The position numbers and the translations under genes are program-made. Below are positions 1 to 64,000 of a DNA stretch of 64,000 bases, one piece after another. The DNA is from Gemella sp. zg-570 (GTDB taxonomy: Bacteria; Bacillota; Bacilli; Staphylococcales; Gemellaceae). Within the stretch, counting starts at the first letter, position 1. The number at the start of each line of letters is the position of its first letter. The notes below the pieces were generated by a model that saw only the letters and a list, made by a program, of their open reading frames with translations, was not told where the DNA came from and did no database searches. The DNA lies in contig NZ_CP076443.1 of assembly GCF_018866345.1 (NCBI RefSeq), positions 271,501 to 335,500 on the forward strand. Direction: 5' to 3'.

Positions 1-284
1 TATCCATATAAGCTCCTGTAAATAACTAAAGAGTTATAAAAAAAATTCTATTTAGTTATATTTAAAAATTTTATAATTTATTAGTATTATAACAAGTTGA
101 TATAGATATTATACAGAAAAATTTCTATAAAAGCTATTAAATAAAATAAATTTAATTTTTCTTTTAAATAATTATTAAATTTTTAAAATAACTATTTGGT
201 TATGTTTTTTATTTTAAAAGGAATTTTACAAGAAATTTTAAGTCTATTAAAATTAAGTTAAGAAAAATAAAAGGAGTATTAATT

Positions 285-1481
285 ATGAATAATCTTTTAA
301 ATAAAATTTATAAAATTTTAGAAGAAAAAGAAGAACGCATGATAGAAATTCGTCGTTATCTGCACGAAAATCCAGAATTATCTTTTTATGAAACTGAGAC
401 GGCAAAGTATATAAAAAATTTTTATAAAGATAAGGATTGTCAGATAAAAACTAATGTTGGTGATGGCTACGGAATAGTTGTTGATATTATGGGAGCAAAA
501 CCAGGAAAAACTATTGCTATTCGTGCTGATTTTGACGCTCTACCAATTCAAGAAGAAACAGGTTTACCTTATGCTTCAAAGAAAAAAGGTGTAATGCACG
601 CTTGTGGTCATGACGCACACACAGCCTATATGTTGGTTTTGGCAGAAACACTTATTGAATTAAAAGATGAATTAAGCGGTAATGTTAGGGTAATTCATCA
701 GCCAGCAGAAGAAGTGCCACCGGGTGGAGCAAAATCTATGGTTGAGGCTGGGGTTCTTGATAATGTAGATGCAGTTTTAGGTATTCATGTTATGAGTACA
801 ATGCCAACAGGAAATGTTGAGTACAGGGCAGGGGCAATTCAAACAGGACGAGCAAATTTCAAGGTTACCTTAAAAGGAAAGGGTGGTCATGGTTCAATGC
901 CACATCTTGCTAATGATACGATAGTTGCGGCATCTCATTTTGTAACTGCGGTGCAAACTATAATTAGTAGAAGAGTAAATCCTTTTGATACAGCAGTAGT
1001 TACTATTGGTTCATTTGATGGAGTGGGTTCTGCTAACGTAATAAAAGAAAAAGTAACTTTGGAGGGTGATGTTCGTATTATGAATGAAGAAGCCCGTGAT
1101 GTTATCGAAAAAGAATTTACAAGATTATTAGCAGGTATCAGTTCAGCCTTTGGTCTTGAATATGAACTTGATTACAAAAATGATTATCCAGTCTTGGTAA
1201 ATGATTATGAAGTTACAGCCCTAGTAAAAAAATCACTAGAAGAAAATAAAATAGCAGTAGTTAAAAATGTTCTTGAGTGTCCTAAGCAAACACCGTCAGA
1301 AGATTTTGCTTATTATGCACAAGAAAAACCAAGTTGTTTCTTTTATGTAGGAGCTTATAAAGAAGGGTCTGTAATGTATCCACACCATAATCCAAAATTT
1401 AATATTGATGAAAAATCAATATTAATATCTGCCAAAGCTATGGCAACAGCCTTATTAGAATGTTTAAAGGAGAATGAATAA
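285..1481 (+). CDS. M20-family metal-dependent amidohydrolase (hippurate hydrolase / N-acyl-amino-acid deacylase type)
   Basis: This 398-residue cytoplasmic enzyme probably hydrolyses an N-acyl amino acid or related amide using a dinuclear metal centre. Seen: the family motifs in order, RADFDALP (80-87), the metal-binding ACGHDAH (106-112), HQPAEE (138-143), GIHVM (166-170) and a C-terminal HHNP that supplies another ligand, plus the central lid-domain GKGGHGS. Length is normal for the family. The ATG is preceded by AAGGAG at 271-276. The next gene, an MFS exporter, follows with a one-base gap, so the two form an operon and may handle the same substrate or product. The substrate cannot be told from sequence; aminobenzoyl-glutamate, hippurate and acetyl-amino acids are all possible. 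Confidence 0.88.
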   Translation: MNNLLNKIYKILEEKEERMIEIRRYLHENPELSFYETETAKYIKNFYKDKDCQIKTNVGDGYGIVVDIMGAKPGKTIAIRADFDALPIQEETGLPYASKKKGVMHACGHDAHTAYMLVLAETLIELKDELSGNVRVIHQPAEEVPPGGAKSMVEAGVLDNVDAVLGIHVMSTMPTGNVEYRAGAIQTGRANFKVTLKGKGGHGSMPHLANDTIVAASHFVTAVQTIISRRVNPFDTAVVTIGSFDGVGSANVIKEKVTLEGDVRIMNEEARDVIEKEFTRLLAGISSAFGLEYELDYKNDYPVLVNDYEVTALVKKSLEENKIAVVKNVLECPKQTPSEDFAYYAQEKPSCFFYVGAYKEGSVMYPHHNPKFNIDEKSILISAKAMATALLECLKENE

Positions 1482-1482
1482 A

Positions 1483-2850
1483 ATGCAAACAAATTACAAG
1501 GGAACAAATAAATTATTAATCGGTATTGTACTAGCAGTTTTAGCTTTTTGGTTATTTGCCCAATCAATGTTAAATATAGCACCTGACGTACAAAAAACTT
1601 TAAAAATTTCAGCTGGTGCTATGAATATCGGTATTTCAATAACAGCTCTATTTTCTGGAATTTTTATTGTTGCAGCTGGAGGTTTAGCTGATAAATTAGG
1701 TCGTGTTAAATTTTCTTTAATAGGTCTTGTTTTAAATATTATAGGGTCAGCCCTATTAGTAGTTGCGACTGGTTCAGGTTTATTTATAGCAGGTCGTGCC
1801 TTGCAAGGTCTTGCAGCCGCATTTATTATGCCAGCAACAATGGCACTTGTTAAAACTTATTATGACGGAGCAGAACGTCAACGTGCAGTTAGTTACTGGT
1901 CAATCGGTTCTTGGGGTGGTTCTGGTCTTTGCTCTTTATTTGGTGGGGCAGTTTCTAGTTCACTAGGTTGGAAGTATGTATTTATTATTTCGATTGTTGT
2001 TTCAGTAATAAGTATTTTACTAATTATGGGAACACCAGAAAGTAAAGTTAAATCTGATAAAAAACAAAGTTTCGATTATGTAGGATTAACTATTTTTGTA
2101 ATAACAATGCTAGCCTTAAATATCGGAATTTCTAAAGGAAAAGAATTAGGTTTCTTAAGTCCGCTAACACTAGGTTTAATAGCAGTAGTAATTGTTGGTC
2201 TATATGTTTTCTACAAAGTTGAAGTTAGTAAAAGTAATTCTTTTATAGATTTTTCTTTATTCAAAAATCAAGGTTATCTAGGTGCAACAATTTCTAACTT
2301 TTTACTTAATGCAGTAGCTGGAACATTATTCGTAATTAATTCTTACATGCAACAAGGTCGTGGCTTAAATTCTCAAAAAGCCGGTATGATGTCTTTAGGT
2401 TATCTAGTTTGTGTTTTAATTACTATTCGTATCGGAGAAAAATTATTACAAAAAATGGGTTCAAGAAAACCAATGTTAATTGGTACTCTTATTAATGCTA
2501 TCGGGATAGCTCTTATGGCCTTAACAATGGTTCAAGGTTCAACTTATTTTGTTTTAGTATTTATTGGTTATGCCTTATTCGGAACAGGTCTTGGAATTTA
2601 TGCAACACCTTCAACAGATACAGCAATTTCAAGTGTGCCAAACGAAAAAGCTGGAGTTGCAGCAGGAATTTACAAAATGGCAAGTTCATTAGGTGGAGCT
2701 ATCGGAGTTACGATATCAGCAGCAGTTTATAATGGTTTAGCATCTGGCAAAGATTTTACAGCTGGAGCAACTTACGGATTAATTACTAACGTAGCATTTT
2801 GTATATTTGCAATTATGTCAATAGTATTTATAATACCTAAGAAAAAATAA
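1483..2850 (+). CDS. MFS drug/metabolite exporter, QacA/EmrB-like (DHA2, 14-TM type)
   Basis: A polytopic inner-membrane transporter of 455 residues, probably a proton-coupled exporter. Seen: about 14 hydrophobic segments; the MFS motif A region GGLADKLGRVKF in the first cytoplasmic loop; and the antiporter-type stretch of small and Gly residues in TM5 (SWGGSGLCSLFGG). An in-frame ATG at 1474 overlaps the upstream stop but lies 1 base from the ribosome site AAAGGAG (1466-1472). The ATG at 1483 has a 10-base spacer, so I choose it. It is co-transcribed with the upstream amidohydrolase and followed by a strong terminator. The substrate is unknown. Confidence 0.85.
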   Translation: MQTNYKGTNKLLIGIVLAVLAFWLFAQSMLNIAPDVQKTLKISAGAMNIGISITALFSGIFIVAAGGLADKLGRVKFSLIGLVLNIIGSALLVVATGSGLFIAGRALQGLAAAFIMPATMALVKTYYDGAERQRAVSYWSIGSWGGSGLCSLFGGAVSSSLGWKYVFIISIVVSVISILLIMGTPESKVKSDKKQSFDYVGLTIFVITMLALNIGISKGKELGFLSPLTLGLIAVVIVGLYVFYKVEVSKSNSFIDFSLFKNQGYLGATISNFLLNAVAGTLFVINSYMQQGRGLNSQKAGMMSLGYLVCVLITIRIGEKLLQKMGSRKPMLIGTLINAIGIALMALTMVQGSTYFVLVFIGYALFGTGLGIYATPSTDTAISSVPNEKAGVAAGIYKMASSLGGAIGVTISAAVYNGLASGKDFTAGATYGLITNVAFCIFAIMSIVFIIPKKK

Positions 2851-2860
2851 ATAATTTTAA

Positions 2861-2906
2861 CTCAACACATACTAATCTAAATTTAGTTAGTAGTGTTGGG
2901 TTTTTT
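2861..2906 (+). terminator. Rho-independent terminator of the amidohydrolase-exporter operon
   Basis: A long hairpin with arms CTCAACAC and GTGTTGGG, extended by ACTAA/TTAGT pairing, is followed by six T. Confidence 0.85.
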
Positions 2907-2945
2907 ATATTAAGTTTAAAACTAAGTTTACAATTTTAGGTTTTG

Positions 2946-2974
2946 TTGACATTCTAATTAATATAATATAGAAT
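2946..2974 (+). promoter_or_regulatory. Sigma-A-type promoter of galE
   Basis: TTGACA (2946-2951), a 17-bp spacer and TAGAAT (2969-2974) lie just upstream of the galE ribosome site. The same TAGAAT -10 is used by the rRNA promoters in this window. Confidence 0.65.
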
Positions 2975-3011
2975 TATCATATATTGGAATAAGGAGAAGT
3001 CTATATTAGAC

Positions 3012-4046
3012 GTGTTTCAGATTATGACAAAAAAAATATTGGTTACAGGTGGAGCTGGTTATATCGGTTCTCACACTTGTGTTGAATTATTAAATTCAGG
3101 TTATGAAGTTGTAGTTGTAGATAACTTGTATAATGCTAATGAAAAAAGTTTAGAAGTAGTAAAAAAAATAACTGGTAAAGATTTGACTTTTTATAAGGCA
3201 GATATTCGTGATGAGAAAAAAATTGATGAAATTTTTAAAAAAGAAAAAAATATTTTTGGTGTTATTCACTTTGCAGGTTTAAAAGCAGTAGGTGAATCTT
3301 GCCAAATTCCTCTGACTTATTATGACAATAATATTTCTGGTACGCTAGTTTTGTGTGAAGTTATGAAAAAAAATAATTGTAAGAATATAATTTTCTCATC
3401 TTCTGCAACGGTATATGGCGACCCGCATACAGTACCTATAAAAGAAGATTTTCCACTGTCAGCAACTAATCCTTATGGACGAACTAAGTTAATGTTAGAA
3501 CAAATTTTAGGAGATGTTTATACGGCTGATAAAGAATGGAATATTGTGTTACTTAGATACTTTAATCCGATAGGGGCTCATGAATGTGGAGATATGGGAG
3601 AAGACCCAAACGGCATTCCAAATAATTTACTTCCTTACATATCACAAGTGGCAGTAGGAAAATTAGAAAAAGTAAATGTTTTTGGTAATGACTATGACAC
3701 GCATGACGGAACTGGGGTGCGTGATTATATTCACGTTGTAGACTTGGCAAAGGGTCATGTTCTAGCCCTTAAAAAATTAGCAGCTAATTCTGGTTTATCT
3801 GTTTATAATTTAGGAACTGGAAAGGGCTATTCAGTTCTTGATGTTATAAAAAATATGAGTATTGCCGTAGGTAGACAATTGCCTTATGTTATTGCTAAGC
3901 GTCGTAGCGGAGATATTGCAACTTGCTATGCTGATGCGAGCAGGGCAAAAGAAGAGTTAGGTTGGCAGGCAGAATATGATATTTCAAGAATGTGTGAAGA
4001 TTCTTGGCGTTGGCAAAGTAAACATCCAGACGGTTATAAAGAATAG
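3012..4046 (+). CDS. galE: UDP-glucose 4-epimerase
   Basis: Interconverts UDP-glucose and UDP-galactose (often also the N-acetyl forms), supplying precursors for surface glycans such as those of the cluster further downstream. Seen: an extended SDR with the NAD-binding TGGAGYIG (12-19), SSSATVYG (129-136), the catalytic NPYGRTK with Tyr155 and Lys159, and the GalE-type RYFNPIGAH and GVRDYIHV blocks. At 344 residues it is full length. Start: GTG at 3012 lies 15 bases from AAGGAG (2991-2996). An ATG at 3024 (MTKKILVTGG) fits the usual N-terminus better but is 27 bases away, so the start is uncertain. It is a single-gene unit with its own promoter and terminator. Confidence 0.93.
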   Translation: MFQIMTKKILVTGGAGYIGSHTCVELLNSGYEVVVVDNLYNANEKSLEVVKKITGKDLTFYKADIRDEKKIDEIFKKEKNIFGVIHFAGLKAVGESCQIPLTYYDNNISGTLVLCEVMKKNNCKNIIFSSSATVYGDPHTVPIKEDFPLSATNPYGRTKLMLEQILGDVYTADKEWNIVLLRYFNPIGAHECGDMGEDPNGIPNNLLPYISQVAVGKLEKVNVFGNDYDTHDGTGVRDYIHVVDLAKGHVLALKKLAANSGLSVYNLGTGKGYSVLDVIKNMSIAVGRQLPYVIAKRRSGDIATCYADASRAKEELGWQAEYDISRMCEDSWRWQSKHPDGYKE

Positions 4047-4047
4047 T

Positions 4048-4094
4048 AATAATATTGGAGTAGACTTTAGCGAGCTACTCCATAATTATTTTGA
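4048..4094 (+). terminator. Probable terminator after galE
   Basis: A hairpin GGAGTAG (4057-4063) / CTACTCC (4075-4081) sits inside flanking AATAATATT / ATAATTATT pairing. The trailing T-run is short and interrupted. Confidence 0.55.
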
Positions 4095-4175
4095 GAATTT
4101 ATAAAATTTTAAAATTCACTTAAGTAATAAAATTTTAGAAGTTGATAGTCAAAATATTGATAAAGGAAAAATATA

Positions 4176-5390
4176 ATGAAATTTATAGATGATATAAGTA
4201 TAGAAAAATATAATGAATTTGTAGAAAAAAATATAAATTGTAGTATTTTTCAATCTCCTGGCTGGGTAAAAGTAAAAAATACTTGGGGGTATAAAAGACT
4301 TGCTGTCATAGACGACAATTCTAACGTTTTAGCGACGGCACAAATTTTAACAAGAAGCGGTCTATGGTATCTACCGAGAGGGCCCATTCTTGATTATAAT
4401 AATGCAGAACTTTTAGAATATTTTTTAAAAAACTTAAAATTATATGCAAAAAAAAATAAGGCTAAGTTATTAAAAATAGATATTCCTGAACCCTTGAAAA
4501 ATGCCCCTAAAAAAGAATTTCTTGAAGCTAAAGAAGATAGTAAAAAAGAAAGTATCATGTCAATTTTTAAAAAGGCTAAATTCAAACATAAGGGTTTTAC
4601 TTTGCAAATGAGTGATACTATCCAACCAAGATTTGAAGCTGTAACCTATTTGAACGAAAATTTTGAAACTGAACTGCCCAAACGCACACATAGATTATTA
4701 AAAAATTCAGAAAAAATATTAATTGAAACACAGTGTATGGATAAAAATGGTTTAGATGACTTGATGTTTGCCCTATCGGGTACGGAGCAAAGAAAAAATA
4801 TTACTTTACGTAATAAGGAATATTTTGAAAATCTTTTTGAAATTTATGGCAAAGACTGTATAATTTATACAGCCTATATGGATGTTAAAAATTCACTAAG
4901 TAAGTGCAGGCAAAAAGAAGAAGAAATTTTAGAAGAAATAGCTAGTCTTAATGAGAAGATGCGTAAGAAAAAATATAAACTTGAAGAGAGTTTGCAGGGA
5001 ATACAAGGTTTAATAAAATATTTTGAAGACTTATATGAAGAAACTCATGAAGAAAGACACGTAATTTCTTCGGTCATATCAGTTAAATACGGCCTAAGTT
5101 CAGAAATTCTTTATGGCGGTATGAACGGTAAATTTTCAAAAATCCCTGCTCAATATAAGGTCTATGTAGAAACAATGAAGAAATTTTTTGAAATGGGAGC
5201 AGTAAAAACTTCTATGGGTGGAGTAGAAGGTAGTCTTGAAGATGGATTATTACTTTACAAGTCTCATTTTAATCCAAATGTAGTTGAACATTATGGAGAG
5301 TTTGATTATGCCATTAGCAAAACTTATAAATTTATGTACGACTATGGTCTGCCTTTACGCAGAAAAATTTTAAAATTAATAAGAAGATAA
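4176..5390 (+). CDS. FemX/MurM-like aminoacyltransferase (FemAB family, peptidoglycan bridge)
   Basis: Likely uses aminoacyl-tRNA to add an amino acid to the stem-peptide Lys of a peptidoglycan precursor. Seen: the FemAB layout of two GNAT-like halves, opening with NCSIFQSPGWVKVKNTWGYK, then WYLPRGPILDYNN. A charged helical arm (about 245-295, rich in K/E) matches the coiled-coil arm of FemA/FemX. The C-terminal GGVEGSLEDG..LYKSHFNP block is typical of the family. At 404 residues it has the normal length. Only one family member lies here, so it cannot be assigned to the first or a later bridge residue. It ends in a perfect terminator and is monocistronic. Start ATG follows AAAGGA. Confidence 0.87.
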   Translation: MKFIDDISIEKYNEFVEKNINCSIFQSPGWVKVKNTWGYKRLAVIDDNSNVLATAQILTRSGLWYLPRGPILDYNNAELLEYFLKNLKLYAKKNKAKLLKIDIPEPLKNAPKKEFLEAKEDSKKESIMSIFKKAKFKHKGFTLQMSDTIQPRFEAVTYLNENFETELPKRTHRLLKNSEKILIETQCMDKNGLDDLMFALSGTEQRKNITLRNKEYFENLFEIYGKDCIIYTAYMDVKNSLSKCRQKEEEILEEIASLNEKMRKKKYKLEESLQGIQGLIKYFEDLYEETHEERHVISSVISVKYGLSSEILYGGMNGKFSKIPAQYKVYVETMKKFFEMGAVKTSMGGVEGSLEDGLLLYKSHFNPNVVEHYGEFDYAISKTYKFMYDYGLPLRRKILKLIRR

Positions 5391-5420
5391 AACTGTAAAA
5401 TATTTATTTTACAGTTTTTT
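5391..5420 (+). terminator. Rho-independent terminator
   Basis: A perfect hairpin AACTGTAAAAT / ATTTTACAGTT with a 4-base loop is followed by a T-run; it starts directly at the stop codon of the FemX-like gene. Confidence 0.9.
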
Positions 5421-5534
5421 ATTTTAGAAAAATAAAATAATTTTTAATTTTTGTAGAAGAAAAAATTTTTAAAAAAATAAAAATTCTAAACAGAAAATAT
5501 TATTTTTTTAGAAAAATCTTAACTTAATAAAGCA

Positions 5535-5563
5535 TTGCTAAAAAATTTAAAAATTGCTATAAT
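5535..5563 (+). promoter_or_regulatory. Sigma-A-type promoter of leuS-khpA
   Basis: TTGCTA (5535-5540), a 17-bp spacer and TATAAT (5558-5563). The leader is only about 25 bases and has no T-box sequence, so leuS does not appear to be under tRNA-sensing control here. Confidence 0.7.
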
Positions 5564-5596
5564 GTAAACAATGTAAGAAGAATGGAGTGTGAAAAA

Positions 5597-8023
5597 GTGT
5601 TTAACCATAGAGTAATAGAAAAAAAATGGCAAGATTATTGGGAAAAAAATAAAACTTTTAAAACAAGCGACGATATGTCTAAGGAAAAATTTTATGCCTT
5701 AGATATGTTTCCTTATCCGTCAGGAGCTGGTCTGCATGTAGGACATCCAGAGGGGTATACAGCAACCGATATATTGAGTAGATATAAAAGAGCTAAGGGT
5801 TATAATGTTCTTCATCCTATGGGCTGGGACGCATTTGGTTTGCCGGCTGAACAATATGCTCTGGATACTGGTAACGACCCGAGAGAATTTACGAAAAAAA
5901 ATATTGACACCTTCCGTCGTCAAATAAAAGAATTAGGATTTTCTTATGATTGGGATAGGGAAGTTGATACAACAGACCCTAACTACTACAAGTGGACGCA
6001 GTGGATTTTTATTCAATTATACAATAAGGGCTTGGCTTATGTTGATGAAGTTCCTGTAAACTGGTGTCCAGCCTTGGGAACAGTTTTATCAAATGAAGAA
6101 GTAGTAGACGGAGTTTCAGAACGTGGAGGTCATCCTGTTGAACGCCGTCCTATGCGACAATGGGTTCTAAAAATAACAGAGTATGCAGAAAGATTACTTC
6201 AAGACTTAGAAGAATTAGACTGGCCTGAAAGTTTAAAAGCTATGCAAAGAAACTGGATTGGAAAATCTGAGGGAGCAGAAGTAGATTTTGAAATTTTTGG
6301 ACATGACGAGAAATTTACAGTATTTACAACACGTCCTGACACCTTGTTTGGAGCAACTTACTGTGTATTAGCTCCTGAACATAAATTAGTAGAAAAAATT
6401 ACAAGCCCTGAACAAAAATATGTAGTTGAAAAATACTTAGAAGAAGTAAAACGCAAATCTGATTTGCAACGTACCGACCTTAACAAAGATAAAACAGGAG
6501 TATTTACTGGAGCTTATGCAATCAATCCAATAAATAATAAAAAAATTCCGATTTGGATAGCTGACTATGTTCTTATGTCTTACGGAACAGGGGCTATCAT
6601 GTCAGTACCTGCCCACGACGAGCGAGATTTTGAATTTGCTAAAAAATTTAATTTGCCGATTATATCAGTAATAGCTGGTGGAGATGTTGAAAAATCTGTC
6701 CACTTAGAAGATAATGAACACATCAATTCAGAATTTTTAGACGGACTTAACAAGGCTGACGCCATAGAAAAAGCAATAGAATTTTTAGAAAAAAATAATT
6801 TAGGTCAGAAAAAAGTAACTTATAAACTGCGTGATTGGTTATTCTCTCGCCAGCGTTACTGGGGAGAACCAATACCAGTAATTACTTGGGAAGATGGAAC
6901 AATGACGACTGTTCCTGAAGATGAATTGCCTTTACTGCTACCAGAAACAGACAATATAAAACCATCTGGCACAGGAGAATCACCCCTAGCTAATCTAAGT
7001 GATTGGGTAAATGTAGTTTGTCAAAAAACTGGTAAAAAAGGAAAAAGAGAAACTAACACAATGCCTCAATGGGCTGGCTCTTGCTGGTACTATTTAAGAT
7101 ACATAGACCCGAATAATAGCGAAAAATTTGCTGACCCAGAAAAATTAAAATATTGGTTGCCAGTTGATATTTATATAGGGGGAGCTGAACATGCAGTTCT
7201 GCATTTACTTTATGCAAGATTTTGGCACAAAGTTTTATACGATTTAGGACTAGTTCCAACAAAAGAACCATTCCAAAAATTATTCAATCAAGGTATGATT
7301 TTAGCAGAAAGTAAAAATGGTAAACCGGAAAAAATGTCTAAATCAAAAGGCAATGTAGTAAATCCAGACGATATTGTAAAATCACACGGAGCTGATACAC
7401 TAAGAGTTTACGAAATGTTTATGGGGCCACTTGATGCGTCGATAGCTTGGTCAACAAATGGTTTAGACGGTTCACGCCGTTTCCTAGATAGAGTTTATCG
7501 TTTGCTTGTTAATGAAGAAACAAATCAAGTTAGTGAAAAAATTGTCGACAAGGATAATACTGATTTAGAAATAAGTTACAATTTCACAGTGAAAAAAGTT
7601 GGAGAAGATATAGAAAATCTACAATTCAATACAGCAATTTCACAACTTATGGTTTTCGTAAACGACTGTAACAAGGCAGAATTTATTCCGAAAAAATACG
7701 CTTTAGGATTTATTCAACTACTGGCTCCATTTGCACCACACTTAGCAGAAGAAATGTGGGCTATATATGGTAATACAGAAACTTTAGCCTATGCTTCATG
7801 GCCGACTTATGACGAAAGCAAACTCGTAAGCAATACAGTAGAAATAGTTGTTCAAGTGCTAGGTAAGGTGAGAACAAAATTAGAACTTGCTAAAGATTTA
7901 TCAAAAGAAGAATTAGAAAAACAAGTTTTAGCTAATAAAGAAGTTCAAACATTAATAGAAGGAAAAAATCTTGTAAAAGTAATTTCAGTTCCAAATAGAT
8001 TAGTAAACTTGGTAGTAAAATAA
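5597..8023 (+). CDS. leuS: Leucyl-tRNA synthetase
   Basis: Charges tRNA-Leu. Seen: class I HIGH signature as HVGH (residues 47-50) within [16 protein letters not shown]; the CP1 editing domain with [13 protein letters not shown] and [16 protein letters not shown]; the KMSKS loop KMSKSKGN; and a C-terminal anticodon-binding domain ending in a short [15 protein letters not shown]. It closely resembles Staphylococcus LeuRS along its whole length. An ATG at 5582 overlaps the ribosome site GGAG (5584-5587). The GTG at 5597 lies 9 bases after it and gives the family-typical short N-terminus ([11 protein letters not shown]), so I choose 5597 (808 residues). Followed 9 bases later by khpA in the same operon. 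Confidence 0.97.
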
Positions 8024-8032
8024 GGAGAAAAT

Positions 8033-8257
8033 ATGGAAGAATTAATTTATAATATTGTTAGTGAAATTGTAGAACATAAGGAAGAAATAAAAATAGAAAA
8101 ATTTATAAAAAATGCTAGAGAGCATTATGTTCTAAGTGTCCACCCAGACGATTGCGGAAGAATAATAGGTAAAAAAGGTATGACTATTAATGCCATAAGA
8201 ACAGTATTAAATTCTACAAACTTCACAAAAAAAGTTTATTTCAATATAGCTGAATAA
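8033..8257 (+). CDS. khpA: KhpA-type KH-domain RNA-binding protein
   Basis: A 74-residue single KH-domain protein. Family members (YlqC/KhpA) bind RNA, usually as partners of KhpB, and affect cell elongation and envelope genes in streptococci. Seen: the GxxG loop IIGKKGM (44-50) between predicted helices, followed by TINAIRTVL, the standard KH signature. It lies directly after leuS with a strong AAGGAG; elsewhere the gene usually sits between rpsP and rimM, so this location is unusual. Terminated by the hairpin just downstream. Confidence 0.85.
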   Translation: MEELIYNIVSEIVEHKEEIKIEKFIKNAREHYVLSVHPDDCGRIIGKKGMTINAIRTVLNSTNFTKKVYFNIAE

Positions 8258-8264
8258 GAAAGGA

Positions 8265-8300
8265 GACCTAGTTTTTAAATTTTAAAAATTAGGTCTTTTA
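8265..8300 (+). terminator. Terminator of leuS-khpA
   Basis: Hairpin GACCTAGTTTTTA / TAAAAATTAGGTC (one G-T pair) followed by TTTTA. Confidence 0.85.
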
Positions 8301-8302
8301 TC

Positions 8303-8331
8303 TTGTAATCTTTAAAATAATAGTGTATAAT
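8303..8331 (+). promoter_or_regulatory. Promoter of the cold-shock gene, with a long 5' leader
   Basis: TTGTAA (8303-8308), a 17-bp spacer and TATAAT (8326-8331). The transcript would carry a leader of about 145 bases before the ATG at 8483, including GTGAACGGCGGTTTATTTTT near 8390. Long structured leaders are typical of csp mRNAs and often act as temperature-responsive elements; that role here is inferred. Confidence 0.65.
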
Positions 8332-8482
8332 ATATAAAATCAATAAAGTATTAAAGTAATAATTGTAATATAGGTATAAGTTATGTAAGTGAACGGCGGT
8401 TTATTTTTTATTTATTATCTTTGGAGCAAAAATTATATTAAATAGGTATTGATAAAAAATAAAATTTAAGGAGACCGAGCTT

Positions 8483-8683
8483 ATGCAACAAGGTACAGTA
8501 AAATGGTTTAACGAAGAAAAAGGATTTGGATTTATTTCAGTAGAGGGTGGAAAAGATGTGTTCGTACATTTTTCAGCTATCACTAAAGAAGGATTCAAAA
8601 CTCTTAAAGAAGGGGACAAGGTAGAATTTTTAGTAGAAGAAGGAAATCGTGGTCCTCAAGCTGCAAATGTAGTTGTTCTTTAA
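8483..8683 (+). CDS. Cold-shock protein (CspA/CspB family)
   Basis: A 66-residue single-stranded nucleic-acid chaperone, an OB-fold of five strands. Seen: RNP1 KGFGFI (13-18) and RNP2 VFVHF (26-30), opening with [15 protein letters not shown] and ending [10 protein letters not shown]; exactly the normal length. The ribosome site GGAGACC is 8-9 bases upstream. Monocistronic, between its own promoter and the terminator at 8706-8733. Confidence 0.96.
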
Positions 8684-8705
8684 TAAGATATATTTTAAGT
8701 AAGAA

Positions 8706-8733
8706 AGTCAGAGATTTTTCTCTGGCTTTTTTA
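8706..8733 (+). terminator. Terminator of the cold-shock gene
   Basis: Hairpin AGTCAGAG / CTCTGGCT with a 6-base loop, followed by a run of T. Confidence 0.85.
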
Positions 8734-8950
8734 TTTTTTACTATATTTTCTTGAAGTTTTATTAATAAAATAAAATTTTATAATTTTAGGGAAAAATATT
8801 TATTTTTTAAGATATTTTTATAGCATATTTTAATAAAATATATTATAATTTATAAAACATAGGTAAATTGTCTAAAAATAATTTTAATAAAAGTTCTAAT
8901 AATATATAAATAAACTATAATAAATAATATAAGTTAAATAGGAGGAAAAA

Positions 8951-11900
8951 ATGGACAAGAAGAAAAAATATGCTATAAGGAAGCTAACAGTAGGCGCAGT
9001 GTCAATAGCGGTTGGTTTAAGCCTAGTAGCTAGCAATATAAAGACAGAAGCCCAAGAACCCAAAGGGCTAGAAACAAAATATAATAAAGAAGACGGCTAC
9101 ATAGGCGAGACAAAAGACGAGTCGATATTAGGTGTGTTATATAAAAAAGAGGGTAGAATATTCCTAAAAGCAAAAGCCCTGCAAGATGTGGAAAATGTAA
9201 GTGTAGAAATATATGACCAAAAAGGCAATAAGTACCTAAGTAAAATAGCAAAACTTAAAGCAGAAGAAGAAGAAGAAATAGAAGTAAAAAAAGAAGGGAA
9301 AAGAGTACTACCTAATACAGCTTTGGTAAGAAAAACACTAGCCTTTGAAGCCCAAACAGGGGAAGATAGCTATAAAGTGCGAATAAGCTATGATGTAGAG
9401 GAGGATATCCAAGCGGCAAGCCCAGAAGTCCCAGCAAGTCAAGGACAACCAGAAGCAAGCCCAGCAGCACCAGAAGCAGAGACTGCACCAAGTCAAGGAC
9501 AACCAGAAGCTGAGGGAACGCCAGAATCAGGAACAGTTGTAAGAACTCAACCAGGAACAGAAGCAAGCCCAGAATCAGCAGCCCCAGCAGCTCCAGCAGA
9601 ATCTCAGCCAATGGGAGGAGCAGCAACAAGCCCAGCAGCTCCAGCAGGAACTGGAGCAATGCCAGGAGCAGAACCAGCCCCAGCTGATAACACAGGAACA
9701 GAATCTCAACCAGACACAGGAGCAGAAGCAAGCCCAGAAACTGGAGCAGAACCAGCAGGAACTGGTGGAGAGATGCCAGCAACAAGCCCAGAATCTCCAG
9801 CTGAGAACACAGGAGCAGAAACAGGTCCAGCAGGAAGAGGTGAAGTAGCCCCAGCAAGACCAGAAGCAAGCCCAGCAGCTCCTGCAGGAAACCCTGGAGT
9901 AATGGGAGAAAATACAGCAGAAGCAAACCCTGGAAATCATGAAATGCCAGAAACAGGTGGAGCAATCGCAGGAGCAGCCCCAGAAGCAGGGACTGCGGCA
10001 AGTCCAGAAGTCCCAGAAGAAAACACAGGAACAGAATCTCAACCAATGGGAGAAAATACAGAAGTAGCGGGAACTGGTGGAGATATGGCAGCAGCAAGTC
10101 CAACAGCCCCAGCTGAAAATAATGGAGCAATGGCAGGAGCAGAAAATACAGCAGAATCAAACCCAGGAACTGGTGGAGATATGGCAGCAGCAAGTCCAAC
10201 AGCCCCAGCTGAAAATAATGGAGCAATGGCAGGAGCAGAATCTCAACCAATGGGAGAAACTGGAGCGGCAGGAAGTGGCGAAACAGGCCCAGCAGCCCCA
10301 GCAGAAAACAATGGAGAGATGCCAGAATCAGGAACAGTTGTAAGAACTCAACCAGGAAATGAGGAGGGTATGGCAGAAGCAAGTCCAGAAACTGGAGCAG
10401 AACCAGCAGGAACTGGTGGAGATATGGCAACAGCAAGTCCAGGAACAGGAACAGAATCTCAACCAATGGCAGACGCAGGAGCAGCGGCAAGCCCAGAAAC
10501 TGGAGCAGAACCAGCAGGAACTGGAGCAAGTCCAGGAACTGGTGGAGATATGGCAGCAGCAAGCCCAGGAACAGGAGCAGAAACAGCTCCAGCAGAATCT
10601 CAACCAGGAAATCATGAGATGCCAGCGGCAAGTCCAGGAGCTGAAGAAAGACCAGAAGCTGGAGCAAGTCCAACAGCCCCAGAACCAAGCCCAGAAAACG
10701 GTGGAGATATGGCAGCAGCAAGCCCAGCGGCTCCAGCAGAAAACAATGGAGAGATGCCAGAATCAGGAACAGTTGTAAGAACTCAACCAGGAAATGAGGA
10801 GGGTATGGCAGAAGCAAGTCCAGAAAATGGTGGAGATATGGCAGAGGCAAGCCCAGTAGCTCCAGAAGCAAGCCCAGCAGCCCCAGAAACTGACGACATG
10901 GAAGAAGAAGCTCCAGAGCCAGAACCAACAGAAAAGTTATATGTAAATACCAGTGCTAGTGAAGAAGGAGACGGAAGTAAAGAAAAACCATATAATGACC
11001 TAATGGATGCGATAGAGGCCGCAAATGATGGGGAAGCTGTCGTCTTACTGGGAGATGTTAATTTATCAACATATATGAACAATAGTACCCTAACTACTAG
11101 TAAATCTATAACTATTGATGGGCAGGGACATACAATTTATGGTAGAGACCTAAGCTATTCATTTAAAGGAGACAAAACAGTACTAAAAAACATAACACTA
11201 TCTAGCACGCAAGATGGTTATACCCCTCAATATATCTATACTAACCACTCTAGTGTAACCTTTGATAATGTAACAACAAGACCAATGGGTACTCAAAATC
11301 AAGATGCTTTTATCTTAGTAGTAGGTAGTGATAGTAGTGATGTTGCAACAGAAAAAGATGTTACTGTTATTTTTAAAAACTCACCAGCTCCAACAGAACA
11401 CACTCAAGGAAGAGATGGAAAATCTTACACGGGAACTGCCTTTAAAAAAATTATAACTGCTAATATGAATAATAGTACAAGCAGAAAAATAAAACTAAAA
11501 CTTGACGCTCATACTAGAATCGACACATCAAGTAGCAATCCTATGGGTATAAGTCTATCAAGTGGAAATCATATGAATACTGGAGAAGTTAGCATAACAT
11601 TAGAAGGAAATAGTGATATAAACTATATTGATGCTAGCAATGCAAGCAATAGTAGCTTAATACTAAAAAACCGAAATGGTAATAAAAAATTAGATATTAA
11701 AAATAAGATAAACAATATCACATTAAACAATTCAAGTGTAACTTTTTCTAATAATGTTAAAGATATTGATACATTAGAGATGAAAAATGCCAATGATAGT
11801 GTCCAAGTAGCACCATCTACTAATATGAATATAGGAAATATCAAATCAAATGGTGGAAAAATAAAATTAGGATTAAATTCAAGTATAAATGTTAAAAATA

Positions 11901-12427
11901 ATATAAGTGGCAACTTAAATCTGTCAATTAATCCACAAAAATTCGAAATAACTGATGAATCAAATGAAAGAATATATCTTACTGTTGGAAGTGGTAATTT
12001 AGATGAGGTAAATGCAAGTATAGAATTTAATGAAAAAAGTGGTGATGCTTCAAATTACGAATTAAAAAAAGAAGATAAAAAACTTAAATTAGTTAGAAAG
12101 AATCAAGCTAATATAGCTATGGAAGATGAACCTTTAGTAGCTCCAACTGCTAGTTTTACTGAACCTGAAGAAGAAGACGGTATTTTAAATGTATTCTTTG
12201 ATATTAATGGAGAGGGTATTACTAGTAGAAAACTTATAATTAAAAAAGCAAGTGATGATTCTACTTTTAAAAACATAACTTTAGGAAATAGTGATTTTTC
12301 ATATATTCTTAGGGATCTAACAAGCGGTGAAAAATATAAACTGAAATTAGAAATTGAATATGATTTAAAAGACGGTAGGGGAACACAAACTCTTGAAGAA
12401 GAATATAGTGAAGAAGTAAGTGTATAA
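8951..12427 (+). CDS. Large secreted YSIRK-like surface protein with Pro/Ala/Glu/Gly repeats and a predicted beta-helix
   Basis: An exported protein of 1158 residues. Seen: a YSIRK-like signal peptide (KKYAIRKLTVGAVSIAVGLS, cleavage near TEA-Q at about 34-35); a Lys/Glu-rich N-domain (36-155); about 500 residues (156-660) of irregular short repeats built from ASPE, PAGTGGDM, APAENNGEMP and ESGTVVRTQPG; then 'LYVNTSASEEGDGSKEKPYN' opening an Asn/Ser-rich segment (662-1060) that reads like a right-handed beta-helix or adhesive pectate-lyase-like fold (NDGEAVVLLGDV, SITIDGQGHTIYG); and a fibronectin/Ig-like tail (1075-1158). No LPXTG, hydrophobic tail or choline-binding repeat is present, so wall attachment is unexplained. 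The repeat DNA is much richer in G and C than its surroundings. Role as adhesin is inferred. ATG follows AGGAGG. Confidence 0.8.
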   Translation: MDKKKKYAIRKLTVGAVSIAVGLSLVASNIKTEAQEPKGLETKYNKEDGYIGETKDESILGVLYKKEGRIFLKAKALQDVENVSVEIYDQKGNKYLSKIAKLKAEEEEEIEVKKEGKRVLPNTALVRKTLAFEAQTGEDSYKVRISYDVEEDIQAASPEVPASQGQPEASPAAPEAETAPSQGQPEAEGTPESGTVVRTQPGTEASPESAAPAAPAESQPMGGAATSPAAPAGTGAMPGAEPAPADNTGTESQPDTGAEASPETGAEPAGTGGEMPATSPESPAENTGAETGPAGRGEVAPARPEASPAAPAGNPGVMGENTAEANPGNHEMPETGGAIAGAAPEAGTAASPEVPEENTGTESQPMGENTEVAGTGGDMAAASPTAPAENNGAMAGAENTAESNPGTGGDMAAASPTAPAENNGAMAGAESQPMGETGAAGSGETGPAAPAENNGEMPESGTVVRTQPGNEEGMAEASPETGAEPAGTGGDMATASPGTGTESQPMADAGAAASPETGAEPAGTGASPGTGGDMAAASPGTGAETAPAESQPGNHEMPAASPGAEERPEAGASPTAPEPSPENGGDMAAASPAAPAENNGEMPESGTVVRTQPGNEEGMAEASPENGGDMAEASPVAPEASPAAPETDDMEEEAPEPEPTEKLYVNTSASEEGDGSKEKPYNDLMDAIEAANDGEAVVLLGDVNLSTYMNNSTLTTSKSITIDGQGHTIYGRDLSYSFKGDKTVLKNITLSSTQDGYTPQYIYTNHSSVTFDNVTTRPMGTQNQDAFILVVGSDSSDVATEKDVTVIFKNSPAPTEHTQGRDGKSYTGTAFKKIITANMNNSTSRKIKLKLDAHTRIDTSSSNPMGISLSSGNHMNTGEVSITLEGNSDINYIDASNASNSSLILKNRNGNKKLDIKNKINNITLNNSSVTFSNNVKDIDTLEMKNANDSVQVAPSTNMNIGNIKSNGGKIKLGLNSSINVKNNISGNLNLSINPQKFEITDESNERIYLTVGSGNLDEVNASIEFNEKSGDASNYELKKEDKKLKLVRKNQANIAMEDEPLVAPTASFTEPEEEDGILNVFFDINGEGITSRKLIIKKASDDSTFKNITLGNSDFSYILRDLTSGEKYKLKLEIEYDLKDGRGTQTLEEEYSEEVSV
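10071..10240 (+). repeat. Exact tandem-type repeat inside the surface-protein gene
   Basis: 74 bases at 10071-10144 recur identically at 10167-10240 (period 96 bases, 32 codons). They encode TGGDMAAASPTAPAENNGAM and AGAE. The period is a multiple of three, so copy-number change keeps the frame. Confidence 0.9.
10298..10826 (+). repeat. Two exact 94-bp copies inside the surface-protein gene
   Basis: Bases 10298-10391 recur identically at 10733-10826 (offset 435 bases, 145 codons). They encode PAENNGEMPESGTVVRTQPG and the following NEEGMAEASPE. A deletion between them would remove 145 residues in frame. Confidence 0.9.
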
Positions 12428-12527
12428 AAACTCACATAAAATAATAAGGTTACTAGAACTTAACATAAAATATGTATATTTTAATTAGTTATAATTTTAA
12501 AATTTAAAAGTAAGATAATATATAGAA

Positions 12528-12570
12528 AAATATTTAGGCTAGATAAAAATCTGGTCTAAATATTTTTTAT
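12528..12570 (+). terminator. Terminator of the surface-protein gene
   Basis: Hairpin with arms AAATATTTAG / CTAAATATTT, extended inward by GCTAGAT / ATCTGGT, then a T-run. The hairpin after polA (49719-49760) has almost the same sequence. Confidence 0.8.
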
Positions 12571-12902
12571 TTTATCCTTAGATAGATCTTAAAATTCTAA
12601 TTTCATAGAAAATTACTTATTAAAATAAATATAAAAATGCAAGTTTATTATAATTAACTAGGAGCTTATTTTTAATTATTAGACAAGTTTATTAGGAAGT
12701 AAAAAAAGAATTAAGATAAGATAATTTAAAAAATAATATATAATTTACTATAAAGAAAGTAGCACTAGTATTTTATTATATATGCTATATGGCTTAAAGA
12801 TTATAAATATATACTGTTTAAGCATCTAAGAAAATAAACTTATTCACAGCCAATAAATAGAATAATATTCTTTAGAAGCTGATTAAAAAACCCAAAAAAC
12901 AC
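12571..12902. other. AT-rich spacer upstream of the rRNA promoters
   Basis: About 330 bases without an ORF or recognisable RNA. I see only A/T-rich sequence, which could act as an UP-element-like region for the rRNA promoters that follow. Confidence 0.4.
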
Positions 12903-12932
12903 TTGACAAGAAACAAAAACAAATGCTAGAAT
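12903..12932 (+). promoter_or_regulatory. rRNA operon promoter P1
   Basis: TTGACA (12903-12908), an 18-bp spacer and TAGAAT (12927-12932), about 280 bases before 16S, in a stretch of A-runs. Confidence 0.75.
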
Positions 12933-13053
12933 AAAAAAGTCCTAAAAGACCAACAATTCATAGAAAAAAACAAGCAAAAGTTCATAAAACAAAAAAGCTT
13001 TTTAAATATTTTTTAAAAATTTTAAAAAAAATAAAAAAAACACAAAAAAGAAC

Positions 13054-13082
13054 TTGACAAAGAAAAAATAGAATGATAGAAT
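13054..13082 (+). promoter_or_regulatory. rRNA operon promoter P2
   Basis: TTGACA (13054-13059), a 17-bp spacer and TAGAAT (13077-13082). It repeats the design of P1 and stands about 125 bases before 16S; the leader includes a gene-proximal A-rich antiterminator-like stretch. Confidence 0.8.
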
Positions 13083-13208
13083 ATAAAAGCTGTAAAAAAA
13101 GCAGCAACTTGAACATTGAAAACTAAAAGAAAAAGTCAACGTTAATTCCAAAAAAAGTTAAAAAAGACAACAAAAAACTTTAAAAGAGCTAATCAAACAA
13201 ACAAATAA

Positions 13209-14771
<1,563 letters not shown>

Positions 14772-14917
14772 AAAAAGGAAAAACATTGACAATTTCTTTT
14801 AGTTTTGAGTGTTCAAACACTCAAGCACAATGAAAACAGAATATATATTATAAAGAAGATTTACAAGAGAAAAACCGAGAAAAAGAGTTCAAGGAAAAAA
14901 CGAAGCCAAAGCTACAC

Positions 14918-17800
<2,883 letters not shown>

Positions 17801-17813
17801 GTAAGTTTTGGAA

Positions 17814-17842
17814 TTGACAAAGTAGATTGGATATAATATAAT
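17814..17842 (+). promoter_or_regulatory. Consensus promoter between 23S and 5S
   Basis: TTGACA (17814-17819), a 17-bp spacer and TATAAT (17837-17842), a perfect match to the sigma-A consensus. It would start transcription about 10 bases before 5S and so could drive 5S and the tRNA cluster independently. Confidence 0.7.
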
Positions 17843-17857
17843 ATATATAAAGTTTTC

Positions 17858-17973
17858 GTCTGGTGGCGATAGCAAAGAGGACACACCTGTAACCATACCG
17901 AACACAGAAGTTAAGCTCTTTAGCGTCGAGGGTAGTTGGTCTTAGAACCTGCGAGATTAGAACGTTGCCAGGC
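17858..17973 (+). rRNA. rrf: 5S ribosomal RNA
   Basis: About 116 bases with the conserved loop sequences ACACACCTGTAACCATACCG and AACACAGAAGTTAAGC. The terminal stem pairs GTCTGG with CCAGGC. Ends are approximate. Confidence 0.94.
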
Positions 17974-18006
17974 TTTAGTCTTTAGCGAATGCTTTAGGCT
18001 TATGAT

Positions 18007-18083
18007 TCCACAGTAGCTCAGTTGGTAGTAGCATCTGACTGTTAATCAGAGGGTCGCAGGTTCGAGTCCTGCCTGTGGAGCCA
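18007..18083 (+). tRNA. tRNA-Asn (anticodon GTT)
   Basis: Acceptor TCCACAG/CTGTGGA, anticodon loop CTGTTAA, T-loop GGTTCGAGTCC; 3' CCA is encoded. Confidence 0.97.
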
Positions 18084-18089
18084 TTTTTT

Positions 18090-18161
18090 GGCCCGTTGGT
18101 CAAGTGGTTAAGACACCGCCCTTTCACGGCGGTAACACGGGTTCGAATCCCGTACGGGTCA
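18090..18161 (+). tRNA. tRNA-Glu (anticodon TTC), first copy
   Basis: Acceptor GGCCCGT/ACGGGTC, anticodon loop CTTTCAC, T-arm GGGTTCGAATCCC. CCA is not encoded and must be added after transcription. Identical to the copy at 18521. Confidence 0.97.
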
Positions 18162-18163
18162 TT

Positions 18164-18239
18164 GGAGGTTTAGCTCAGCTGGGAGAGCACTTGCCTTACA
18201 AGCAAGGGGTCAGCGGTTCGATCCCGTTAACCTCCACCA
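18164..18239 (+). tRNA. tRNA-Val (anticodon TAC)
   Basis: Acceptor GGAGGTT/AACCTCC, anticodon loop CTTACAA; CCA is encoded. Confidence 0.97.
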
Positions 18240-18245
18240 TTTAAT

Positions 18246-18329
18246 GGGAAGATAGCGAAGAGGCTAAACGCGACGGACTGTAAATCCGTTCCTTAGGGTT
18301 CAGTGGTTCGAATCCACTTCTTCCCACCA
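18246..18329 (+). tRNA. tRNA-Tyr (anticodon GTA)
   Basis: Acceptor GGGAAGA/TCTTCCC, anticodon loop CTGTAAA, long variable arm as expected for bacterial tRNA-Tyr; CCA is encoded. Confidence 0.97.
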
Positions 18330-18340
18330 TTTAATCATAT

Positions 18341-18415
18341 TGGGATATAGCCAAGCGGTAAGGCAACGGACTTTGACTCCGTCATTCCCTGGTTCGAATC
18401 CAGGTATCCCAGCCA
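18341..18415 (+). tRNA. tRNA-Gln (anticodon TTG)
   Basis: Acceptor TGGGATA/TATCCCA, anticodon loop CTTTGAC; CCA is encoded. Confidence 0.97.
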
Positions 18416-18416
18416 T

Positions 18417-18489
18417 GAGCCATTAGCTCAGTTGGTAGAGCATTTGACTTTTAATCAAAGGGTCGAAGGTTCGAGTCCTTCATGGCTCA
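18417..18489 (+). tRNA. tRNA-Lys (anticodon TTT)
   Basis: Acceptor GAGCCAT/ATGGCTC, anticodon loop CTTTTAA. CCA is not encoded. It lies one base after tRNA-Gln. Confidence 0.97.
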
Positions 18490-18494
18490 TTATT

Positions 18495-18520
18495 AAAATG
18501 CCTTAGAGGCATTTTATTTT
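18495..18520 (+). terminator. Hairpin terminator between tRNA-Lys and the second tRNA-Glu
   Basis: Perfect 9-bp stem AAAATGCCT / AGGCATTTT with a 3-base loop, followed by ATTTT. It falls inside the tRNA cluster, so the last tRNA-Glu depends on read-through. Confidence 0.65.
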
Positions 18521-18592
18521 GGCCCGTTGGTCAAGTGGTTAAGACACCGCCCTTTCACGGCGGTAACACGGGTTCGAATCCCGTACGGGTCA
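18521..18592 (+). tRNA. tRNA-Glu (anticodon TTC), second copy
   Basis: Sequence identical to tRNA-Glu at 18090-18161, including the lack of encoded CCA. It probably arose by duplication and sits downstream of a hairpin terminator. Confidence 0.97.
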
Positions 18593-18597
18593 TGCAG

Positions 18598-18622
18598 AGG
18601 CGAGTTTTACTCGCCTTTTTTA
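18598..18622 (+). terminator. Terminator of the rRNA-tRNA operon
   Basis: Stem AGGCGAG / CTCGCCT followed by six T. Confidence 0.92.
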
Positions 18623-19416
18623 TTTTGTTTAATATTTTAATTGTTTGCTAGAATATAACCGTCTATATTCTTAATGAAAAGAAAAATATTTTAATATAAG
18701 AATATAAAAAGTATATTAACAAAATAGCAAAAAAGTTATAAAAGTTTGTATATTTATCAAAAAAGAAAGAACGAAACTGAATGATTATCTTCTTTATGTA
18801 TAAACAAAAAAAGCCTTTATAATAATTAGTAATGATGAAAAAAAACAAAGCTAATTGTTTTAATATATAGAAAATTTTTTAAAGAAACAAAAATAAAACA
18901 CCAAAAAACAAAATATGAATATAAATATTTTAAAATATCAAGCTTAATAGCTTTTTTATAGAATTTAAAATTATATTTTTATTTCTAAATAAAAATCAAT
19001 TAATTATATAGAAAAAACTATAATAAAATTTTTCTGTATAGTTAAAAATAATATAAAGCAGTAAAAAATTTTTATTTTTATATAACTTAGCAGAAATTTT
19101 AATTTAAAAATTCTTATAGCAGTTTTTAAAATACTAAATATTAGCAAATTAAAATAAGTATTTTGTAATTTATGATGTATAAGAAATTTGTAATGAAATA
19201 AGTAATTTCTTATTGATATAAGAATAATATTTTTATAAAATTAGTAAAATTTTACAATAGTTATTTTAATATACTTTAATATATAAATCTAAGAATTTTA
19301 TAAAAATTTTTAAAAATAAATTTTTTATAACTTCTTATTAAATCAATATAAAAAATTAAATTTTTTTAAAAATATAATTAATAATGTTTTTCTTAAGAAA
19401 TGCTTGATTATTTTAA
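18623..19416. other. Roughly 0.8-kb gene-free AT-rich stretch
   Basis: No ORF with a credible start, ribosome site or family resemblance. The composition is almost pure A/T. A lone TGCTAGAAT extended -10-like match near 18650 has no gene behind it. I see no structured RNA. Confidence 0.5.
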
Positions 19417-19445
19417 TTGAAAAAGTAAAAATTTAAGTGTAAAAT
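19417..19445 (+). promoter_or_regulatory. Promoter of nrdIEF
   Basis: TTGAAA (19417-19422), a 17-bp spacer and TAAAAT (19440-19445), giving a leader of about 75 bases. I could not find a convincing pair of NrdR boxes. Confidence 0.5.
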
Positions 19446-19526
19446 TATTAGCATATAAAATAATTTCCAGAAAATAATTTTCGTTTAGATTTTGTTTTAG
19501 GCTGAATTAATATTAGGGGAAGTAGT

Positions 19527-19895
19527 ATGAAAATAGTTTATTATTCACTGACAGGTAATTGTTTAAGATTCTTAAATATGTGCAAAATTCCAAAGGAAGA
19601 TATGGTGAATTTATGGGAAATTGATTCTGAAGTAGACTTTAATTATATATTAGTTACGCCTACTATTGGTTTTGGTCAAATCCCAGATGATGTAAGTGAA
19701 TTTTTGAAAAATAATCATAAAAATCTTGTTGGTGTAGTTGGTAGTGGTAATAAGAATTGGGGAAATCGTTTTGCCAAGGCCGCCGATAGGATAAGTCAAG
19801 ACTATAAGGTTCCCTTGCTTATGAAAATAGAGTTGCATGGGAATACTAAAGATTTGATAAAGTTTAAAAAAATTTATTTGGAGATGAAAGATTAA
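19527..19895 (+). CDS. nrdI: NrdI, flavodoxin-like activator of class Ib ribonucleotide reductase
   Basis: Small FMN protein that supplies oxidant for assembling the dimanganese-tyrosyl cofactor of NrdF. Seen: VYYSLTGN (4-11), the phosphate-binding loop of FMN; the NrdI-specific VGSGNKNWGNRFAKAADRIS block; and PLLMKIELHGNTKD. At 122 residues it has the normal size. Its stop overlaps the nrdE start by one base (TAATG), so the genes are translationally coupled. Start ATG follows AGGGGAAG. Confidence 0.93.
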   Translation: MKIVYYSLTGNCLRFLNMCKIPKEDMVNLWEIDSEVDFNYILVTPTIGFGQIPDDVSEFLKNNHKNLVGVVGSGNKNWGNRFAKAADRISQDYKVPLLMKIELHGNTKDLIKFKKIYLEMKD

Positions 19896-21985
19896 TGAAA
19901 GAATACAGACATATTGAATTAAATAATGAAGTAACAAAAAGAGATGATACTGGTTTTTTTAAATTAGGAAAAGACAAGGAAGCTATTGCTGAATTTTTAC
20001 GTGAAGTTGATGATAGGACTGTGAAATTTAGTTCAGAGATGAAACGTTTAAAATATTTAGTTGAAGAAAATTTCTATGATAATATTTTTAAAAAATATAT
20101 AGAAGAAGAAATTTTAGATTGTTTAGAGTTTGCTACAAATTATAAGTTTGAATTTAAGTCATATATGGCTGCAAGTAAGTTTTATAAAGATTACGCTTTG
20201 AAAACAAATGATAAGAAACAATATTTAGAAAATTATAATCAACACGTATTTATTGTAGCTATGTATTTGGCTAATGGTGATGCATCTTTGGCTAAGCAAC
20301 TTATTATAGCAATGTTAGAGCAACGTGTTCAACCAGCGACACCAACTTTTTTAAATGCTGGACGTAGTCGTCGTGGGGAGTTGGTATCTTGCTTTTTATT
20401 AGAGGTGGGGGATTCTCTTAACTCTATCAATTATGTTGATTCTACGGCTAAGCAATTGTCGAAAATTGGTGGCGGTGTTGCGATAAATTTATCAAAACTG
20501 CGTGCCAGAGGAGAAAGTATCAAGGGTATAAAGGGTGTTGCTAAGGGGGTTATACCAGTAGCTAAGTCCTTAGAACAAGGTTTTTCTTATGCAGATCAAC
20601 TGGGGCAAAGACCTGGAGCTGGGGCAGTCTACTTAAATATTTTCCACTATGACGTATTGGAGTTTTTGGATACTAAAAAAGTTAATGCTGATGAAGAGTT
20701 ACGCTTGCCTACAATTTCAACAGGCTTGATAGTGCCGTCATTATTCTTTGATTTGGCAAAAGAAAACAAGGACTTTTATATGTTCGGTCCTCATTCTATT
20801 TGGGAAGAATATGGGCTGGTTTTAGATGATATAGATATAGCTAAATATTATGATAAATTTGTAGCTAATGACAATGTTATTAAGAGAAAATACTCAGCTC
20901 GTGATATGCTATCTTTAATAGCCTCAACTCAGCTACAATCAGGTTATCCATATATGATGTTTAAGGACAATGCTAATAAAAATCATGCCCTAAAAGAAAT
21001 AGGTCAGGTTAAAATGAGTAATCTTTGTACAGAAATTTTCCAATTACAAGAAACTTCTATAATAAAAGATTATGGAGAAGCAGATATAATTAAACGTGAT
21101 ATATCTTGTAATCTTGCTTCATTAAATATTGTTAATGTTATGGAAAGCAAGAAGATTAAAGAATCTGTCTATTCTGGTATGGACGCTTTAACATTTGTAT
21201 CAAATTCTACAAAAATAAAAAATGCTCCTGGTGTTGTAAAGGCTAATGATGAATTTCATTCAGTTGGTTTAGGAGCTATGAATTTACATGGTTACTTAAC
21301 TAAGAATTTAATAGCCTACGAAAGTGAAGAAGCTAAAGATTTTGCCAATGTCTTCTTTATGATGGTTAATTTCTATACTATTGAACGCTCTATGATGATA
21401 GCTAGGGAACGTAAGGAAACATTTAAAGACTTTGAAAAATCTGAGTATTATAAGGGAAATTACTTTAAAAGATATGTAGAGCAGGACTATCTTCCAAAAA
21501 CAGATAAGGTAAAAGCCTTATTTGAAGATATTTATATACCAACAAAAGAGGATTGGGATATTTTGAAAAACAAGGTAAGGGAACATGGTTTATACCACGC
21601 ATATAGAATGGCTATAGCACCTACTCAAAGTATTTCTTATGTGCAGAACTCAACATCAAGTGTTTTACCCATAGTTGATAAGATAGAACGTCGTACTTAT
21701 GGTAATGCTGAAACATTTTATCCTATGCCATATCTTAATGCCCGCAATCAATGGTACTACAAATCAGCCTTTACTATTGACCAGATGAAATTGATAGACT
21801 TAATGGCAGTTATTCAAGAACATGTAGATCAGGGTATTTCTGTAATACTGTATGTAAATTCGGATATTACAACTAGACAGTTGGCTAGATACTACATCTA
21901 TGCCCACCACAAAGGTTTAAAATCACTATATTATACTAGAAATAAATTATTATCAGTAGAAGAATGTACTTCTTGTGCTGTATAG
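19895..21985 (+). CDS. nrdE: Class Ib ribonucleoside-diphosphate reductase, large subunit
   Basis: Reduces ribonucleoside diphosphates to deoxy forms. Seen: the thiyl-radical site NLCTE (Asn376, Cys378, Glu380), the redox pair Cys166 and Cys405, and a C-terminal ECTSC tail (Cys691 and Cys694) that re-reduces the active site. The GGGVAINLSKLRARG and PTQSISYVQNSTSS blocks are typical. At 696 residues with a short N-terminus (no ATP cone), it fits class Ib, which lacks overall activity allostery. NrdH, the usual reductant, is not encoded here. Second gene of nrdI-nrdE-nrdF. Confidence 0.96.
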   Translation: MKEYRHIELNNEVTKRDDTGFFKLGKDKEAIAEFLREVDDRTVKFSSEMKRLKYLVEENFYDNIFKKYIEEEILDCLEFATNYKFEFKSYMAASKFYKDYALKTNDKKQYLENYNQHVFIVAMYLANGDASLAKQLIIAMLEQRVQPATPTFLNAGRSRRGELVSCFLLEVGDSLNSINYVDSTAKQLSKIGGGVAINLSKLRARGESIKGIKGVAKGVIPVAKSLEQGFSYADQLGQRPGAGAVYLNIFHYDVLEFLDTKKVNADEELRLPTISTGLIVPSLFFDLAKENKDFYMFGPHSIWEEYGLVLDDIDIAKYYDKFVANDNVIKRKYSARDMLSLIASTQLQSGYPYMMFKDNANKNHALKEIGQVKMSNLCTEIFQLQETSIIKDYGEADIIKRDISCNLASLNIVNVMESKKIKESVYSGMDALTFVSNSTKIKNAPGVVKANDEFHSVGLGAMNLHGYLTKNLIAYESEEAKDFANVFFMMVNFYTIERSMMIARERKETFKDFEKSEYYKGNYFKRYVEQDYLPKTDKVKALFEDIYIPTKEDWDILKNKVREHGLYHAYRMAIAPTQSISYVQNSTSSVLPIVDKIERRTYGNAETFYPMPYLNARNQWYYKSAFTIDQMKLIDLMAVIQEHVDQGISVILYVNSDITTRQLARYYIYAHHKGLKSLYYTRNKLLSVEECTSCAV

Positions 21986-22003
21986 AATTAAGAGGAATTT
22001 TAG

Positions 22004-22969
22004 ATGAAAGCAGTAAATTGGAATAAACAAGACGATTTAACATTTATGTATTGGCGTCAGAATATCGCTCAATTTTGGGTTGATACGGAGTTTAAGGTGT
22101 CTAAGGATATTAAGAGCTGGACAGAAGACTTAAATGATTTAGAGCGTGATACTTATAAAAAAGTTCTTGCAGGCTTGACAGGTTTAGATACGCAACAAGG
22201 TGACAAGGGAATGCCCTTGGTGTCTTTACACACAGAAGATATGAGAAAACAAGCAGTATATAGCTTTATGGGAATGATGGAGCAGATGCACGCTAAAAGT
22301 TATTCTACAATCTTTACATCTTTGATACCCAGTAAAGAAACTGATTATTTATTAGATGAGTGGGTAGTAGAAAATAAGGAATTGCAGTATAAGGCTTTAA
22401 GAATAGAAAGTTATTATATGAAATTATTTAAGCCAGAAGTGTCAACTTATGACTTATACATGGCAAGAGTAGCATCGGTATTTTTGGAATCATATATTTT
22501 TTATAGCGGATTTTTCTATCCTTTATATCTAGCTGGACAAGGTAAGGTTACAACTTCTGGAGAGATTATTCGTAAAATTCTTTTAGATGAAACTATTCAC
22601 GGTTCCTTTACAGGCTTTGACGCTCAAGAAATATTTAAAAGCCTAACTCAAGAAGAACAGAAACTAGCAGAAAAAGAAATGTATGACCTATTACTGGACT
22701 TGTATGATAATGAATTAGCTTATACAAAAGACTTGTATGACCAAATAGGTTTAACAGAGCAGGTAAAAGATTATATAGAATATAATGCAAATAGGGCTTT
22801 GGCAAATTTAGGTTATCCGGGATATTTTGAACACAAGGACTTAAATCCAATTATTGAAAATGCTATGGACACTTCTACTAAAAATCACGACTTCTTCAGT
22901 GTTAAGGGAGATGGTTATGTGGTTAGTATGAATGTTGAATCACTAGAAGATAAAGATTTTATTTTTTAA
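22004..22969 (+). CDS. nrdF: Class Ib ribonucleoside-diphosphate reductase, small subunit
   Basis: Houses the dimetal-tyrosyl radical used by NrdE. Seen: all six metal ligands at family spacing, Asp62, Glu93, His96, Glu162, Glu196 and His199, and the radical Tyr100 (EQMHAKSY). Because all are kept, it is not one of the metal-free DOPA-radical variants. At 321 residues it is full length, ending in SLEDKDFIF with the NrdE-binding tail. Starts 18 bases after nrdE with AGAGGA and is followed by a strong terminator. Confidence 0.96.
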   Translation: MKAVNWNKQDDLTFMYWRQNIAQFWVDTEFKVSKDIKSWTEDLNDLERDTYKKVLAGLTGLDTQQGDKGMPLVSLHTEDMRKQAVYSFMGMMEQMHAKSYSTIFTSLIPSKETDYLLDEWVVENKELQYKALRIESYYMKLFKPEVSTYDLYMARVASVFLESYIFYSGFFYPLYLAGQGKVTTSGEIIRKILLDETIHGSFTGFDAQEIFKSLTQEEQKLAEKEMYDLLLDLYDNELAYTKDLYDQIGLTEQVKDYIEYNANRALANLGYPGYFEHKDLNPIIENAMDTSTKNHDFFSVKGDGYVVSMNVESLEDKDFIF

Positions 22970-22982
22970 TAGTAATTTTAAG

Positions 22983-23009
22983 GACCTACTCATTTGGGTA
23001 GGTCTTTTT
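22983..23009 (+). terminator. Terminator of nrdIEF
   Basis: Stem GACCTAC / GTAGGTC followed by TTTTT. Confidence 0.9.
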
Positions 23010-23070
23010 ATATAGTTAAACCTATATTTTTTAAAAGTAAGATTAAATTCAGAAAATTTTTTAAAAACAC

Positions 23071-23099
23071 TTTACAAGCTTGGGAAATGGGTATATAAT
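23071..23099 (+). promoter_or_regulatory. Promoter of the amino-acid permease gene
   Basis: TTTACA (23071-23076), a 17-bp spacer and TATAAT (23094-23099). It overlaps an apparent upstream extension of the ORF, which supports the downstream start at 23134. Confidence 0.7.
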
Positions 23100-23133
23100 T
23101 AAGATTAAAATTTTTAAAAAAGGATGTGATATT

Positions 23134-24573
23134 ATGACAGAAGTCAAAATGAAAAGAAATCTGCGATCAAGACATATTTCTATGATGGCTATTGGAGGTT
23201 CAATAGGAACAGGTTTATTTATGGCTAGTGGAGCCGTAGTTAGCCAAGCAGGGTCTTACAAGGCGGTCTTATCTTATTTAGTAATAGGTGTATTCATATA
23301 TTTTTTGATGTCATCACTAGGAGAGATGGCAAGTTTTTATCCAGTATCAGGTTCATTTAGTTCTTATGCCGAACGTTTTATAGATCCATCTTTAGGTTTT
23401 GCAGTTGGTTGGCTATACTGGGTTATTTGGATTTTAGTTGCAGGAATAGACATAATAACTTTGTCAAAAGTTTTACAGTTTTGGTCATTCTTCCAACAGT
23501 TTTCTTCATTTACACTATGTATTTTCTTTTTAATAGTACTATGTGTAATTAATATCACTAGTGTTAGAATATTCGGAGAAATAGAATATTGGCTAACTTT
23601 TATTAAGGTAATAACAGTAATTATATTTTTAATTTCAGGTTTTGCTTTAATATTTGGAATTTTAGGTGGGCAAGCACACGGTTTAAATACTTTTGTTGCA
23701 AATAATAAAATTAGTGGGGCAGAAGGATTTTTAGGATTTTTCGCTATCTTATCAACAGCCGCCTTTTCTTTTGGAGGAACTGAATCAGTAGCAGTAGCTT
23801 CAGGAGAAAGTCAAAATCCGGCAGAAACTATGCCAAAAGCAGTTAATCAAGTTTTCTGGAGAATTTTAATATTTTATGTAGCAACAATATTTATAATATC
23901 AGCAGTAATTCCTGCAAGTGATCCCAGACTACTAGATACATCTAATATTCTCGCATCACCATTTACATTAGTTTTTGAAAATGCTGGTATGTTAATTGCG
24001 GCCACTGTAATGAATGCTGTAATATGTGCATCTGTACTTTCAGCAGGAAATTCTGGTATATACTTTTCAAGTAGACAATTATTTTCTTTGAGTACAAGAG
24101 GATATGCTCCAAAAGTATTTTCTAAGTTAAGCACTAATTCTAGTCCGCAATTAGCAGTTTTAACAAGTGTGTTGGTTATAGTATTAAGTTTTATTTTTGA
24201 AAAATATAACGCTGCTGGTTACTACATGTTGCTAGCCCTTGTAGGAGTTTTAGTAGTATGTGTTTGGTCGATATCTATAATTGCACAAATAAGATTAAGA
24301 AATGCAATAAGAAAACAAGGAAAAAATGAACAGGAAGTTCTACCCTACAGAGCAAAATTTGGTTTGTTTGGTTCTTATTTAGCTGTCTTTGCATTTGTAG
24401 CCTTAATTGTATTACAAACTTATGCTGACTTTTCTAAGGGTGGTTTTGCAGTGGCAATCTATGATATTTTGCCACCAGTACTAATAATTATTATATGTTT
24501 AGCTCATAAACTAATTAAGAAAACTAAGTTTGTAAAACTTGAAGAAATGGATTTAGATAAATTTAAATATTAA
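23134..24573 (+). CDS. APC-superfamily amino-acid permease (AAT family, LysP-like)
   Basis: A 12-TM proton-coupled amino-acid importer of 479 residues. Seen: the family opening NLRSRHISMMAIGGSIGTGL, SYLVIGVFIYFLMSSLGEMA with the family Glu, and the conserved FGGTESVAVASGESQNPAET loop. Residues around TM1 and TM6-8 resemble lysine or aromatic permeases, but I cannot name the substrate. The ORF can be extended 18 codons upstream, but those overlap the promoter -10. The ATG at 23134 has AAAGGATGTGAT in front of it and starts at MTEVKMKRNL, as homologues do. Confidence 0.9.
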   Translation: MTEVKMKRNLRSRHISMMAIGGSIGTGLFMASGAVVSQAGSYKAVLSYLVIGVFIYFLMSSLGEMASFYPVSGSFSSYAERFIDPSLGFAVGWLYWVIWILVAGIDIITLSKVLQFWSFFQQFSSFTLCIFFLIVLCVINITSVRIFGEIEYWLTFIKVITVIIFLISGFALIFGILGGQAHGLNTFVANNKISGAEGFLGFFAILSTAAFSFGGTESVAVASGESQNPAETMPKAVNQVFWRILIFYVATIFIISAVIPASDPRLLDTSNILASPFTLVFENAGMLIAATVMNAVICASVLSAGNSGIYFSSRQLFSLSTRGYAPKVFSKLSTNSSPQLAVLTSVLVIVLSFIFEKYNAAGYYMLLALVGVLVVCVWSISIIAQIRLRNAIRKQGKNEQEVLPYRAKFGLFGSYLAVFAFVALIVLQTYADFSKGGFAVAIYDILPPVLIIIICLAHKLIKKTKFVKLEEMDLDKFKY

Positions 24574-24622
24574 GTTCAATAGGGGAATTAAAGATATTCT
24601 CATTTATTTTAGTCATACAAGT

Positions 24623-24658
24623 AAAAGATTAATAAAATTAATTTTATTAATCTTTTTT
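24623..24658 (+). terminator. Terminator of the permease gene
   Basis: Perfect stem AAAAGATTAATAAAAT / ATTTTATTAATCTTTT with a 2-base loop, then T. Confidence 0.88.
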
Positions 24659-24736
24659 ATTATATATTTTACACAGTATTATTTTTAAAAATTTTATGGT
24701 ATAATTGTCAATAAATTAATTATAAAGTGGAGCCTT

Positions 24737-25429
24737 ATGAAAAAATTTTCAGATTTAGATAGTAGATTTCAAAATTCAGCAGTAGAATATTATTATAAAA
24801 TAATTCAGAGAAAAAAATTTTCTTTGTTAATAAAAAAAATATTTGATAAAATACTCGCTTTATTTTTATTGATATTACTTAGTCCAGTTTTTTTATTTAT
24901 AGCAATTTGGATAAAACTTGATAGTGAGGGGGAAATTTTTTATAGACAGGCTAGAGTTACAAGTTACGGCAGGGAGTTTAGAATTTATAAGTTTAGAACC
25001 ATGGTAAAAAATGCTGACAAGTTAGGCTCTCTAGTTACCTTGCAAGATGACCCCCGCATAAGTTCAGTAGGGAAAAAATTAAGAAAATTGCGTATTGATG
25101 AATTGCCTCAACTTATTAATATATTGCTAGGTGATATGAGTTTTGTGGGGACTCGCCCAGAGGTGAAAAAATATGTTGATAAGTATTCTGATCTTATGTA
25201 TGCAAGTCTGCTTTTGCCAGCTGGAGTAACGTCTATTGCTAGTATAGAATATAAAGATGAAGATGAAAAAATTGAAAAATATACCTCGCAAGGCATGAGT
25301 GTAGACCAAGTTTATATAGAAAAAATCTTACCGGAAAAGATGAAATATAATCTTGCTTATCTTGAGAATTTTAGTTTTTCAAGTGATGTAAAAATAATGG
25401 TAAGAACCTTTTTAGAAGTTTTAAAATAA
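24737..25429 (+). CDS. Initiating sugar-phosphate transferase (polyprenyl-phosphate phosphoglycosyltransferase)
   Basis: Transfers a sugar phosphate from a UDP-sugar to undecaprenyl phosphate, starting assembly of a surface glycan repeat. Seen: an N-terminal amphipathic stretch, one re-entrant membrane helix (35-58, with a Pro), then the family motifs KFRTM (85-89), the catalytic Asp121-Glu122 in RIDELPQL, and GTRPE (138-142). At 230 residues it is the short monotopic type, like PglC and the pneumococcal enzyme thought to start teichoic acid with the amino-trideoxy sugar AATGal. The aminotransferase gene 1.6 kb downstream would make such a sugar. It lies just outside the direct repeats that bound the rest of the cluster. 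Confidence 0.88.
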   Translation: MKKFSDLDSRFQNSAVEYYYKIIQRKKFSLLIKKIFDKILALFLLILLSPVFLFIAIWIKLDSEGEIFYRQARVTSYGREFRIYKFRTMVKNADKLGSLVTLQDDPRISSVGKKLRKLRIDELPQLINILLGDMSFVGTRPEVKKYVDKYSDLMYASLLLPAGVTSIASIEYKDEDEKIEKYTSQGMSVDQVYIEKILPEKMKYNLAYLENFSFSSDVKIMVRTFLEVLK

Positions 25430-25463
25430 AAAGTCATAGATAATTTATCTATGACTTTTTATT
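25427..25463 (+). terminator. Terminator after the sugar-phosphate transferase
   Basis: Perfect stem AAAAGTCATAGATAA / TTATCTATGACTTTT, then T; it starts at the stop codon. Confidence 0.92.
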
Positions 25464-25496
25464 TTAGTATGCTTCAAATCCATGAGGGGAATTTTT

Positions 25497-25592
25497 TTCA
25501 TTTTTTGGTGCTAATTGCAAATCTCTATAAAAATTTGTAAGGAGTTTGGCGTATTTTTTATTTAGAAATTCATAGAAACACCAAGACATAAA
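25497..25592 (+). pseudogene. Possible relic of the 3' end of a licC-licA-type gene
   Basis: The bases before the direct repeat read, with one internal stop, FHFLVLIAN...IFYLEIHRNTKT-stop. The intact HTH-LicC-LicA gene ends FYGKKALEVYKKTKT-stop at the matching place before the second repeat copy. The shared LE-(I/V)-(H/Y)-(R/K)-x-TKT ending and the identical stop context suggest that the duplicated unit once included the tail of this gene. The upstream resemblance is weak, so this is tentative. Confidence 0.35.
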
Positions 25593-26349
25593 TTAAAAAA
25601 ATTTTACTTATTATTTATTTTGTAACCAAAAAGTAATAAAAAAGAAACTCTACAGATATTATAAATAAAGAAAATATATGTTAGAATAATCTAGCATAAA
25701 GAATATAAAAAAACATCTTGTGGAGATAGAAAATGAAAAGAAATAAGACAAAAAAAATATTGATGATGCTAGCAGTAATGACTAGTCCATTAATAGTAAA
25801 TCAAGTAGTGGAAGAAAAAATAGCATCAGCACAAAGTCTAGGCTGGTATCAAGAAAATGGCAAATGGTACTATTTAGAAGCAGACGGCAACCTAGCAAAA
25901 AACAAGTGGATAGGAGACTACTACCTAGGAGCAAATGGAGCGATGCTAACAAGTAGTTGGACACCAGACGGCTACTATGTAGATGAAAATGGTAAGTGGG
26001 TTCCCAACAAAGCCAAACAAACAGGCTGGTATCAAGAAAATGGCAAATGGTACTATTTAGAAGCAGACGGCAACCTAGCAAAAAACAAGTGGATAGGAGA
26101 CTACTACCTAGGAGCAAATGGAGCAATGCTAACAAGTAGTTGGACGCCAGACGGCTACTATGTAGATTACAGTGGTAAGTGGCTAGCAAACAAAACAAAA
26201 CAAACAGGCTGGCATCAAGAAAATGGCAAATGGTACTATTTAGAAGCAGACGGAAGCCTAGCAAAAAACAAGTGGATAGGAGACTACTACCTAGGAGTAA
26301 ATGGAGCAATGCTAACAAGTAGTTGGACACCAGACGGCTACTATGTAGA
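25580..26349 (+). repeat. Left copy of a ~770-bp direct repeat bounding the phosphocholine locus
   Basis: Matches 43071-43841, offset 17,491-17,492 bases. It covers the promoter region, signal peptide and first three choline-binding modules of the hydrolase gene. By eye I see about four substitutions in the 617 coding bases, one extra T and about three changes upstream. Identity ends at GTAGA in the third module. Confidence 0.93.
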
Positions 26350-26896
26350 TGAAAATGGTAAGTGGATGCCTAATCAAACAAAAAATAATAATGTAGCTAA
26401 GTCAGGTGTTGAAGTATTTCAATATAAGAACTTAAAAACTAAAACTAATTACAGTGCTGAAGATTTAAATAGAATGATTGCTATAATGGGAGGTTCTTCT
26501 AGTAAACTTTTAAACAAGGGAGCAACTTTTAAAGCAGCAGAAGAAAGATATGGAGTGAATGCCTTATATCTTTTATCACACGCAGCATTGGAAAGTGCGT
26601 GGGGTAAAAGCAGAATAGCTGTTGATAAAAATAACTTTTTTGGGATAAAAGCCTATGATACAAATCCTTATCAATCAGCCACAACTTTTGATAATGTTGA
26701 TGCAGGAATTTTAGGGGCTGCACAATGGATTAATAATAGATATTTAATTAATACTGGTTTTCCAGCTAGGGGTGCATTCCTAGGAGATAAAAAATCTGGT
26801 ATGAATGTCTACTATGCTACTGACCCACTTTGGGGCTATAAAATTGCTAAGATAATGTATAATTTAGATAAAAAAATGGGCATGAAAGATTCTTAA
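25733..26896 (+). CDS. Choline-binding cell-wall hydrolase, GH73 N-acetylglucosaminidase
   Basis: A secreted 387-residue protein that should bind phosphocholine on teichoic acid and cut the glycan strand. Seen: signal peptide with cleavage near ASA-Q (33-34); three 61-residue modules starting GWYQENGKWYYLEADG at 37 and 98 and GWHQENGKW at 159, each made of three choline-binding-type repeats; and a glucosaminidase domain (about 231-387) with HAALESAWGKS, catalytic Glu287, and NNFFGIKAYD. Modules sit at the N-terminus, as in pneumococcal LytB and LytC. The 5' half is nearly identical to the GH25 gene at 43225. An extended -10-like TGTTAGAAT stands about 45 bases upstream, and GTGGAG precedes the ATG. 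Confidence 0.92.
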   Translation: MKRNKTKKILMMLAVMTSPLIVNQVVEEKIASAQSLGWYQENGKWYYLEADGNLAKNKWIGDYYLGANGAMLTSSWTPDGYYVDENGKWVPNKAKQTGWYQENGKWYYLEADGNLAKNKWIGDYYLGANGAMLTSSWTPDGYYVDYSGKWLANKTKQTGWHQENGKWYYLEADGSLAKNKWIGDYYLGVNGAMLTSSWTPDGYYVDENGKWMPNQTKNNNVAKSGVEVFQYKNLKTKTNYSAEDLNRMIAIMGGSSSKLLNKGATFKAAEERYGVNALYLLSHAALESAWGKSRIAVDKNNFFGIKAYDTNPYQSATTFDNVDAGILGAAQWINNRYLINTGFPARGAFLGDKKSGMNVYYATDPLWGYKIAKIMYNLDKKMGMKDS

Positions 26897-27031
26897 TATT
26901 TTTTATAGCCATAAGAAAGAAATAAAAAATATTTTAATTTTATATTTACTATAAATAATTTTTATTTATAACATTAAGTATGGTATAATTTACTTTATAT
27001 CATACTTATTTAAATTTTCAGGAGAAATTTT

Positions 27032-28255
27032 ATGACAAAATTAAATATACCATTTTCACCACCAGATATTTCAAATGAAGAAATTGCTGCGGTAACAGAA
27101 GTCTTAAAATCAGGTTGGATAACAACAGGTCCAAAAACAAAAGAACTAGAAAAAAAATTGTCAGAATACACACAAAGCCCAAAAACAGTGTGCTTAAATT
27201 CTGCAACTGCCGCACTAGAATTAATTCTTCGTGTTCTTGAAATTGGTCAGGGTGATGAGGTGATAGTTCCTGCTATGACTTATACTGCATCTTGTTCAGT
27301 AATTTATCATGTTGGAGCTAAGGCTGTAATGGTTGATATCCAAAAAGATAATTTTGAGATGGATTATGACAAACTAAGTTCAGCAATTACAGAAAAAACA
27401 AAAGCAATAATACCTGTTGACTTGTGTGGAATACCATGTAACTATGAAAAATTATTTGAAATAGTAGAAGAGAAAAAAAATATCTTTAAAGCAAGTAGCG
27501 ACTACCAAGAAAAATTAGGAAGAATTGCTATAATTAGTGATGCGGCCCACGCCTTAGGAACAGTATATAAGGGGAAAAAAGTTGGTAATATAGCAGATTT
27601 TAGTTCTTTTTCATTCCATGCAGTTAAAAATTTCACAACTGCCGAGGGAGGTAGTGCTACTTGGAAAGAAAATCCTAATTTTGACAATGAAGAACTTTAT
27701 CAAAAATTTCAGATATTATCACTACATGGACAAACTAAAGACGCCCTAAGCAAGATGAAAGCAGGTTCTTGGGAATACGATATAGTAATACCTGGTTATA
27801 AGTGTAATATGACTGATATAGTAGCTTCAATAGGTCTTGTTCAATTAAATAGATATCCAGCTTTACTTAAGCGTAGATATGAAATAGTGGATATGTATGA
27901 CAAATTTTTTGAAAATACAAGAATAAAATTCTTAAAACATAAAACAGAAGACTATCTATCATCGCATCATCTTTACATAACTCATGTTGAGGGGGCAAAC
28001 TTAGAACAAAGAAATGAAATTATTACAAGATTAGCAGAAAAGGGAATTAGTGTCAATGTTCATTACAAACCACTGCCCTTACTAACTGCATATAAAAATA
28101 AAGGTTTTGATATAAAAGATTACCCTAATGCCTACAAATATTTTGAAAATGAAATTTCATTACCCTTAAATACAAGATTGACAAATGAAGAAATAGAATA
28201 TATTATAGAAACTTACAAAAATATAGTTGAAGAGATATTTAATAATAAAATGTAA
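27032..28255 (+). CDS. DegT/DnrJ/EryC1-family PLP-dependent sugar aminotransferase
   Basis: Converts a 4-keto (or 3-keto) UDP-sugar to the amino sugar. Seen: GWITTGPKTKELEKKLSEY, NSATAALEL for phosphate binding, DAAHALGT with the pyridine-N Asp, and the Schiff-base Lys199 in SFHAVKNFTTAEGG, which is the standard motif of the class. At 407 residues it is full length. Together with the upstream phosphoglycosyltransferase it resembles the pneumococcal pair that makes and loads 2-acetamido-4-amino-trideoxygalactose (AATGal). The needed 4,6-dehydratase is not in this window. The exact sugar is inferred. Confidence 0.9.
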   Translation: MTKLNIPFSPPDISNEEIAAVTEVLKSGWITTGPKTKELEKKLSEYTQSPKTVCLNSATAALELILRVLEIGQGDEVIVPAMTYTASCSVIYHVGAKAVMVDIQKDNFEMDYDKLSSAITEKTKAIIPVDLCGIPCNYEKLFEIVEEKKNIFKASSDYQEKLGRIAIISDAAHALGTVYKGKKVGNIADFSSFSFHAVKNFTTAEGGSATWKENPNFDNEELYQKFQILSLHGQTKDALSKMKAGSWEYDIVIPGYKCNMTDIVASIGLVQLNRYPALLKRRYEIVDMYDKFFENTRIKFLKHKTEDYLSSHHLYITHVEGANLEQRNEIITRLAEKGISVNVHYKPLPLLTAYKNKGFDIKDYPNAYKYFENEISLPLNTRLTNEEIEYIIETYKNIVEEIFNNKM

Positions 28256-28414
28256 AAGTATGTTATTTTATTATTAATTAAGTTTAAGTATTAGAGTGTA
28301 AACTTTAGAAATGTATAATAAAAAAATTTATTGTTTTTAATAATAAGAGTATAATAATAAAATTAATCTGTATAAAATAATATAAAAATATATGAAAGGT
28401 TTAGCAAGATAAAT

Positions 28415-29401
28415 ATGAATGATGAATTAATAAGTATAATAGTACCAGTATATAAAGTAGAAAAGTACTTAGAAAGATGCGTAAATTCAATTTTATTGCA
28501 AACCTATAAAAATTTAGAAATAATCTTAGTTGATGATGGTTCACCAGATGATAGTGGAAAGATGTGCGAAGAACTAGCTAAAACGGACAGCAGAATAGTA
28601 GTCTACCATAAAGAAAATGGGGGGCTATCAGATGCAAGAAATTTTGGTGTAGAAAAAGCAAGAGGAAAATATATAGGCTTTGTTGATAGTGATGACTATA
28701 TACATGAAAATATGTATCAGCACCTTTATGAAACAATAAAAACTAATAATATTGATATAGCAGAGTGTAATGTTACTAGAGTATATGGTAATAAGGAAAA
28801 ACCTCATTATGCTGGAGAAGAATTTTGTAATATACTAAGGGTAGATGAGTATATAAAAGAGTATCTAAGTATGGAAAAAGTTTATGGTTCTGTCTGGTGT
28901 AAATTAATATCATCAGATATAGCTAAAAAATTAAAATTTCCAGTAGGGAAATATTATGAAGATATGTTTTATAATTATGATTTGTTTAAAGTAATAGACA
29001 AGATTGCTATAACAAGTAAATGTTACTACTATTATTACATCAGAGAAAATAGTATTACAACTGAAAAATATAGTAGCAAGCAAATAGATATTATAGAAAT
29101 ATTAAATACTATTAATGACTACATATTGAAAGAATACCCACAGTTTTCAGAAGAAAGTTTTATTCGTCTTACTTATGCTTATCTTTCGACCTTTAATCAT
29201 TTAATAGTTGATAATAATTATAAAAATTATCCAGAATTTATAGAGCTTAGAGAATATTTTAAAAATAACTTTTCTAAAATATTAAAGAGTAGCAAGGCAG
29301 CAAAAGAATTAAAAATTTCAGTCTTAATTTTAAATGTTAATATTAAACTTTATAGATATCTTTATAAAAAATATAAATCAAGAACGATATTGAATAAATA
29401 A
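28415..29401 (+). CDS. GT2-family glycosyltransferase
   Basis: A cytoplasmic GT-A-fold glycosyltransferase of 328 residues, probably adding one sugar of the repeat to a lipid-linked chain. Seen: ISIIVPVYKVEKYLERCVNS, VDDGSPDDS, ENGGLSDARNFG and the metal-binding DSDD (91-94), then a C-terminal region without clear membrane helices. The organisation matches EpsJ/CpsJ-like enzymes. Substrate cannot be assigned. Start ATG with AAAGG upstream. Followed by a decayed gene remnant. Confidence 0.88.
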   Translation: MNDELISIIVPVYKVEKYLERCVNSILLQTYKNLEIILVDDGSPDDSGKMCEELAKTDSRIVVYHKENGGLSDARNFGVEKARGKYIGFVDSDDYIHENMYQHLYETIKTNNIDIAECNVTRVYGNKEKPHYAGEEFCNILRVDEYIKEYLSMEKVYGSVWCKLISSDIAKKLKFPVGKYYEDMFYNYDLFKVIDKIAITSKCYYYYYIRENSITTEKYSSKQIDIIEILNTINDYILKEYPQFSEESFIRLTYAYLSTFNHLIVDNNYKNYPEFIELREYFKNNFSKILKSSKAAKELKISVLILNVNIKLYRYLYKKYKSRTILNK

Positions 29402-29402
29402 T

Positions 29403-29886
29403 TATTATGAAAAAGTCTTAATATTCCTACCTTCAAACTATCTTTTTGGAGGATGGTTAATTCTGATTTTGATAAAATCTTAATGCAGAAAAATATAAAA
29501 GATAAATTATTTTGATTATTTATGCTTAATTTTATTTAAGAAATGGTGGTTAGATTATTCAATTTATAACTTCATAATATAGCAGAGTATTATGATGTAA
29601 TGCTTTATGAAAGATATCCAAGATTTAATCATATAAAAATAATTCTTCAAATGCTAATACTTTACCTAAAGCCCTTTTTTCAAGCTTTTTATCTAAATGG
29701 ACGGCAAAAATATCTAATGAGTAAATTTGATGAATATATAACAATATATAATTATCAAAATATCTTTAATATAGACTACTATTTTAAATATTTAAACTAG
29801 ATATAGGAATATTTGAAGTTGCAGAATATACTTTTTCTGAAGATTATTTTTCAGAAGAAAAAATGAAAAATTTAAATTTAGAGTAA
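29403..29886 (+). pseudogene. Decayed glycan-biosynthesis gene remnant
   Basis: Read across frames, this gap keeps protein-like pieces: near 29408 EKVLIFLPSNYLFGGW, which looks like the start of a glycosyltransferase; at 29600-29800 MLYERYPRFNHIKIILQMLI continuing for 66 codons; and at 29797-29886, shifted by one frame, LDIGIFEVAEYTFSEDYFSE up to a stop. Several stops and at least one frameshift separate them. Codon use is like its neighbours, so I read it as one broken cluster gene, probably another glycosyltransferase. The family is uncertain. Confidence 0.5.
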
Positions 29887-29900
29887 AAGGAGGTGCTATA

Positions 29901-31343
29901 TTGAATATAGAAAAAAAAGTAATTAGTTTAGCTGCTTTTTTCAGTTATAGCATATTTTTTGCATTTATCCTGTTTTATTTTTATTCTGATGATGTAATAT
30001 ACTTATTAATAAGTGCAATTTTATTGTTAGTAACGTGTATAATCTATACTTTTAAAAATTTAAAAAATTATATAATTCACTTGATATTTTATTTGCTGAT
30101 ATTTTTATTTTTACTATCTTTACCAACAATAGATTATTTTAAAACTGGCTATTTACCTAATTATCAAAATTATATATATGAATTTTGTATAAAAATAATA
30201 ATGCTATCTGTCATTTCTATTTTTATCGGTGGTCTTATAGGAGATAGATATTATAGCAAAAAGAAGCTTGTAGAATATCAATACGATTATAACTACATTA
30301 AAACTATTAGAATAGTAGCCGTAGTTTTATTATTTTGTACCTATCCGGCCTATTTAGCCTTAAATATAGAAAAAGTTTTATTTAAGATAAAAGTAAATGA
30401 TTATTATCTATATTTTGCTACATTTGAAAGTAAACTTCCTTTAATAGTTCACTATTTAGGGAATTTTGCATTCTTTATATTAATATTTTATTTGGCGACA
30501 AAACCAAAAAAACTTTATGCCAGTATTGTATTATTGTTATATGTATTTGCAAATTTTATAATTTTACTTACGGGAACTAGAAATCCTTTTATACTAAGCT
30601 TAATATTTTCATTTGTTTATTATTTTGTAAGAAATCAAACAGAAAAAGGAAAATGGATAGGATATAAGGAAAAAGTTTTAATGGCTATTTTCTCCCTACC
30701 GATAATTGTAATAATGAGTATTATAAATTATACTAGAGATGGGAAAAACGTAGGGAATCTTAGCTTTATTGATATTATTATAGATTTTATTTATAAGCAG
30801 GGAAGTAGTTTTAATGTTCTTGCTTGGGGATATATGTATCAAGGAGACTTACCTAATCGTGAATTAAGAAACTATACTTTTGGCAGTATAATAGATTATA
30901 TTTATAGGGGAAAAATTGGGAATTTATTGTTTAATTCGGTAGATATTCCATCTACTGATAGATTAACAGTAGCTTTAGAAAGCAACTCTCTTGCTCATAA
31001 TTTATCTTATATTGTTTACCAAAAATATTATTTAGAAGGTCATGGCATAGGGGACAGTTATGTCATAGGTAATTATATTGATTTTGGTTATGTAGGAGTA
31101 ATTTTAATGGGTATAATTTTAGGATTTATATTTGTATTTTTATTAAGAAAATTATACATTGGAAAAATAGTAATATCATTTTTAGCTTTAGTTATTTTAA
31201 CAGAATTATTTTTTACACCTAGAGGTTCTTTTTCAGCTAGTTTTTCTCATGTGTTGGAACTTCCTTTATGGTTTATAATTTTGCTAATATTACTAACGTC
31301 TAATATTTTGAAGAAAAATAAGGCTTATTTGATAAGGAGATAA
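29901..31343 (+). CDS. Wzy-like polysaccharide / teichoic-acid polymerase (multi-pass membrane protein)
   Basis: Probably joins lipid-linked repeat units on the outer face of the membrane. Seen: about 11-12 hydrophobic segments, a large external loop between about 280 and 385 (YTRDGKNVGNLSF, YIYRGKIGNLLFNSVD), and LLTGTRNPFILSL, all as in the O-antigen polymerase Wzy group, to which the proposed pneumococcal teichoic-acid polymerase TarP also belongs. At 480 residues it has the normal length. The start is TTG, chosen for the strong AAAGGAGGTGC before it. The next gene starts 5 bases after the stop and encodes a Wzz-like partner. Confidence 0.82.
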   Translation: MNIEKKVISLAAFFSYSIFFAFILFYFYSDDVIYLLISAILLLVTCIIYTFKNLKNYIIHLIFYLLIFLFLLSLPTIDYFKTGYLPNYQNYIYEFCIKIIMLSVISIFIGGLIGDRYYSKKKLVEYQYDYNYIKTIRIVAVVLLFCTYPAYLALNIEKVLFKIKVNDYYLYFATFESKLPLIVHYLGNFAFFILIFYLATKPKKLYASIVLLLYVFANFIILLTGTRNPFILSLIFSFVYYFVRNQTEKGKWIGYKEKVLMAIFSLPIIVIMSIINYTRDGKNVGNLSFIDIIIDFIYKQGSSFNVLAWGYMYQGDLPNRELRNYTFGSIIDYIYRGKIGNLLFNSVDIPSTDRLTVALESNSLAHNLSYIVYQKYYLEGHGIGDSYVIGNYIDFGYVGVILMGIILGFIFVFLLRKLYIGKIVISFLALVILTELFFTPRGSFSASFSHVLELPLWFIILLILLTSNILKKNKAYLIRR

Positions 31344-31348
31344 ATAAA

Positions 31349-32362
31349 ATGTTTGAAAATTATTCTTTAGCAGATTTATTTGCTAATATATATAAAAAAT
31401 TAAGGGTAAACATTATAGGAGCATTAATTATATATTTATTGATAGCTCTACCTTTAATTTATAAAACAATAAATACTAAAACTGTAAGCAATGTAAATTC
31501 CAACTTTTCTAGTTACGTCATTTACAAAATATCTACTCCACAGACCACTTCTGAAAAAAAAATAAATAATGTCTATGGTGGATATAGTGATTTTTATTCT
31601 AAAATAATATCTGCTAACATTAATGGAGCTTATTTATTTAATGATTCTAAAGAAGAGGACTTAAAAAAATATGCAGCAACATTAGGAAGTGATGCAACAG
31701 TACTTAAAAATTCAAATATAGATTATTGGATAAAAAAAATAAAAATTAATCCTTTAGAAGAAAATAAGGGAGTTTCAGTAGAAATACTTACTCCTAATAA
31801 AGAATTGAATTTATTTATTGAAGGTAAGATAGATAGTATAATTAAAAATTATTCAGGCGTTTATAGCGATGTAACTATTGAAAAATTAAATACGGTATAT
31901 TCTAATTCATCAAGTTCAGAAAATATGGAAATAACTTATAGTAAAAAACAGTTAGTAATTAAATTAGCATTAATTGGGGTATTGACTTTAATATTTGTTG
32001 CTGGTGTGAATTTCTTACTATATATATTTAATCCAACAATTAATAGAATAGGAGATTACAATAGATACAAGGAAGTTAAAAAAGTTTTTGATATTACTTC
32101 TTCAAAAGATATAGCTGTCGTTACTAAATATTTTTCTAATGATATTACACTTATAACTACAAATAAACTTGTACATAAAAAAGTAATAAAAGCAGGATAT
32201 AATATAAAATTATTAAGATCTGTAAGTGATTTTGAGGGAATTTTAAATCCTATATTTGTAGAAGAGTATGGAAGCACAAGATATAAAAATTTTGAAAAAG
32301 CCTTGCAACAGTTAAATAATTTTGATAAAAAAATATTAGGTATAATTTCTTATGAATTATAA
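31349..32362 (+). CDS. Wzz-like two-TM membrane protein (possible chain-length regulator)
   Basis: Topology seen: a short cytoplasmic start, TM1 (about 22-40, NIIGALIIYLLIALPLIY), an external domain of some 165 residues, TM2 (about 208-230) and a cytoplasmic tail of about 105 residues. This is the layout of polysaccharide co-polymerases (Wzz/CapA), but I see no Walker motif and no tyrosine-rich tail in the cytoplasmic part. Position directly after the Wzy-like gene, 5 bases apart with its own AAGGAG, supports a role in setting chain length. The sequence itself is divergent, so the family call is tentative. Confidence 0.55.
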   Translation: MFENYSLADLFANIYKKLRVNIIGALIIYLLIALPLIYKTINTKTVSNVNSNFSSYVIYKISTPQTTSEKKINNVYGGYSDFYSKIISANINGAYLFNDSKEEDLKKYAATLGSDATVLKNSNIDYWIKKIKINPLEENKGVSVEILTPNKELNLFIEGKIDSIIKNYSGVYSDVTIEKLNTVYSNSSSSENMEITYSKKQLVIKLALIGVLTLIFVAGVNFLLYIFNPTINRIGDYNRYKEVKKVFDITSSKDIAVVTKYFSNDITLITTNKLVHKKVIKAGYNIKLLRSVSDFEGILNPIFVEEYGSTRYKNFEKALQQLNNFDKKILGIISYEL

Positions 32363-32413
32363 TATTTAATTAAAATCCTTGTATAATATAATAATATTTT
32401 CTTAATATATTTG

Positions 32414-32453
32414 AAAAAAATAGTAACTAAAATTTTTAGTTACTATTTTTTTT
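32414..32453. terminator. Bidirectional terminator between converging operons
   Basis: Stem AAATAGTAACTAAAA / TTTTAGTTACTATTT with A-run and T-run on either side, serving the forward polymerase genes and the reverse licD. The licD stop codon (32436-32438) lies inside the stem. Confidence 0.85.
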
Positions 32454-33248
32454 ATCTGTATAATAAGCATAAAATTTATGGGGTACTTGTTCAGATTTTT
32501 TTGGTAATTTCATGTAATCATTGTACAAGTAGGTTAAAACTTCATCATAATTTTTAGGGGCTGGGAATTTATGATTTTCAAATTCTAATTCTATTAATTC
32601 TCTTCCTGTATTAAGAGGTAAAATATCCTTCTCTTTATTTTTGGATATAATAAATGCGGAAAAAGTGGGCTTATTTGAAGTGTATTTTTTTATTATTTTT
32701 TCTATTACTTTAGCAAAAAATTTAGGATGGATAGGTCTTACTAGGTACCACATAATAATCCTGCATAAATCTTTTATTTTACTGTCCTTGTATGTAACAT
32801 TTTCTTTTTTAATAAATGATAGATATTTTAAACTTTCAAAGAAATAACTTATATTAATAACTTTTTTGTTATCAAAATAGTCTAGGGGGAATATATCAAT
32901 AAAAATTCCAGAATCATAACTTTTTGTTAAATCACTGTAAATTATTTTAGTTTCTGAGTTGTGAATTTTAATAAAGTTATTAAAATAATTTTTTTCACTT
33001 TCTAGTGAAAGTATTTTATATTTAGAAGTATCATTTTTAAATAGTTTAATAAATTTATTATAATTTTCTCTAGTCATTGTTATATCTATATCATCATCCC
33101 AGGGGATAAAACCCTTATGTCTTACAGCTCCTAAAAGAGTTCCGTAATTTATAAAATATTCAATATTATTTTTTTTGCAAAAACCATCTATATAAATTAA
33201 TATGTCTAATCCTATTTTTTTTATTTCATTTAATTCTAATTTTTTCAT
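32436..33248 (-). CDS. licD: LicD-family phosphocholine transferase
   Basis: Transfers phosphocholine from CDP-choline to a sugar of the teichoic acid precursor. Seen: the nucleotidyltransferase-like LicD signature YGTLLGAVRHKGFIPWDDD (35-53) and the following DITM; GIFIDIFPLD in the middle; 270 residues, as in LicD1/LicD2. Only one licD is found here, whereas pneumococcus has two or three, so the repeat may carry a single PCho, or other copies lie elsewhere. It starts inside the stop of the upstream flippase gene (ATGA), so the two are coupled. Confidence 0.9.
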   Translation of the reverse strand: MKKLELNEIKKIGLDILIYIDGFCKKNNIEYFINYGTLLGAVRHKGFIPWDDDIDITMTRENYNKFIKLFKNDTSKYKILSLESEKNYFNNFIKIHNSETKIIYSDLTKSYDSGIFIDIFPLDYFDNKKVINISYFFESLKYLSFIKKENVTYKDSKIKDLCRIIMWYLVRPIHPKFFAKVIEKIIKKYTSNKPTFSAFIISKNKEKDILPLNTGRELIELEFENHKFPAPKNYDEVLTYLYNDYMKLPKKSEQVPHKFYAYYTDKKNSN

Positions 33249-34732
33249 TTTGCCAGCCTTTTTATTTTACCTTTTATAAAGTATATAGTATCATAAAGCA
33301 TTTTATCTTTCGATATGTATAAAATTAAGAAATAAATTAGTCCACAAGAAATTATTTTTATAGCAATACTTAGTATAGTTATTTTATTTATGATAATACT
33401 ATGTGGAATAAATTTTTCTACAATTAATGATACTACAAAAAATGTTGAAGAAATTATGGTGTATTTTAAAAAGTTTTGAAGTAAGTTTTTTAAATTCATT
33501 ATATTTTTTCTAATAATAAATTGCACATAGAGTATTACAACTATTATTTCGGCTACTATGGTTGTCATGATGTAGTATTCAGGTGAGAATAAATTATTAT
33601 AGAAGAGTAGAGAATTTAGGGCGAGATTGCTTAAACCCCCAATGGCAATATACAGAGCTAGTTTTTTTTCATAACCTTGTACAAATAAAATTTGAATACC
33701 TATTATATTATCTAAGGCCAAAATTAATGCTCTTATTGCAAATATTGATGTAACTATTCCAGCTGATAAGAATTTATCTCCCCCATAAATAAGAGTAGCT
33801 TCTGTCCCTAAAATCATAAGTCCAAAGCTTATAGGAGTTATTAGAAATAAAAAAAACTGACTTCCCTTATTTATTAAATTGGTATAATCTTCAATTTTAT
33901 TTTCTCCCCAATAGTAGCTTAATCTAGGTATATTAACACTTATGGCACCACTTATAACACCTGTAATTAGCATAACTATATTATAAGATACTACATAGTC
34001 TGATATATTTGTAGATACAGGAGAGTTTGTTAAAAATATTCTATCTAAATAGATATATAGCATATTTAGATTGGATAGTAATAAAATTGTAAATAGGGGG
34101 GATAGTAATTTTAATAAGTTTTTAATTTTAATTTTAACAAACTTAACTTCTTTTTTTATCCATATAAAACTTATTAGCATATTTAAAATTTCTGCTAGGG
34201 TCATTATTGAAACGTAGGGTAATACGTCGTCAGCATCTTTTATGAGAGTAAAGGTTAATGTGAATATTGTTAATCTTACTACTATAGTCTTGTATAAAAT
34301 AAAAGTATAATTTTCAAATGCTTCATTTATCCATTCTATATATAGGAATTGACATAATATTTGGAGACCTAGTATAGAATAAACATATATTTGAATATTA
34401 TTTTTATAATCTAAAAAATTTGTTACGTAAGTATAGTATATCAAAGATGTTATTAAGGTCGATATTACAGACAAAAAAAATAGTTCTGAAAATAATTCAT
34501 TCCTTTTTTTTATATTGTTTTTTACCTTGCTTATAGCTCTAACTCCATAGGTATATATTCCAAATGTGGCAAAAGGAATAAATAGTTGAGCTATGGTGTT
34601 TGATGCATCAAATAAACTTATATTTTCCTTTGATAATGTTCTAGCAATATAGGGTCCTGTAATCAAGGGGGATAGGATATTTAAAACTCTTACTGTAACA
34701 GATGCTAGGGCGTTTATTTTTAAATTCTTCAC
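33245..34732 (-). CDS. TacF/Wzx-like lipid-linked oligosaccharide flippase
   Basis: A membrane protein of 495 residues with about 12-14 helices that should flip undecaprenyl-linked teichoic-acid units. Seen: VTVRVLNILSPLITGPYIAR at the start, FATFGIYTYGVRAISK, and the PST/MOP-family layout. Co-occurrence with licD in one operon, divergent from licA-licB, mirrors the pneumococcal lic1/lic2 arrangement where TacF passes only PCho-decorated chains. Whether this protein has the same selectivity cannot be read from sequence. The start is GTG, 8 bases after GGAG on the reverse strand. Confidence 0.85.
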   Translation of the reverse strand: MKNLKINALASVTVRVLNILSPLITGPYIARTLSKENISLFDASNTIAQLFIPFATFGIYTYGVRAISKVKNNIKKRNELFSELFFLSVISTLITSLIYYTYVTNFLDYKNNIQIYVYSILGLQILCQFLYIEWINEAFENYTFILYKTIVVRLTIFTLTFTLIKDADDVLPYVSIMTLAEILNMLISFIWIKKEVKFVKIKIKNLLKLLSPLFTILLLSNLNMLYIYLDRIFLTNSPVSTNISDYVVSYNIVMLITGVISGAISVNIPRLSYYWGENKIEDYTNLINKGSQFFLFLITPISFGLMILGTEATLIYGGDKFLSAGIVTSIFAIRALILALDNIIGIQILFVQGYEKKLALYIAIGGLSNLALNSLLFYNNLFSPEYYIMTTIVAEIIVVILYVQFIIRKNIMNLKNLLQNFLKYTIISSTFFVVSLIVEKFIPHSIIINKITILSIAIKIISCGLIYFLILYISKDKMLYDTIYFIKGKIKRLAK

Positions 34733-34812
34733 TATTAATTCTCCTAAAAAATATTTATTAATTATAACACATTATTGATTACTTGTTAATAAATTTTAAA
34801 TATAAGTCTACT

Positions 34813-34823
34813 TGTGGTATAAT
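34813..34823 (+). promoter_or_regulatory. Extended -10 promoter of licA-licB
   Basis: TGGTATAAT (TGn plus TATAAT at 34818-34823) within the divergent 130-base gap; the matching -35 position holds only a weak TTTAAA. Confidence 0.5.
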
Positions 34824-34863
34824 TATTTTGATTTAGAATTTTATTATTAGGAGAGTGAGTTAT

Positions 34864-35730
34864 TTGAATTATAAAGAAATTATAAAGATTTTTGATAAAA
34901 ATTTTTCTCAAGATGTAAATAATATAGAAGTAATAGGAGGAATGACTAACTACAATTATTTAGTCGAAACAAATAAAAAAAAATATATACTTAAATTTTT
35001 TGGTAGGGGAACAGAAAAATTAATTAGCAGAGAGTTGGAGAAAAAAAATTTAGAGATAGTAAAATTATTTAATCTTGATGTTAATAATTATATATTTGAT
35101 ATAAAACAAGGTATAGAAATAAATGAATATATTGAAAATGCAATTACTTATGATGAAAAAATAATAAAAACAAAATTATCTTCTATATCTAAAATATTAC
35201 AAATAGTTCATTTGTCAAAACCACAATTTAATTCAAAATTTGATATTTTTTTTGAAATTGAAAAGTATGAAAGTTTGATAGAAAATTCTATACCTTATAA
35301 AAATTATAAAGAAATTAAGTTAGAAATAATAAAATTAAAGGAAGAATTAAACAAGATAGGACTTGATTACAAAAATTGTCATATAGACCTGGTTCCTGAA
35401 AATTTTATTGAAGATACTAAGGGTAGAATATATCTTATTGATTGGGAGTATTGTGCAGTAAATGATCCTATGTGGGATATAGCATCCCTATTTTTAGAAT
35501 CTAATTTTATAAAATCAGAGGAAGAAGAATTTTTTAATTTTTATAAAACTGAAAAAACTCCTATAAATCAGCAAAAGATATTTATATATAAAATTTTGCA
35601 AGATATTCTTTGGAGTTTGTGGACGGTTTATAAAGAAGAACAAGGTACATTTTTCGGTACTTACGGGAGAGATAGATATGAAAGAATGTTAAAGAACTTA
35701 GAGGAGTATAAGGCAAGATATGAAAAATAA
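34864..35730 (+). CDS. licA: LicA-like choline/ethanolamine kinase
   Basis: Phosphorylates imported choline with ATP, the first step to CDP-choline. Seen: an APH-type kinase fold with the Brenner motif CHIDLVPENF (His173, Asp175, Asn180) and the metal-binding LIDWEYC just after it; GGMTNYNYLVE in the N-lobe. The catalytic residues are intact, unlike the kinase domain fused to LicC at 41304. A GTG at 34855 lies only one base after AGGAG; the TTG at 34864 has a 10-base spacer, so I choose it (288 residues). The end overlaps licB by 11 bases. Confidence 0.88.
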   Translation: MNYKEIIKIFDKNFSQDVNNIEVIGGMTNYNYLVETNKKKYILKFFGRGTEKLISRELEKKNLEIVKLFNLDVNNYIFDIKQGIEINEYIENAITYDEKIIKTKLSSISKILQIVHLSKPQFNSKFDIFFEIEKYESLIENSIPYKNYKEIKLEIIKLKEELNKIGLDYKNCHIDLVPENFIEDTKGRIYLIDWEYCAVNDPMWDIASLFLESNFIKSEEEEFFNFYKTEKTPINQQKIFIYKILQDILWSLWTVYKEEQGTFFGTYGRDRYERMLKNLEEYKARYEK

Positions 35731-36598
35731 AAGTAAAGTATATATAGGTTTATTTTCTGGCTTATTTTGGGGGATGGGTCTTACTTTAAGCGGCTTATTA
35801 TTTTCTATTTTTGATGTTTCGCCATTTTTAGTTTCGCTTGTTCATGATTTTTTCAGTCTTATTTTTTTAGGGCTATTAATAGTTATAAAATATGGGAAGA
35901 TAAATTTTAAAATATTTTCTAGTATGAAAAATTACAGCTTAGTTCTTGCGGCTATTTTAGCTGGTCCTTTAGGTATGCAGTTTAATTTATATGCCGTTAA
36001 ATATCTTGGTGCAGGCTTTGCTTCGTCAGTTACTGCCATATATCCTGGCTTAGCTGTGGTCTTATCAATAATATTTTTAAAAAATAAGGTTAATAAAGAA
36101 ACTATTTTTGGAATAATTCTTATAGTGCTAGCTTTGTTTTCTCAAACATTTGAAATAAGTAGTGGAGCAAGAACATATTTAGGAATTTTATTTGGTCTAT
36201 TATGTGCTTTGTCTTGGGCTAGTGAGAGTGTATTATCATCTTATGCGATGGATAATGATTTAAGACCCATAGAGGCTCTGTTTATACGTCAAACTACATC
36301 TTTTCTAGCCTATTTACTAATAATAATTTTTAATAAGGTAGATTTTAATTTTGTTGCAAAAGGTAATTTTATATTAATAGTAGTAGGTATGGTTTTAGCA
36401 AATATGCTTTCTTATCTATTATATTATGCTGCCATAAATTATTTGCAGGCTTCAAAAGCTACGGGACTAAATGTTACCTATGTAATTTGGACAGCAGTAT
36501 TTTCATTTATTATTTTAGGAACAGATTTGACTATAAGAACAATTATTAGCTCATTTGTAATAATTTTAGGAGTTTATATTATTATAAGAGAGAAGTAA
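35720..36598 (+). CDS. licB: LicB-like choline permease (EamA/DMT family)
   Basis: Imports choline (possibly other quaternary amines) for PCho synthesis. Seen: ten hydrophobic helices in two EamA repeats, with GLFSGLFWGMGLTLSGLL at the start and GLLCALSWASESVLSSYAMD opening the second repeat; 292 residues, typical for LicB. It overlaps licA by 11 bases with GGAG inside licA, so translation is coupled. A hairpin terminator follows before the next gene. Confidence 0.88.
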   Translation: MKNKSKVYIGLFSGLFWGMGLTLSGLLFSIFDVSPFLVSLVHDFFSLIFLGLLIVIKYGKINFKIFSSMKNYSLVLAAILAGPLGMQFNLYAVKYLGAGFASSVTAIYPGLAVVLSIIFLKNKVNKETIFGIILIVLALFSQTFEISSGARTYLGILFGLLCALSWASESVLSSYAMDNDLRPIEALFIRQTTSFLAYLLIIIFNKVDFNFVAKGNFILIVVGMVLANMLSYLLYYAAINYLQASKATGLNVTYVIWTAVFSFIILGTDLTIRTIISSFVIILGVYIIIREK

Positions 36599-36658
36599 AT
36601 ATACATTTACATATTTTTGTGTAAATTGCATAAATAAGTTTAAAAATAAAGATTTTTA

Positions 36659-36698
36659 TTTTACCACAGTAATAATTTGAATACTGTGGTAAATTTTA
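36659..36698 (+). terminator. Terminator of licA-licB
   Basis: Stem TTTACCACAGTA / TACTGTGGTAAA with about a 9-base loop, then TTTTAT. Confidence 0.85.
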
Positions 36699-36758
36699 TA
36701 TAATATATCTATCAGGAATATGGTATACTATTTTATAATTAAAGATTAAGGAGATATT

Positions 36759-37748
36759 ATGTATTTAACTATAGCTGTTGCAGTTTATAATGGAGAAAAT
36801 TATTTAGAACGTTGTTTAAATTCAATTTCTAAATCAATAGAAAATTATAAGGGTAATAAAGAAGTTGAAGTATTAGTAATAAATGATGGATCAAAAGATA
36901 ATAGTGAAGTTATTTTAAGAAACTATTCAAATATTTTTAAAAATTATGTATTAATTAATAAAGAAAATGGTGGATTAAGTTCTGTAAGAAATTATGCTGT
37001 TGAAAATGCTAAGGGAAAATTTTTATGGATGATTGATGTGGATGATGAAATAATAGAAGATGCTGTATCTAATGTTTTAGATAGGATAGATTCTGATATA
37101 AATATATTTAATTATACTCAGATATCAAATAAAAAAATTCAAGTAAGCCTAGATAGAATAATTTTGCAAAAAGATTTCATTCTATCAGATAATAAGAAAA
37201 TATTATTAACAGCTCCGTCTTCTTGGAAATTTATTTTTAATACAGAATTTATAAGAAATACAAATTTAAAATTCTTGGATAGGACATTATATGAAGATTT
37301 GAACATAAGTCCGAAATTACTAACCGAAGCAAAAAGCATAAGTAGTTTTGACATTGATATATATAAATATTATATTAATAGTAACTCTATTATGACAAAT
37401 AAGGATATAGAAAAGAAAAAAGATATATTTATCGTCATGAAAGATTTAAAGAAATACTTTGAAGAAAAAAATATTTTAGATACATATTATGCAGAACTAG
37501 AATATTTACACATTCATCATATGCTATATGTAAGTTACGTTTCTATTATACAAATTGATAAAAATTCTAAAGTTTTAAAGGAACTTCGTGATTATGTAAA
37601 TAATATTTATCATAGCTGGCTAAATAATAAGTATTTACAAAAAGAAAATATTATGAAGAGGACTATTTTAAAATATGTATATAGTGATAATAGATTGTTA
37701 GTAATATCATTATTAAAAATAAAAGAAATATTACAAAAATTTTTATAA
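36759..37748 (+). CDS. GT2-family glycosyltransferase
   Basis: A GT-A-type transferase of 329 residues. Seen: TIAVAVYNGENYLERCLNSI, INDGSKDNS, ENGGLSSVRNYAVENAKGK and the metal-binding DVDD (93-96); the C-terminal half has no obvious membrane segment. An extended -10 TGGTATACT (36721-36729) and AAGGAG lie upstream, so it starts a new transcription unit that continues through the GT4, sulfotransferase-like and second GT2 genes. Sugar specificity is unknown. Confidence 0.87.
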   Translation: MYLTIAVAVYNGENYLERCLNSISKSIENYKGNKEVEVLVINDGSKDNSEVILRNYSNIFKNYVLINKENGGLSSVRNYAVENAKGKFLWMIDVDDEIIEDAVSNVLDRIDSDINIFNYTQISNKKIQVSLDRIILQKDFILSDNKKILLTAPSSWKFIFNTEFIRNTNLKFLDRTLYEDLNISPKLLTEAKSISSFDIDIYKYYINSNSIMTNKDIEKKKDIFIVMKDLKKYFEEKNILDTYYAELEYLHIHHMLYVSYVSIIQIDKNSKVLKELRDYVNNIYHSWLNNKYLQKENIMKRTILKYVYSDNRLLVISLLKIKEILQKFL

Positions 37749-37763
37749 TAAAAGGGACATTAA

Positions 37764-38864
37764 ATGAAAAAAATATTATTTACAGTATGGACAACCAGAG
37801 AGGGTGGCGGTGCTGAAAAAATTTTGTCTAATCTAACTAGAGAGTTAGAAAAAAAATACGACATAGATGTCTTAGAAGTTGGAAAATTTAATAATCATAA
37901 AGTTAATCTAGGTGAAAAAACAAGATTATTAAAGCCCCTACTTAATAAAATTGATGATAGGAGAATAAAATATCTTTTTAAGAGACTTTTCTTTGAGTAT
38001 GTTCCTAATCTATATAAAAGGGTTAGATGCCGAAAAAAATATGATTATGAAATAGCCTTTAATTATCTTTATCCTGCTTATTTAATAAATAAAAATACAA
38101 AAAGTATTGCCTGGAATCATGGAAGTATTGAAAATTTACTAGATGAAAAAGAAAAATTTAATAAAATAAAATACGGTAAGGCCTTAAAAAATATTGATAG
38201 AATAGTAGCAATATCAAATAAAACTCAGCAGTCGATAGTTGATGTTTATCCTGAATATGAAGATAAGGTAGTAAAAATATATAATGGCTATGACTTTTCA
38301 GATATAATTAAAAATTCTAAAGAAGAAGTTGAGTATGAAAAAGATTCTTTATTGTTTTTAGGAAGATTAGAAGAAGCTAAGGGGATAAAAAGATTATTGA
38401 ATATCTACTTAGAACTAGTTAAAAAAGATATAAAACAAAAATTATATTTATTAGGAGAAGGTGAATTAAAGTCTTGGGTTGAGGATTTTATTAAAGAAAA
38501 TTCTTTAGAAGATAGAGTAATTTTATTAGGTTACAAATCTAATCCATATCCTTATATAAAATCTTCATCCTATATTTTAATGACTTCAAAAGGTGAAGGG
38601 TTTCCTACCGTTTTTGTTGAAGGTTTAGCACTAGGAGTTGGATTTGTTAGCACAAATGTAGGAGGAGTAGAAGAATTATCTAATTTAGGTAAGTGTGGTT
38701 TTGTTAATGACTACGATAGAGAGTTAATAAATTATTTAGCTAGCGAGTTAAAAAAAGATAAGAAAGATAGATTAATCAAAAAAGAATCTTGTTTAGGTCA
38801 TGTTGAAAATTATACATTAGAAAAGCAAGTTTCAAGTTTAATTAATTTACTTGAGGAGATATAA
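37764..38864 (+). CDS. GT4-family glycosyltransferase (GT-B fold)
   Basis: Retaining glycosyltransferase of 366 residues. Seen: the acceptor loop TTREGGGAEKILSNL (GGGAE), WNHG in the N-domain, FLGRLEEAKG opening the donor domain, and the EX7E pair Glu278 and Glu286 in EGFPTVFVEG. Starts 15 bases after the GT2 gene; the next ORF begins 1 base after its stop. Donor and acceptor unknown. Confidence 0.9.
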   Translation: MKKILFTVWTTREGGGAEKILSNLTRELEKKYDIDVLEVGKFNNHKVNLGEKTRLLKPLLNKIDDRRIKYLFKRLFFEYVPNLYKRVRCRKKYDYEIAFNYLYPAYLINKNTKSIAWNHGSIENLLDEKEKFNKIKYGKALKNIDRIVAISNKTQQSIVDVYPEYEDKVVKIYNGYDFSDIIKNSKEEVEYEKDSLLFLGRLEEAKGIKRLLNIYLELVKKDIKQKLYLLGEGELKSWVEDFIKENSLEDRVILLGYKSNPYPYIKSSSYILMTSKGEGFPTVFVEGLALGVGFVSTNVGGVEELSNLGKCGFVNDYDRELINYLASELKKDKKDRLIKKESCLGHVENYTLEKQVSSLINLLEEI

Positions 38865-38865
38865 T

Positions 38866-39900
38866 ATGAGTAAAAAAATTATTGTACCCACAGGCTATAT
38901 GGGAAGTGGTTCATCTGCAGTAACAGATATACTGCGTGAATATAAGGGGATAAACACAAAAAATGCAGACTATGAATATATATTTTTACATATGCCAGAT
39001 GGAGTTTTTGACTTGGAAGATAAGTTATTATTAAATAATAATGCTCTTAGAAGTGATGAAGCCATTAAAAATTTTAGGAATAAAATTAGTGATTTATATT
39101 CTTTAAGAGGTTGGTGGCCTGGTAATTATAAAAAATATGTATCGGCTAACTTTTTAGATATAGTAGATAAGTATATTCAAAAAATTAAATTTGATAGTTT
39201 TAGTGGAGTTTGGTACTATAATGAAAAATATAGGGGCTTTAAACTTTATAAAAGAGCTATAATCAATAGAAGTCTAAAACTTTTTAATAAGCCACCTAAA
39301 TTAGATAAATTTGATATAGAGTACACATTTATAAAAGAGGATAAATTTTATCAATATACAGGAGAATTTATAGAAGATTTTGTAGAGGAATTAAATAAAG
39401 ATAGTGAAAAGGATATAGTATTAGACCAACTTTTATTGCCTCACAATGTATATAGGTTGGATAATTATGCTAAGTATTTAGATATTAAGGTTGTGATAGT
39501 AGAAAGAGATCCCAGAGATGTTTTCATCATGAACAAATATGTATGGGTTAAAAATGGGGTACCAGTCTTATATCCTGAAGACGTTTATAAATTTTGTCGC
39601 TATTATAAAGAAATGAGAGAGAATGAAAGAAAAAATAATTATGAGGTTTTAAGAATAAAATTTGAAGACTTAATTTTTAACTATGATAATAGTATAAAAA
39701 TGATAGAGGCTTACCTAAATTTAGATTCTACTAATCATATAAAGAAAAGAAAATATTTTAATCCTGATATTTCAATAAATAATATTCAAATTTATAAGCA
39801 AGAAAAATATAAAGAGGAAGTAGCAGTAATTGAGAAAGAATTAGAAAATTATCTTCATATTACAAATAAAGAGGTAGTTTCTAATGCAAATCCTTTTTAG
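38866..39900 (+). CDS. Sulfotransferase-like P-loop protein
   Basis: 344 residues with features of PAPS-dependent sulfotransferases: an N-terminal P-loop-like VPTGYMGSGSSAVTDIL (7-23) for the 5'-phosphosulfate, and VIVERDPRDVFIMNKY, with Arg214 and Arg217 in the place of the 3'-phosphate-binding strand-helix. The usual Ser of that helix is absent. If active, it would sulfate a sugar or transfer another group within the glycan; a kinase-like role is also possible. A TTG at 38851 opens the frame earlier, but the ATG at 38866 sits 7 bases after AGGAG. Tightly packed between a GT4 and a GT2 gene. Confidence 0.6.
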   Translation: MSKKIIVPTGYMGSGSSAVTDILREYKGINTKNADYEYIFLHMPDGVFDLEDKLLLNNNALRSDEAIKNFRNKISDLYSLRGWWPGNYKKYVSANFLDIVDKYIQKIKFDSFSGVWYYNEKYRGFKLYKRAIINRSLKLFNKPPKLDKFDIEYTFIKEDKFYQYTGEFIEDFVEELNKDSEKDIVLDQLLLPHNVYRLDNYAKYLDIKVVIVERDPRDVFIMNKYVWVKNGVPVLYPEDVYKFCRYYKEMRENERKNNYEVLRIKFEDLIFNYDNSIKMIEAYLNLDSTNHIKKRKYFNPDISINNIQIYKQEKYKEEVAVIEKELENYLHITNKEVVSNANPF

Positions 39901-39918
39901 AAAAAACAGAGGTGGCTT

Positions 39919-40947
39919 ATGTTAGTATCTGTAATTATAGGGTTACTAAATGAAGAAAAATATTTACCGAGATTAATTAAAGATTTAGAAAACCAAACAT
40001 ACCCTAAAAAGAAAATAGAAATAATTTTTATAGATGGTATGTCGTCAGATAATAGTTGGAATATACTAGAAAAATTTAAAGCAAGCAGTAATGAATTTAA
40101 TAATATTTTATTACTAAAAAACCCTAAAAAAATATTGTCTGTGGGTATGAACATTGGTATAAAAAATGCTAGTGGAGATTGTTTTTTAAAAGTAGATTGT
40201 CATTCGCACATAAGCAAAAATTTTATCGAAGAAAATGTTAAAACTATTTTATCAGGTGAGCAAGTTTGCGGAGGACCTAGACCGAGTATAATAGAAAATG
40301 AAGATAGTTTTTCAAAAACTTTATTACTGGTAGAAGAAAATATTTTTGGTAGTGGAATTGCCAACTATCGCAAACAAAGCGATGATAATAAAATAAAATA
40401 TGTTTCTTCAGTATTTCAGGGTATGTACAAAAGAGAAGTATTTGAAAAAGTAGGTTTGCTAGATGAACTAGTTGGCAGGGTAGAAGATAATGAAATACAT
40501 TATAGAATTAGAAAAAATGCTTATAAGATAGCCTACAACAATTCTATTTTATCCTATCAATATACAAGACCAAATCTAAAAGGAATGTTAAAACAAAAAT
40601 ATTCTAATGGAGACTGGATAGGAAAAGTTAGCCATGTTTATCCTAAATGTTTTTCTATATTTCATTTTGTTCCCTTATTATTTGTTTTAGCCATAATAGC
40701 TTCCTTATTACTTAGCTATTTCAGTAGCATTTTTTTAGTAATATTATTTTCAATTTACTTTTTATTCATAATTTTAGTAAGCAGTTTAGCCATAATAAAG
40801 AATGAATTTTCTATGACAAATTTACTATTACCCTTTTTAATTTTTGCAGTTCATCTTTCTTACGGACTAGGAACTTTGCTAGGATTAATTAAAGGCTTTA
40901 GTTGGAAAAAATATTATTTAAAAAATAAAAAAATAGACTACATATAA
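39919..40947 (+). CDS. GT2-family glycosyltransferase with C-terminal membrane helices (ExoA-like)
   Basis: 342 residues: an N-terminal GT-A domain (about 1-225) with VSVIIGLLNEEKYLPRLIKD and FIDGMSSDNS, DCHSH (93-97) in place of the usual DxD, and EDNEIHYRIR carrying the ED base; then about three hydrophobic segments (250-325). Such ExoA/ExoM-type enzymes act at the membrane on lipid-linked acceptors. Last gene of the forward run before a terminator hairpin. Substrate unknown. Confidence 0.85.
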   Translation: MLVSVIIGLLNEEKYLPRLIKDLENQTYPKKKIEIIFIDGMSSDNSWNILEKFKASSNEFNNILLLKNPKKILSVGMNIGIKNASGDCFLKVDCHSHISKNFIEENVKTILSGEQVCGGPRPSIIENEDSFSKTLLLVEENIFGSGIANYRKQSDDNKIKYVSSVFQGMYKREVFEKVGLLDELVGRVEDNEIHYRIRKNAYKIAYNNSILSYQYTRPNLKGMLKQKYSNGDWIGKVSHVYPKCFSIFHFVPLLFVLAIIASLLLSYFSSIFLVILFSIYFLFIILVSSLAIIKNEFSMTNLLLPFLIFAVHLSYGLGTLLGLIKGFSWKKYYLKNKKIDYI

Positions 40948-41045
40948 AATTTTTGTAATAAATCTTAAAATGATTTGTAAATATTTACTATCAGTAGTTG
41001 ACAATTTAAAATATATTTTTAGTAATTTATAAAATTTTAAACAAG

Positions 41046-41079
41046 AAGATATAACTTAAAAAGTTTATATCTTTTTTAT
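41046..41079 (+). terminator. Terminator in the gap before the licC-licA fusion
   Basis: Stem AAGATATAACTT / AAGTTTATATCTT (one bulge) followed by T-rich sequence. The rest of the 356-base gap 40948-41303 shows only AT-rich DNA and an isolated TTGACA near 41000 without a good -10. Confidence 0.75.
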
Positions 41080-41303
41080 TTTTCATAAAATTATTGTTTA
41101 AACAGTAGCAAAAATTTACATAGTAAAGTCAAAATTTATAATAAATTCAATTTTAATTTTTTATATTTGTTAGTATCATAAAAAATTTTTTATAAACATA
41201 TTTCTTTTAATTTTTCTTTACTAATAATAGTTACTGTGATATTATTTTATAGTATGTTCAAATAAGGAATATTAAAATAAAAAAATGAACATTGGAGAGA
41301 AAA

Positions 41304-43082
41304 TTGAAAGAAGCAAAATTTAATTTATTAAATATTATTGAAAAAAATGGTAATAAGTATTTATCGCAAAGAGAAATTGCAGAAAGGTTATCTATATCAT
41401 TAGGAAAAGTAAATTCTTTAATAGCAGAATTAAAAAATGAAAATTTATTAAGTGAAGATATAAGTATTACGGAGAAGGGTTATAAATCTTTAGAACCTTA
41501 CAAAGTTCAAAATGCTGTAATTATGGCAGCAGGTATGAGTAGTAGATTTGCTCCCTTATCCTATGAAAGTCCCAAAGGATTATTAATAGTCAAGGGCGAA
41601 AAATTAATAGAAAGACAGATAAAACAACTTCAAGAGGTTGGAATAAATGATATTACTCTAGTAGTAGGTTACATGAAAGAAAAAATGTTTTATCTCGAAG
41701 AAAAATTTAATGTAAATATAGTTATTAATTCAGACTATAATAGATATAATAATAGCTCATCATTAAAACTTGTAACTCATAAATTAGCTAATACCTATAT
41801 TTGTTCTTCAGATAATTATTTTGTAGAAAATCCATTTGAAAAATATGTATATCACGCCTATTATTCTTGTGTTTTTGAAGCTGGTTCAACAGAAGAATAC
41901 TGTGTTAGCTATGACAAAAAAAATAGAATTTTAGATGTAACTATCGGCGGAAAAGATTCTTGGACAATGTTGGGGCATGTTTATTTTGATAAAAATTTTA
42001 GTGATAAATTTGTAGAAATTTTGAATAATGAATATAAGTATTCAATTACAAAAGAAAAATTGTGGGAAGACCTATATATTAGATACATTAAAGATTTAGA
42101 TTTATCTATAAGAAAATATGACAAATCAAATATCAAAGAATTTGATTCACTAGAAGATTTAAGAAGTTTTGATGAAAAATATATTAATAATGCTAACTCA
42201 GATATTTTAAGAAATATTTGCAAAGTATTAGATTGTAAAGAAAGCGATATAGTCAATATAAAACCTATACAATCAACTGCAACCAATACTTCATTTAAGT
42301 TCAAAGTTTTAGGGAAAAATTATGTTTATAGGCATCCTGATATAGATACAGAACTTTATATTAATAGGGCTAGTGAAGTAGCTACCTTAGAAATTGCTAA
42401 AAAATTGGAAATAGATAAGTCATACATATATGTAGATAAAAAAGAAGGTTGGAAATTAGCTTATTTTATGTATGACACAACAAGTCTGGATTATAAGAAT
42501 AAAGAACATGTATCAAAGGCTATTAAAATATTAAAAAAACTTCATAATAGTAGCGAAACTACATCTTTTGAATTTAATATTTGGCATGAAATAGATAAAT
42601 TAAAAAAACATTTGTCTAAATATAAAAGAACAGATTTTAATAATATGTCTTATATGGAAGATATGATAGCAAAATTAAAAGTATATTTAGAAAATAAGGA
42701 TTCAAAAAAAACTTTATGTAATATCAACACGAATCCATCAAATTTTATAATTGATAAAGAAGATAAAATGTATCTGATAGATTGGGAATATTCTGGAATG
42801 GCTGACCCTGCATTAGACTTAGGAACTTTTATTTCTTGTTCAGATTTTAATTTAGAAGAAGTGGAGAAAACAATAGCAGATTATCTTGAATACAAACCAA
42901 GTGGCAAAGAGTTAGGACACTTTTTTGCTTATATTTCTGTAATGTCATTTTACTGGTTTTTATGGGCAATAAATCAAGAAAACAAGGGCAAGATAATTGG
43001 AGAATATCTTTATACTTGGTATAAATTCAGTAATTTTTATGGTAAAAAAGCATTAGAAGTTTACAAAAAAACCAAGACATAA
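41304..43082 (+). CDS. licC: HTH - LicC cytidylyltransferase - LicA-like kinase fusion, with a degenerate kinase active site
   Basis: A three-domain protein of 592 residues. Residues 1-65: winged helix (SQREIAERLSISLGKVNSLI). About 70-300: nucleotidyltransferase with AVIMAAGMSSRFAPLSYESP and the Lys that follows, as in LicC, expected to make CDP-choline from phosphocholine and CTP. About 310-592: choline-kinase fold. Its Brenner motif reads CNINTNPSNF: Asn473 and Asn475 replace the catalytic His and Asp that the standalone LicA keeps, while IDWEYSG with Asp493 is intact. The kinase domain is therefore probably inactive or altered. Start: TTG at 41304, 6 bases after GGAG; a TTG at 41292 overlaps that site. 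The 3' end lies inside the right-hand direct repeat. Confidence 0.88.
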   Translation: MKEAKFNLLNIIEKNGNKYLSQREIAERLSISLGKVNSLIAELKNENLLSEDISITEKGYKSLEPYKVQNAVIMAAGMSSRFAPLSYESPKGLLIVKGEKLIERQIKQLQEVGINDITLVVGYMKEKMFYLEEKFNVNIVINSDYNRYNNSSSLKLVTHKLANTYICSSDNYFVENPFEKYVYHAYYSCVFEAGSTEEYCVSYDKKNRILDVTIGGKDSWTMLGHVYFDKNFSDKFVEILNNEYKYSITKEKLWEDLYIRYIKDLDLSIRKYDKSNIKEFDSLEDLRSFDEKYINNANSDILRNICKVLDCKESDIVNIKPIQSTATNTSFKFKVLGKNYVYRHPDIDTELYINRASEVATLEIAKKLEIDKSYIYVDKKEGWKLAYFMYDTTSLDYKNKEHVSKAIKILKKLHNSSETTSFEFNIWHEIDKLKKHLSKYKRTDFNNMSYMEDMIAKLKVYLENKDSKKTLCNINTNPSNFIIDKEDKMYLIDWEYSGMADPALDLGTFISCSDFNLEEVEKTIADYLEYKPSGKELGHFFAYISVMSFYWFLWAINQENKGKIIGEYLYTWYKFSNFYGKKALEVYKKTKT

Positions 43083-43841
43083 ATTAAAAAAATTTTACTT
43101 ATTATTTATTTTTGTAACCAAAAAGTAATAAAAAAGAAACTCTACAGATATTATAAATAAAGAAAATATATGTTAGAATAATCTAGCATAAAGAATATAA
43201 AAAAATATCTTGTGGAGAGAAAAAATGAAAAGAAATAAGACAAAAAAAATATTGATGATGCTAGCAGTAATGACTAGTCCATTAATAGTAAATCAAGTAG
43301 TGGAAGAAAAAATAGCATCAGCACAAAGTCTAGGCTGGTATCAAGAAAATGGCAAATGGTACTATTTAGAAGCAGACGGCAGCCTAGCAAAAAACAAGTG
43401 GATAGGAGACTACTACCTAGGAGCAAATGGAGCGATGCTAACAAGTAGTTGGACACCAGACGGCTACTATGTAGATGAAAATGGTAAGTGGGTTCCCAAC
43501 AAAGCCAAACAAACAGGCTGGTATCAAGAAAATGGCAAATGGTACTATTTAGAAGCAGACGGCAACCTAGCAAAAAACAAGTGGATAGGAGACTACTACC
43601 TAGGAGCAAATGGAGCGATGCTAACAAGTAGTTGGACACCAGACGGCTACTATGTAGATTACAGTGGTAAGTGGCTAGCAAACAAAACAAAACAAACAGG
43701 CTGGCATCAAGAAAATGGCAAATGGTACTATTTAGAAGCAGACGGCAGCCTAGCAAAAAACAAGTGGATAGGAGACTACTACCTAGGAGTAAATGGAGCA
43801 ATGCTAACAAGTAGTTGGACACCAGACGGCTACTATGTAGA
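43071..43841 (+). repeat. Right copy of the ~770-bp direct repeat bounding the phosphocholine locus
   Basis: Near-identical to 25580-26349. It begins 12 bases before the stop codon's end of the licC-licA fusion gene and runs through the promoter region and three choline-binding modules of the GH25 gene. Confidence 0.93.
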
Positions 43842-44889
43842 CTACAGAGGCAAGTGGCTAGCAAACAAAACAAAACAAACAGGCTGGCATCAAGAAAATG
43901 GAAAATGGTATTATTTAGAAGCAGACGGAAGCCTAGCAAAAAGCAAGTGGATAGGAGACTACTACCTAGGAGCAAATGGAGCAATGCTAACAAGTAGTTG
44001 GACACCAGACGGCTACTATGTAGATGAAAATGGTAAGTGGCTAGCAAACAAAACAAAACAAACAGGCTGGCATCAAGAAAATGGAAAATGGTATTATTTA
44101 GAAGCAGACGGAAGCCTAGCAAAAAACAAGTGGATAGGAGACTACTACCTAGGAGTAAATGGAGCAATGCTAACAAGTAGTTTGCCATCAGACGGCTACC
44201 ATGTAGACTACATAGACAACAAAGTTAATAAAGAAAATATCAGCTACAAATTTACCCCTAAAAAAATAGCAGATATAAGCGAACATAATCTTGATATAGA
44301 TTTTTCAAAATTAAAACATGAAGTTGATGGGCTAATAATTCGTGCTGGTTTTGGAACAGTAAGAGAAGATAGAAAATTTAGAGAATATGCCAACGCAGCC
44401 TTAAAAGAAGGTATTCCATTTGGATTTTATTGGTACTCTTACGCTCTTAATGAAGAGCAGGCTAAAGCTGAAGCAAATATGTTTCTAAATACAATTAAAA
44501 ACTATAAGCCAGAATACCCAATATTTGTTGATATGGAGGATGCTGATTATTGGAAAGAAAAACAAGGTTCACATCACCCAGCAAATTCTTGGCAAGGAAG
44601 AGAAAATATAATAAAAACTCATATAGATATTTACAAGGAAAATGGTTACTTAGGTGGAGTATACGCCTCTAGAAATTGGTTTAATAGTATGTCAAACGAC
44701 TTAAATAAGTATAATCGCTGGGTAGCTCACTGGACTCAAGATCCTAACACTTATGTTGCTTCTTCATATGGAATGCATCAATATACTTCAGATGGTTCTG
44801 CTGCCGGAGTACCTGGGAGACTAGATTTAAGTATGTCATTTGTAGATTATCCAAAAATAATAAAAAATGGTGGCTTTAATAATTGGTAA
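43225..44889 (+). CDS. Choline-binding GH25 lysozyme (LytC-like)
   Basis: A secreted muramidase of 554 residues predicted to bind PCho. Seen: the same signal peptide as the GH73 protein (cleavage near 33); five 61-residue choline-binding modules starting about 37, 98, 159, 220 and 281, the last altered to SSLPSDGYHVDY; then a GH25 domain (about 343-554) with IADISEHN (Asp350) and FVDMED (Asp436, Glu438) as active-site acids, and a conserved AHWTQDP block. N-terminal modules with a C-terminal GH25 domain match pneumococcal LytC. The TTG at 43210 is part of the ribosome site; ATG 43225 follows GTGGAG. Two tandem terminators follow. Confidence 0.93.
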   Translation: MKRNKTKKILMMLAVMTSPLIVNQVVEEKIASAQSLGWYQENGKWYYLEADGSLAKNKWIGDYYLGANGAMLTSSWTPDGYYVDENGKWVPNKAKQTGWYQENGKWYYLEADGNLAKNKWIGDYYLGANGAMLTSSWTPDGYYVDYSGKWLANKTKQTGWHQENGKWYYLEADGSLAKNKWIGDYYLGVNGAMLTSSWTPDGYYVDYRGKWLANKTKQTGWHQENGKWYYLEADGSLAKSKWIGDYYLGANGAMLTSSWTPDGYYVDENGKWLANKTKQTGWHQENGKWYYLEADGSLAKNKWIGDYYLGVNGAMLTSSLPSDGYHVDYIDNKVNKENISYKFTPKKIADISEHNLDIDFSKLKHEVDGLIIRAGFGTVREDRKFREYANAALKEGIPFGFYWYSYALNEEQAKAEANMFLNTIKNYKPEYPIFVDMEDADYWKEKQGSHHPANSWQGRENIIKTHIDIYKENGYLGGVYASRNWFNSMSNDLNKYNRWVAHWTQDPNTYVASSYGMHQYTSDGSAAGVPGRLDLSMSFVDYPKIIKNGGFNNW

Positions 44890-44897
44890 AGATAGCT

Positions 44898-44934
44898 AAA
44901 AAGACATTAAGGAAATTAACTAAGTGTCTTTTTG
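44898..44934 (+). terminator. First terminator after the GH25 gene
   Basis: Stem AAAAAGACA / TGTCTTTTT followed by GTTTAAT. Confidence 0.75.
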
Positions 44935-44960
44935 TTTAATTATTAAATTTTATGAACTTA

Positions 44961-44992
44961 AAAAAGATAATCGAAAGGTTGTCTTTTTTATT
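44961..44992 (+). terminator. Second terminator after the GH25 gene
   Basis: Stem AAAAGATAATC / GGTTGTCTTTT around a GAAA tetraloop, then T-run. It could also stop antisense transcription. Confidence 0.78.
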
Positions 44993-45102
44993 TTCAAAAA
45001 TAAGACTATTAAAAATTTGCAAACAAATAATACAAATATTTTAAGTATATTTTTAATTTAAAATATAGTAAAATTTAATAATAAATTTTTAAGGAGAAGA
45101 TT

Positions 45103-45882
45103 ATGACAAAAATAGTATTAATAACTGGAGCATCATTAGGTTTAGGGAAAGAGTTTGCTTACAAGTATGCAAAGGAAACTTATAATTTATTATTAGTAGC
45201 AAGAAGTGAAAATAAATTATTAGAAATAAAAAATTATTTAGAAAAAAAATATAATATTAGAGTCTTTATTTTAGTAAAAGATTTATCAAAAAATTCAGCG
45301 GCAAAAGAAGTTTATGAATATTGTAAAGAAAATAATTTAAGAGTAGAAATCTTAATTAATAATGCAGGTTTTGGAGATTTCGGAGATTTTAAAGATAGTG
45401 ATTTGGATAAACAAACAAATATGATAGATTTGAATGTTAGAAGTTTGGTTCAAATGACGCATTATTTCCTAAATGAAATGATTGATAAAAATAGTGGAAA
45501 AATTTTAAATCTTGCTTCGGTTGCTAGCTTTATGCCAGGGCCAAAAATGAGTGTTTACTATGCAAGTAAAGCCTTTGTTTTAAGTTTTACAGAAGCTTTA
45601 GCTGAAGAACTGACCAAATTTAATATAAAAATATCAGCCCTATGTCCAGGACCTACGAAAACTAATTTTGAAAAAAATGCCGATGTGAATTTCAGTGGAG
45701 TAAAAATGCAAGAAGCTAGTGAAGTTGTAAATTATGCTTATGATAAATTTATGTCTAGTAAGAAAGTTATAATTTTACCTGGTTTGCAAAATAAAATTTT
45801 AGTTACAAGTGTAAAATTTTTACCAAAGTCTTTTTTAAGAAAAGCAGTAAATATTATTCAATCTAATTTTAGGGGAAAGTAA
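45103..45882 (+). CDS. SDR-family oxidoreductase
   Basis: A classical short-chain dehydrogenase of 259 residues. Seen: cofactor loop TGASLGLG (7-14), NNAGFGDFG, catalytic Ser in LNLASVASFMPGP, and YYASK with the catalytic Tyr and Lys; the basic RS after the second strand (VARSENKL) favours NADP. The C-terminal extension (LPGLQNKILVTSVKFLPKSF) resembles DltE/YqjQ-type SDRs. Substrate unknown. ATG follows AAGGAG. Confidence 0.87.
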   Translation: MTKIVLITGASLGLGKEFAYKYAKETYNLLLVARSENKLLEIKNYLEKKYNIRVFILVKDLSKNSAAKEVYEYCKENNLRVEILINNAGFGDFGDFKDSDLDKQTNMIDLNVRSLVQMTHYFLNEMIDKNSGKILNLASVASFMPGPKMSVYYASKAFVLSFTEALAEELTKFNIKISALCPGPTKTNFEKNADVNFSGVKMQEASEVVNYAYDKFMSSKKVIILPGLQNKILVTSVKFLPKSFLRKAVNIIQSNFRGK

Positions 45883-46020
45883 AGGTTTGAAATAAAAAAT
45901 ATAAAATAAAGGATAAAAACTATTATATAACTTTAAAATGTTTAGTAACACCTATTAATTTAAATATATTTACTATTATGTTACTATATAAATATCACAA
46001 TTTTTGAAAGGAGAATTTAA

Positions 46021-46866
46021 TTGTCAAAATTAAATTATTTGAAAAAATATTTTGTAGTATTAATAGGTTCTATAATTTTTGCGGCGGGACTAGAATTTTT
46101 CTTAATACCTAATAATATTTTAGATGGTGGGGTAGTAGGTTTATCTATTATTGCTTATCACTATATAAAAATCCCCTTAGGTATCTTTATATTTATTTTA
46201 AACATTCCATTTTTGTATTTAGGCTATAAACAAATAGGTTTACAATTTACACTGGCTTCTATTTTCGGTGTGGTAGCTCTATCTATATCAACAAGCTTAT
46301 TCCACCCTTACCCCCCTTTGGTAACAAATCCATTTTTAGCTTGTGTTTTTGGAGGGATAATACTGGGTATTGGCGTTGGCTTAGTTATTCGTAGCGGTGG
46401 AACATTAGACGGCAGTGAGATGTTTTCTATTTTTATTACAAGAAAATTACCAATTTCTGTTGGAGAGATGGTTTTAGTTATTAATGTAGGGATATTTATT
46501 ATTTCTGGTTTTATTTTTGGTTGGGAAGCAGCCCTTTATTCAATGATAAGTTATTTCATAGCTTCAAAAGTTATGGATACGGTTATTGAAGGATTAAACG
46601 ATTCTAAATCAGTTATGATTATTTCTAAAGACTATGACGCTATTAGTAAGGCCATACAGAAACAATTAGGTAGGGGTGTTACATTACTTATAGCAGAGGG
46701 TGGTTATAGTGGTGATAAGACTAAAGTTGTTTTTTGTGTTATCACTCGTATAGAAGAATCAATTTTAAAAGAAATAGTTACAAGTATAGATAAAAATGCC
46801 TTTCTTTCTATGGGGAATATTGCAGAAGTTAGTGGAGCTAACTTTAAAAAACGAGATATACATTAA
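46021..46866 (+). CDS. YitT-family membrane protein (DUF161 + DUF2179)
   Basis: 281 residues: about five or six N-terminal helices beginning FVVLIGSIIFAAGLEFFLIP and containing NNILDGGVVGLSII and GGTLDGSEM, then a soluble DUF2179 domain (about 205-281) with GRGVTLLIAEGGYSG and TKVVFCVITRIE. The biochemical role of the family is not established. TTG start with AAAGGAG upstream. Monocistronic; terminator follows. Confidence 0.88.
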   Translation: MSKLNYLKKYFVVLIGSIIFAAGLEFFLIPNNILDGGVVGLSIIAYHYIKIPLGIFIFILNIPFLYLGYKQIGLQFTLASIFGVVALSISTSLFHPYPPLVTNPFLACVFGGIILGIGVGLVIRSGGTLDGSEMFSIFITRKLPISVGEMVLVINVGIFIISGFIFGWEAALYSMISYFIASKVMDTVIEGLNDSKSVMIISKDYDAISKAIQKQLGRGVTLLIAEGGYSGDKTKVVFCVITRIEESILKEIVTSIDKNAFLSMGNIAEVSGANFKKRDIH

Positions 46867-46867
46867 G

Positions 46868-46893
46868 ACCTGATAATTTTATCAGGTTTTTTA
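46868..46893 (+). terminator. Terminator of the YitT-family gene
   Basis: Stem ACCTGAT / ATCAGGT followed by six T. Confidence 0.9.
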
Positions 46894-47105
46894 TTTTTAT
46901 AAAAAATATTTGCAGTTAAGAAAATTTATAATATTTATAATTAATTTTTTATTTTAAAATCTTATTTTGAAAATTTTATGTCAGGAAATTTTTATTTATT
47001 ATAGAAATTAAAATTTTATAAGTTACTAGTTCAACTTATATTTTATGAAGCGAGTAGTTTTTGTGTTATAATGTTAATGATTATAGAGAAAATTGAGGAT
47101 TATTT

Positions 47106-49712
47106 ATGTCAAAAATTATGTTATTAGATGGTAATAGTTTAACTTATCGTGCCTTTCACGCCATGCCACTTTTAAAAAATAAAAAGGCTTTATATACAAA
47201 CGCTGTTTACGGATTTGCTTTAATGCTAGAAAAGTTATTGGCAGATGTTAAACCTGATTTTGCTTTGGTTGCATTTGATAAGGGCAAGGCTACCTTCCGT
47301 CATCAAACTTATTCAGATTACAAGGGAACACGAGATAAAACTCCTAGCGAACTAGTAGAGCAATTTGACTATGTTCGAGAACTTTTGGATAGTTACGGAA
47401 TAAAATATGAAGAAGATGCTGAATATGAGGCGGACGATATTATAGGAACTTATGCAAAAAAATCGCAAGCCTTGGGTCATGATGTAATAGTAGTGTCAGG
47501 AGATAAGGATTTAACACAATTAGCAAGTGACAAGATTACAATTTATTATACTAAGCGAGGGGTTACAGAACTTGATTATTACACACCCGCCTTTATTAAT
47601 AAAAAATACGGGCTAAGCCCTTTGCAAATAATAGATATGAAAGGCTTAATGGGGGACAAGTCGGATAATATACCAGGAATTGAAGGTATCGGAGAAAAAA
47701 CTGCAATTAAATTATTGTCTGAATACGGTAGCCTAGAAGAAGTCTTAAATAATATTGATAAGATAAATGGGAAAAAATTAAAAGAGAGATTAGAAAATGG
47801 CAAGGATAGTGCCATTCTTAGTAAAAAATTGGCAACCATTTATACACAGGTACCTATAAAGCGTGAAATTTCAGACTTAACTTTTACGGAAGATATTGAT
47901 AAAAAAACAAATTTATATAAAAAATTAGAGTTCAGCTCCTTTCTAAAAAAATTAGAAAAGCCTCCAGCAAAAAAAGAAGAAGTAAACTTAAAAATTATTT
48001 ATTCTGACGCTAAGACAGACTTAAATTTAAAAAATTCAGCTATTCACTTAGAATGCTATACAGATGACTACCATAATAGCGATGTTTTATCCCTTGCTGT
48101 TTACTCAGATAATAGTATCTACCTATTTGCTAAAGAAGATTTTTTTACTAATAAAAATGTAGTTTCTTATCTATCTTCAGAAGAAAGCAAAAATATTTTT
48201 GATTTTAAAAAAGTTGCCTATCACGCAAAATTTTATGGAATAGAAATAAGGGGAACCATATTCGATGCAAGGATAGCTAGCTACTTGGTAGATGTAACCC
48301 TTGCTGGCAAATTAGATAAGATAGTAAATCACTATTTAGGAAAAATTTTAGAAAGTGATGAAGAAATTTATGGCAAGGGGGTAAAACGTTCAGTCCCTCC
48401 AAAAGAAATTTTTGAAAATTACTTAGCCAAGATAGTTAGATATAATTTTGAATTAAAACCTGTATTGGAAAATTTACTAAATGAGCAAAATATGCTTTCT
48501 CTTTATCATGATATAGAAATACCAACATCTAAAGTTTTAGCTGATATGGAATTTGAAGGAATACATGTCAATAAAAAAGAGTTGGAGCTTATAAGTTATG
48601 ATTTGGATAAGCGAACAGAAGATTTAGAATATTCTATTTATGCCCTAGCAGGTAGTGAATTTAATATTTCTTCGCCAAAACAATTAGGTATGGTTCTTTT
48701 TGAAAATTTAGGTTTGCCAGCTGTGAAAAAAACGAAAACAGGTTATTCGACTTCTATTGAAGTCCTTGAATTTTTAGAAAATAAACACCCAATTGTTCCA
48801 CTTATTATGGAGTATCGAACAATTACTAAATTAAATTCTACCTATGCCAAAGGGTTGATTAAGGATATAAGTAGAGAGGGTAAAATTCATACTATCTATG
48901 AACAAACGCTGGCTCAAACTGGACGCTTATCATCTATCAATCCAAACTTGCAAAATATTCCAATCAGAATAGAAGATGGGAAAAAAATTCGTCGTGCCTT
49001 TGTACCATCTAGTGCTGATAATCTTATTTTAGCCATAGACTACTCGCAAATAGAATTAAGAGTTTTAGCCCATATAGCAAATGACAAAGTTATGATAGAA
49101 GCCTTTAATAATGATGAAGATATACATACAAAAACAGCAAGTCAAGTGAATAATGTAGCACTGGAAGAAGTTACAGAAAATATGCGTCGTGAAGCTAAGG
49201 CTGTAAACTTTGGAATAGTTTATGGTATTTCAGATTTTGGTCTGTCTAATAATTTAGGGATTAGTAGAAAAAGAGCCAAAGAATTTATAGAAAAATATTT
49301 AGAAACATTTTCTGGTGTTAAAAACTACATGGACGAGATAGTGCAATTTGCAAAAGAGAATAATTACGTAGAAACTTTATTTTCTCGTCGTAGGTATTTA
49401 CCAGAAATAAACAATAAAAATAAAATGATAGTAAACTTAAATAGCCGTATTGCCATGAATACACCAATACAAGGAAGTGCAGCAGACATTATAAAAATTG
49501 CTATGGTAAAAGTTGCTAACTATTTAAAAGAAAGCAAGCTAAGAGCAAAATTATTATTGCAAGTTCATGACGAATTAATATTCGATGTGCATAAAGATGA
49601 CAGGGAAGAATTAGAAAAAATAGTTAAAGAATTAATGGAATCTTCAGCTAATATGCAGGTTAAATTAAAAGCAGATGCTTCTTACGGCAACAACTGGTAT
49701 GAAGCAAAATAA
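47106..49712 (+). CDS. polA: DNA polymerase I
   Basis: Okazaki-fragment processing and repair. Seen: 5'-nuclease domain (1-290) with LLDGNSLTYRAFHAMP, FDKGKATFRH and GDKSDNIPGIEGIGEKTA; a degenerate 3'-5' exonuclease-like region (295-470), where the usual DxE motif is replaced by HLECYT, so proofreading is probably absent, as in Bacillus Pol I; and a polymerase domain with QTGRLSSINPNLQNIPIR, DYSQIELRVLAH (motif A), RREAKAVNFGIVYG (motif B) and QVHDE (motif C). At 868 residues it is normal. An extended -10 TGTTATAAT lies at 47064-47072; ATG with GAGGA upstream. Confidence 0.97.
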   Translation: MSKIMLLDGNSLTYRAFHAMPLLKNKKALYTNAVYGFALMLEKLLADVKPDFALVAFDKGKATFRHQTYSDYKGTRDKTPSELVEQFDYVRELLDSYGIKYEEDAEYEADDIIGTYAKKSQALGHDVIVVSGDKDLTQLASDKITIYYTKRGVTELDYYTPAFINKKYGLSPLQIIDMKGLMGDKSDNIPGIEGIGEKTAIKLLSEYGSLEEVLNNIDKINGKKLKERLENGKDSAILSKKLATIYTQVPIKREISDLTFTEDIDKKTNLYKKLEFSSFLKKLEKPPAKKEEVNLKIIYSDAKTDLNLKNSAIHLECYTDDYHNSDVLSLAVYSDNSIYLFAKEDFFTNKNVVSYLSSEESKNIFDFKKVAYHAKFYGIEIRGTIFDARIASYLVDVTLAGKLDKIVNHYLGKILESDEEIYGKGVKRSVPPKEIFENYLAKIVRYNFELKPVLENLLNEQNMLSLYHDIEIPTSKVLADMEFEGIHVNKKELELISYDLDKRTEDLEYSIYALAGSEFNISSPKQLGMVLFENLGLPAVKKTKTGYSTSIEVLEFLENKHPIVPLIMEYRTITKLNSTYAKGLIKDISREGKIHTIYEQTLAQTGRLSSINPNLQNIPIRIEDGKKIRRAFVPSSADNLILAIDYSQIELRVLAHIANDKVMIEAFNNDEDIHTKTASQVNNVALEEVTENMRREAKAVNFGIVYGISDFGLSNNLGISRKRAKEFIEKYLETFSGVKNYMDEIVQFAKENNYVETLFSRRRYLPEINNKNKMIVNLNSRIAMNTPIQGSAADIIKIAMVKVANYLKESKLRAKLLLQVHDELIFDVHKDDREELEKIVKELMESSANMQVKLKADASYGNNWYEAK

Positions 49713-49718
49713 TTATTT

Positions 49719-49760
49719 TAATATTTAGTGCGGATAAAAATCTATGCTAAATATTTTTTA
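49719..49760 (+). terminator. Terminator of polA
   Basis: Hairpin AATATTTAG / CTAAATATT with a GGATAAAAATCT centre and a T-run. Its sequence closely resembles the hairpin at 12528-12570. Confidence 0.75.
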
Positions 49761-49918
49761 ATTTTAAAAAATTTATTTTAAGAATTTTATTTTAAAATAT
49801 TTCAATTTAAAATACAGATTATAAGCTAGAAAACTAGCTAGACTTTTTTTATATTTGTAAATAGTGTATAATTAAGTAAAATATATTTTTGTAAATTATA
49901 ATTTAAGAGGAAAATAAA

Positions 49919-50779
49919 ATGAAAAAAGATTTAGTTATTATTACTGGTTTGAGTGGTGCTGGTAAAAATTCAGCTTTAGACGTTTTTGAAGATTTTGGAT
50001 ATTTTTGTGTTGACAATATGCCCTCACTACTTGTTGATGCATTTTTAAAATTGTTGATAGAAAAAGATATAACAAAGGCTGCTATTAGTATAGATATAAG
50101 AAGTAAAAAATTCTCATTAGAACTTGGAACAATGTTGCAAAATATTTTAAAAGATGATAATTTTAATATAAAAATTATTTATATTGATTGTAGTGATGAA
50201 GTTTTAGTTAATAGGTACAAGGAAACTAGAAAAAATCACCCACTTTCTAAAAAAAGTAACTTGTTAGATGGTATCAGGGCAGAACGTGAACTGATGAAAA
50301 ATATCAGAGTCAATGCAAATTATATTTATGACACGAGCAAGCTAAAAGTTAAAGATTTAATAGAAAAAATTTCTCAAGATTTTAGTATCAAAAAACTTGA
50401 TAGGTATCATGTAACAGTTTCTAGTTTTGGTTATAAATATGGTATTCCTATTGATGCTGATAATATTATTGATGTAAGATTCTTAAGAAATCCATTTTAT
50501 ATAGATGAGTTAAAAGAAAAAACTGGTTTGGAAGAAGATGTTTATAATTATGTTATGGCAGATGATACAAGTCAAGAATTTTATGATAATTTGAAAAAAT
50601 TAATTTTATTTATGATTGAAAAATATCAGTATGAAGGTAGAGATAAGATAGCCATAGCTGTTGGTTGTACGGGAGGTAAGCACCGTTCTGTAAGTATAGC
50701 TAGAAAATTGTTTGAAGATATTAAAAAAGAAGGATACACAACTTATATTTCACATAGAGATATAAATATGAGCAGGTAA
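49919..50779 (+). CDS. rapZ: RapZ / YvcJ nucleotide-binding protein
   Basis: 286 residues. In enterobacteria RapZ controls glucosamine-6-phosphate synthase through small RNAs; the Gram-positive YvcJ role is less clear. Seen: Walker A-like GLSGAGKN (10-17), FEDFGYFCVDNMPSLLV, and the C-terminal TGGKHRSV and SHRDI blocks. Odd: the Walker A Ser/Thr after Lys16 is Asn17, followed by Ser18, whereas Bacillus and Staphylococcus homologues have GKT or GKS. Followed 4 bases later by yvcK, its usual partner. Confidence 0.93.
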   Translation: MKKDLVIITGLSGAGKNSALDVFEDFGYFCVDNMPSLLVDAFLKLLIEKDITKAAISIDIRSKKFSLELGTMLQNILKDDNFNIKIIYIDCSDEVLVNRYKETRKNHPLSKKSNLLDGIRAERELMKNIRVNANYIYDTSKLKVKDLIEKISQDFSIKKLDRYHVTVSSFGYKYGIPIDADNIIDVRFLRNPFYIDELKEKTGLEEDVYNYVMADDTSQEFYDNLKKLILFMIEKYQYEGRDKIAIAVGCTGGKHRSVSIARKLFEDIKKEGYTTYISHRDINMSR

Positions 50780-50783
50780 TATT

Positions 50784-51764
50784 ATGAATAATGAGATAAA
50801 AGTAGTAACTATTGGAGGAGGTACAGGCTTATCTGTTCTTTTGCGAGGACTTAAAAATTATCCATTAGATATAACAGCTTTAGTAACTGTTGCAGATGAT
50901 GGTGGAAGTTCTGGTAAAATAAGAAGTGATATGAATATTCCCTCACCGGGGGATATAAGAAATGTAATAGCTGCACTTTCTGATGTAGAACCACACTTGG
51001 AAAAAATGTTTCAGTATCGTTTTGATATTGGAGAGATTAGTGGACACCCAGTCGGTAATTTGATGATTGCTGCCATGGCAGATATTCATGGAGATTTTTC
51101 GACAGCTGTAAAAATTATGAGCAAAATTTTTAATGTCAAGGGTACAGTTTTACCAACAACTAACGATATAGCAACATTAAATGCAGTTATGAAAGATAAT
51201 ACTATTGTAAGAGGAGAATCAACAATAACTGAATATGGTGGCGTGATAGATAGGGTATATATAACTCCAAAAACTGTTAAGACAACTGATTATGTCTTAA
51301 AAGCTATTGAAGAAGCTGATTATATTATAATGGGTCCAGGTAGTTTGTACACATCTATCATACCCAACTTGGTTATTGGAAATATAGCAGAAAAAATAAA
51401 AAACAGTAAGGCTAGAAAAATTTATGTTGCTAATGTTATGACGCAAAATGGAGAAACTGATAATTACAAGGTGTCCGACCACATAAAAGCAATAAATAAA
51501 CACATAGGAGAAAATATTTTTGATTTGGTAATAGCAAATTCAAAAGATATAGAAGAAAATGTTTTGAAATTTTATAAGCTCTCGAAACAAGACAAGGTTA
51601 TATTAGATTATGAAGAAGTAAAAAATTTAGGAATAGAAATAAGTTCTGATGAAGATGTAATAAAAATAGAAAAAAACATTGTTCGCCACAATACTGAAAA
51701 AGTTTCAGAATTAATTTATGAATATATACTTGATAATCAAGAATCAATTGTTTATAAAGGATAA
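50784..51764 (+). CDS. yvcK: YvcK / GlmR, UDP-sugar-binding regulator of carbon metabolism and wall synthesis
   Basis: A CofD-like protein of 326 residues that binds UDP-GlcNAc and helps direct carbon to the cell wall in Bacillus. Seen: IGGGTGLSVLLRGLK (10-24), VADDGGSSG, PSPGDIRNVI and NVMTQNGETD. Full length. Normally the order is rapZ-yvcK-whiA; whiA does not follow here. Its last 145 bases and the beginning of its terminator are duplicated 938 bases downstream (52558-52710). Confidence 0.95.
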   Translation: MNNEIKVVTIGGGTGLSVLLRGLKNYPLDITALVTVADDGGSSGKIRSDMNIPSPGDIRNVIAALSDVEPHLEKMFQYRFDIGEISGHPVGNLMIAAMADIHGDFSTAVKIMSKIFNVKGTVLPTTNDIATLNAVMKDNTIVRGESTITEYGGVIDRVYITPKTVKTTDYVLKAIEEADYIIMGPGSLYTSIIPNLVIGNIAEKIKNSKARKIYVANVMTQNGETDNYKVSDHIKAINKHIGENIFDLVIANSKDIEENVLKFYKLSKQDKVILDYEEVKNLGIEISSDEDVIKIEKNIVRHNTEKVSELIYEYILDNQESIVYKG

Positions 51765-51773
51765 AAAAGGATT
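51620..51773 (+). repeat. Direct repeat, copy A (3' end of yvcK)
   Basis: 154 bases matching 52558-52710 with five substitutions and one missing A by my count. It contains the final codons and stop of yvcK and the first arm (AAAAAAGGATT) of the terminator that is complete after copy B. Confidence 0.92.
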
Positions 51774-51802
51774 ATTTAAGAATAAAATAATAAATAATCT
51801 AA

Positions 51803-51829
51803 GCCGAGAAAATTTTTCTCGGCGTTTTA
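51803..51829 (+). terminator. Terminator now serving rapZ-yvcK
   Basis: Stem GCCGAGAAA / TTTCTCGGC followed by GTTTTATT. It lies in the inserted segment and differs from the terminator after repeat copy B. Confidence 0.85.
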
Positions 51830-52189
51830 TTATATATACTGTAAAATTATTATTTATTATATTTTCTAATAATCATTAAAAAAATTTCTATTGAAGAATG
51901 TTTAAATCTCCAATAAAAAATTATTGTTTTGTTAGTTGGGTAATATATAAGTTTGTTGAAAATTCTTAACTTCTTTATTTTAGAAAATACAGAAGTTAAT
52001 TTATAAAAAACACCATAAAAAGAAAGTAATAATTAGAAAAAATATTTTTATATGTTATAATAAATAGAGGTAAAGGATATAAGTAAGTTTAATAATTGAA
52101 TAAAGGTAATTTGTATGGTAGGCAATGTATAATATTACGGTTTATGGTGTAAATACTTCTTATAAAACTTTTAAAGGGAGATGTTTACT
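51830..52189. other. Leader region of the inserted membrane-protein gene
   Basis: 360 AT-rich bases. An extended -10 TGTTATAAT near 52055 could start transcription. A 22-codon frame (52125-52193, beginning MYNITVYGVNTSYK) ends by overlapping the ATG at 52190, but it lacks a good ribosome site. Nothing else recognised. Confidence 0.4.
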
Positions 52190-52555
52190 ATGAAAAATAA
52201 AATTATTTTATACAATACAGGCATACTAGGATTTTTATTTACTGTAACTTCACTTCTTGTAGTTACAGAAATCAGGCAAAAATTTAATATTGAATATCCT
52301 TTTATATTTTTTACAAGTCAAATTTTTATATTGACTATTCTTATATTTTATAGCATATACACTTTATTTCAATGGAATAGTATAAGCGAGAAACATTCCA
52401 TACTATTTTTATTACAATCGTTTATATCATATTTATTAATGTATGTTATCGCATATAGTGGATATAAGTATTCTTTTATATTAATTTTTATAGTAGGAAT
52501 AATTGATATTTATTATACTAGAAAGAGATACAGCTTGATTAAATATAAAAGATAA
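52190..52555 (+). CDS. Small hypothetical membrane protein (4 TM)
   Basis: 121 residues with four predicted helices: about 8-25 (NTGILGFLFTVTSLLVV), 37-58, 70-90 and 93-108, then a basic tail (YTRKRYSLIKYKR). I do not recognise a family. An ATG at 52181 directly abuts AGGGAG; the ATG at 52190 has a 9-base spacer and is preferred. It sits on a 784-base segment between two copies of the yvcK tail, so it looks inserted. No toxin, immunity or transport motif could be identified. Confidence 0.6.
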   Translation: MKNKIILYNTGILGFLFTVTSLLVVTEIRQKFNIEYPFIFFTSQIFILTILIFYSIYTLFQWNSISEKHSILFLLQSFISYLLMYVIAYSGYKYSFILIFIVGIIDIYYTRKRYSLIKYKR

Positions 52556-52557
52556 TC

Positions 52558-52701
52558 AAAAAATTTAGGAATAGAAATTAATTCTGATGAAGATGTAATA
52601 AAAATAGAAAAAATATTGTTCGCCACAATACTGAAAAAGTATCAGAATTAATTTATGAATATATACTTGATAATCAAGAATCAGTTGTTTATAAAGGATA
52701 A
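52558..52701 (+). pseudogene. Truncated duplicate of the yvcK 3' end
   Basis: Encodes the last roughly 48 codons of YvcK (NLGIEINSDEDVIKIEK, then SELIYEYILDNQESVVYKG) but carries a one-base deletion in the A-run near 52610, so it is frameshifted and has no start. Copy B of the direct repeat with 51620-51773. Confidence 0.9.
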
Positions 52702-52731
52702 AAAAGGATTGGAATTTTCCAATCCTTTTTG
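52700..52731. terminator. Terminator between the yvcK relic and serS
   Basis: Stem AAAAAGGATTGG / CCAATCCTTTTT with an AATTTT loop. A- and T-runs on both sides suit the forward genes and the converging serS. Probably the original yvcK terminator. Confidence 0.88.
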
Positions 52732-52739
52732 CTATAAAA

Positions 52740-54272
<1,533 letters not shown>

Positions 54273-54278
54273 TCTAAT

Positions 54279-54307
54279 ATTTTACTCTTATTTTATTTTT
54301 TTGTCAA
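54279..54307 (-). promoter_or_regulatory. Promoter of the serS T-box transcript
   Basis: On the reverse strand TTGACA (54307-54302), a 17-bp spacer and TAAAAT (54284-54279). Located between def and serS, so serS has its own start. Confidence 0.75.
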
Positions 54308-54316
54308 GAAATTTTA

Positions 54317-54871
54317 TTAAAGTTTTTCGTATTCTTCTGGCACGTCAAAAGGATTAGTTTTATTTATGTGGTCGTAGAATAGAACACCGTTTAAATGGTC
54401 AATCTCATGTTGGAAGCAAATAGCTGCTAAACCTGTTAAGTTTAAAGTAACTTTTTCGTCATTTTCAGTATAGCCAATAACTTTTATTTTTGAATATCTA
54501 GGAACATAACCCTTGATTTCTTTATCAACAGATAAACAACCTTCTCCTCCCTCAAGATAGCATTTGGCAGAAGAATGAGAAATTATTTTTGGATTGTAAA
54601 GGGCATATGAAATTGTATTTTTTTCATCTTCCTCATCTGGTATGTGAACTGCTATCATTCTTTTTGCAACATTTATTTGTGGAGCTGCTAGACCAATTCC
54701 TGGTTTTAGATTGTATTTTTTGCATAATTCATCATCTTGAGAAGCTATTACATATTCCAATAAACTTTTTAAAATTTTTTTATCTTCAAGAGATATGGGT
54801 GATTTTACTTCTTCGCAACGAGTACGCAAAGTATCGTGGGGGTCAATTATAATATTTTTTGCTGTAATCAA
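54317..54871 (-). CDS. def: Peptide deformylase
   Basis: Removes the N-formyl group from new proteins. Seen: motif 1 GIGLAAPQ, motif 2 EGCLSV with the metal Cys, and motif 3 HEIDH with two His ligands and the catalytic Glu. The 184-residue length and the insertion between motifs 1 and 2 (VHIPDEEDEKNTISY) mark the Gram-positive type II enzyme. ATG with a weak GGAT upstream on the reverse strand. No terminator is evident before the serS promoter. Confidence 0.95.
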   Translation of the reverse strand: MITAKNIIIDPHDTLRTRCEEVKSPISLEDKKILKSLLEYVIASQDDELCKKYNLKPGIGLAAPQINVAKRMIAVHIPDEEDEKNTISYALYNPKIISHSSAKCYLEGGEGCLSVDKEIKGYVPRYSKIKVIGYTENDEKVTLNLTGLAAICFQHEIDHLNGVLFYDHINKTNPFDVPEEYEKL

Positions 54872-55052
54872 TTTTTTATCCTTTCAAAATTTTATTTTCT
54901 ATTTCATTTTAATACATAATCAAATATTCTTCAATAAATAAATTAAAGAAGATTTTAAGAAGAAATTAAGAAAAAAATTTTATTTTTTCTATTTTAATTT
55001 ATTAAAAGATATTTATGGTAAAATTATTTATATAAATTTTAGGAGAAAAATT

Positions 55053-55545
55053 ATGAAAGATTATAAATATTATGTAGAAAAATTGAAATTAGAAAAACAT
55101 TCAGAGGGAGGCTACTTTAAAGAAACTTATATTTCAGAAGAAAAAATTAAATTAGCAGACGGAAGAGATAGAAATTTAATGTCCAATATTTTATTTTTAC
55201 TAACAGCCAGTAATCCATCGCATTTTCACAGATTAAAATCTGATGAATTATGCTTTTATCACGGTGGCAAGTCTTTAACTATTCACATGATTTTTCCTAA
55301 CGGCAGATATGAAGAAATTTTTAGGTTTAGGAGAAAATCAAGTCTTGCAATATACAGTTCCTAAAGGTGTAATTTTTGCATCCAGTGTAAAAAGTAAAAA
55401 TCCTGATGACTTTGCCATAGTTGCTTGTGTTGTTACGCCTGCTTTTACTTATGAAGATTTTGAATTGTTTACTCAAGCTGAATTAATAAAAGATTATCCA
55501 GAACACACAGAAATAATAAAAAAACTTGCTTATAAGTCTTTATAA
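55053..55545 (+). pseudogene. DUF985 cupin-family gene, frameshifted
   Basis: The first 90 codons (KDYKYYVEKLKLEKHSEGGY, then SNPSHFHRLKSDELCFYHGG) continue in another frame as LGLGENQVLQYTVPKGVIFA to a stop at 55545. The break is at the GAAGAAATTTTTAGG stretch (55310-55324); removing one T restores EEILGLGENQ. The joined product would be about 163 residues, normal for this sugar-epimerase-like cupin family. Either the gene is broken, the T-run varies, or the base is a sequencing error. ATG preceded by AGGAG. Confidence 0.82.
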
Positions 55546-55653
55546 AAAAATTTTTTAGAAAATTATATTAAATAAAAACTTTTATTTAAACTAGTTATTG
55601 ACTATAATATTATGCTATAATAAATTGTAAATTAAATTAAAGGAGTTGGATAT

Positions 55654-56907
55654 ATGTCTAAATTATTAAAAGATTTAAAATACAGAGATTTGGTTTATCA
55701 ACAAACTGATGAAAATGGAATAAGAGAATTATTAGAACGAGAAAGTGTATCTATCTATTGTGGGACTGATCCAACTGGTGATTCTTTGCACGTAGGACAC
55801 CTATTACCATTTTTAACTTTAAAAAGATTTGCAGAGTATGGACACAAGCCCGTTGTTTTAGTTGGTGGTGGAACAGGAGTTATTGGCGACCCTTCTGGTC
55901 GTAGTGAAGAAAGACAATTACAAACTTTGGATATAATTGAAGCTAATGCAAAAAAATTAGAAGGACAGTTACGCAATATTTTTCGTAACAATAAAAATAT
56001 AGAATTTGTTAATAATCATGATTGGTTGAGCAAGTTATCAATGCTAGAATTTTTAAGAGATTATGGAAAATTAGTAAATATAAATTATATGCTTGCCAAA
56101 GATTCTGTATCATCTAGGCTAGAAAATGGTTTGTCATTTACAGAATTTTCTTATAGTCTACTACAAGGAATTGATTTTGCTTATCTGAATAAAAATCATA
56201 ATGTTAAAATGCAACTTGGTGGTTCTGACCAGTGGGGAAATATAGTAACTGGTTTAGAAATTATGCGTAAATTAAATGGAGATACAGAAGCCTACGGCTT
56301 TACAATTCCTTTGATGTTAAAATCTGACGGAACAAAATTTGGAAAATCAACAGGAGGTGCAGTCTGGTTAGACCCAGAAAAAACTACGCCTTATGAATTT
56401 TATCAATTCTGGTTCAACACTGCTGATGCTGACGTAATTGCTAGTTTAAAAAAATTCACATTTTTAGAAAAAGAAGTAATAGAAGAATTAGCTAGAAGTG
56501 TAGAAACAGAACCTCATCTTAGAAAGGCTCAGATAAAATTAGCAGAAGAAATGGTGAAAATAGTTCATGGTGATGAAGCACTTGAAAGTGCAAAACACGT
56601 AACAGAAGCACTTTTCTCTGGCAATATTAAAGACTTATCACCTTCTGAATTTTTACAAGCTGTAAAAGCAATGCCAAAAGAAATATTAGAAAAAGAAGAA
56701 GATAATATAGTAGATTTCTTGGTAAAATCAAAATTAGTTACTTCAAAACGTCAGGCTCGTGAAGATATAACAAACGGTGCAATCTACATCAACGGTGAAA
56801 AAATTACTGATTTAGATTATACAATTTCTGATAAAGACGTGTTAGAAAAATCTTATCTAGTATTAAGACGTGGTAAGAAAAAATATTTATTGATTGAATA
56901 TAAATAA
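55654..56907 (+). CDS. tyrS: Tyrosyl-tRNA synthetase
   Basis: Charges tRNA-Tyr. Seen: class I HIGH as HVGH (46-49) in GDSLHVGHLLPF, GGGTGVIGDPSGRSEER, LGGSDQWGNI for tyrosine binding, KMSKS loop as KFGKST, and a C-terminal S4-like RNA domain (about 350-417). 417 residues. An extended -10 TGCTATAAT stands at 55613-55621; there is no T-box upstream, unlike many Firmicute tyrS genes. rpiA follows 10 bases after the stop. Confidence 0.97.
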   Translation: MSKLLKDLKYRDLVYQQTDENGIRELLERESVSIYCGTDPTGDSLHVGHLLPFLTLKRFAEYGHKPVVLVGGGTGVIGDPSGRSEERQLQTLDIIEANAKKLEGQLRNIFRNNKNIEFVNNHDWLSKLSMLEFLRDYGKLVNINYMLAKDSVSSRLENGLSFTEFSYSLLQGIDFAYLNKNHNVKMQLGGSDQWGNIVTGLEIMRKLNGDTEAYGFTIPLMLKSDGTKFGKSTGGAVWLDPEKTTPYEFYQFWFNTADADVIASLKKFTFLEKEVIEELARSVETEPHLRKAQIKLAEEMVKIVHGDEALESAKHVTEALFSGNIKDLSPSEFLQAVKAMPKEILEKEEDNIVDFLVKSKLVTSKRQAREDITNGAIYINGEKITDLDYTISDKDVLEKSYLVLRRGKKKYLLIEYK

Positions 56908-56917
56908 GGAGAAAATT

Positions 56918-57595
56918 ATGAATTTAAAAGAACAGGTAGGGTATAAAGCATTAGATTTTGTAAAAGATGGTATGGTAGTAGGTTTAGGAACTGGCTCAAC
57001 CGTATATTATTTTATTCATGCCATAGCAGAAAAAGTAAAAGAAGGCTTAAATGTAGAACTAGTTTCTACTTCTGTTCAAAGTATAGAATTGGCAAAATCA
57101 TTAGGTCTTAATGTAAAAGAACTAGAAGAAGTTGAACACATCGATTTAACAGTAGACGGTGTTGACGAAATCGACAAAAATTTTAATGCCATAAAAGGTG
57201 GTGGTGCAGCCCTATTTAGAGAAAAAATAGTTGCCGACTTAAGCGAACACGTGGTTTGGATTTATGACGAGAGTAAAGACGTTGAAGAACTTGGTGCTTT
57301 TAATTTACCAGTTGAAATTTTACCATTTGCTTATACACACACTATCAACAAGATGAAAAAACAAGGTTTAAATCCTGTCTTACGCTATAAAAATGAAGAA
57401 ATATTAATAACAGATAACAAGAATTATATAGTTGATTTACATCTGGATTTAGGATTTGATATAGAAATAGTTAAAGAAAAATTAGCTAATATTGTTGGTG
57501 TTGTTGAGCATGGATTATTCTTAAATATGTGTAAACACTGTATCAAGGGAACTCCTGCTGGGGCAATAGTAATAGAAAATCCAAGAAAAAAATAA
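56918..57595 (+). CDS. rpiA: Ribose-5-phosphate isomerase A
   Basis: Interconverts ribose-5-phosphate and ribulose-5-phosphate. Seen: GLGTGST (22-28), DGVDEID and KGGGAAL with the catalytic region, and GVVEHGLF near the end; 225 residues. An in-frame TTG at 56894 inside tyrS can be ignored, because the ATG at 56918 has AAGGAG 6-7 bases upstream. In operon with tyrS. Its 3' flank is the site of two restriction-modification insertions. Confidence 0.95.
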   Translation: MNLKEQVGYKALDFVKDGMVVGLGTGSTVYYFIHAIAEKVKEGLNVELVSTSVQSIELAKSLGLNVKELEEVEHIDLTVDGVDEIDKNFNAIKGGGAALFREKIVADLSEHVVWIYDESKDVEELGAFNLPVEILPFAYTHTINKMKKQGLNPVLRYKNEEILITDNKNYIVDLHLDLGFDIEIVKEKLANIVGVVEHGLFLNMCKHCIKGTPAGAIVIENPRKK

Positions 57596-57773
57596 AAAAT
57601 TATCTTTAAAATAGTAAATTTTTAAAAATTTACTGTTTTTTGTTTATTTTATATAGCCTAATAATTTTATCAAAATATTTTATTTGCAAATTTTTATGTG
57701 AATTAAATAATTTAAAAAATTAATTTAAGAAAAATATTTAATAGAAAAAGCAAATTTAACAACAAATTGCATA
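57586..57773 (+). repeat. Repeat R, copy 1 (rpiA stop and downstream flank)
   Basis: 188 bases nearly identical to 59667-59855; it includes the last codons of rpiA, its terminator and about 130 bases of flank. A shorter, diverged third copy starts at 61947. Confidence 0.92.
57611..57641 (+). terminator. Terminator of tyrS-rpiA
   Basis: Palindrome AGTAAATTTTT / AAAAATTTACT followed by GTTTTTTG. The copy at about 59692 has lost the pairing; the copy at about 61974 keeps it (AGTAAAT / ATTTACT). Confidence 0.8.
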
Positions 57774-57871
57774 TAATATTGGAAAGAGTGAGTAGGTATC
57801 ATTTAGATATGTAAAGTACTTTAGTGTAATTTATAACAAGTAATTAGTTTAAAAAATAGAAAGGTAATGAT

Positions 57872-58834
57872 ATGTTAAAATTTTTTGATTTTTGTTCAGG
57901 AATTGGTGGTGGAAGGATAGGGTTAGAAAACAATGGATTAGAATGTGTTGGTCATTGTGAAATAGATGAAAAAACTGCAGAAACTTATCGAATTTTTTTT
58001 GAAGATAATAGAAATTATGGAGATTTAACTAATTTGGACTTTGATAAATTACCTGATTTTGAATTTATGATTGCAGGATTCCCCTGCCAAACATTTTCAA
58101 TTGTGGGGAAAAGAGCAGGATTTGATGACGAAAGAGGACAAATAATATATTCTTTAATAGAAATTATGAAACATAAAAATGTTAAATATTTCATTTTAGA
58201 GAATGTTAAAGGATTAGTAAATCACGATAAAGGAAATACTTTTAATACAATAAAAAAAGAACTTGAAAATATAGGATATAATATTTATTACAAAGTTATA
58301 GACAGTCTTGATTTTGGAGTTCCTCAAATGAGAGAGAGAATATATATTGTAGGATTTAAAAAAAGGTATGATAATGGCATGTTTGAATTTCCTATAGAAA
58401 ATTTATCAAATAAAAATTTTGATTGGTTTTTAGATGAAGATAATAACCTGGAGTTAGATATTTTAGATAAGACATTTCAAAAATATTTATCAAATAAATA
58501 TAATTGTAATAAATTCACAAATAAAGAAGTTATAAGTTGGGAAAATTTTGTTATTGATTGGCGACAATCAGACTTACGTAAATATGATAAAACTTTTCCT
58601 ACATTACGAACGGGAAGGCACGGATTACTTTATATAAAAAATGGTAAAATAAAAAAATTAAGTGGATATGAAGCATTATTACTTCAAGGATTTCCTAAAA
58701 ATATTGCAGAAAAAGTTAAAAAAAATAAATTAAATAACAATAAAGTGTTATCTCAAGCAGGGAATGCAATGACGGTAAATGTTATAGAAGCAATTACTAA
58801 AGAAATGATTAAAAATATTAAAGTTGAGGTATAA
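57872..58834 (+). CDS. DNA (cytosine-5) methyltransferase, HhaI/HinP1I type
   Basis: Modification enzyme of a type II system. Seen: motif I DFCSGIGGGRIGLE (6-19), motif IV GFPCQTFS with catalytic Cys72, motif VI ENV (110-112), motif VIII QMRER (152-156), a short target-recognition region (about 165-260) and motif X QAGNAMTVNV. 320 residues, close to M.HhaI size. The downstream endonuclease resembles HinP1I, so the target is predicted to be GCGC with methylation of the inner C. Even more AT-rich than its neighbours. ATG follows AAAGG. Confidence 0.9.
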   Translation: MLKFFDFCSGIGGGRIGLENNGLECVGHCEIDEKTAETYRIFFEDNRNYGDLTNLDFDKLPDFEFMIAGFPCQTFSIVGKRAGFDDERGQIIYSLIEIMKHKNVKYFILENVKGLVNHDKGNTFNTIKKELENIGYNIYYKVIDSLDFGVPQMRERIYIVGFKKRYDNGMFEFPIENLSNKNFDWFLDEDNNLELDILDKTFQKYLSNKYNCNKFTNKEVISWENFVIDWRQSDLRKYDKTFPTLRTGRHGLLYIKNGKIKKLSGYEALLLQGFPKNIAEKVKKNKLNNNKVLSQAGNAMTVNVIEAITKEMIKNIKVEV

Positions 58835-58838
58835 AAAG

Positions 58839-59594
58839 ATGGTGGAAATTGATAAAGTTAAATTAGGATCAAAAACTGCAAAAGATGGATTTAGAAATGA
58901 ACAACATATAGCAGACAAATTTAATGATTGGCAAAATAACGACGAAGCTAAAGAATGGCTAACAATTATGGGTTATTCTTTGGAAAGAATTGAATATGTA
59001 AAGGCGATTGTTATAAGTGGATATAAAGCAGATTTGAATGTAAAAGTTCAAGTTAAACTGAGAGATGCACTTGATATTGAAAATATACAAGTAAAACTTG
59101 TAAGCAATAAGAAAGGATTTAATCAAATTGATAAAAGGTGGTTAAAAAGTTATAACGAATTATGGAATATTCCTTTGGATGTGTATACAATTTTAGAATA
59201 TTTTACTGGTGAACTAAAACCTTATAGAGATGATATTAGAGATGATAGAAGAATGTTTATGGATGAATTAACCTACGAAGAAAGAGAATTATTGTTAGAT
59301 TGGTTAAATAATAATAAATTGCTAATAATATCTGATATTTTAAAGGGACGAGGAGAATTTTCTGCTGAATGGGTTTTAGTAGCACAAAAATTACAAGAAG
59401 ATGCCAGATGGGTTTTGAAAAATATAAATGAAGTTATTAATCATTATTTTGCAGATGGTAAAGTTAAAATTAGCCCTAGAGGTTCAATAAAACTTGGTAA
59501 AGTTACACTTCAGAGAAAAGGTGGAGATAATGGAAGACCAACTGCAAATATGTTGCAATTTAAAATTGATCCTACAGAACTTTTTGATATATAA
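58839..59594 (+). CDS. Type II restriction endonuclease, HinP1I-like (predicted G^CGC)
   Basis: 251 residues. From memory, it matches R.HinP1I from end to end: LGSKTAKDGF near the start, ALDIENIQVKLVSNKKGFNQ in the middle, and GGDNGRPTANMLQFKIDP at the end. The catalytic residues of that enzyme are conserved with identical spacing: Asp65, Gln84 and Lys86. A TTG at 58824 inside the methylase gene opens the frame, but ATG 58839, four bases after the methylase stop, gives the family N-terminus. Forms a two-gene operon with the methylase; no controller (C) gene is present. Confidence 0.85.
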   Translation: MVEIDKVKLGSKTAKDGFRNEQHIADKFNDWQNNDEAKEWLTIMGYSLERIEYVKAIVISGYKADLNVKVQVKLRDALDIENIQVKLVSNKKGFNQIDKRWLKSYNELWNIPLDVYTILEYFTGELKPYRDDIRDDRRMFMDELTYEERELLLDWLNNNKLLIISDILKGRGEFSAEWVLVAQKLQEDARWVLKNINEVINHYFADGKVKISPRGSIKLGKVTLQRKGGDNGRPTANMLQFKIDPTELFDI

Positions 59595-59626
59595 AAAATT
59601 TTAAGACGATTAAATAAAAATCTAGT

Positions 59627-59687
59627 TCTTTTTACTTAAAAAAGAAGTAACTAACAAACGGAAAACAAAAAAATAAAAAATTATCTT
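59627..59687 (+). repeat. 61-bp repeat T, copy 1
   Basis: Identical to 61907-61967. Includes TCTTTTTACTTAAAAAAGAA and GTAACTAACAAACGGAAAAC, then runs into repeat R. Each restriction-modification module ends with this tail. Confidence 0.92.
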
Positions 59688-59855
59688 CAAAATAGTAAAT
59701 TTTAAAAAATTTAATATTTTTTGTTTATTTTATATAGCCTAATAATTTTATCAAAAATATTTTATTTGCAAATTTTTATGTGAATTAAATAATTTAAAAA
59801 ATTAATTTAAGAAAAATATTTAATAGAAAAAGCAAATTTAACAACAAATTGCATA
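59667..59855 (+). repeat. Repeat R, copy 2
   Basis: 189 bases nearly identical to 57586-57773, differing mainly in the terminator palindrome. It fills most of the 372-base gap (59595-59966) between the two restriction-modification modules; the remaining 110 bases are AT-rich leader of the next gene. Confidence 0.92.
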
Positions 59856-59966
59856 GCAAATATGGGTAAGAATGAGTATATATCTTAAAAAAATATAGTG
59901 AAAATTTGTAAAGCGTTGAATTTTAAGGCTGGAGAAGTTATTTATATAATAAAGGAGAATTAAAGT

Positions 59967-60767
59967 ATGAACATTTGGACTGAAAAGAGTATAGAGTTAG
60001 CAAATCAAAGAAATTATTTGGATTTGCTTTTTAAAATATATCCTATGTCTGTTAATTTGAGAAGAGAGTTAAAAGAAGAAGATGTAAGAGATATAAAATA
60101 TTATTTTGAAAATAGAGATTCAACAAATTTATTAAATGTTTTATTAGCACAAGAAATTTTTCCTATTAAAGATTCTTATGTAGCATATTTAAAGAGAGAT
60201 AAAAGTGCTATTGCTAGAAATCCTAACACAGTTAATAGAATTACAGGAATGTTATATGAGTTAGGGCTTGATGAAATTTTTGATAAAACGACTGCACCAA
60301 AAGAAACTAATAGGCAAATAGGGCCGATGTTTAAAAATTGGATAGATGCTGGAGCATTAGGTTGTAAAATTACAACATCTACTGAAGAATTTATGAATAC
60401 TACAGAGAATATAGTTTTTAATGGTTCTGATGCAAGTATGAAAAATTTTGCTAATGAATTTTTAGGATATGATAGAAATAAAGGTTTAGATTTTATGGCG
60501 AAATTTAATAAAACTTATATTTTAGGAGAAGCTAAATTTTTAACAGACTTTGGTGGACACCAAAATGCACAATTTGCTGATGCAGTTGCTACAATGAAAG
60601 AACCACTAAGAGATACTAATTACAATGTTAAAGTAATTTCAATTTTAGATGGAGTACTGTATATAAAGACAAAAAATAAAATGTATAATAGCATATGTAA
60701 CGACTTTTCAAATGATGAGATAATAGTATCAGCGATATTACTAAGAGATTATTTATATTCAATATAA
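59967..60767 (+). CDS. Probable type II restriction endonuclease, PD-(D/E)XK fold
   Basis: 266 residues. I do not recognise the specific family. Seen: Asp175 in NKGLDFMAKF followed by Glu188-Ala-Lys190 in YILGEAKF, the spacing of a PD-(D/E)XK nuclease site, and FGGHQNAQFADA right after it, a pattern shared by several restriction enzymes. It is 12 bases upstream of a DNA methyltransferase and follows another restriction system, which supports the call. Recognition site unknown. ATG with AAAGGAG. Confidence 0.72.
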   Translation: MNIWTEKSIELANQRNYLDLLFKIYPMSVNLRRELKEEDVRDIKYYFENRDSTNLLNVLLAQEIFPIKDSYVAYLKRDKSAIARNPNTVNRITGMLYELGLDEIFDKTTAPKETNRQIGPMFKNWIDAGALGCKITTSTEEFMNTTENIVFNGSDASMKNFANEFLGYDRNKGLDFMAKFNKTYILGEAKFLTDFGGHQNAQFADAVATMKEPLRDTNYNVKVISILDGVLYIKTKNKMYNSICNDFSNDEIIVSAILLRDYLYSI

Positions 60768-60779
60768 TGAGGAATTAAT

Positions 60780-61883
60780 ATGTTTTTAGATTATAAGAAT
60801 AAGAAGCCTTTTAAAGAAATTGATAAAATTATTGAGTTGAAAAAATTAGAGTTAAAAAATATTTCTAAAGGCGAAGAAAAGGGATTATATATTAAAGGAG
60901 ATAATTTTGATTCTATGATTATGCTATTAAATGATTTTGAAAATCAAGTGGATTTAGTATATATTGATCCACCCTTTAATACTAATTCTAACTTTTATTA
61001 CAGTGAAGATAAGGTATCAACTATTAGTTCATCTAAAAACGATAGTTTAGCATACAGTGATAAAATGGCTTTAAATGAATATTTAGAATTTATAAGAGAA
61101 CGAGTAATTTTAATAAAAAAATTACTTAGTGATAGAGGAACTTTGTATTTTCATATAGATTGTAAATTAGGACATTATATAAAATTATTACTTGATGAAA
61201 TTTTTGGAATGGAAAATTTTGTAAATGATATAACTAGAGTAAAATCAAATCCTAAAAATTTCAAACGACGAGCTTTTGGAAATGAGAAAGATGTTATATA
61301 TATATATTCAAAGAAAAATCAAAAAAACATATTCAATAATATAACTATTCCTTTAAGTGAAGATGAAATACTAAAAAAATTTCCAAAGATTGATGAGAAA
61401 GGAAGAAGATATAATACTGTGCCTTGCCACGCTCCAGGGGAAACCAAAAATGGAGAAACAGGAGGAAAATGGAAAGGAATGATGCCACCAAAAGGTAGAC
61501 ATTGGAGGTGTAGTCCTAAAGAACTTGACAAGCTAGATAATGATGGATTAATAGAGTGGTCTAAAAATGGAGTACCGAGAATTAAAAAATTTTCTGATGA
61601 GCATAAAGGAAAGAAAATACAAGATATATGGACAAATTTTAAAGACCCACAAAATCCAATATACCCTACTGAAAAGAATATAGATATGTTATCAATGATA
61701 GTGGAACAATCTTCTAATGAGAGTTCTATTATAATGGATTGTTTTTGTGGATCATCTAGCTTTTTATTAGCTGGAATAAACAAAAACAGATATGTTATAG
61801 GTATTGATAAGTCTGATATATCAAAAGAAGTTTTGATAAAAAAAAGAAGTGAGATTAAAAATTTAAAGATAATTGAATTATAA
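60780..61883 (+). CDS. Beta-class DNA methyltransferase (N6-adenine or N4-cytosine)
   Basis: 367 residues. Seen: motif IV DPPFNT (63-68) ahead of motif I MDCFCGSSSFLLAG (Asp320-Cys321-Phe-Cys-Gly324), the beta order; DPPF is closest to N6-adenine enzymes. The region 150-290 is probably the target-recognition domain and has an unusual basic stretch GGKWKGMMPPKGRHWRCSP. It should protect host DNA from the upstream endonuclease. GAGG precedes the ATG. Confidence 0.86.
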   Translation: MFLDYKNKKPFKEIDKIIELKKLELKNISKGEEKGLYIKGDNFDSMIMLLNDFENQVDLVYIDPPFNTNSNFYYSEDKVSTISSSKNDSLAYSDKMALNEYLEFIRERVILIKKLLSDRGTLYFHIDCKLGHYIKLLLDEIFGMENFVNDITRVKSNPKNFKRRAFGNEKDVIYIYSKKNQKNIFNNITIPLSEDEILKKFPKIDEKGRRYNTVPCHAPGETKNGETGGKWKGMMPPKGRHWRCSPKELDKLDNDGLIEWSKNGVPRIKKFSDEHKGKKIQDIWTNFKDPQNPIYPTEKNIDMLSMIVEQSSNESSIIMDCFCGSSSFLLAGINKNRYVIGIDKSDISKEVLIKKRSEIKNLKIIEL

Positions 61884-61906
61884 CTTTAAATATAACTTAT
61901 GTTATC

Positions 61907-61967
61907 TCTTTTTACTTAAAAAAGAAGTAACTAACAAACGGAAAACAAAAAAATAAAAAATTATCTT
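61907..61967 (+). repeat. 61-bp repeat T, copy 2, followed by a diverged third copy of R
   Basis: Identical to 59627-59687. From 61947 it continues as a shortened R: TTATCTTTAAAACAGTAAAT, then a restored terminator palindrome and TTTTTTG, after which similarity ends near 62010. Confidence 0.9.
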
Positions 61968-62177
61968 TAAAACAGTAAATCAAGAATATTTACTGTTTTT
62001 TGTTTTGCAATAAATAATTTTTTATAATATCTTATTTAAAAATTTTTCTTTGAGTAGAATAAAACAATATTTTGTGTGCAAAAATAAAAATTCAGTTCAT
62101 ATTACTAGGCAGGATAAAAAATCTGTGTTAGAATTACTAACATTGTTTTAGAGCAAAAATTTTACAAAGGAGAAAAA

Positions 62178-62555
62178 ATGTTAAAAGAATTCAAAGAATT
62201 TGCCTTAAAGGGTAATGTATTAGACTTAGCTATAGGGGTTGTAATTGGTGCGGCTTTTGGGAAAATAGTATCTTCTTTAGTAGCAGATATAATTATGCCA
62301 CTAATTATGTTATTATTCCCAAGCCGTTCAGACTTTACAGCAATAGAATGGAAGGGAATTAAGTATGGTAATTTTATACAAATAATTATTGATTTCTTAA
62401 TAGTAGCAGTATCTATTTTCATGTTTGTAAAAATTATTAATACAGCAAAAGTAAAAGTTTCTAAAGTAGAAGCAGAAGATGGTGAAAAAGAAGTACCAGC
62501 AGTTGATTCTAAAGAAGAATTACTTAAAGAAATTCGTGATTTATTAAAAAAATAA
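62178..62555 (+). CDS. mscL: Large-conductance mechanosensitive channel
   Basis: Emergency release channel opening under hypo-osmotic shock. Seen: a short N-terminal amphipathic helix ([20 protein letters not shown]), TM1 with [20 protein letters not shown], an external loop ([17 protein letters not shown]), TM2 and a Lys/Glu cytoplasmic helix ([15 protein letters not shown]). 125 residues. An extended -10 TGTTAGAAT lies at 62126-62134 and AAAGGAG precedes the ATG. Confidence 0.96.
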
Positions 62556-62692
62556 TATAGATTTTATATTTAAGAATTTATAAATTTGTAAATGCTTTTT
62601 AATTTTATTAAAATATAGTTTATTTCACATTTTTTTTATGTTATAATTAATTTTATTGATATCTTATATCAAAAAATTACGGAGGTTTTTTT

Positions 62693-63745
62693 GTGGGAAA
62701 AGATGGAGTAAAAAGTTTTTTTAATAAATTACTTAACGGTGTTGCTTTAGGGATAGTCGTTGGTTTAATACCTAATGCAGTTTTAGGAGGCATACTTAAA
62801 TTTTTTATTAATGATAGTAGTATAATTAAAATGATTTATAATGTTTTAGGTATGTCGCAATTAGCTACACCAGCTTTAATAGGTATCTTAGTAGCCTTAC
62901 AGTTTAAAATGCAGCCTATTGAAGTGGCAATTTCGGGTATGGTTTCTTTTATTTGTGGAGGTTCTATCAGTATAGTAGATGGCAAAATGATTATCAACGG
63001 TATTGGAGATTTAATTAATATAATGATAGTTTCTGCTGTCTTAGTTTTAGTTATGCAATTTTTTAGGGGGAAATTTGGTAGTTTAACAATAATTTTACTG
63101 CCAGTACTAACAACAGCTATTGTAGGAACATTTGGTTTAACAATACTACCATACGTAAAAAAAATTACTGGTTTTATCGGTAGTATAATAATGGATTTTA
63201 CAACATTGCAACCATTACTTATGAGTATATTACTAGCAATTTCATTTGCCCTAATAATAGTTTCTCCAGTATCAACTGTTGCTGTTTCAATAGCAGTAGG
63301 ATTACAAGGTTTAGCATCTGGAGCGGCTAATGTCGGAATAGCAAGTTGTGCAATGACTTTAGTGGTGGGAACCATGCGTGTAAATAAAATAGGGGTACCA
63401 TTAAGTTTATTTTTTGGTTCTATGAAAATATTTATGCCAAACTGGTTGAAATATCCAATAGTTAATATACCAATAATTATAAATGCGGTCTTTGCAGGAT
63501 TTTTAGCCTACTATTTCACTATTCAAGGCACTGCGGCGTCAGCAGGTTTTGGTTTTTCAGGGCTTATTGGTCCAATAGCAGCCTTCCAATTTATGCAAGG
63601 TTCTATCTTGAGTAAAATAACTATTTTATTTATAGTTTACTTTATGGCAACATTTGTATTTGCATTGATAACTGATTTTATATTTGTAAAAATTTTAAAA
63701 ATATACAAACGTGATATTTTTATTTTTGAAGAATTAGGTAAATAG
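62693..63745 (+). CDS. PTS EIIC-type permease (PTS_EIIC_2 family)
   Basis: 350 residues with about nine or ten helices: GVALGIVVGLIPNAVLGGIL, ATPALIGILVALQF, ISGMVSFICGGS and a C-terminal FGFSGLIGPIAAFQFMQGS. The family is found beside the regulatory or redox genes of low-GC Gram-positives and lacks linked EIIA/EIIB here, so sugar specificity and even PTS dependence are unclear. GTG start with GGAGG 7 bases upstream; an extended -10 TGTTATAAT is at 62639-62647. ldhD follows 12 bases later in the same operon. Confidence 0.8.
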   Translation: MGKDGVKSFFNKLLNGVALGIVVGLIPNAVLGGILKFFINDSSIIKMIYNVLGMSQLATPALIGILVALQFKMQPIEVAISGMVSFICGGSISIVDGKMIINGIGDLINIMIVSAVLVLVMQFFRGKFGSLTIILLPVLTTAIVGTFGLTILPYVKKITGFIGSIIMDFTTLQPLLMSILLAISFALIIVSPVSTVAVSIAVGLQGLASGAANVGIASCAMTLVVGTMRVNKIGVPLSLFFGSMKIFMPNWLKYPIVNIPIIINAVFAGFLAYYFTIQGTAASAGFGFSGLIGPIAAFQFMQGSILSKITILFIVYFMATFVFALITDFIFVKILKIYKRDIFIFEELGK

Positions 63746-63757
63746 GAGGTTAAGAGT

Positions 63758-64000
63758 ATGAAACTAGCAGTATTTAATATAAGAGAAGATGAGAAAAAAG
63801 CATTAGAAATTTGGAGAGAAAAAAATTTTGAAATTGAATTACTTGTAACTAATGAAAATCTTACTAAAGATAATGTAGAATTAATAAGAGGTGTTGAGGG
63901 GGTAGTTCTTGCTCAAAACAAACCATTTGAAAAAGAAGTTTACGATTTTGCAAAATCTGAAGGTATAAAAGTTTTTTCAACACGTTCAGCAGGATTTGAT
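63758..64000 (+). CDS. D-lactate dehydrogenase (D-2-hydroxyacid dehydrogenase), 5' part only
   Basis: The first 81 codons before the window edge. MKLAVFNIREDEKKALEIW is followed by IKVFSTRSAGFD, the substrate-domain Arg-Ser-Ala-Gly-Phe-Asp motif typical of fermentative D-LDH and related enzymes. The NAD-binding domain lies outside the window. AGGAGG overlaps the stop of the permease gene. Confidence 0.85.
   Translation, partial: MKLAVFNIREDEKKALEIWREKNFEIELLVTNENLTKDNVELIRGVEGVVLAQNKPFEKEVYDFAKSEGIKVFSTRSAGFD

Follow-up and report, generated by a model that had tools for sequence, protein, structure and literature searches.

The gene at 41304–43082 of the window, as we call the whole stretch of 64,000 nucleotides analysed here, probably encodes a NadR-like, autoregulating CDP-choline synthase, in which, once a separate LicA had taken over, the kinase half turned into a pseudokinase. 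Tentatively, we go one step further and read the former choline kinase as the ligand sensor of a CDP-choline synthase that represses its own gene alone. The same conversion would have begun independently in P. parva, and the fusions would form an unreported NadR-like family of autoregulating enzymes with a conserved operator. Cell-surface phosphocholine shapes the host contact of many mouth and gut bacteria, and to our knowledge little is known on the control of its supply.

Results

Domain Organisation of the Fusion Protein

The frame opens at TTG 41292 or TTG 41304 and runs to 43082; the start at 41304 is preferred because of the GGAGAG that precedes it (Table 1). The protein consists of a winged helix (residues 1–66), a LicC-type cytidylyltransferase (67–296) and a LicA-type kinase (300–592), and HTH_24, NTP_transf_3 and APH each score above the Pfam cut-offs. 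In sequence and fold searches of the PDB, residues 70–293 match LicC (1jyk) and residues 307–573 match LicA (4r77), with additional fold matches to 1jyl and 4r7b, respectively. The AlphaFold model is confident, kinase domain included (mean pLDDT 91). These Pfam, PDB sequence and fold matches confirm the winged-helix/LicC/LicA fusion that a preliminary description had proposed for this frame. The order winged helix, LicC, LicA, matched at full length, is referred to here as a type-I fusion.

Table 1. Features of the fusion gene and its surroundings (positions within the window).
Position	Strand	Feature	Evidence
32436..33248	-	LicD family phosphocholine transferase	PF04991 5.8e-52
33245..34732	-	polysaccharide flippase-like protein	PF01943
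34855..35730	+	standalone LicA choline kinase, intact CHIDLVPENF	frame, Pfam, genome search
35720..36598	+	LicB-like EamA transporter, no licC after it, unlike Gemella	locus comparison
41217..41245	+	promoter-like TTTACT-17-TATTAT, TG before second hexamer	consensus match only; no commoner than in shuffles
41255..41291	+	operator-like inverted repeat TGTTCA-N25-TGAACA	genome's only exact copy; gap distribution
41294..41299	+	ribosome-binding site GGAGAG before TTG 41304	read in sequence
41304..43082	+	HTH-LicC-LicA fusion gene, 592 aa	frame, Pfam, PDB matches
41304..41501	+	winged helix-turn-helix domain, recognition helix ISLGKVN intact	HTH_24 1.6e-7; conserved positions unchanged
41502..42191	+	CTP:phosphocholine cytidylyltransferase (LicC) domain, looks intact	sequence and fold match; genome's only LicC
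42201..43079	+	choline-kinase (LicA) domain, predicted pseudokinase	Pfam, alignment, model
42276..42278	+	P-loop Gly325 to Thr	alignment
42339..42347	+	GxGT loop, Gly346 and Gly348 both to Asp	alignment
42459..42461	+	hinge Ser386 to Ala	alignment
42717..42746	+	Brenner motif CNINTNPSNF: His473 to Asn (42720), Asp475 to Asn (42726), Asn480 kept	sequence and alignment
42777..42791	+	IDWEY kept (D493, E495, choline-cage Y496)	sequence; residue roles from PMC4364537
43210..44889	+	choline-binding-repeat protein with GH25 domain, directly 3' of fusion	PF19085, PF01183

The Kinase Half Has Lost ATP and Catalytic Motifs

The Asn codons described earlier for the Brenner motif are present as AAT at 42720 and AAC at 42726 (codons from 42717: TGT AAT ATC AAC ACG AAT CCA TCA AAT TTT). 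It was also correctly noted that IDWE is retained, with its Asp codon at 42780, and that the kinase fold remains, as seen from the match to 4r77 and the confident model. The extent of the change had been understated: besides His and Asp, the P-loop and the GxGT loop have lost their Gly residues (one and two, respectively) and the hinge its Ser. Where an active LicA has HxD(x4)N, the fusion reads NxN(x4)N, and where it has the P-loop Gly and GxGT, the fusion carries G325T, G346D and G348D.

Seventy-three fusions were compared, and positions at least 90% conserved in the fusion alignment were regarded as near-invariant. H473 is conserved in 100% and D475 in 97% of the other aligned fusions. Near-invariant positions were changed in the query at 0/5 in the HTH, 0/59 in the LicC half and 6/38 in the kinase half (Fisher p 0.003), the six changes being G325T, G346D, G348D, S386A, H473N and D475N. 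Within the kinase half, 6 of the 16 near-invariant positions in ATP and catalytic motifs were lost versus none of the 22 others (Fisher p 0.003). This set of 16 takes in the GxGT loop and the hinge by homology and was defined after the changes were seen; restricted to residues named in the LicA paper (PMC4364537), the split is 3/10 versus 3/28 and not significant. A sequencing error is unlikely, considering six coherent changes, a clean frame of 593 codons and a single-contig genome.

In LicA the choline cage is formed by Y197, W251, W254 and Y268 (PMC4364537), and the query retains this aromatic cage as Y496, W551, W554 and Y568. The P-loop Thr contact is retained as well. The equivalent of LicA D176, the Asp that forms a hydrogen bond with the choline hydroxyl, is Asn, and the position of LicA Glu213, a choline contact at the pocket rim, is Cys throughout the branch of the query's fusion, so choline binding is not certain. 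Taken together, the kinase half is a predicted pseudokinase, in which catalysis would be lost with the fold and the choline pocket retained.

The Fusion Is the Only LicC Candidate of the Genome

The genome consists of one contig of 1.56 Mb. A Gemella LicC used as query hit the fusion in it (E 6.5e-37) and otherwise gave weak matches to general nucleotidyltransferases but no separate licC, which leaves the fusion as the sole LicC candidate. The proposed cytidylyltransferase role is in agreement with this, with the unchanged near-invariant positions of the LicC half and with its fold match to 1jyk. This half is 34% identical to pneumococcal LicC over the whole enzyme; in an alignment by eye, two substrate-side Asp of the pneumococcal protein correspond to Ser168 and Glu255 (residue numbers from PMC6697681). 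The LicA half has the same fold as pneumococcal LicA (26%). Unlike the fusion, the pneumococcal enzymes are separate proteins without an HTH, and the LicA half of the fusion lacks the catalytic residues.

The motif CHIDLVPENF was rightly ascribed to the LicA of the same locus. The usual Gemella locus has the order licA-licB-licC followed by a choline-binding-repeat gene, and the fusion adjoins the choline-binding-protein gene at the same place as licC in Gemella. This neighbouring gene (43210) is lysozyme-like. Glycosyltransferase genes are also present in the window, and a sulfotransferase-like frame between glycosyltransferases (38851–39900), without a Pfam match, may tailor the surface polymer. 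A 304-aa frame on the minus strand (43274–44188), antisense to the choline-binding repeats, is presumably an artefact of repeat composition.

Kinase Loss Occurred on the Query Lineage

Searches of the genus, family, order and class, together with one scan of a species-genome collection, gave 72 further type-I fusions; neither plasmids nor phages, the latter searched with a LicC, yielded anything useful. The fusions of Gemella, Parvimonas, Streptococcus and others resemble the query over their full length (50–59% in the nearest groups) and share its operator, but unlike the query almost all of them possess an intact HxD kinase. The nearest fusions are from two Gemella genomes, one of them G. 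sanguinis ATCC 700632 (L037), and have the motif CHCDSYDPNF. The idea that NxN is a conserved trait of the lineage, for which an alignment had been suggested as a check, was dropped, since these nearest relatives read HxD.

In the tree built from the LicC half, the query and the Gemella fusions are sister groups (support 92). As the kinase of this sister is intact, the tree suggests that the loss took place on the query lineage. In relative-rate tests the kinase half of the query was about 1.5–2 times faster than that of the Gemella sister (p 0.001–0.12, depending on the outgroup), while the LicC half had no speed-up. The faster change of the kinase half also fits decay.

Repeated Kinase Loss beside Second Kinases

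Judging from the sequences, the kinase was lost on several occasions in the presence of a second kinase, and the fusions with damaged kinases occupy separate branches of the tree. The type-I fusion of P. parva (G517) carries N328K, P345R, G346S, G348E and D475N, corresponding to the loss of 5 of the 16 ATP/catalytic positions and of none of the others; positions 346, 348 and 475 were hit in parallel in the query, and the choline cage is retained here too. P. parva also has a second fusion with an intact kinase. Genome G531 shows a clean reciprocal split: its type-I fusion stops behind the LicC half, and another of its proteins has kept the kinase but not the LicC part. In KA00581 (G516) a cut-off type-I fusion is accompanied by a second, full-length fusion. 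Both truncated relatives retain the LicC domain. G530 combines an intact type-I fusion with a further protein that lacks LicC, and G518 and G529 have a single fusion each, with intact kinase; these genomes, G531 and KA00581 all belong to the Parvimonas group. In an uncultured Clostridium (L105) one chain carries a degenerate kinase and, behind it, another kinase.

The query and 3/3 damaged Parvimonas-group genomes have another LicA-like protein, L105 being the exception. This recurrent loss beside a second kinase makes redundancy the likely reason why the loss was possible. Across all genomes the association between redundancy and loss had the right direction but fell short of significance, as an intact fusion and an intact second kinase coexist in many streptococci and others. 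Since certain streptococci possess LicA next to an intact fusion, redundancy is not sufficient for the loss. For Parvimonas, dN/dS of the P. parva kinase (0.10–0.12) was not clearly different from that of intact pairs (0.08–0.14).

A Conserved Putative Operator in Front of the Fusion Genes

The putative operator is the strongest new result of this analysis and applies to the whole fusion family. The repeat was first noticed by aligning the promoters of Parvimonas fusions and was then searched upstream of all fusions. Near the start, TGTTCA-N24-26-TGAACA is present exactly in 37/72 fusion genes and with one mismatch in 18 more; the fusions with operator span phyla. Over 69 type-I loci, 45 of the 51 distinct sites with TGTTCA..TGAACA pairs had gaps of 24–26. 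The same word pair occurred 6 times at all other gaps from 0 to 60, and five control word pairs gave 2–7 occurrences in all and none at gaps 24–26. At about 24 loci of LicC/LicA genes without HTH, no operator was seen. The query genome has exactly one exact copy, immediately ahead of the fusion's ribosome site, against an expectation of 0.01 per window. Other genomes have about one background copy each of the pattern or its control. These sequence data strongly support an operator in front of the fusion, to which its winged helix would bind.

In the preliminary description it was proposed that the fusion could regulate its own locus. The sequences support this for its own gene, with the conserved and genome-unique repeat in front of it, but not for licA, licB and licD, where no exact site exists. 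Regulation of its own gene by the fusion is well supported by the comparison of loci. A wider regulon in the query was rejected on the grounds of the single exact site; a pair with one mismatch at 6685 in the window lies away from the fusion. In Parvimonas the left arm of the operator overlaps the −35 region, with TATAAT 17 bp on, and in the query the repeat stands after the promoter-like pair. This position at the promoter or ribosome site suggests repression.

The operator is lost in G531 and KA00581, the two relatives with truncated kinases, and Gly34 of the recognition helix, otherwise at least 90% conserved, is changed to Glu and Asp, respectively. The fusion of Treponema (L086) is likewise without Gly34 and without operator. 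The query and P. parva, mutated and of full length, kept both the operator and the recognition-helix Gly. It seems that HTH, operator and kinase fold are kept or lost together, whereas kinase catalysis can go alone; the co-loss of operator and kinase on truncation rests on two lineages.

Some fusion loci have no site beside the fusion and an exact site further upstream. This is the case at L053, L056 and L097, where it stands before a nucleotidyltransferase-aminotransferase gene (L056 2942–4829, L053 3191–5134, L097 3265–5152). The operator before this gene hints at a link with aminoethylphosphonate chemistry.

Discussion

In the mechanism that we propose, the separate LicA would provide phosphocholine, which the LicC domain would convert into CDP-choline, and LicD would then transfer phosphocholine to the surface polymer. 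The winged helix, within a dimer, would bind the repeat at 41255–41291 around the likely transcription start and repress the fusion gene. The kinase half would have lost ATP use and phosphotransfer, made redundant by the standalone LicA, and the folded pseudokinase would have stayed for regulation, either by dimerisation or by taking up choline or a related ligand in its aromatic cage. The sequence data demonstrate the domains, the lost residues, the single LicC and the operator; from these we infer repression, a dimer and ligand binding by the fusion.

It is rather unlikely, but to be taken seriously, that the kinase half is a passenger that decays neutrally since LicA took over, which would make the protein an autoregulated LicC. 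Such decay would account for the modest acceleration compared to the Gemella sister, for the two relatives that truncated the kinase domain outright and kept LicC, and for the second LicA-like protein in all damaged cases outside the L105 tandem; about 15–20 neutral changes would leave no stop in 18–28% of cases. However, 293 codons remain open in DNA of 30% GC, the choline cage is intact, as are all 22 near-invariant positions without a catalytic role, and the truncated relatives also lost the operator and the recognition helix, as if regulation needs the domain. Loss of only ATP and catalytic positions, with fold and cage kept, is what a pseudokinase sensor would require. The pattern of loss favours a retained non-catalytic role over plain decay, without proving it.

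Within this retained role, the preliminary description had suggested choline sensing by the predicted dead domain, which is plausible from the sequence. That choline or phosphocholine in this domain switches operator binding is a special case of our preferred explanation and, in our opinion, possible although doubtful. The cage is kept in the query and P. parva with the ATP motifs lost, and HTH and operator are intact. There is also a precedent in BtAraR of the NrtR family, where ligand sensing is done by a Nudix domain devoid of its catalytic residues and binding of L-arabinose moves the winged helix (PMC4666351). The folds differ from those of the fusion, the LicC domain of which still looks active. 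On the other side stand the Cys at the Glu213 position throughout the branch and the Asn at the D176 equivalent, though the P-loop Thr contact is kept, and the signal could just as well be CDP-choline or phosphocholine in the LicC domain. We consider it very improbable that the kinase is still active through non-canonical residues or on another substrate. Pneumococcal LicA D176A retains about 14% activity (PMC4364537), which is why the domain is called dead by inference, and the query keeps D493, E495, N480, R343 and K384; but the Brenner His and Asp are missing along with the P-loop Gly and GxGT, and the genome has a second, intact LicA.

Our preferred explanation, an autoregulating enzyme with a pseudokinase, resembles NadR of Enterobacterales, an HTH-nucleotidyltransferase-kinase repressor of NAD salvage. 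Both have an N-terminal HTH followed by a nucleotidyltransferase (in NadR NMN adenylyltransferase) and a kinase (ribosylnicotinamide kinase), and, as the fusion may do, NadR combines two successive salvage steps with repression (PMC12421817). NadR belongs to the NAD and not to the choline pathway and has an unrelated kinase fold, and no homology is claimed: the domains of the fusion match LicC and LicA, not NMN adenylyltransferase and ribosylnicotinamide kinase, and it is no member of the NadR family. Unlike NadR, the fusion has a kinase predicted to be inactivated and an exact site only at its own gene. No description of an HTH-LicC-LicA fusion as regulator, or of the operator, was found in the open-access literature searched.

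The conserved operator would tie a CDP-choline-making enzyme to its own transcription in many genera and offers a clear test object. Among the query and its relatives, intact, mutated full-length and truncated kinases form a natural series in which catalysis and regulation by one protein come apart, and from which the change of an enzyme into a sensor might be learned.

The fusions and their neighbourhoods vary in further respects. The chain of the uncultured Clostridium (L105 5992–8610) comprises 873 aa in the order HTH-LicC-degenerate LicA-second LicA, and its LicC half is without the conserved SRF Arg and may be inactive. Second-type proteins of the Parvimonas group that lost the LicC domain and kept the kinase are encoded at L144 1483–2436 and L145 1474–2538. 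The second fusion type of Parvimonas adjoins a BCCT choline/betaine transporter (L142, L143), and type-I fusions in some genomes adjoin an NCS1-type permease (cytosine/purine family). Two streptococcal loci (L048, L054) have two tandem intact fusions with an operator each, and one of these genomes has a close LicA homologue besides the tandem fusions.
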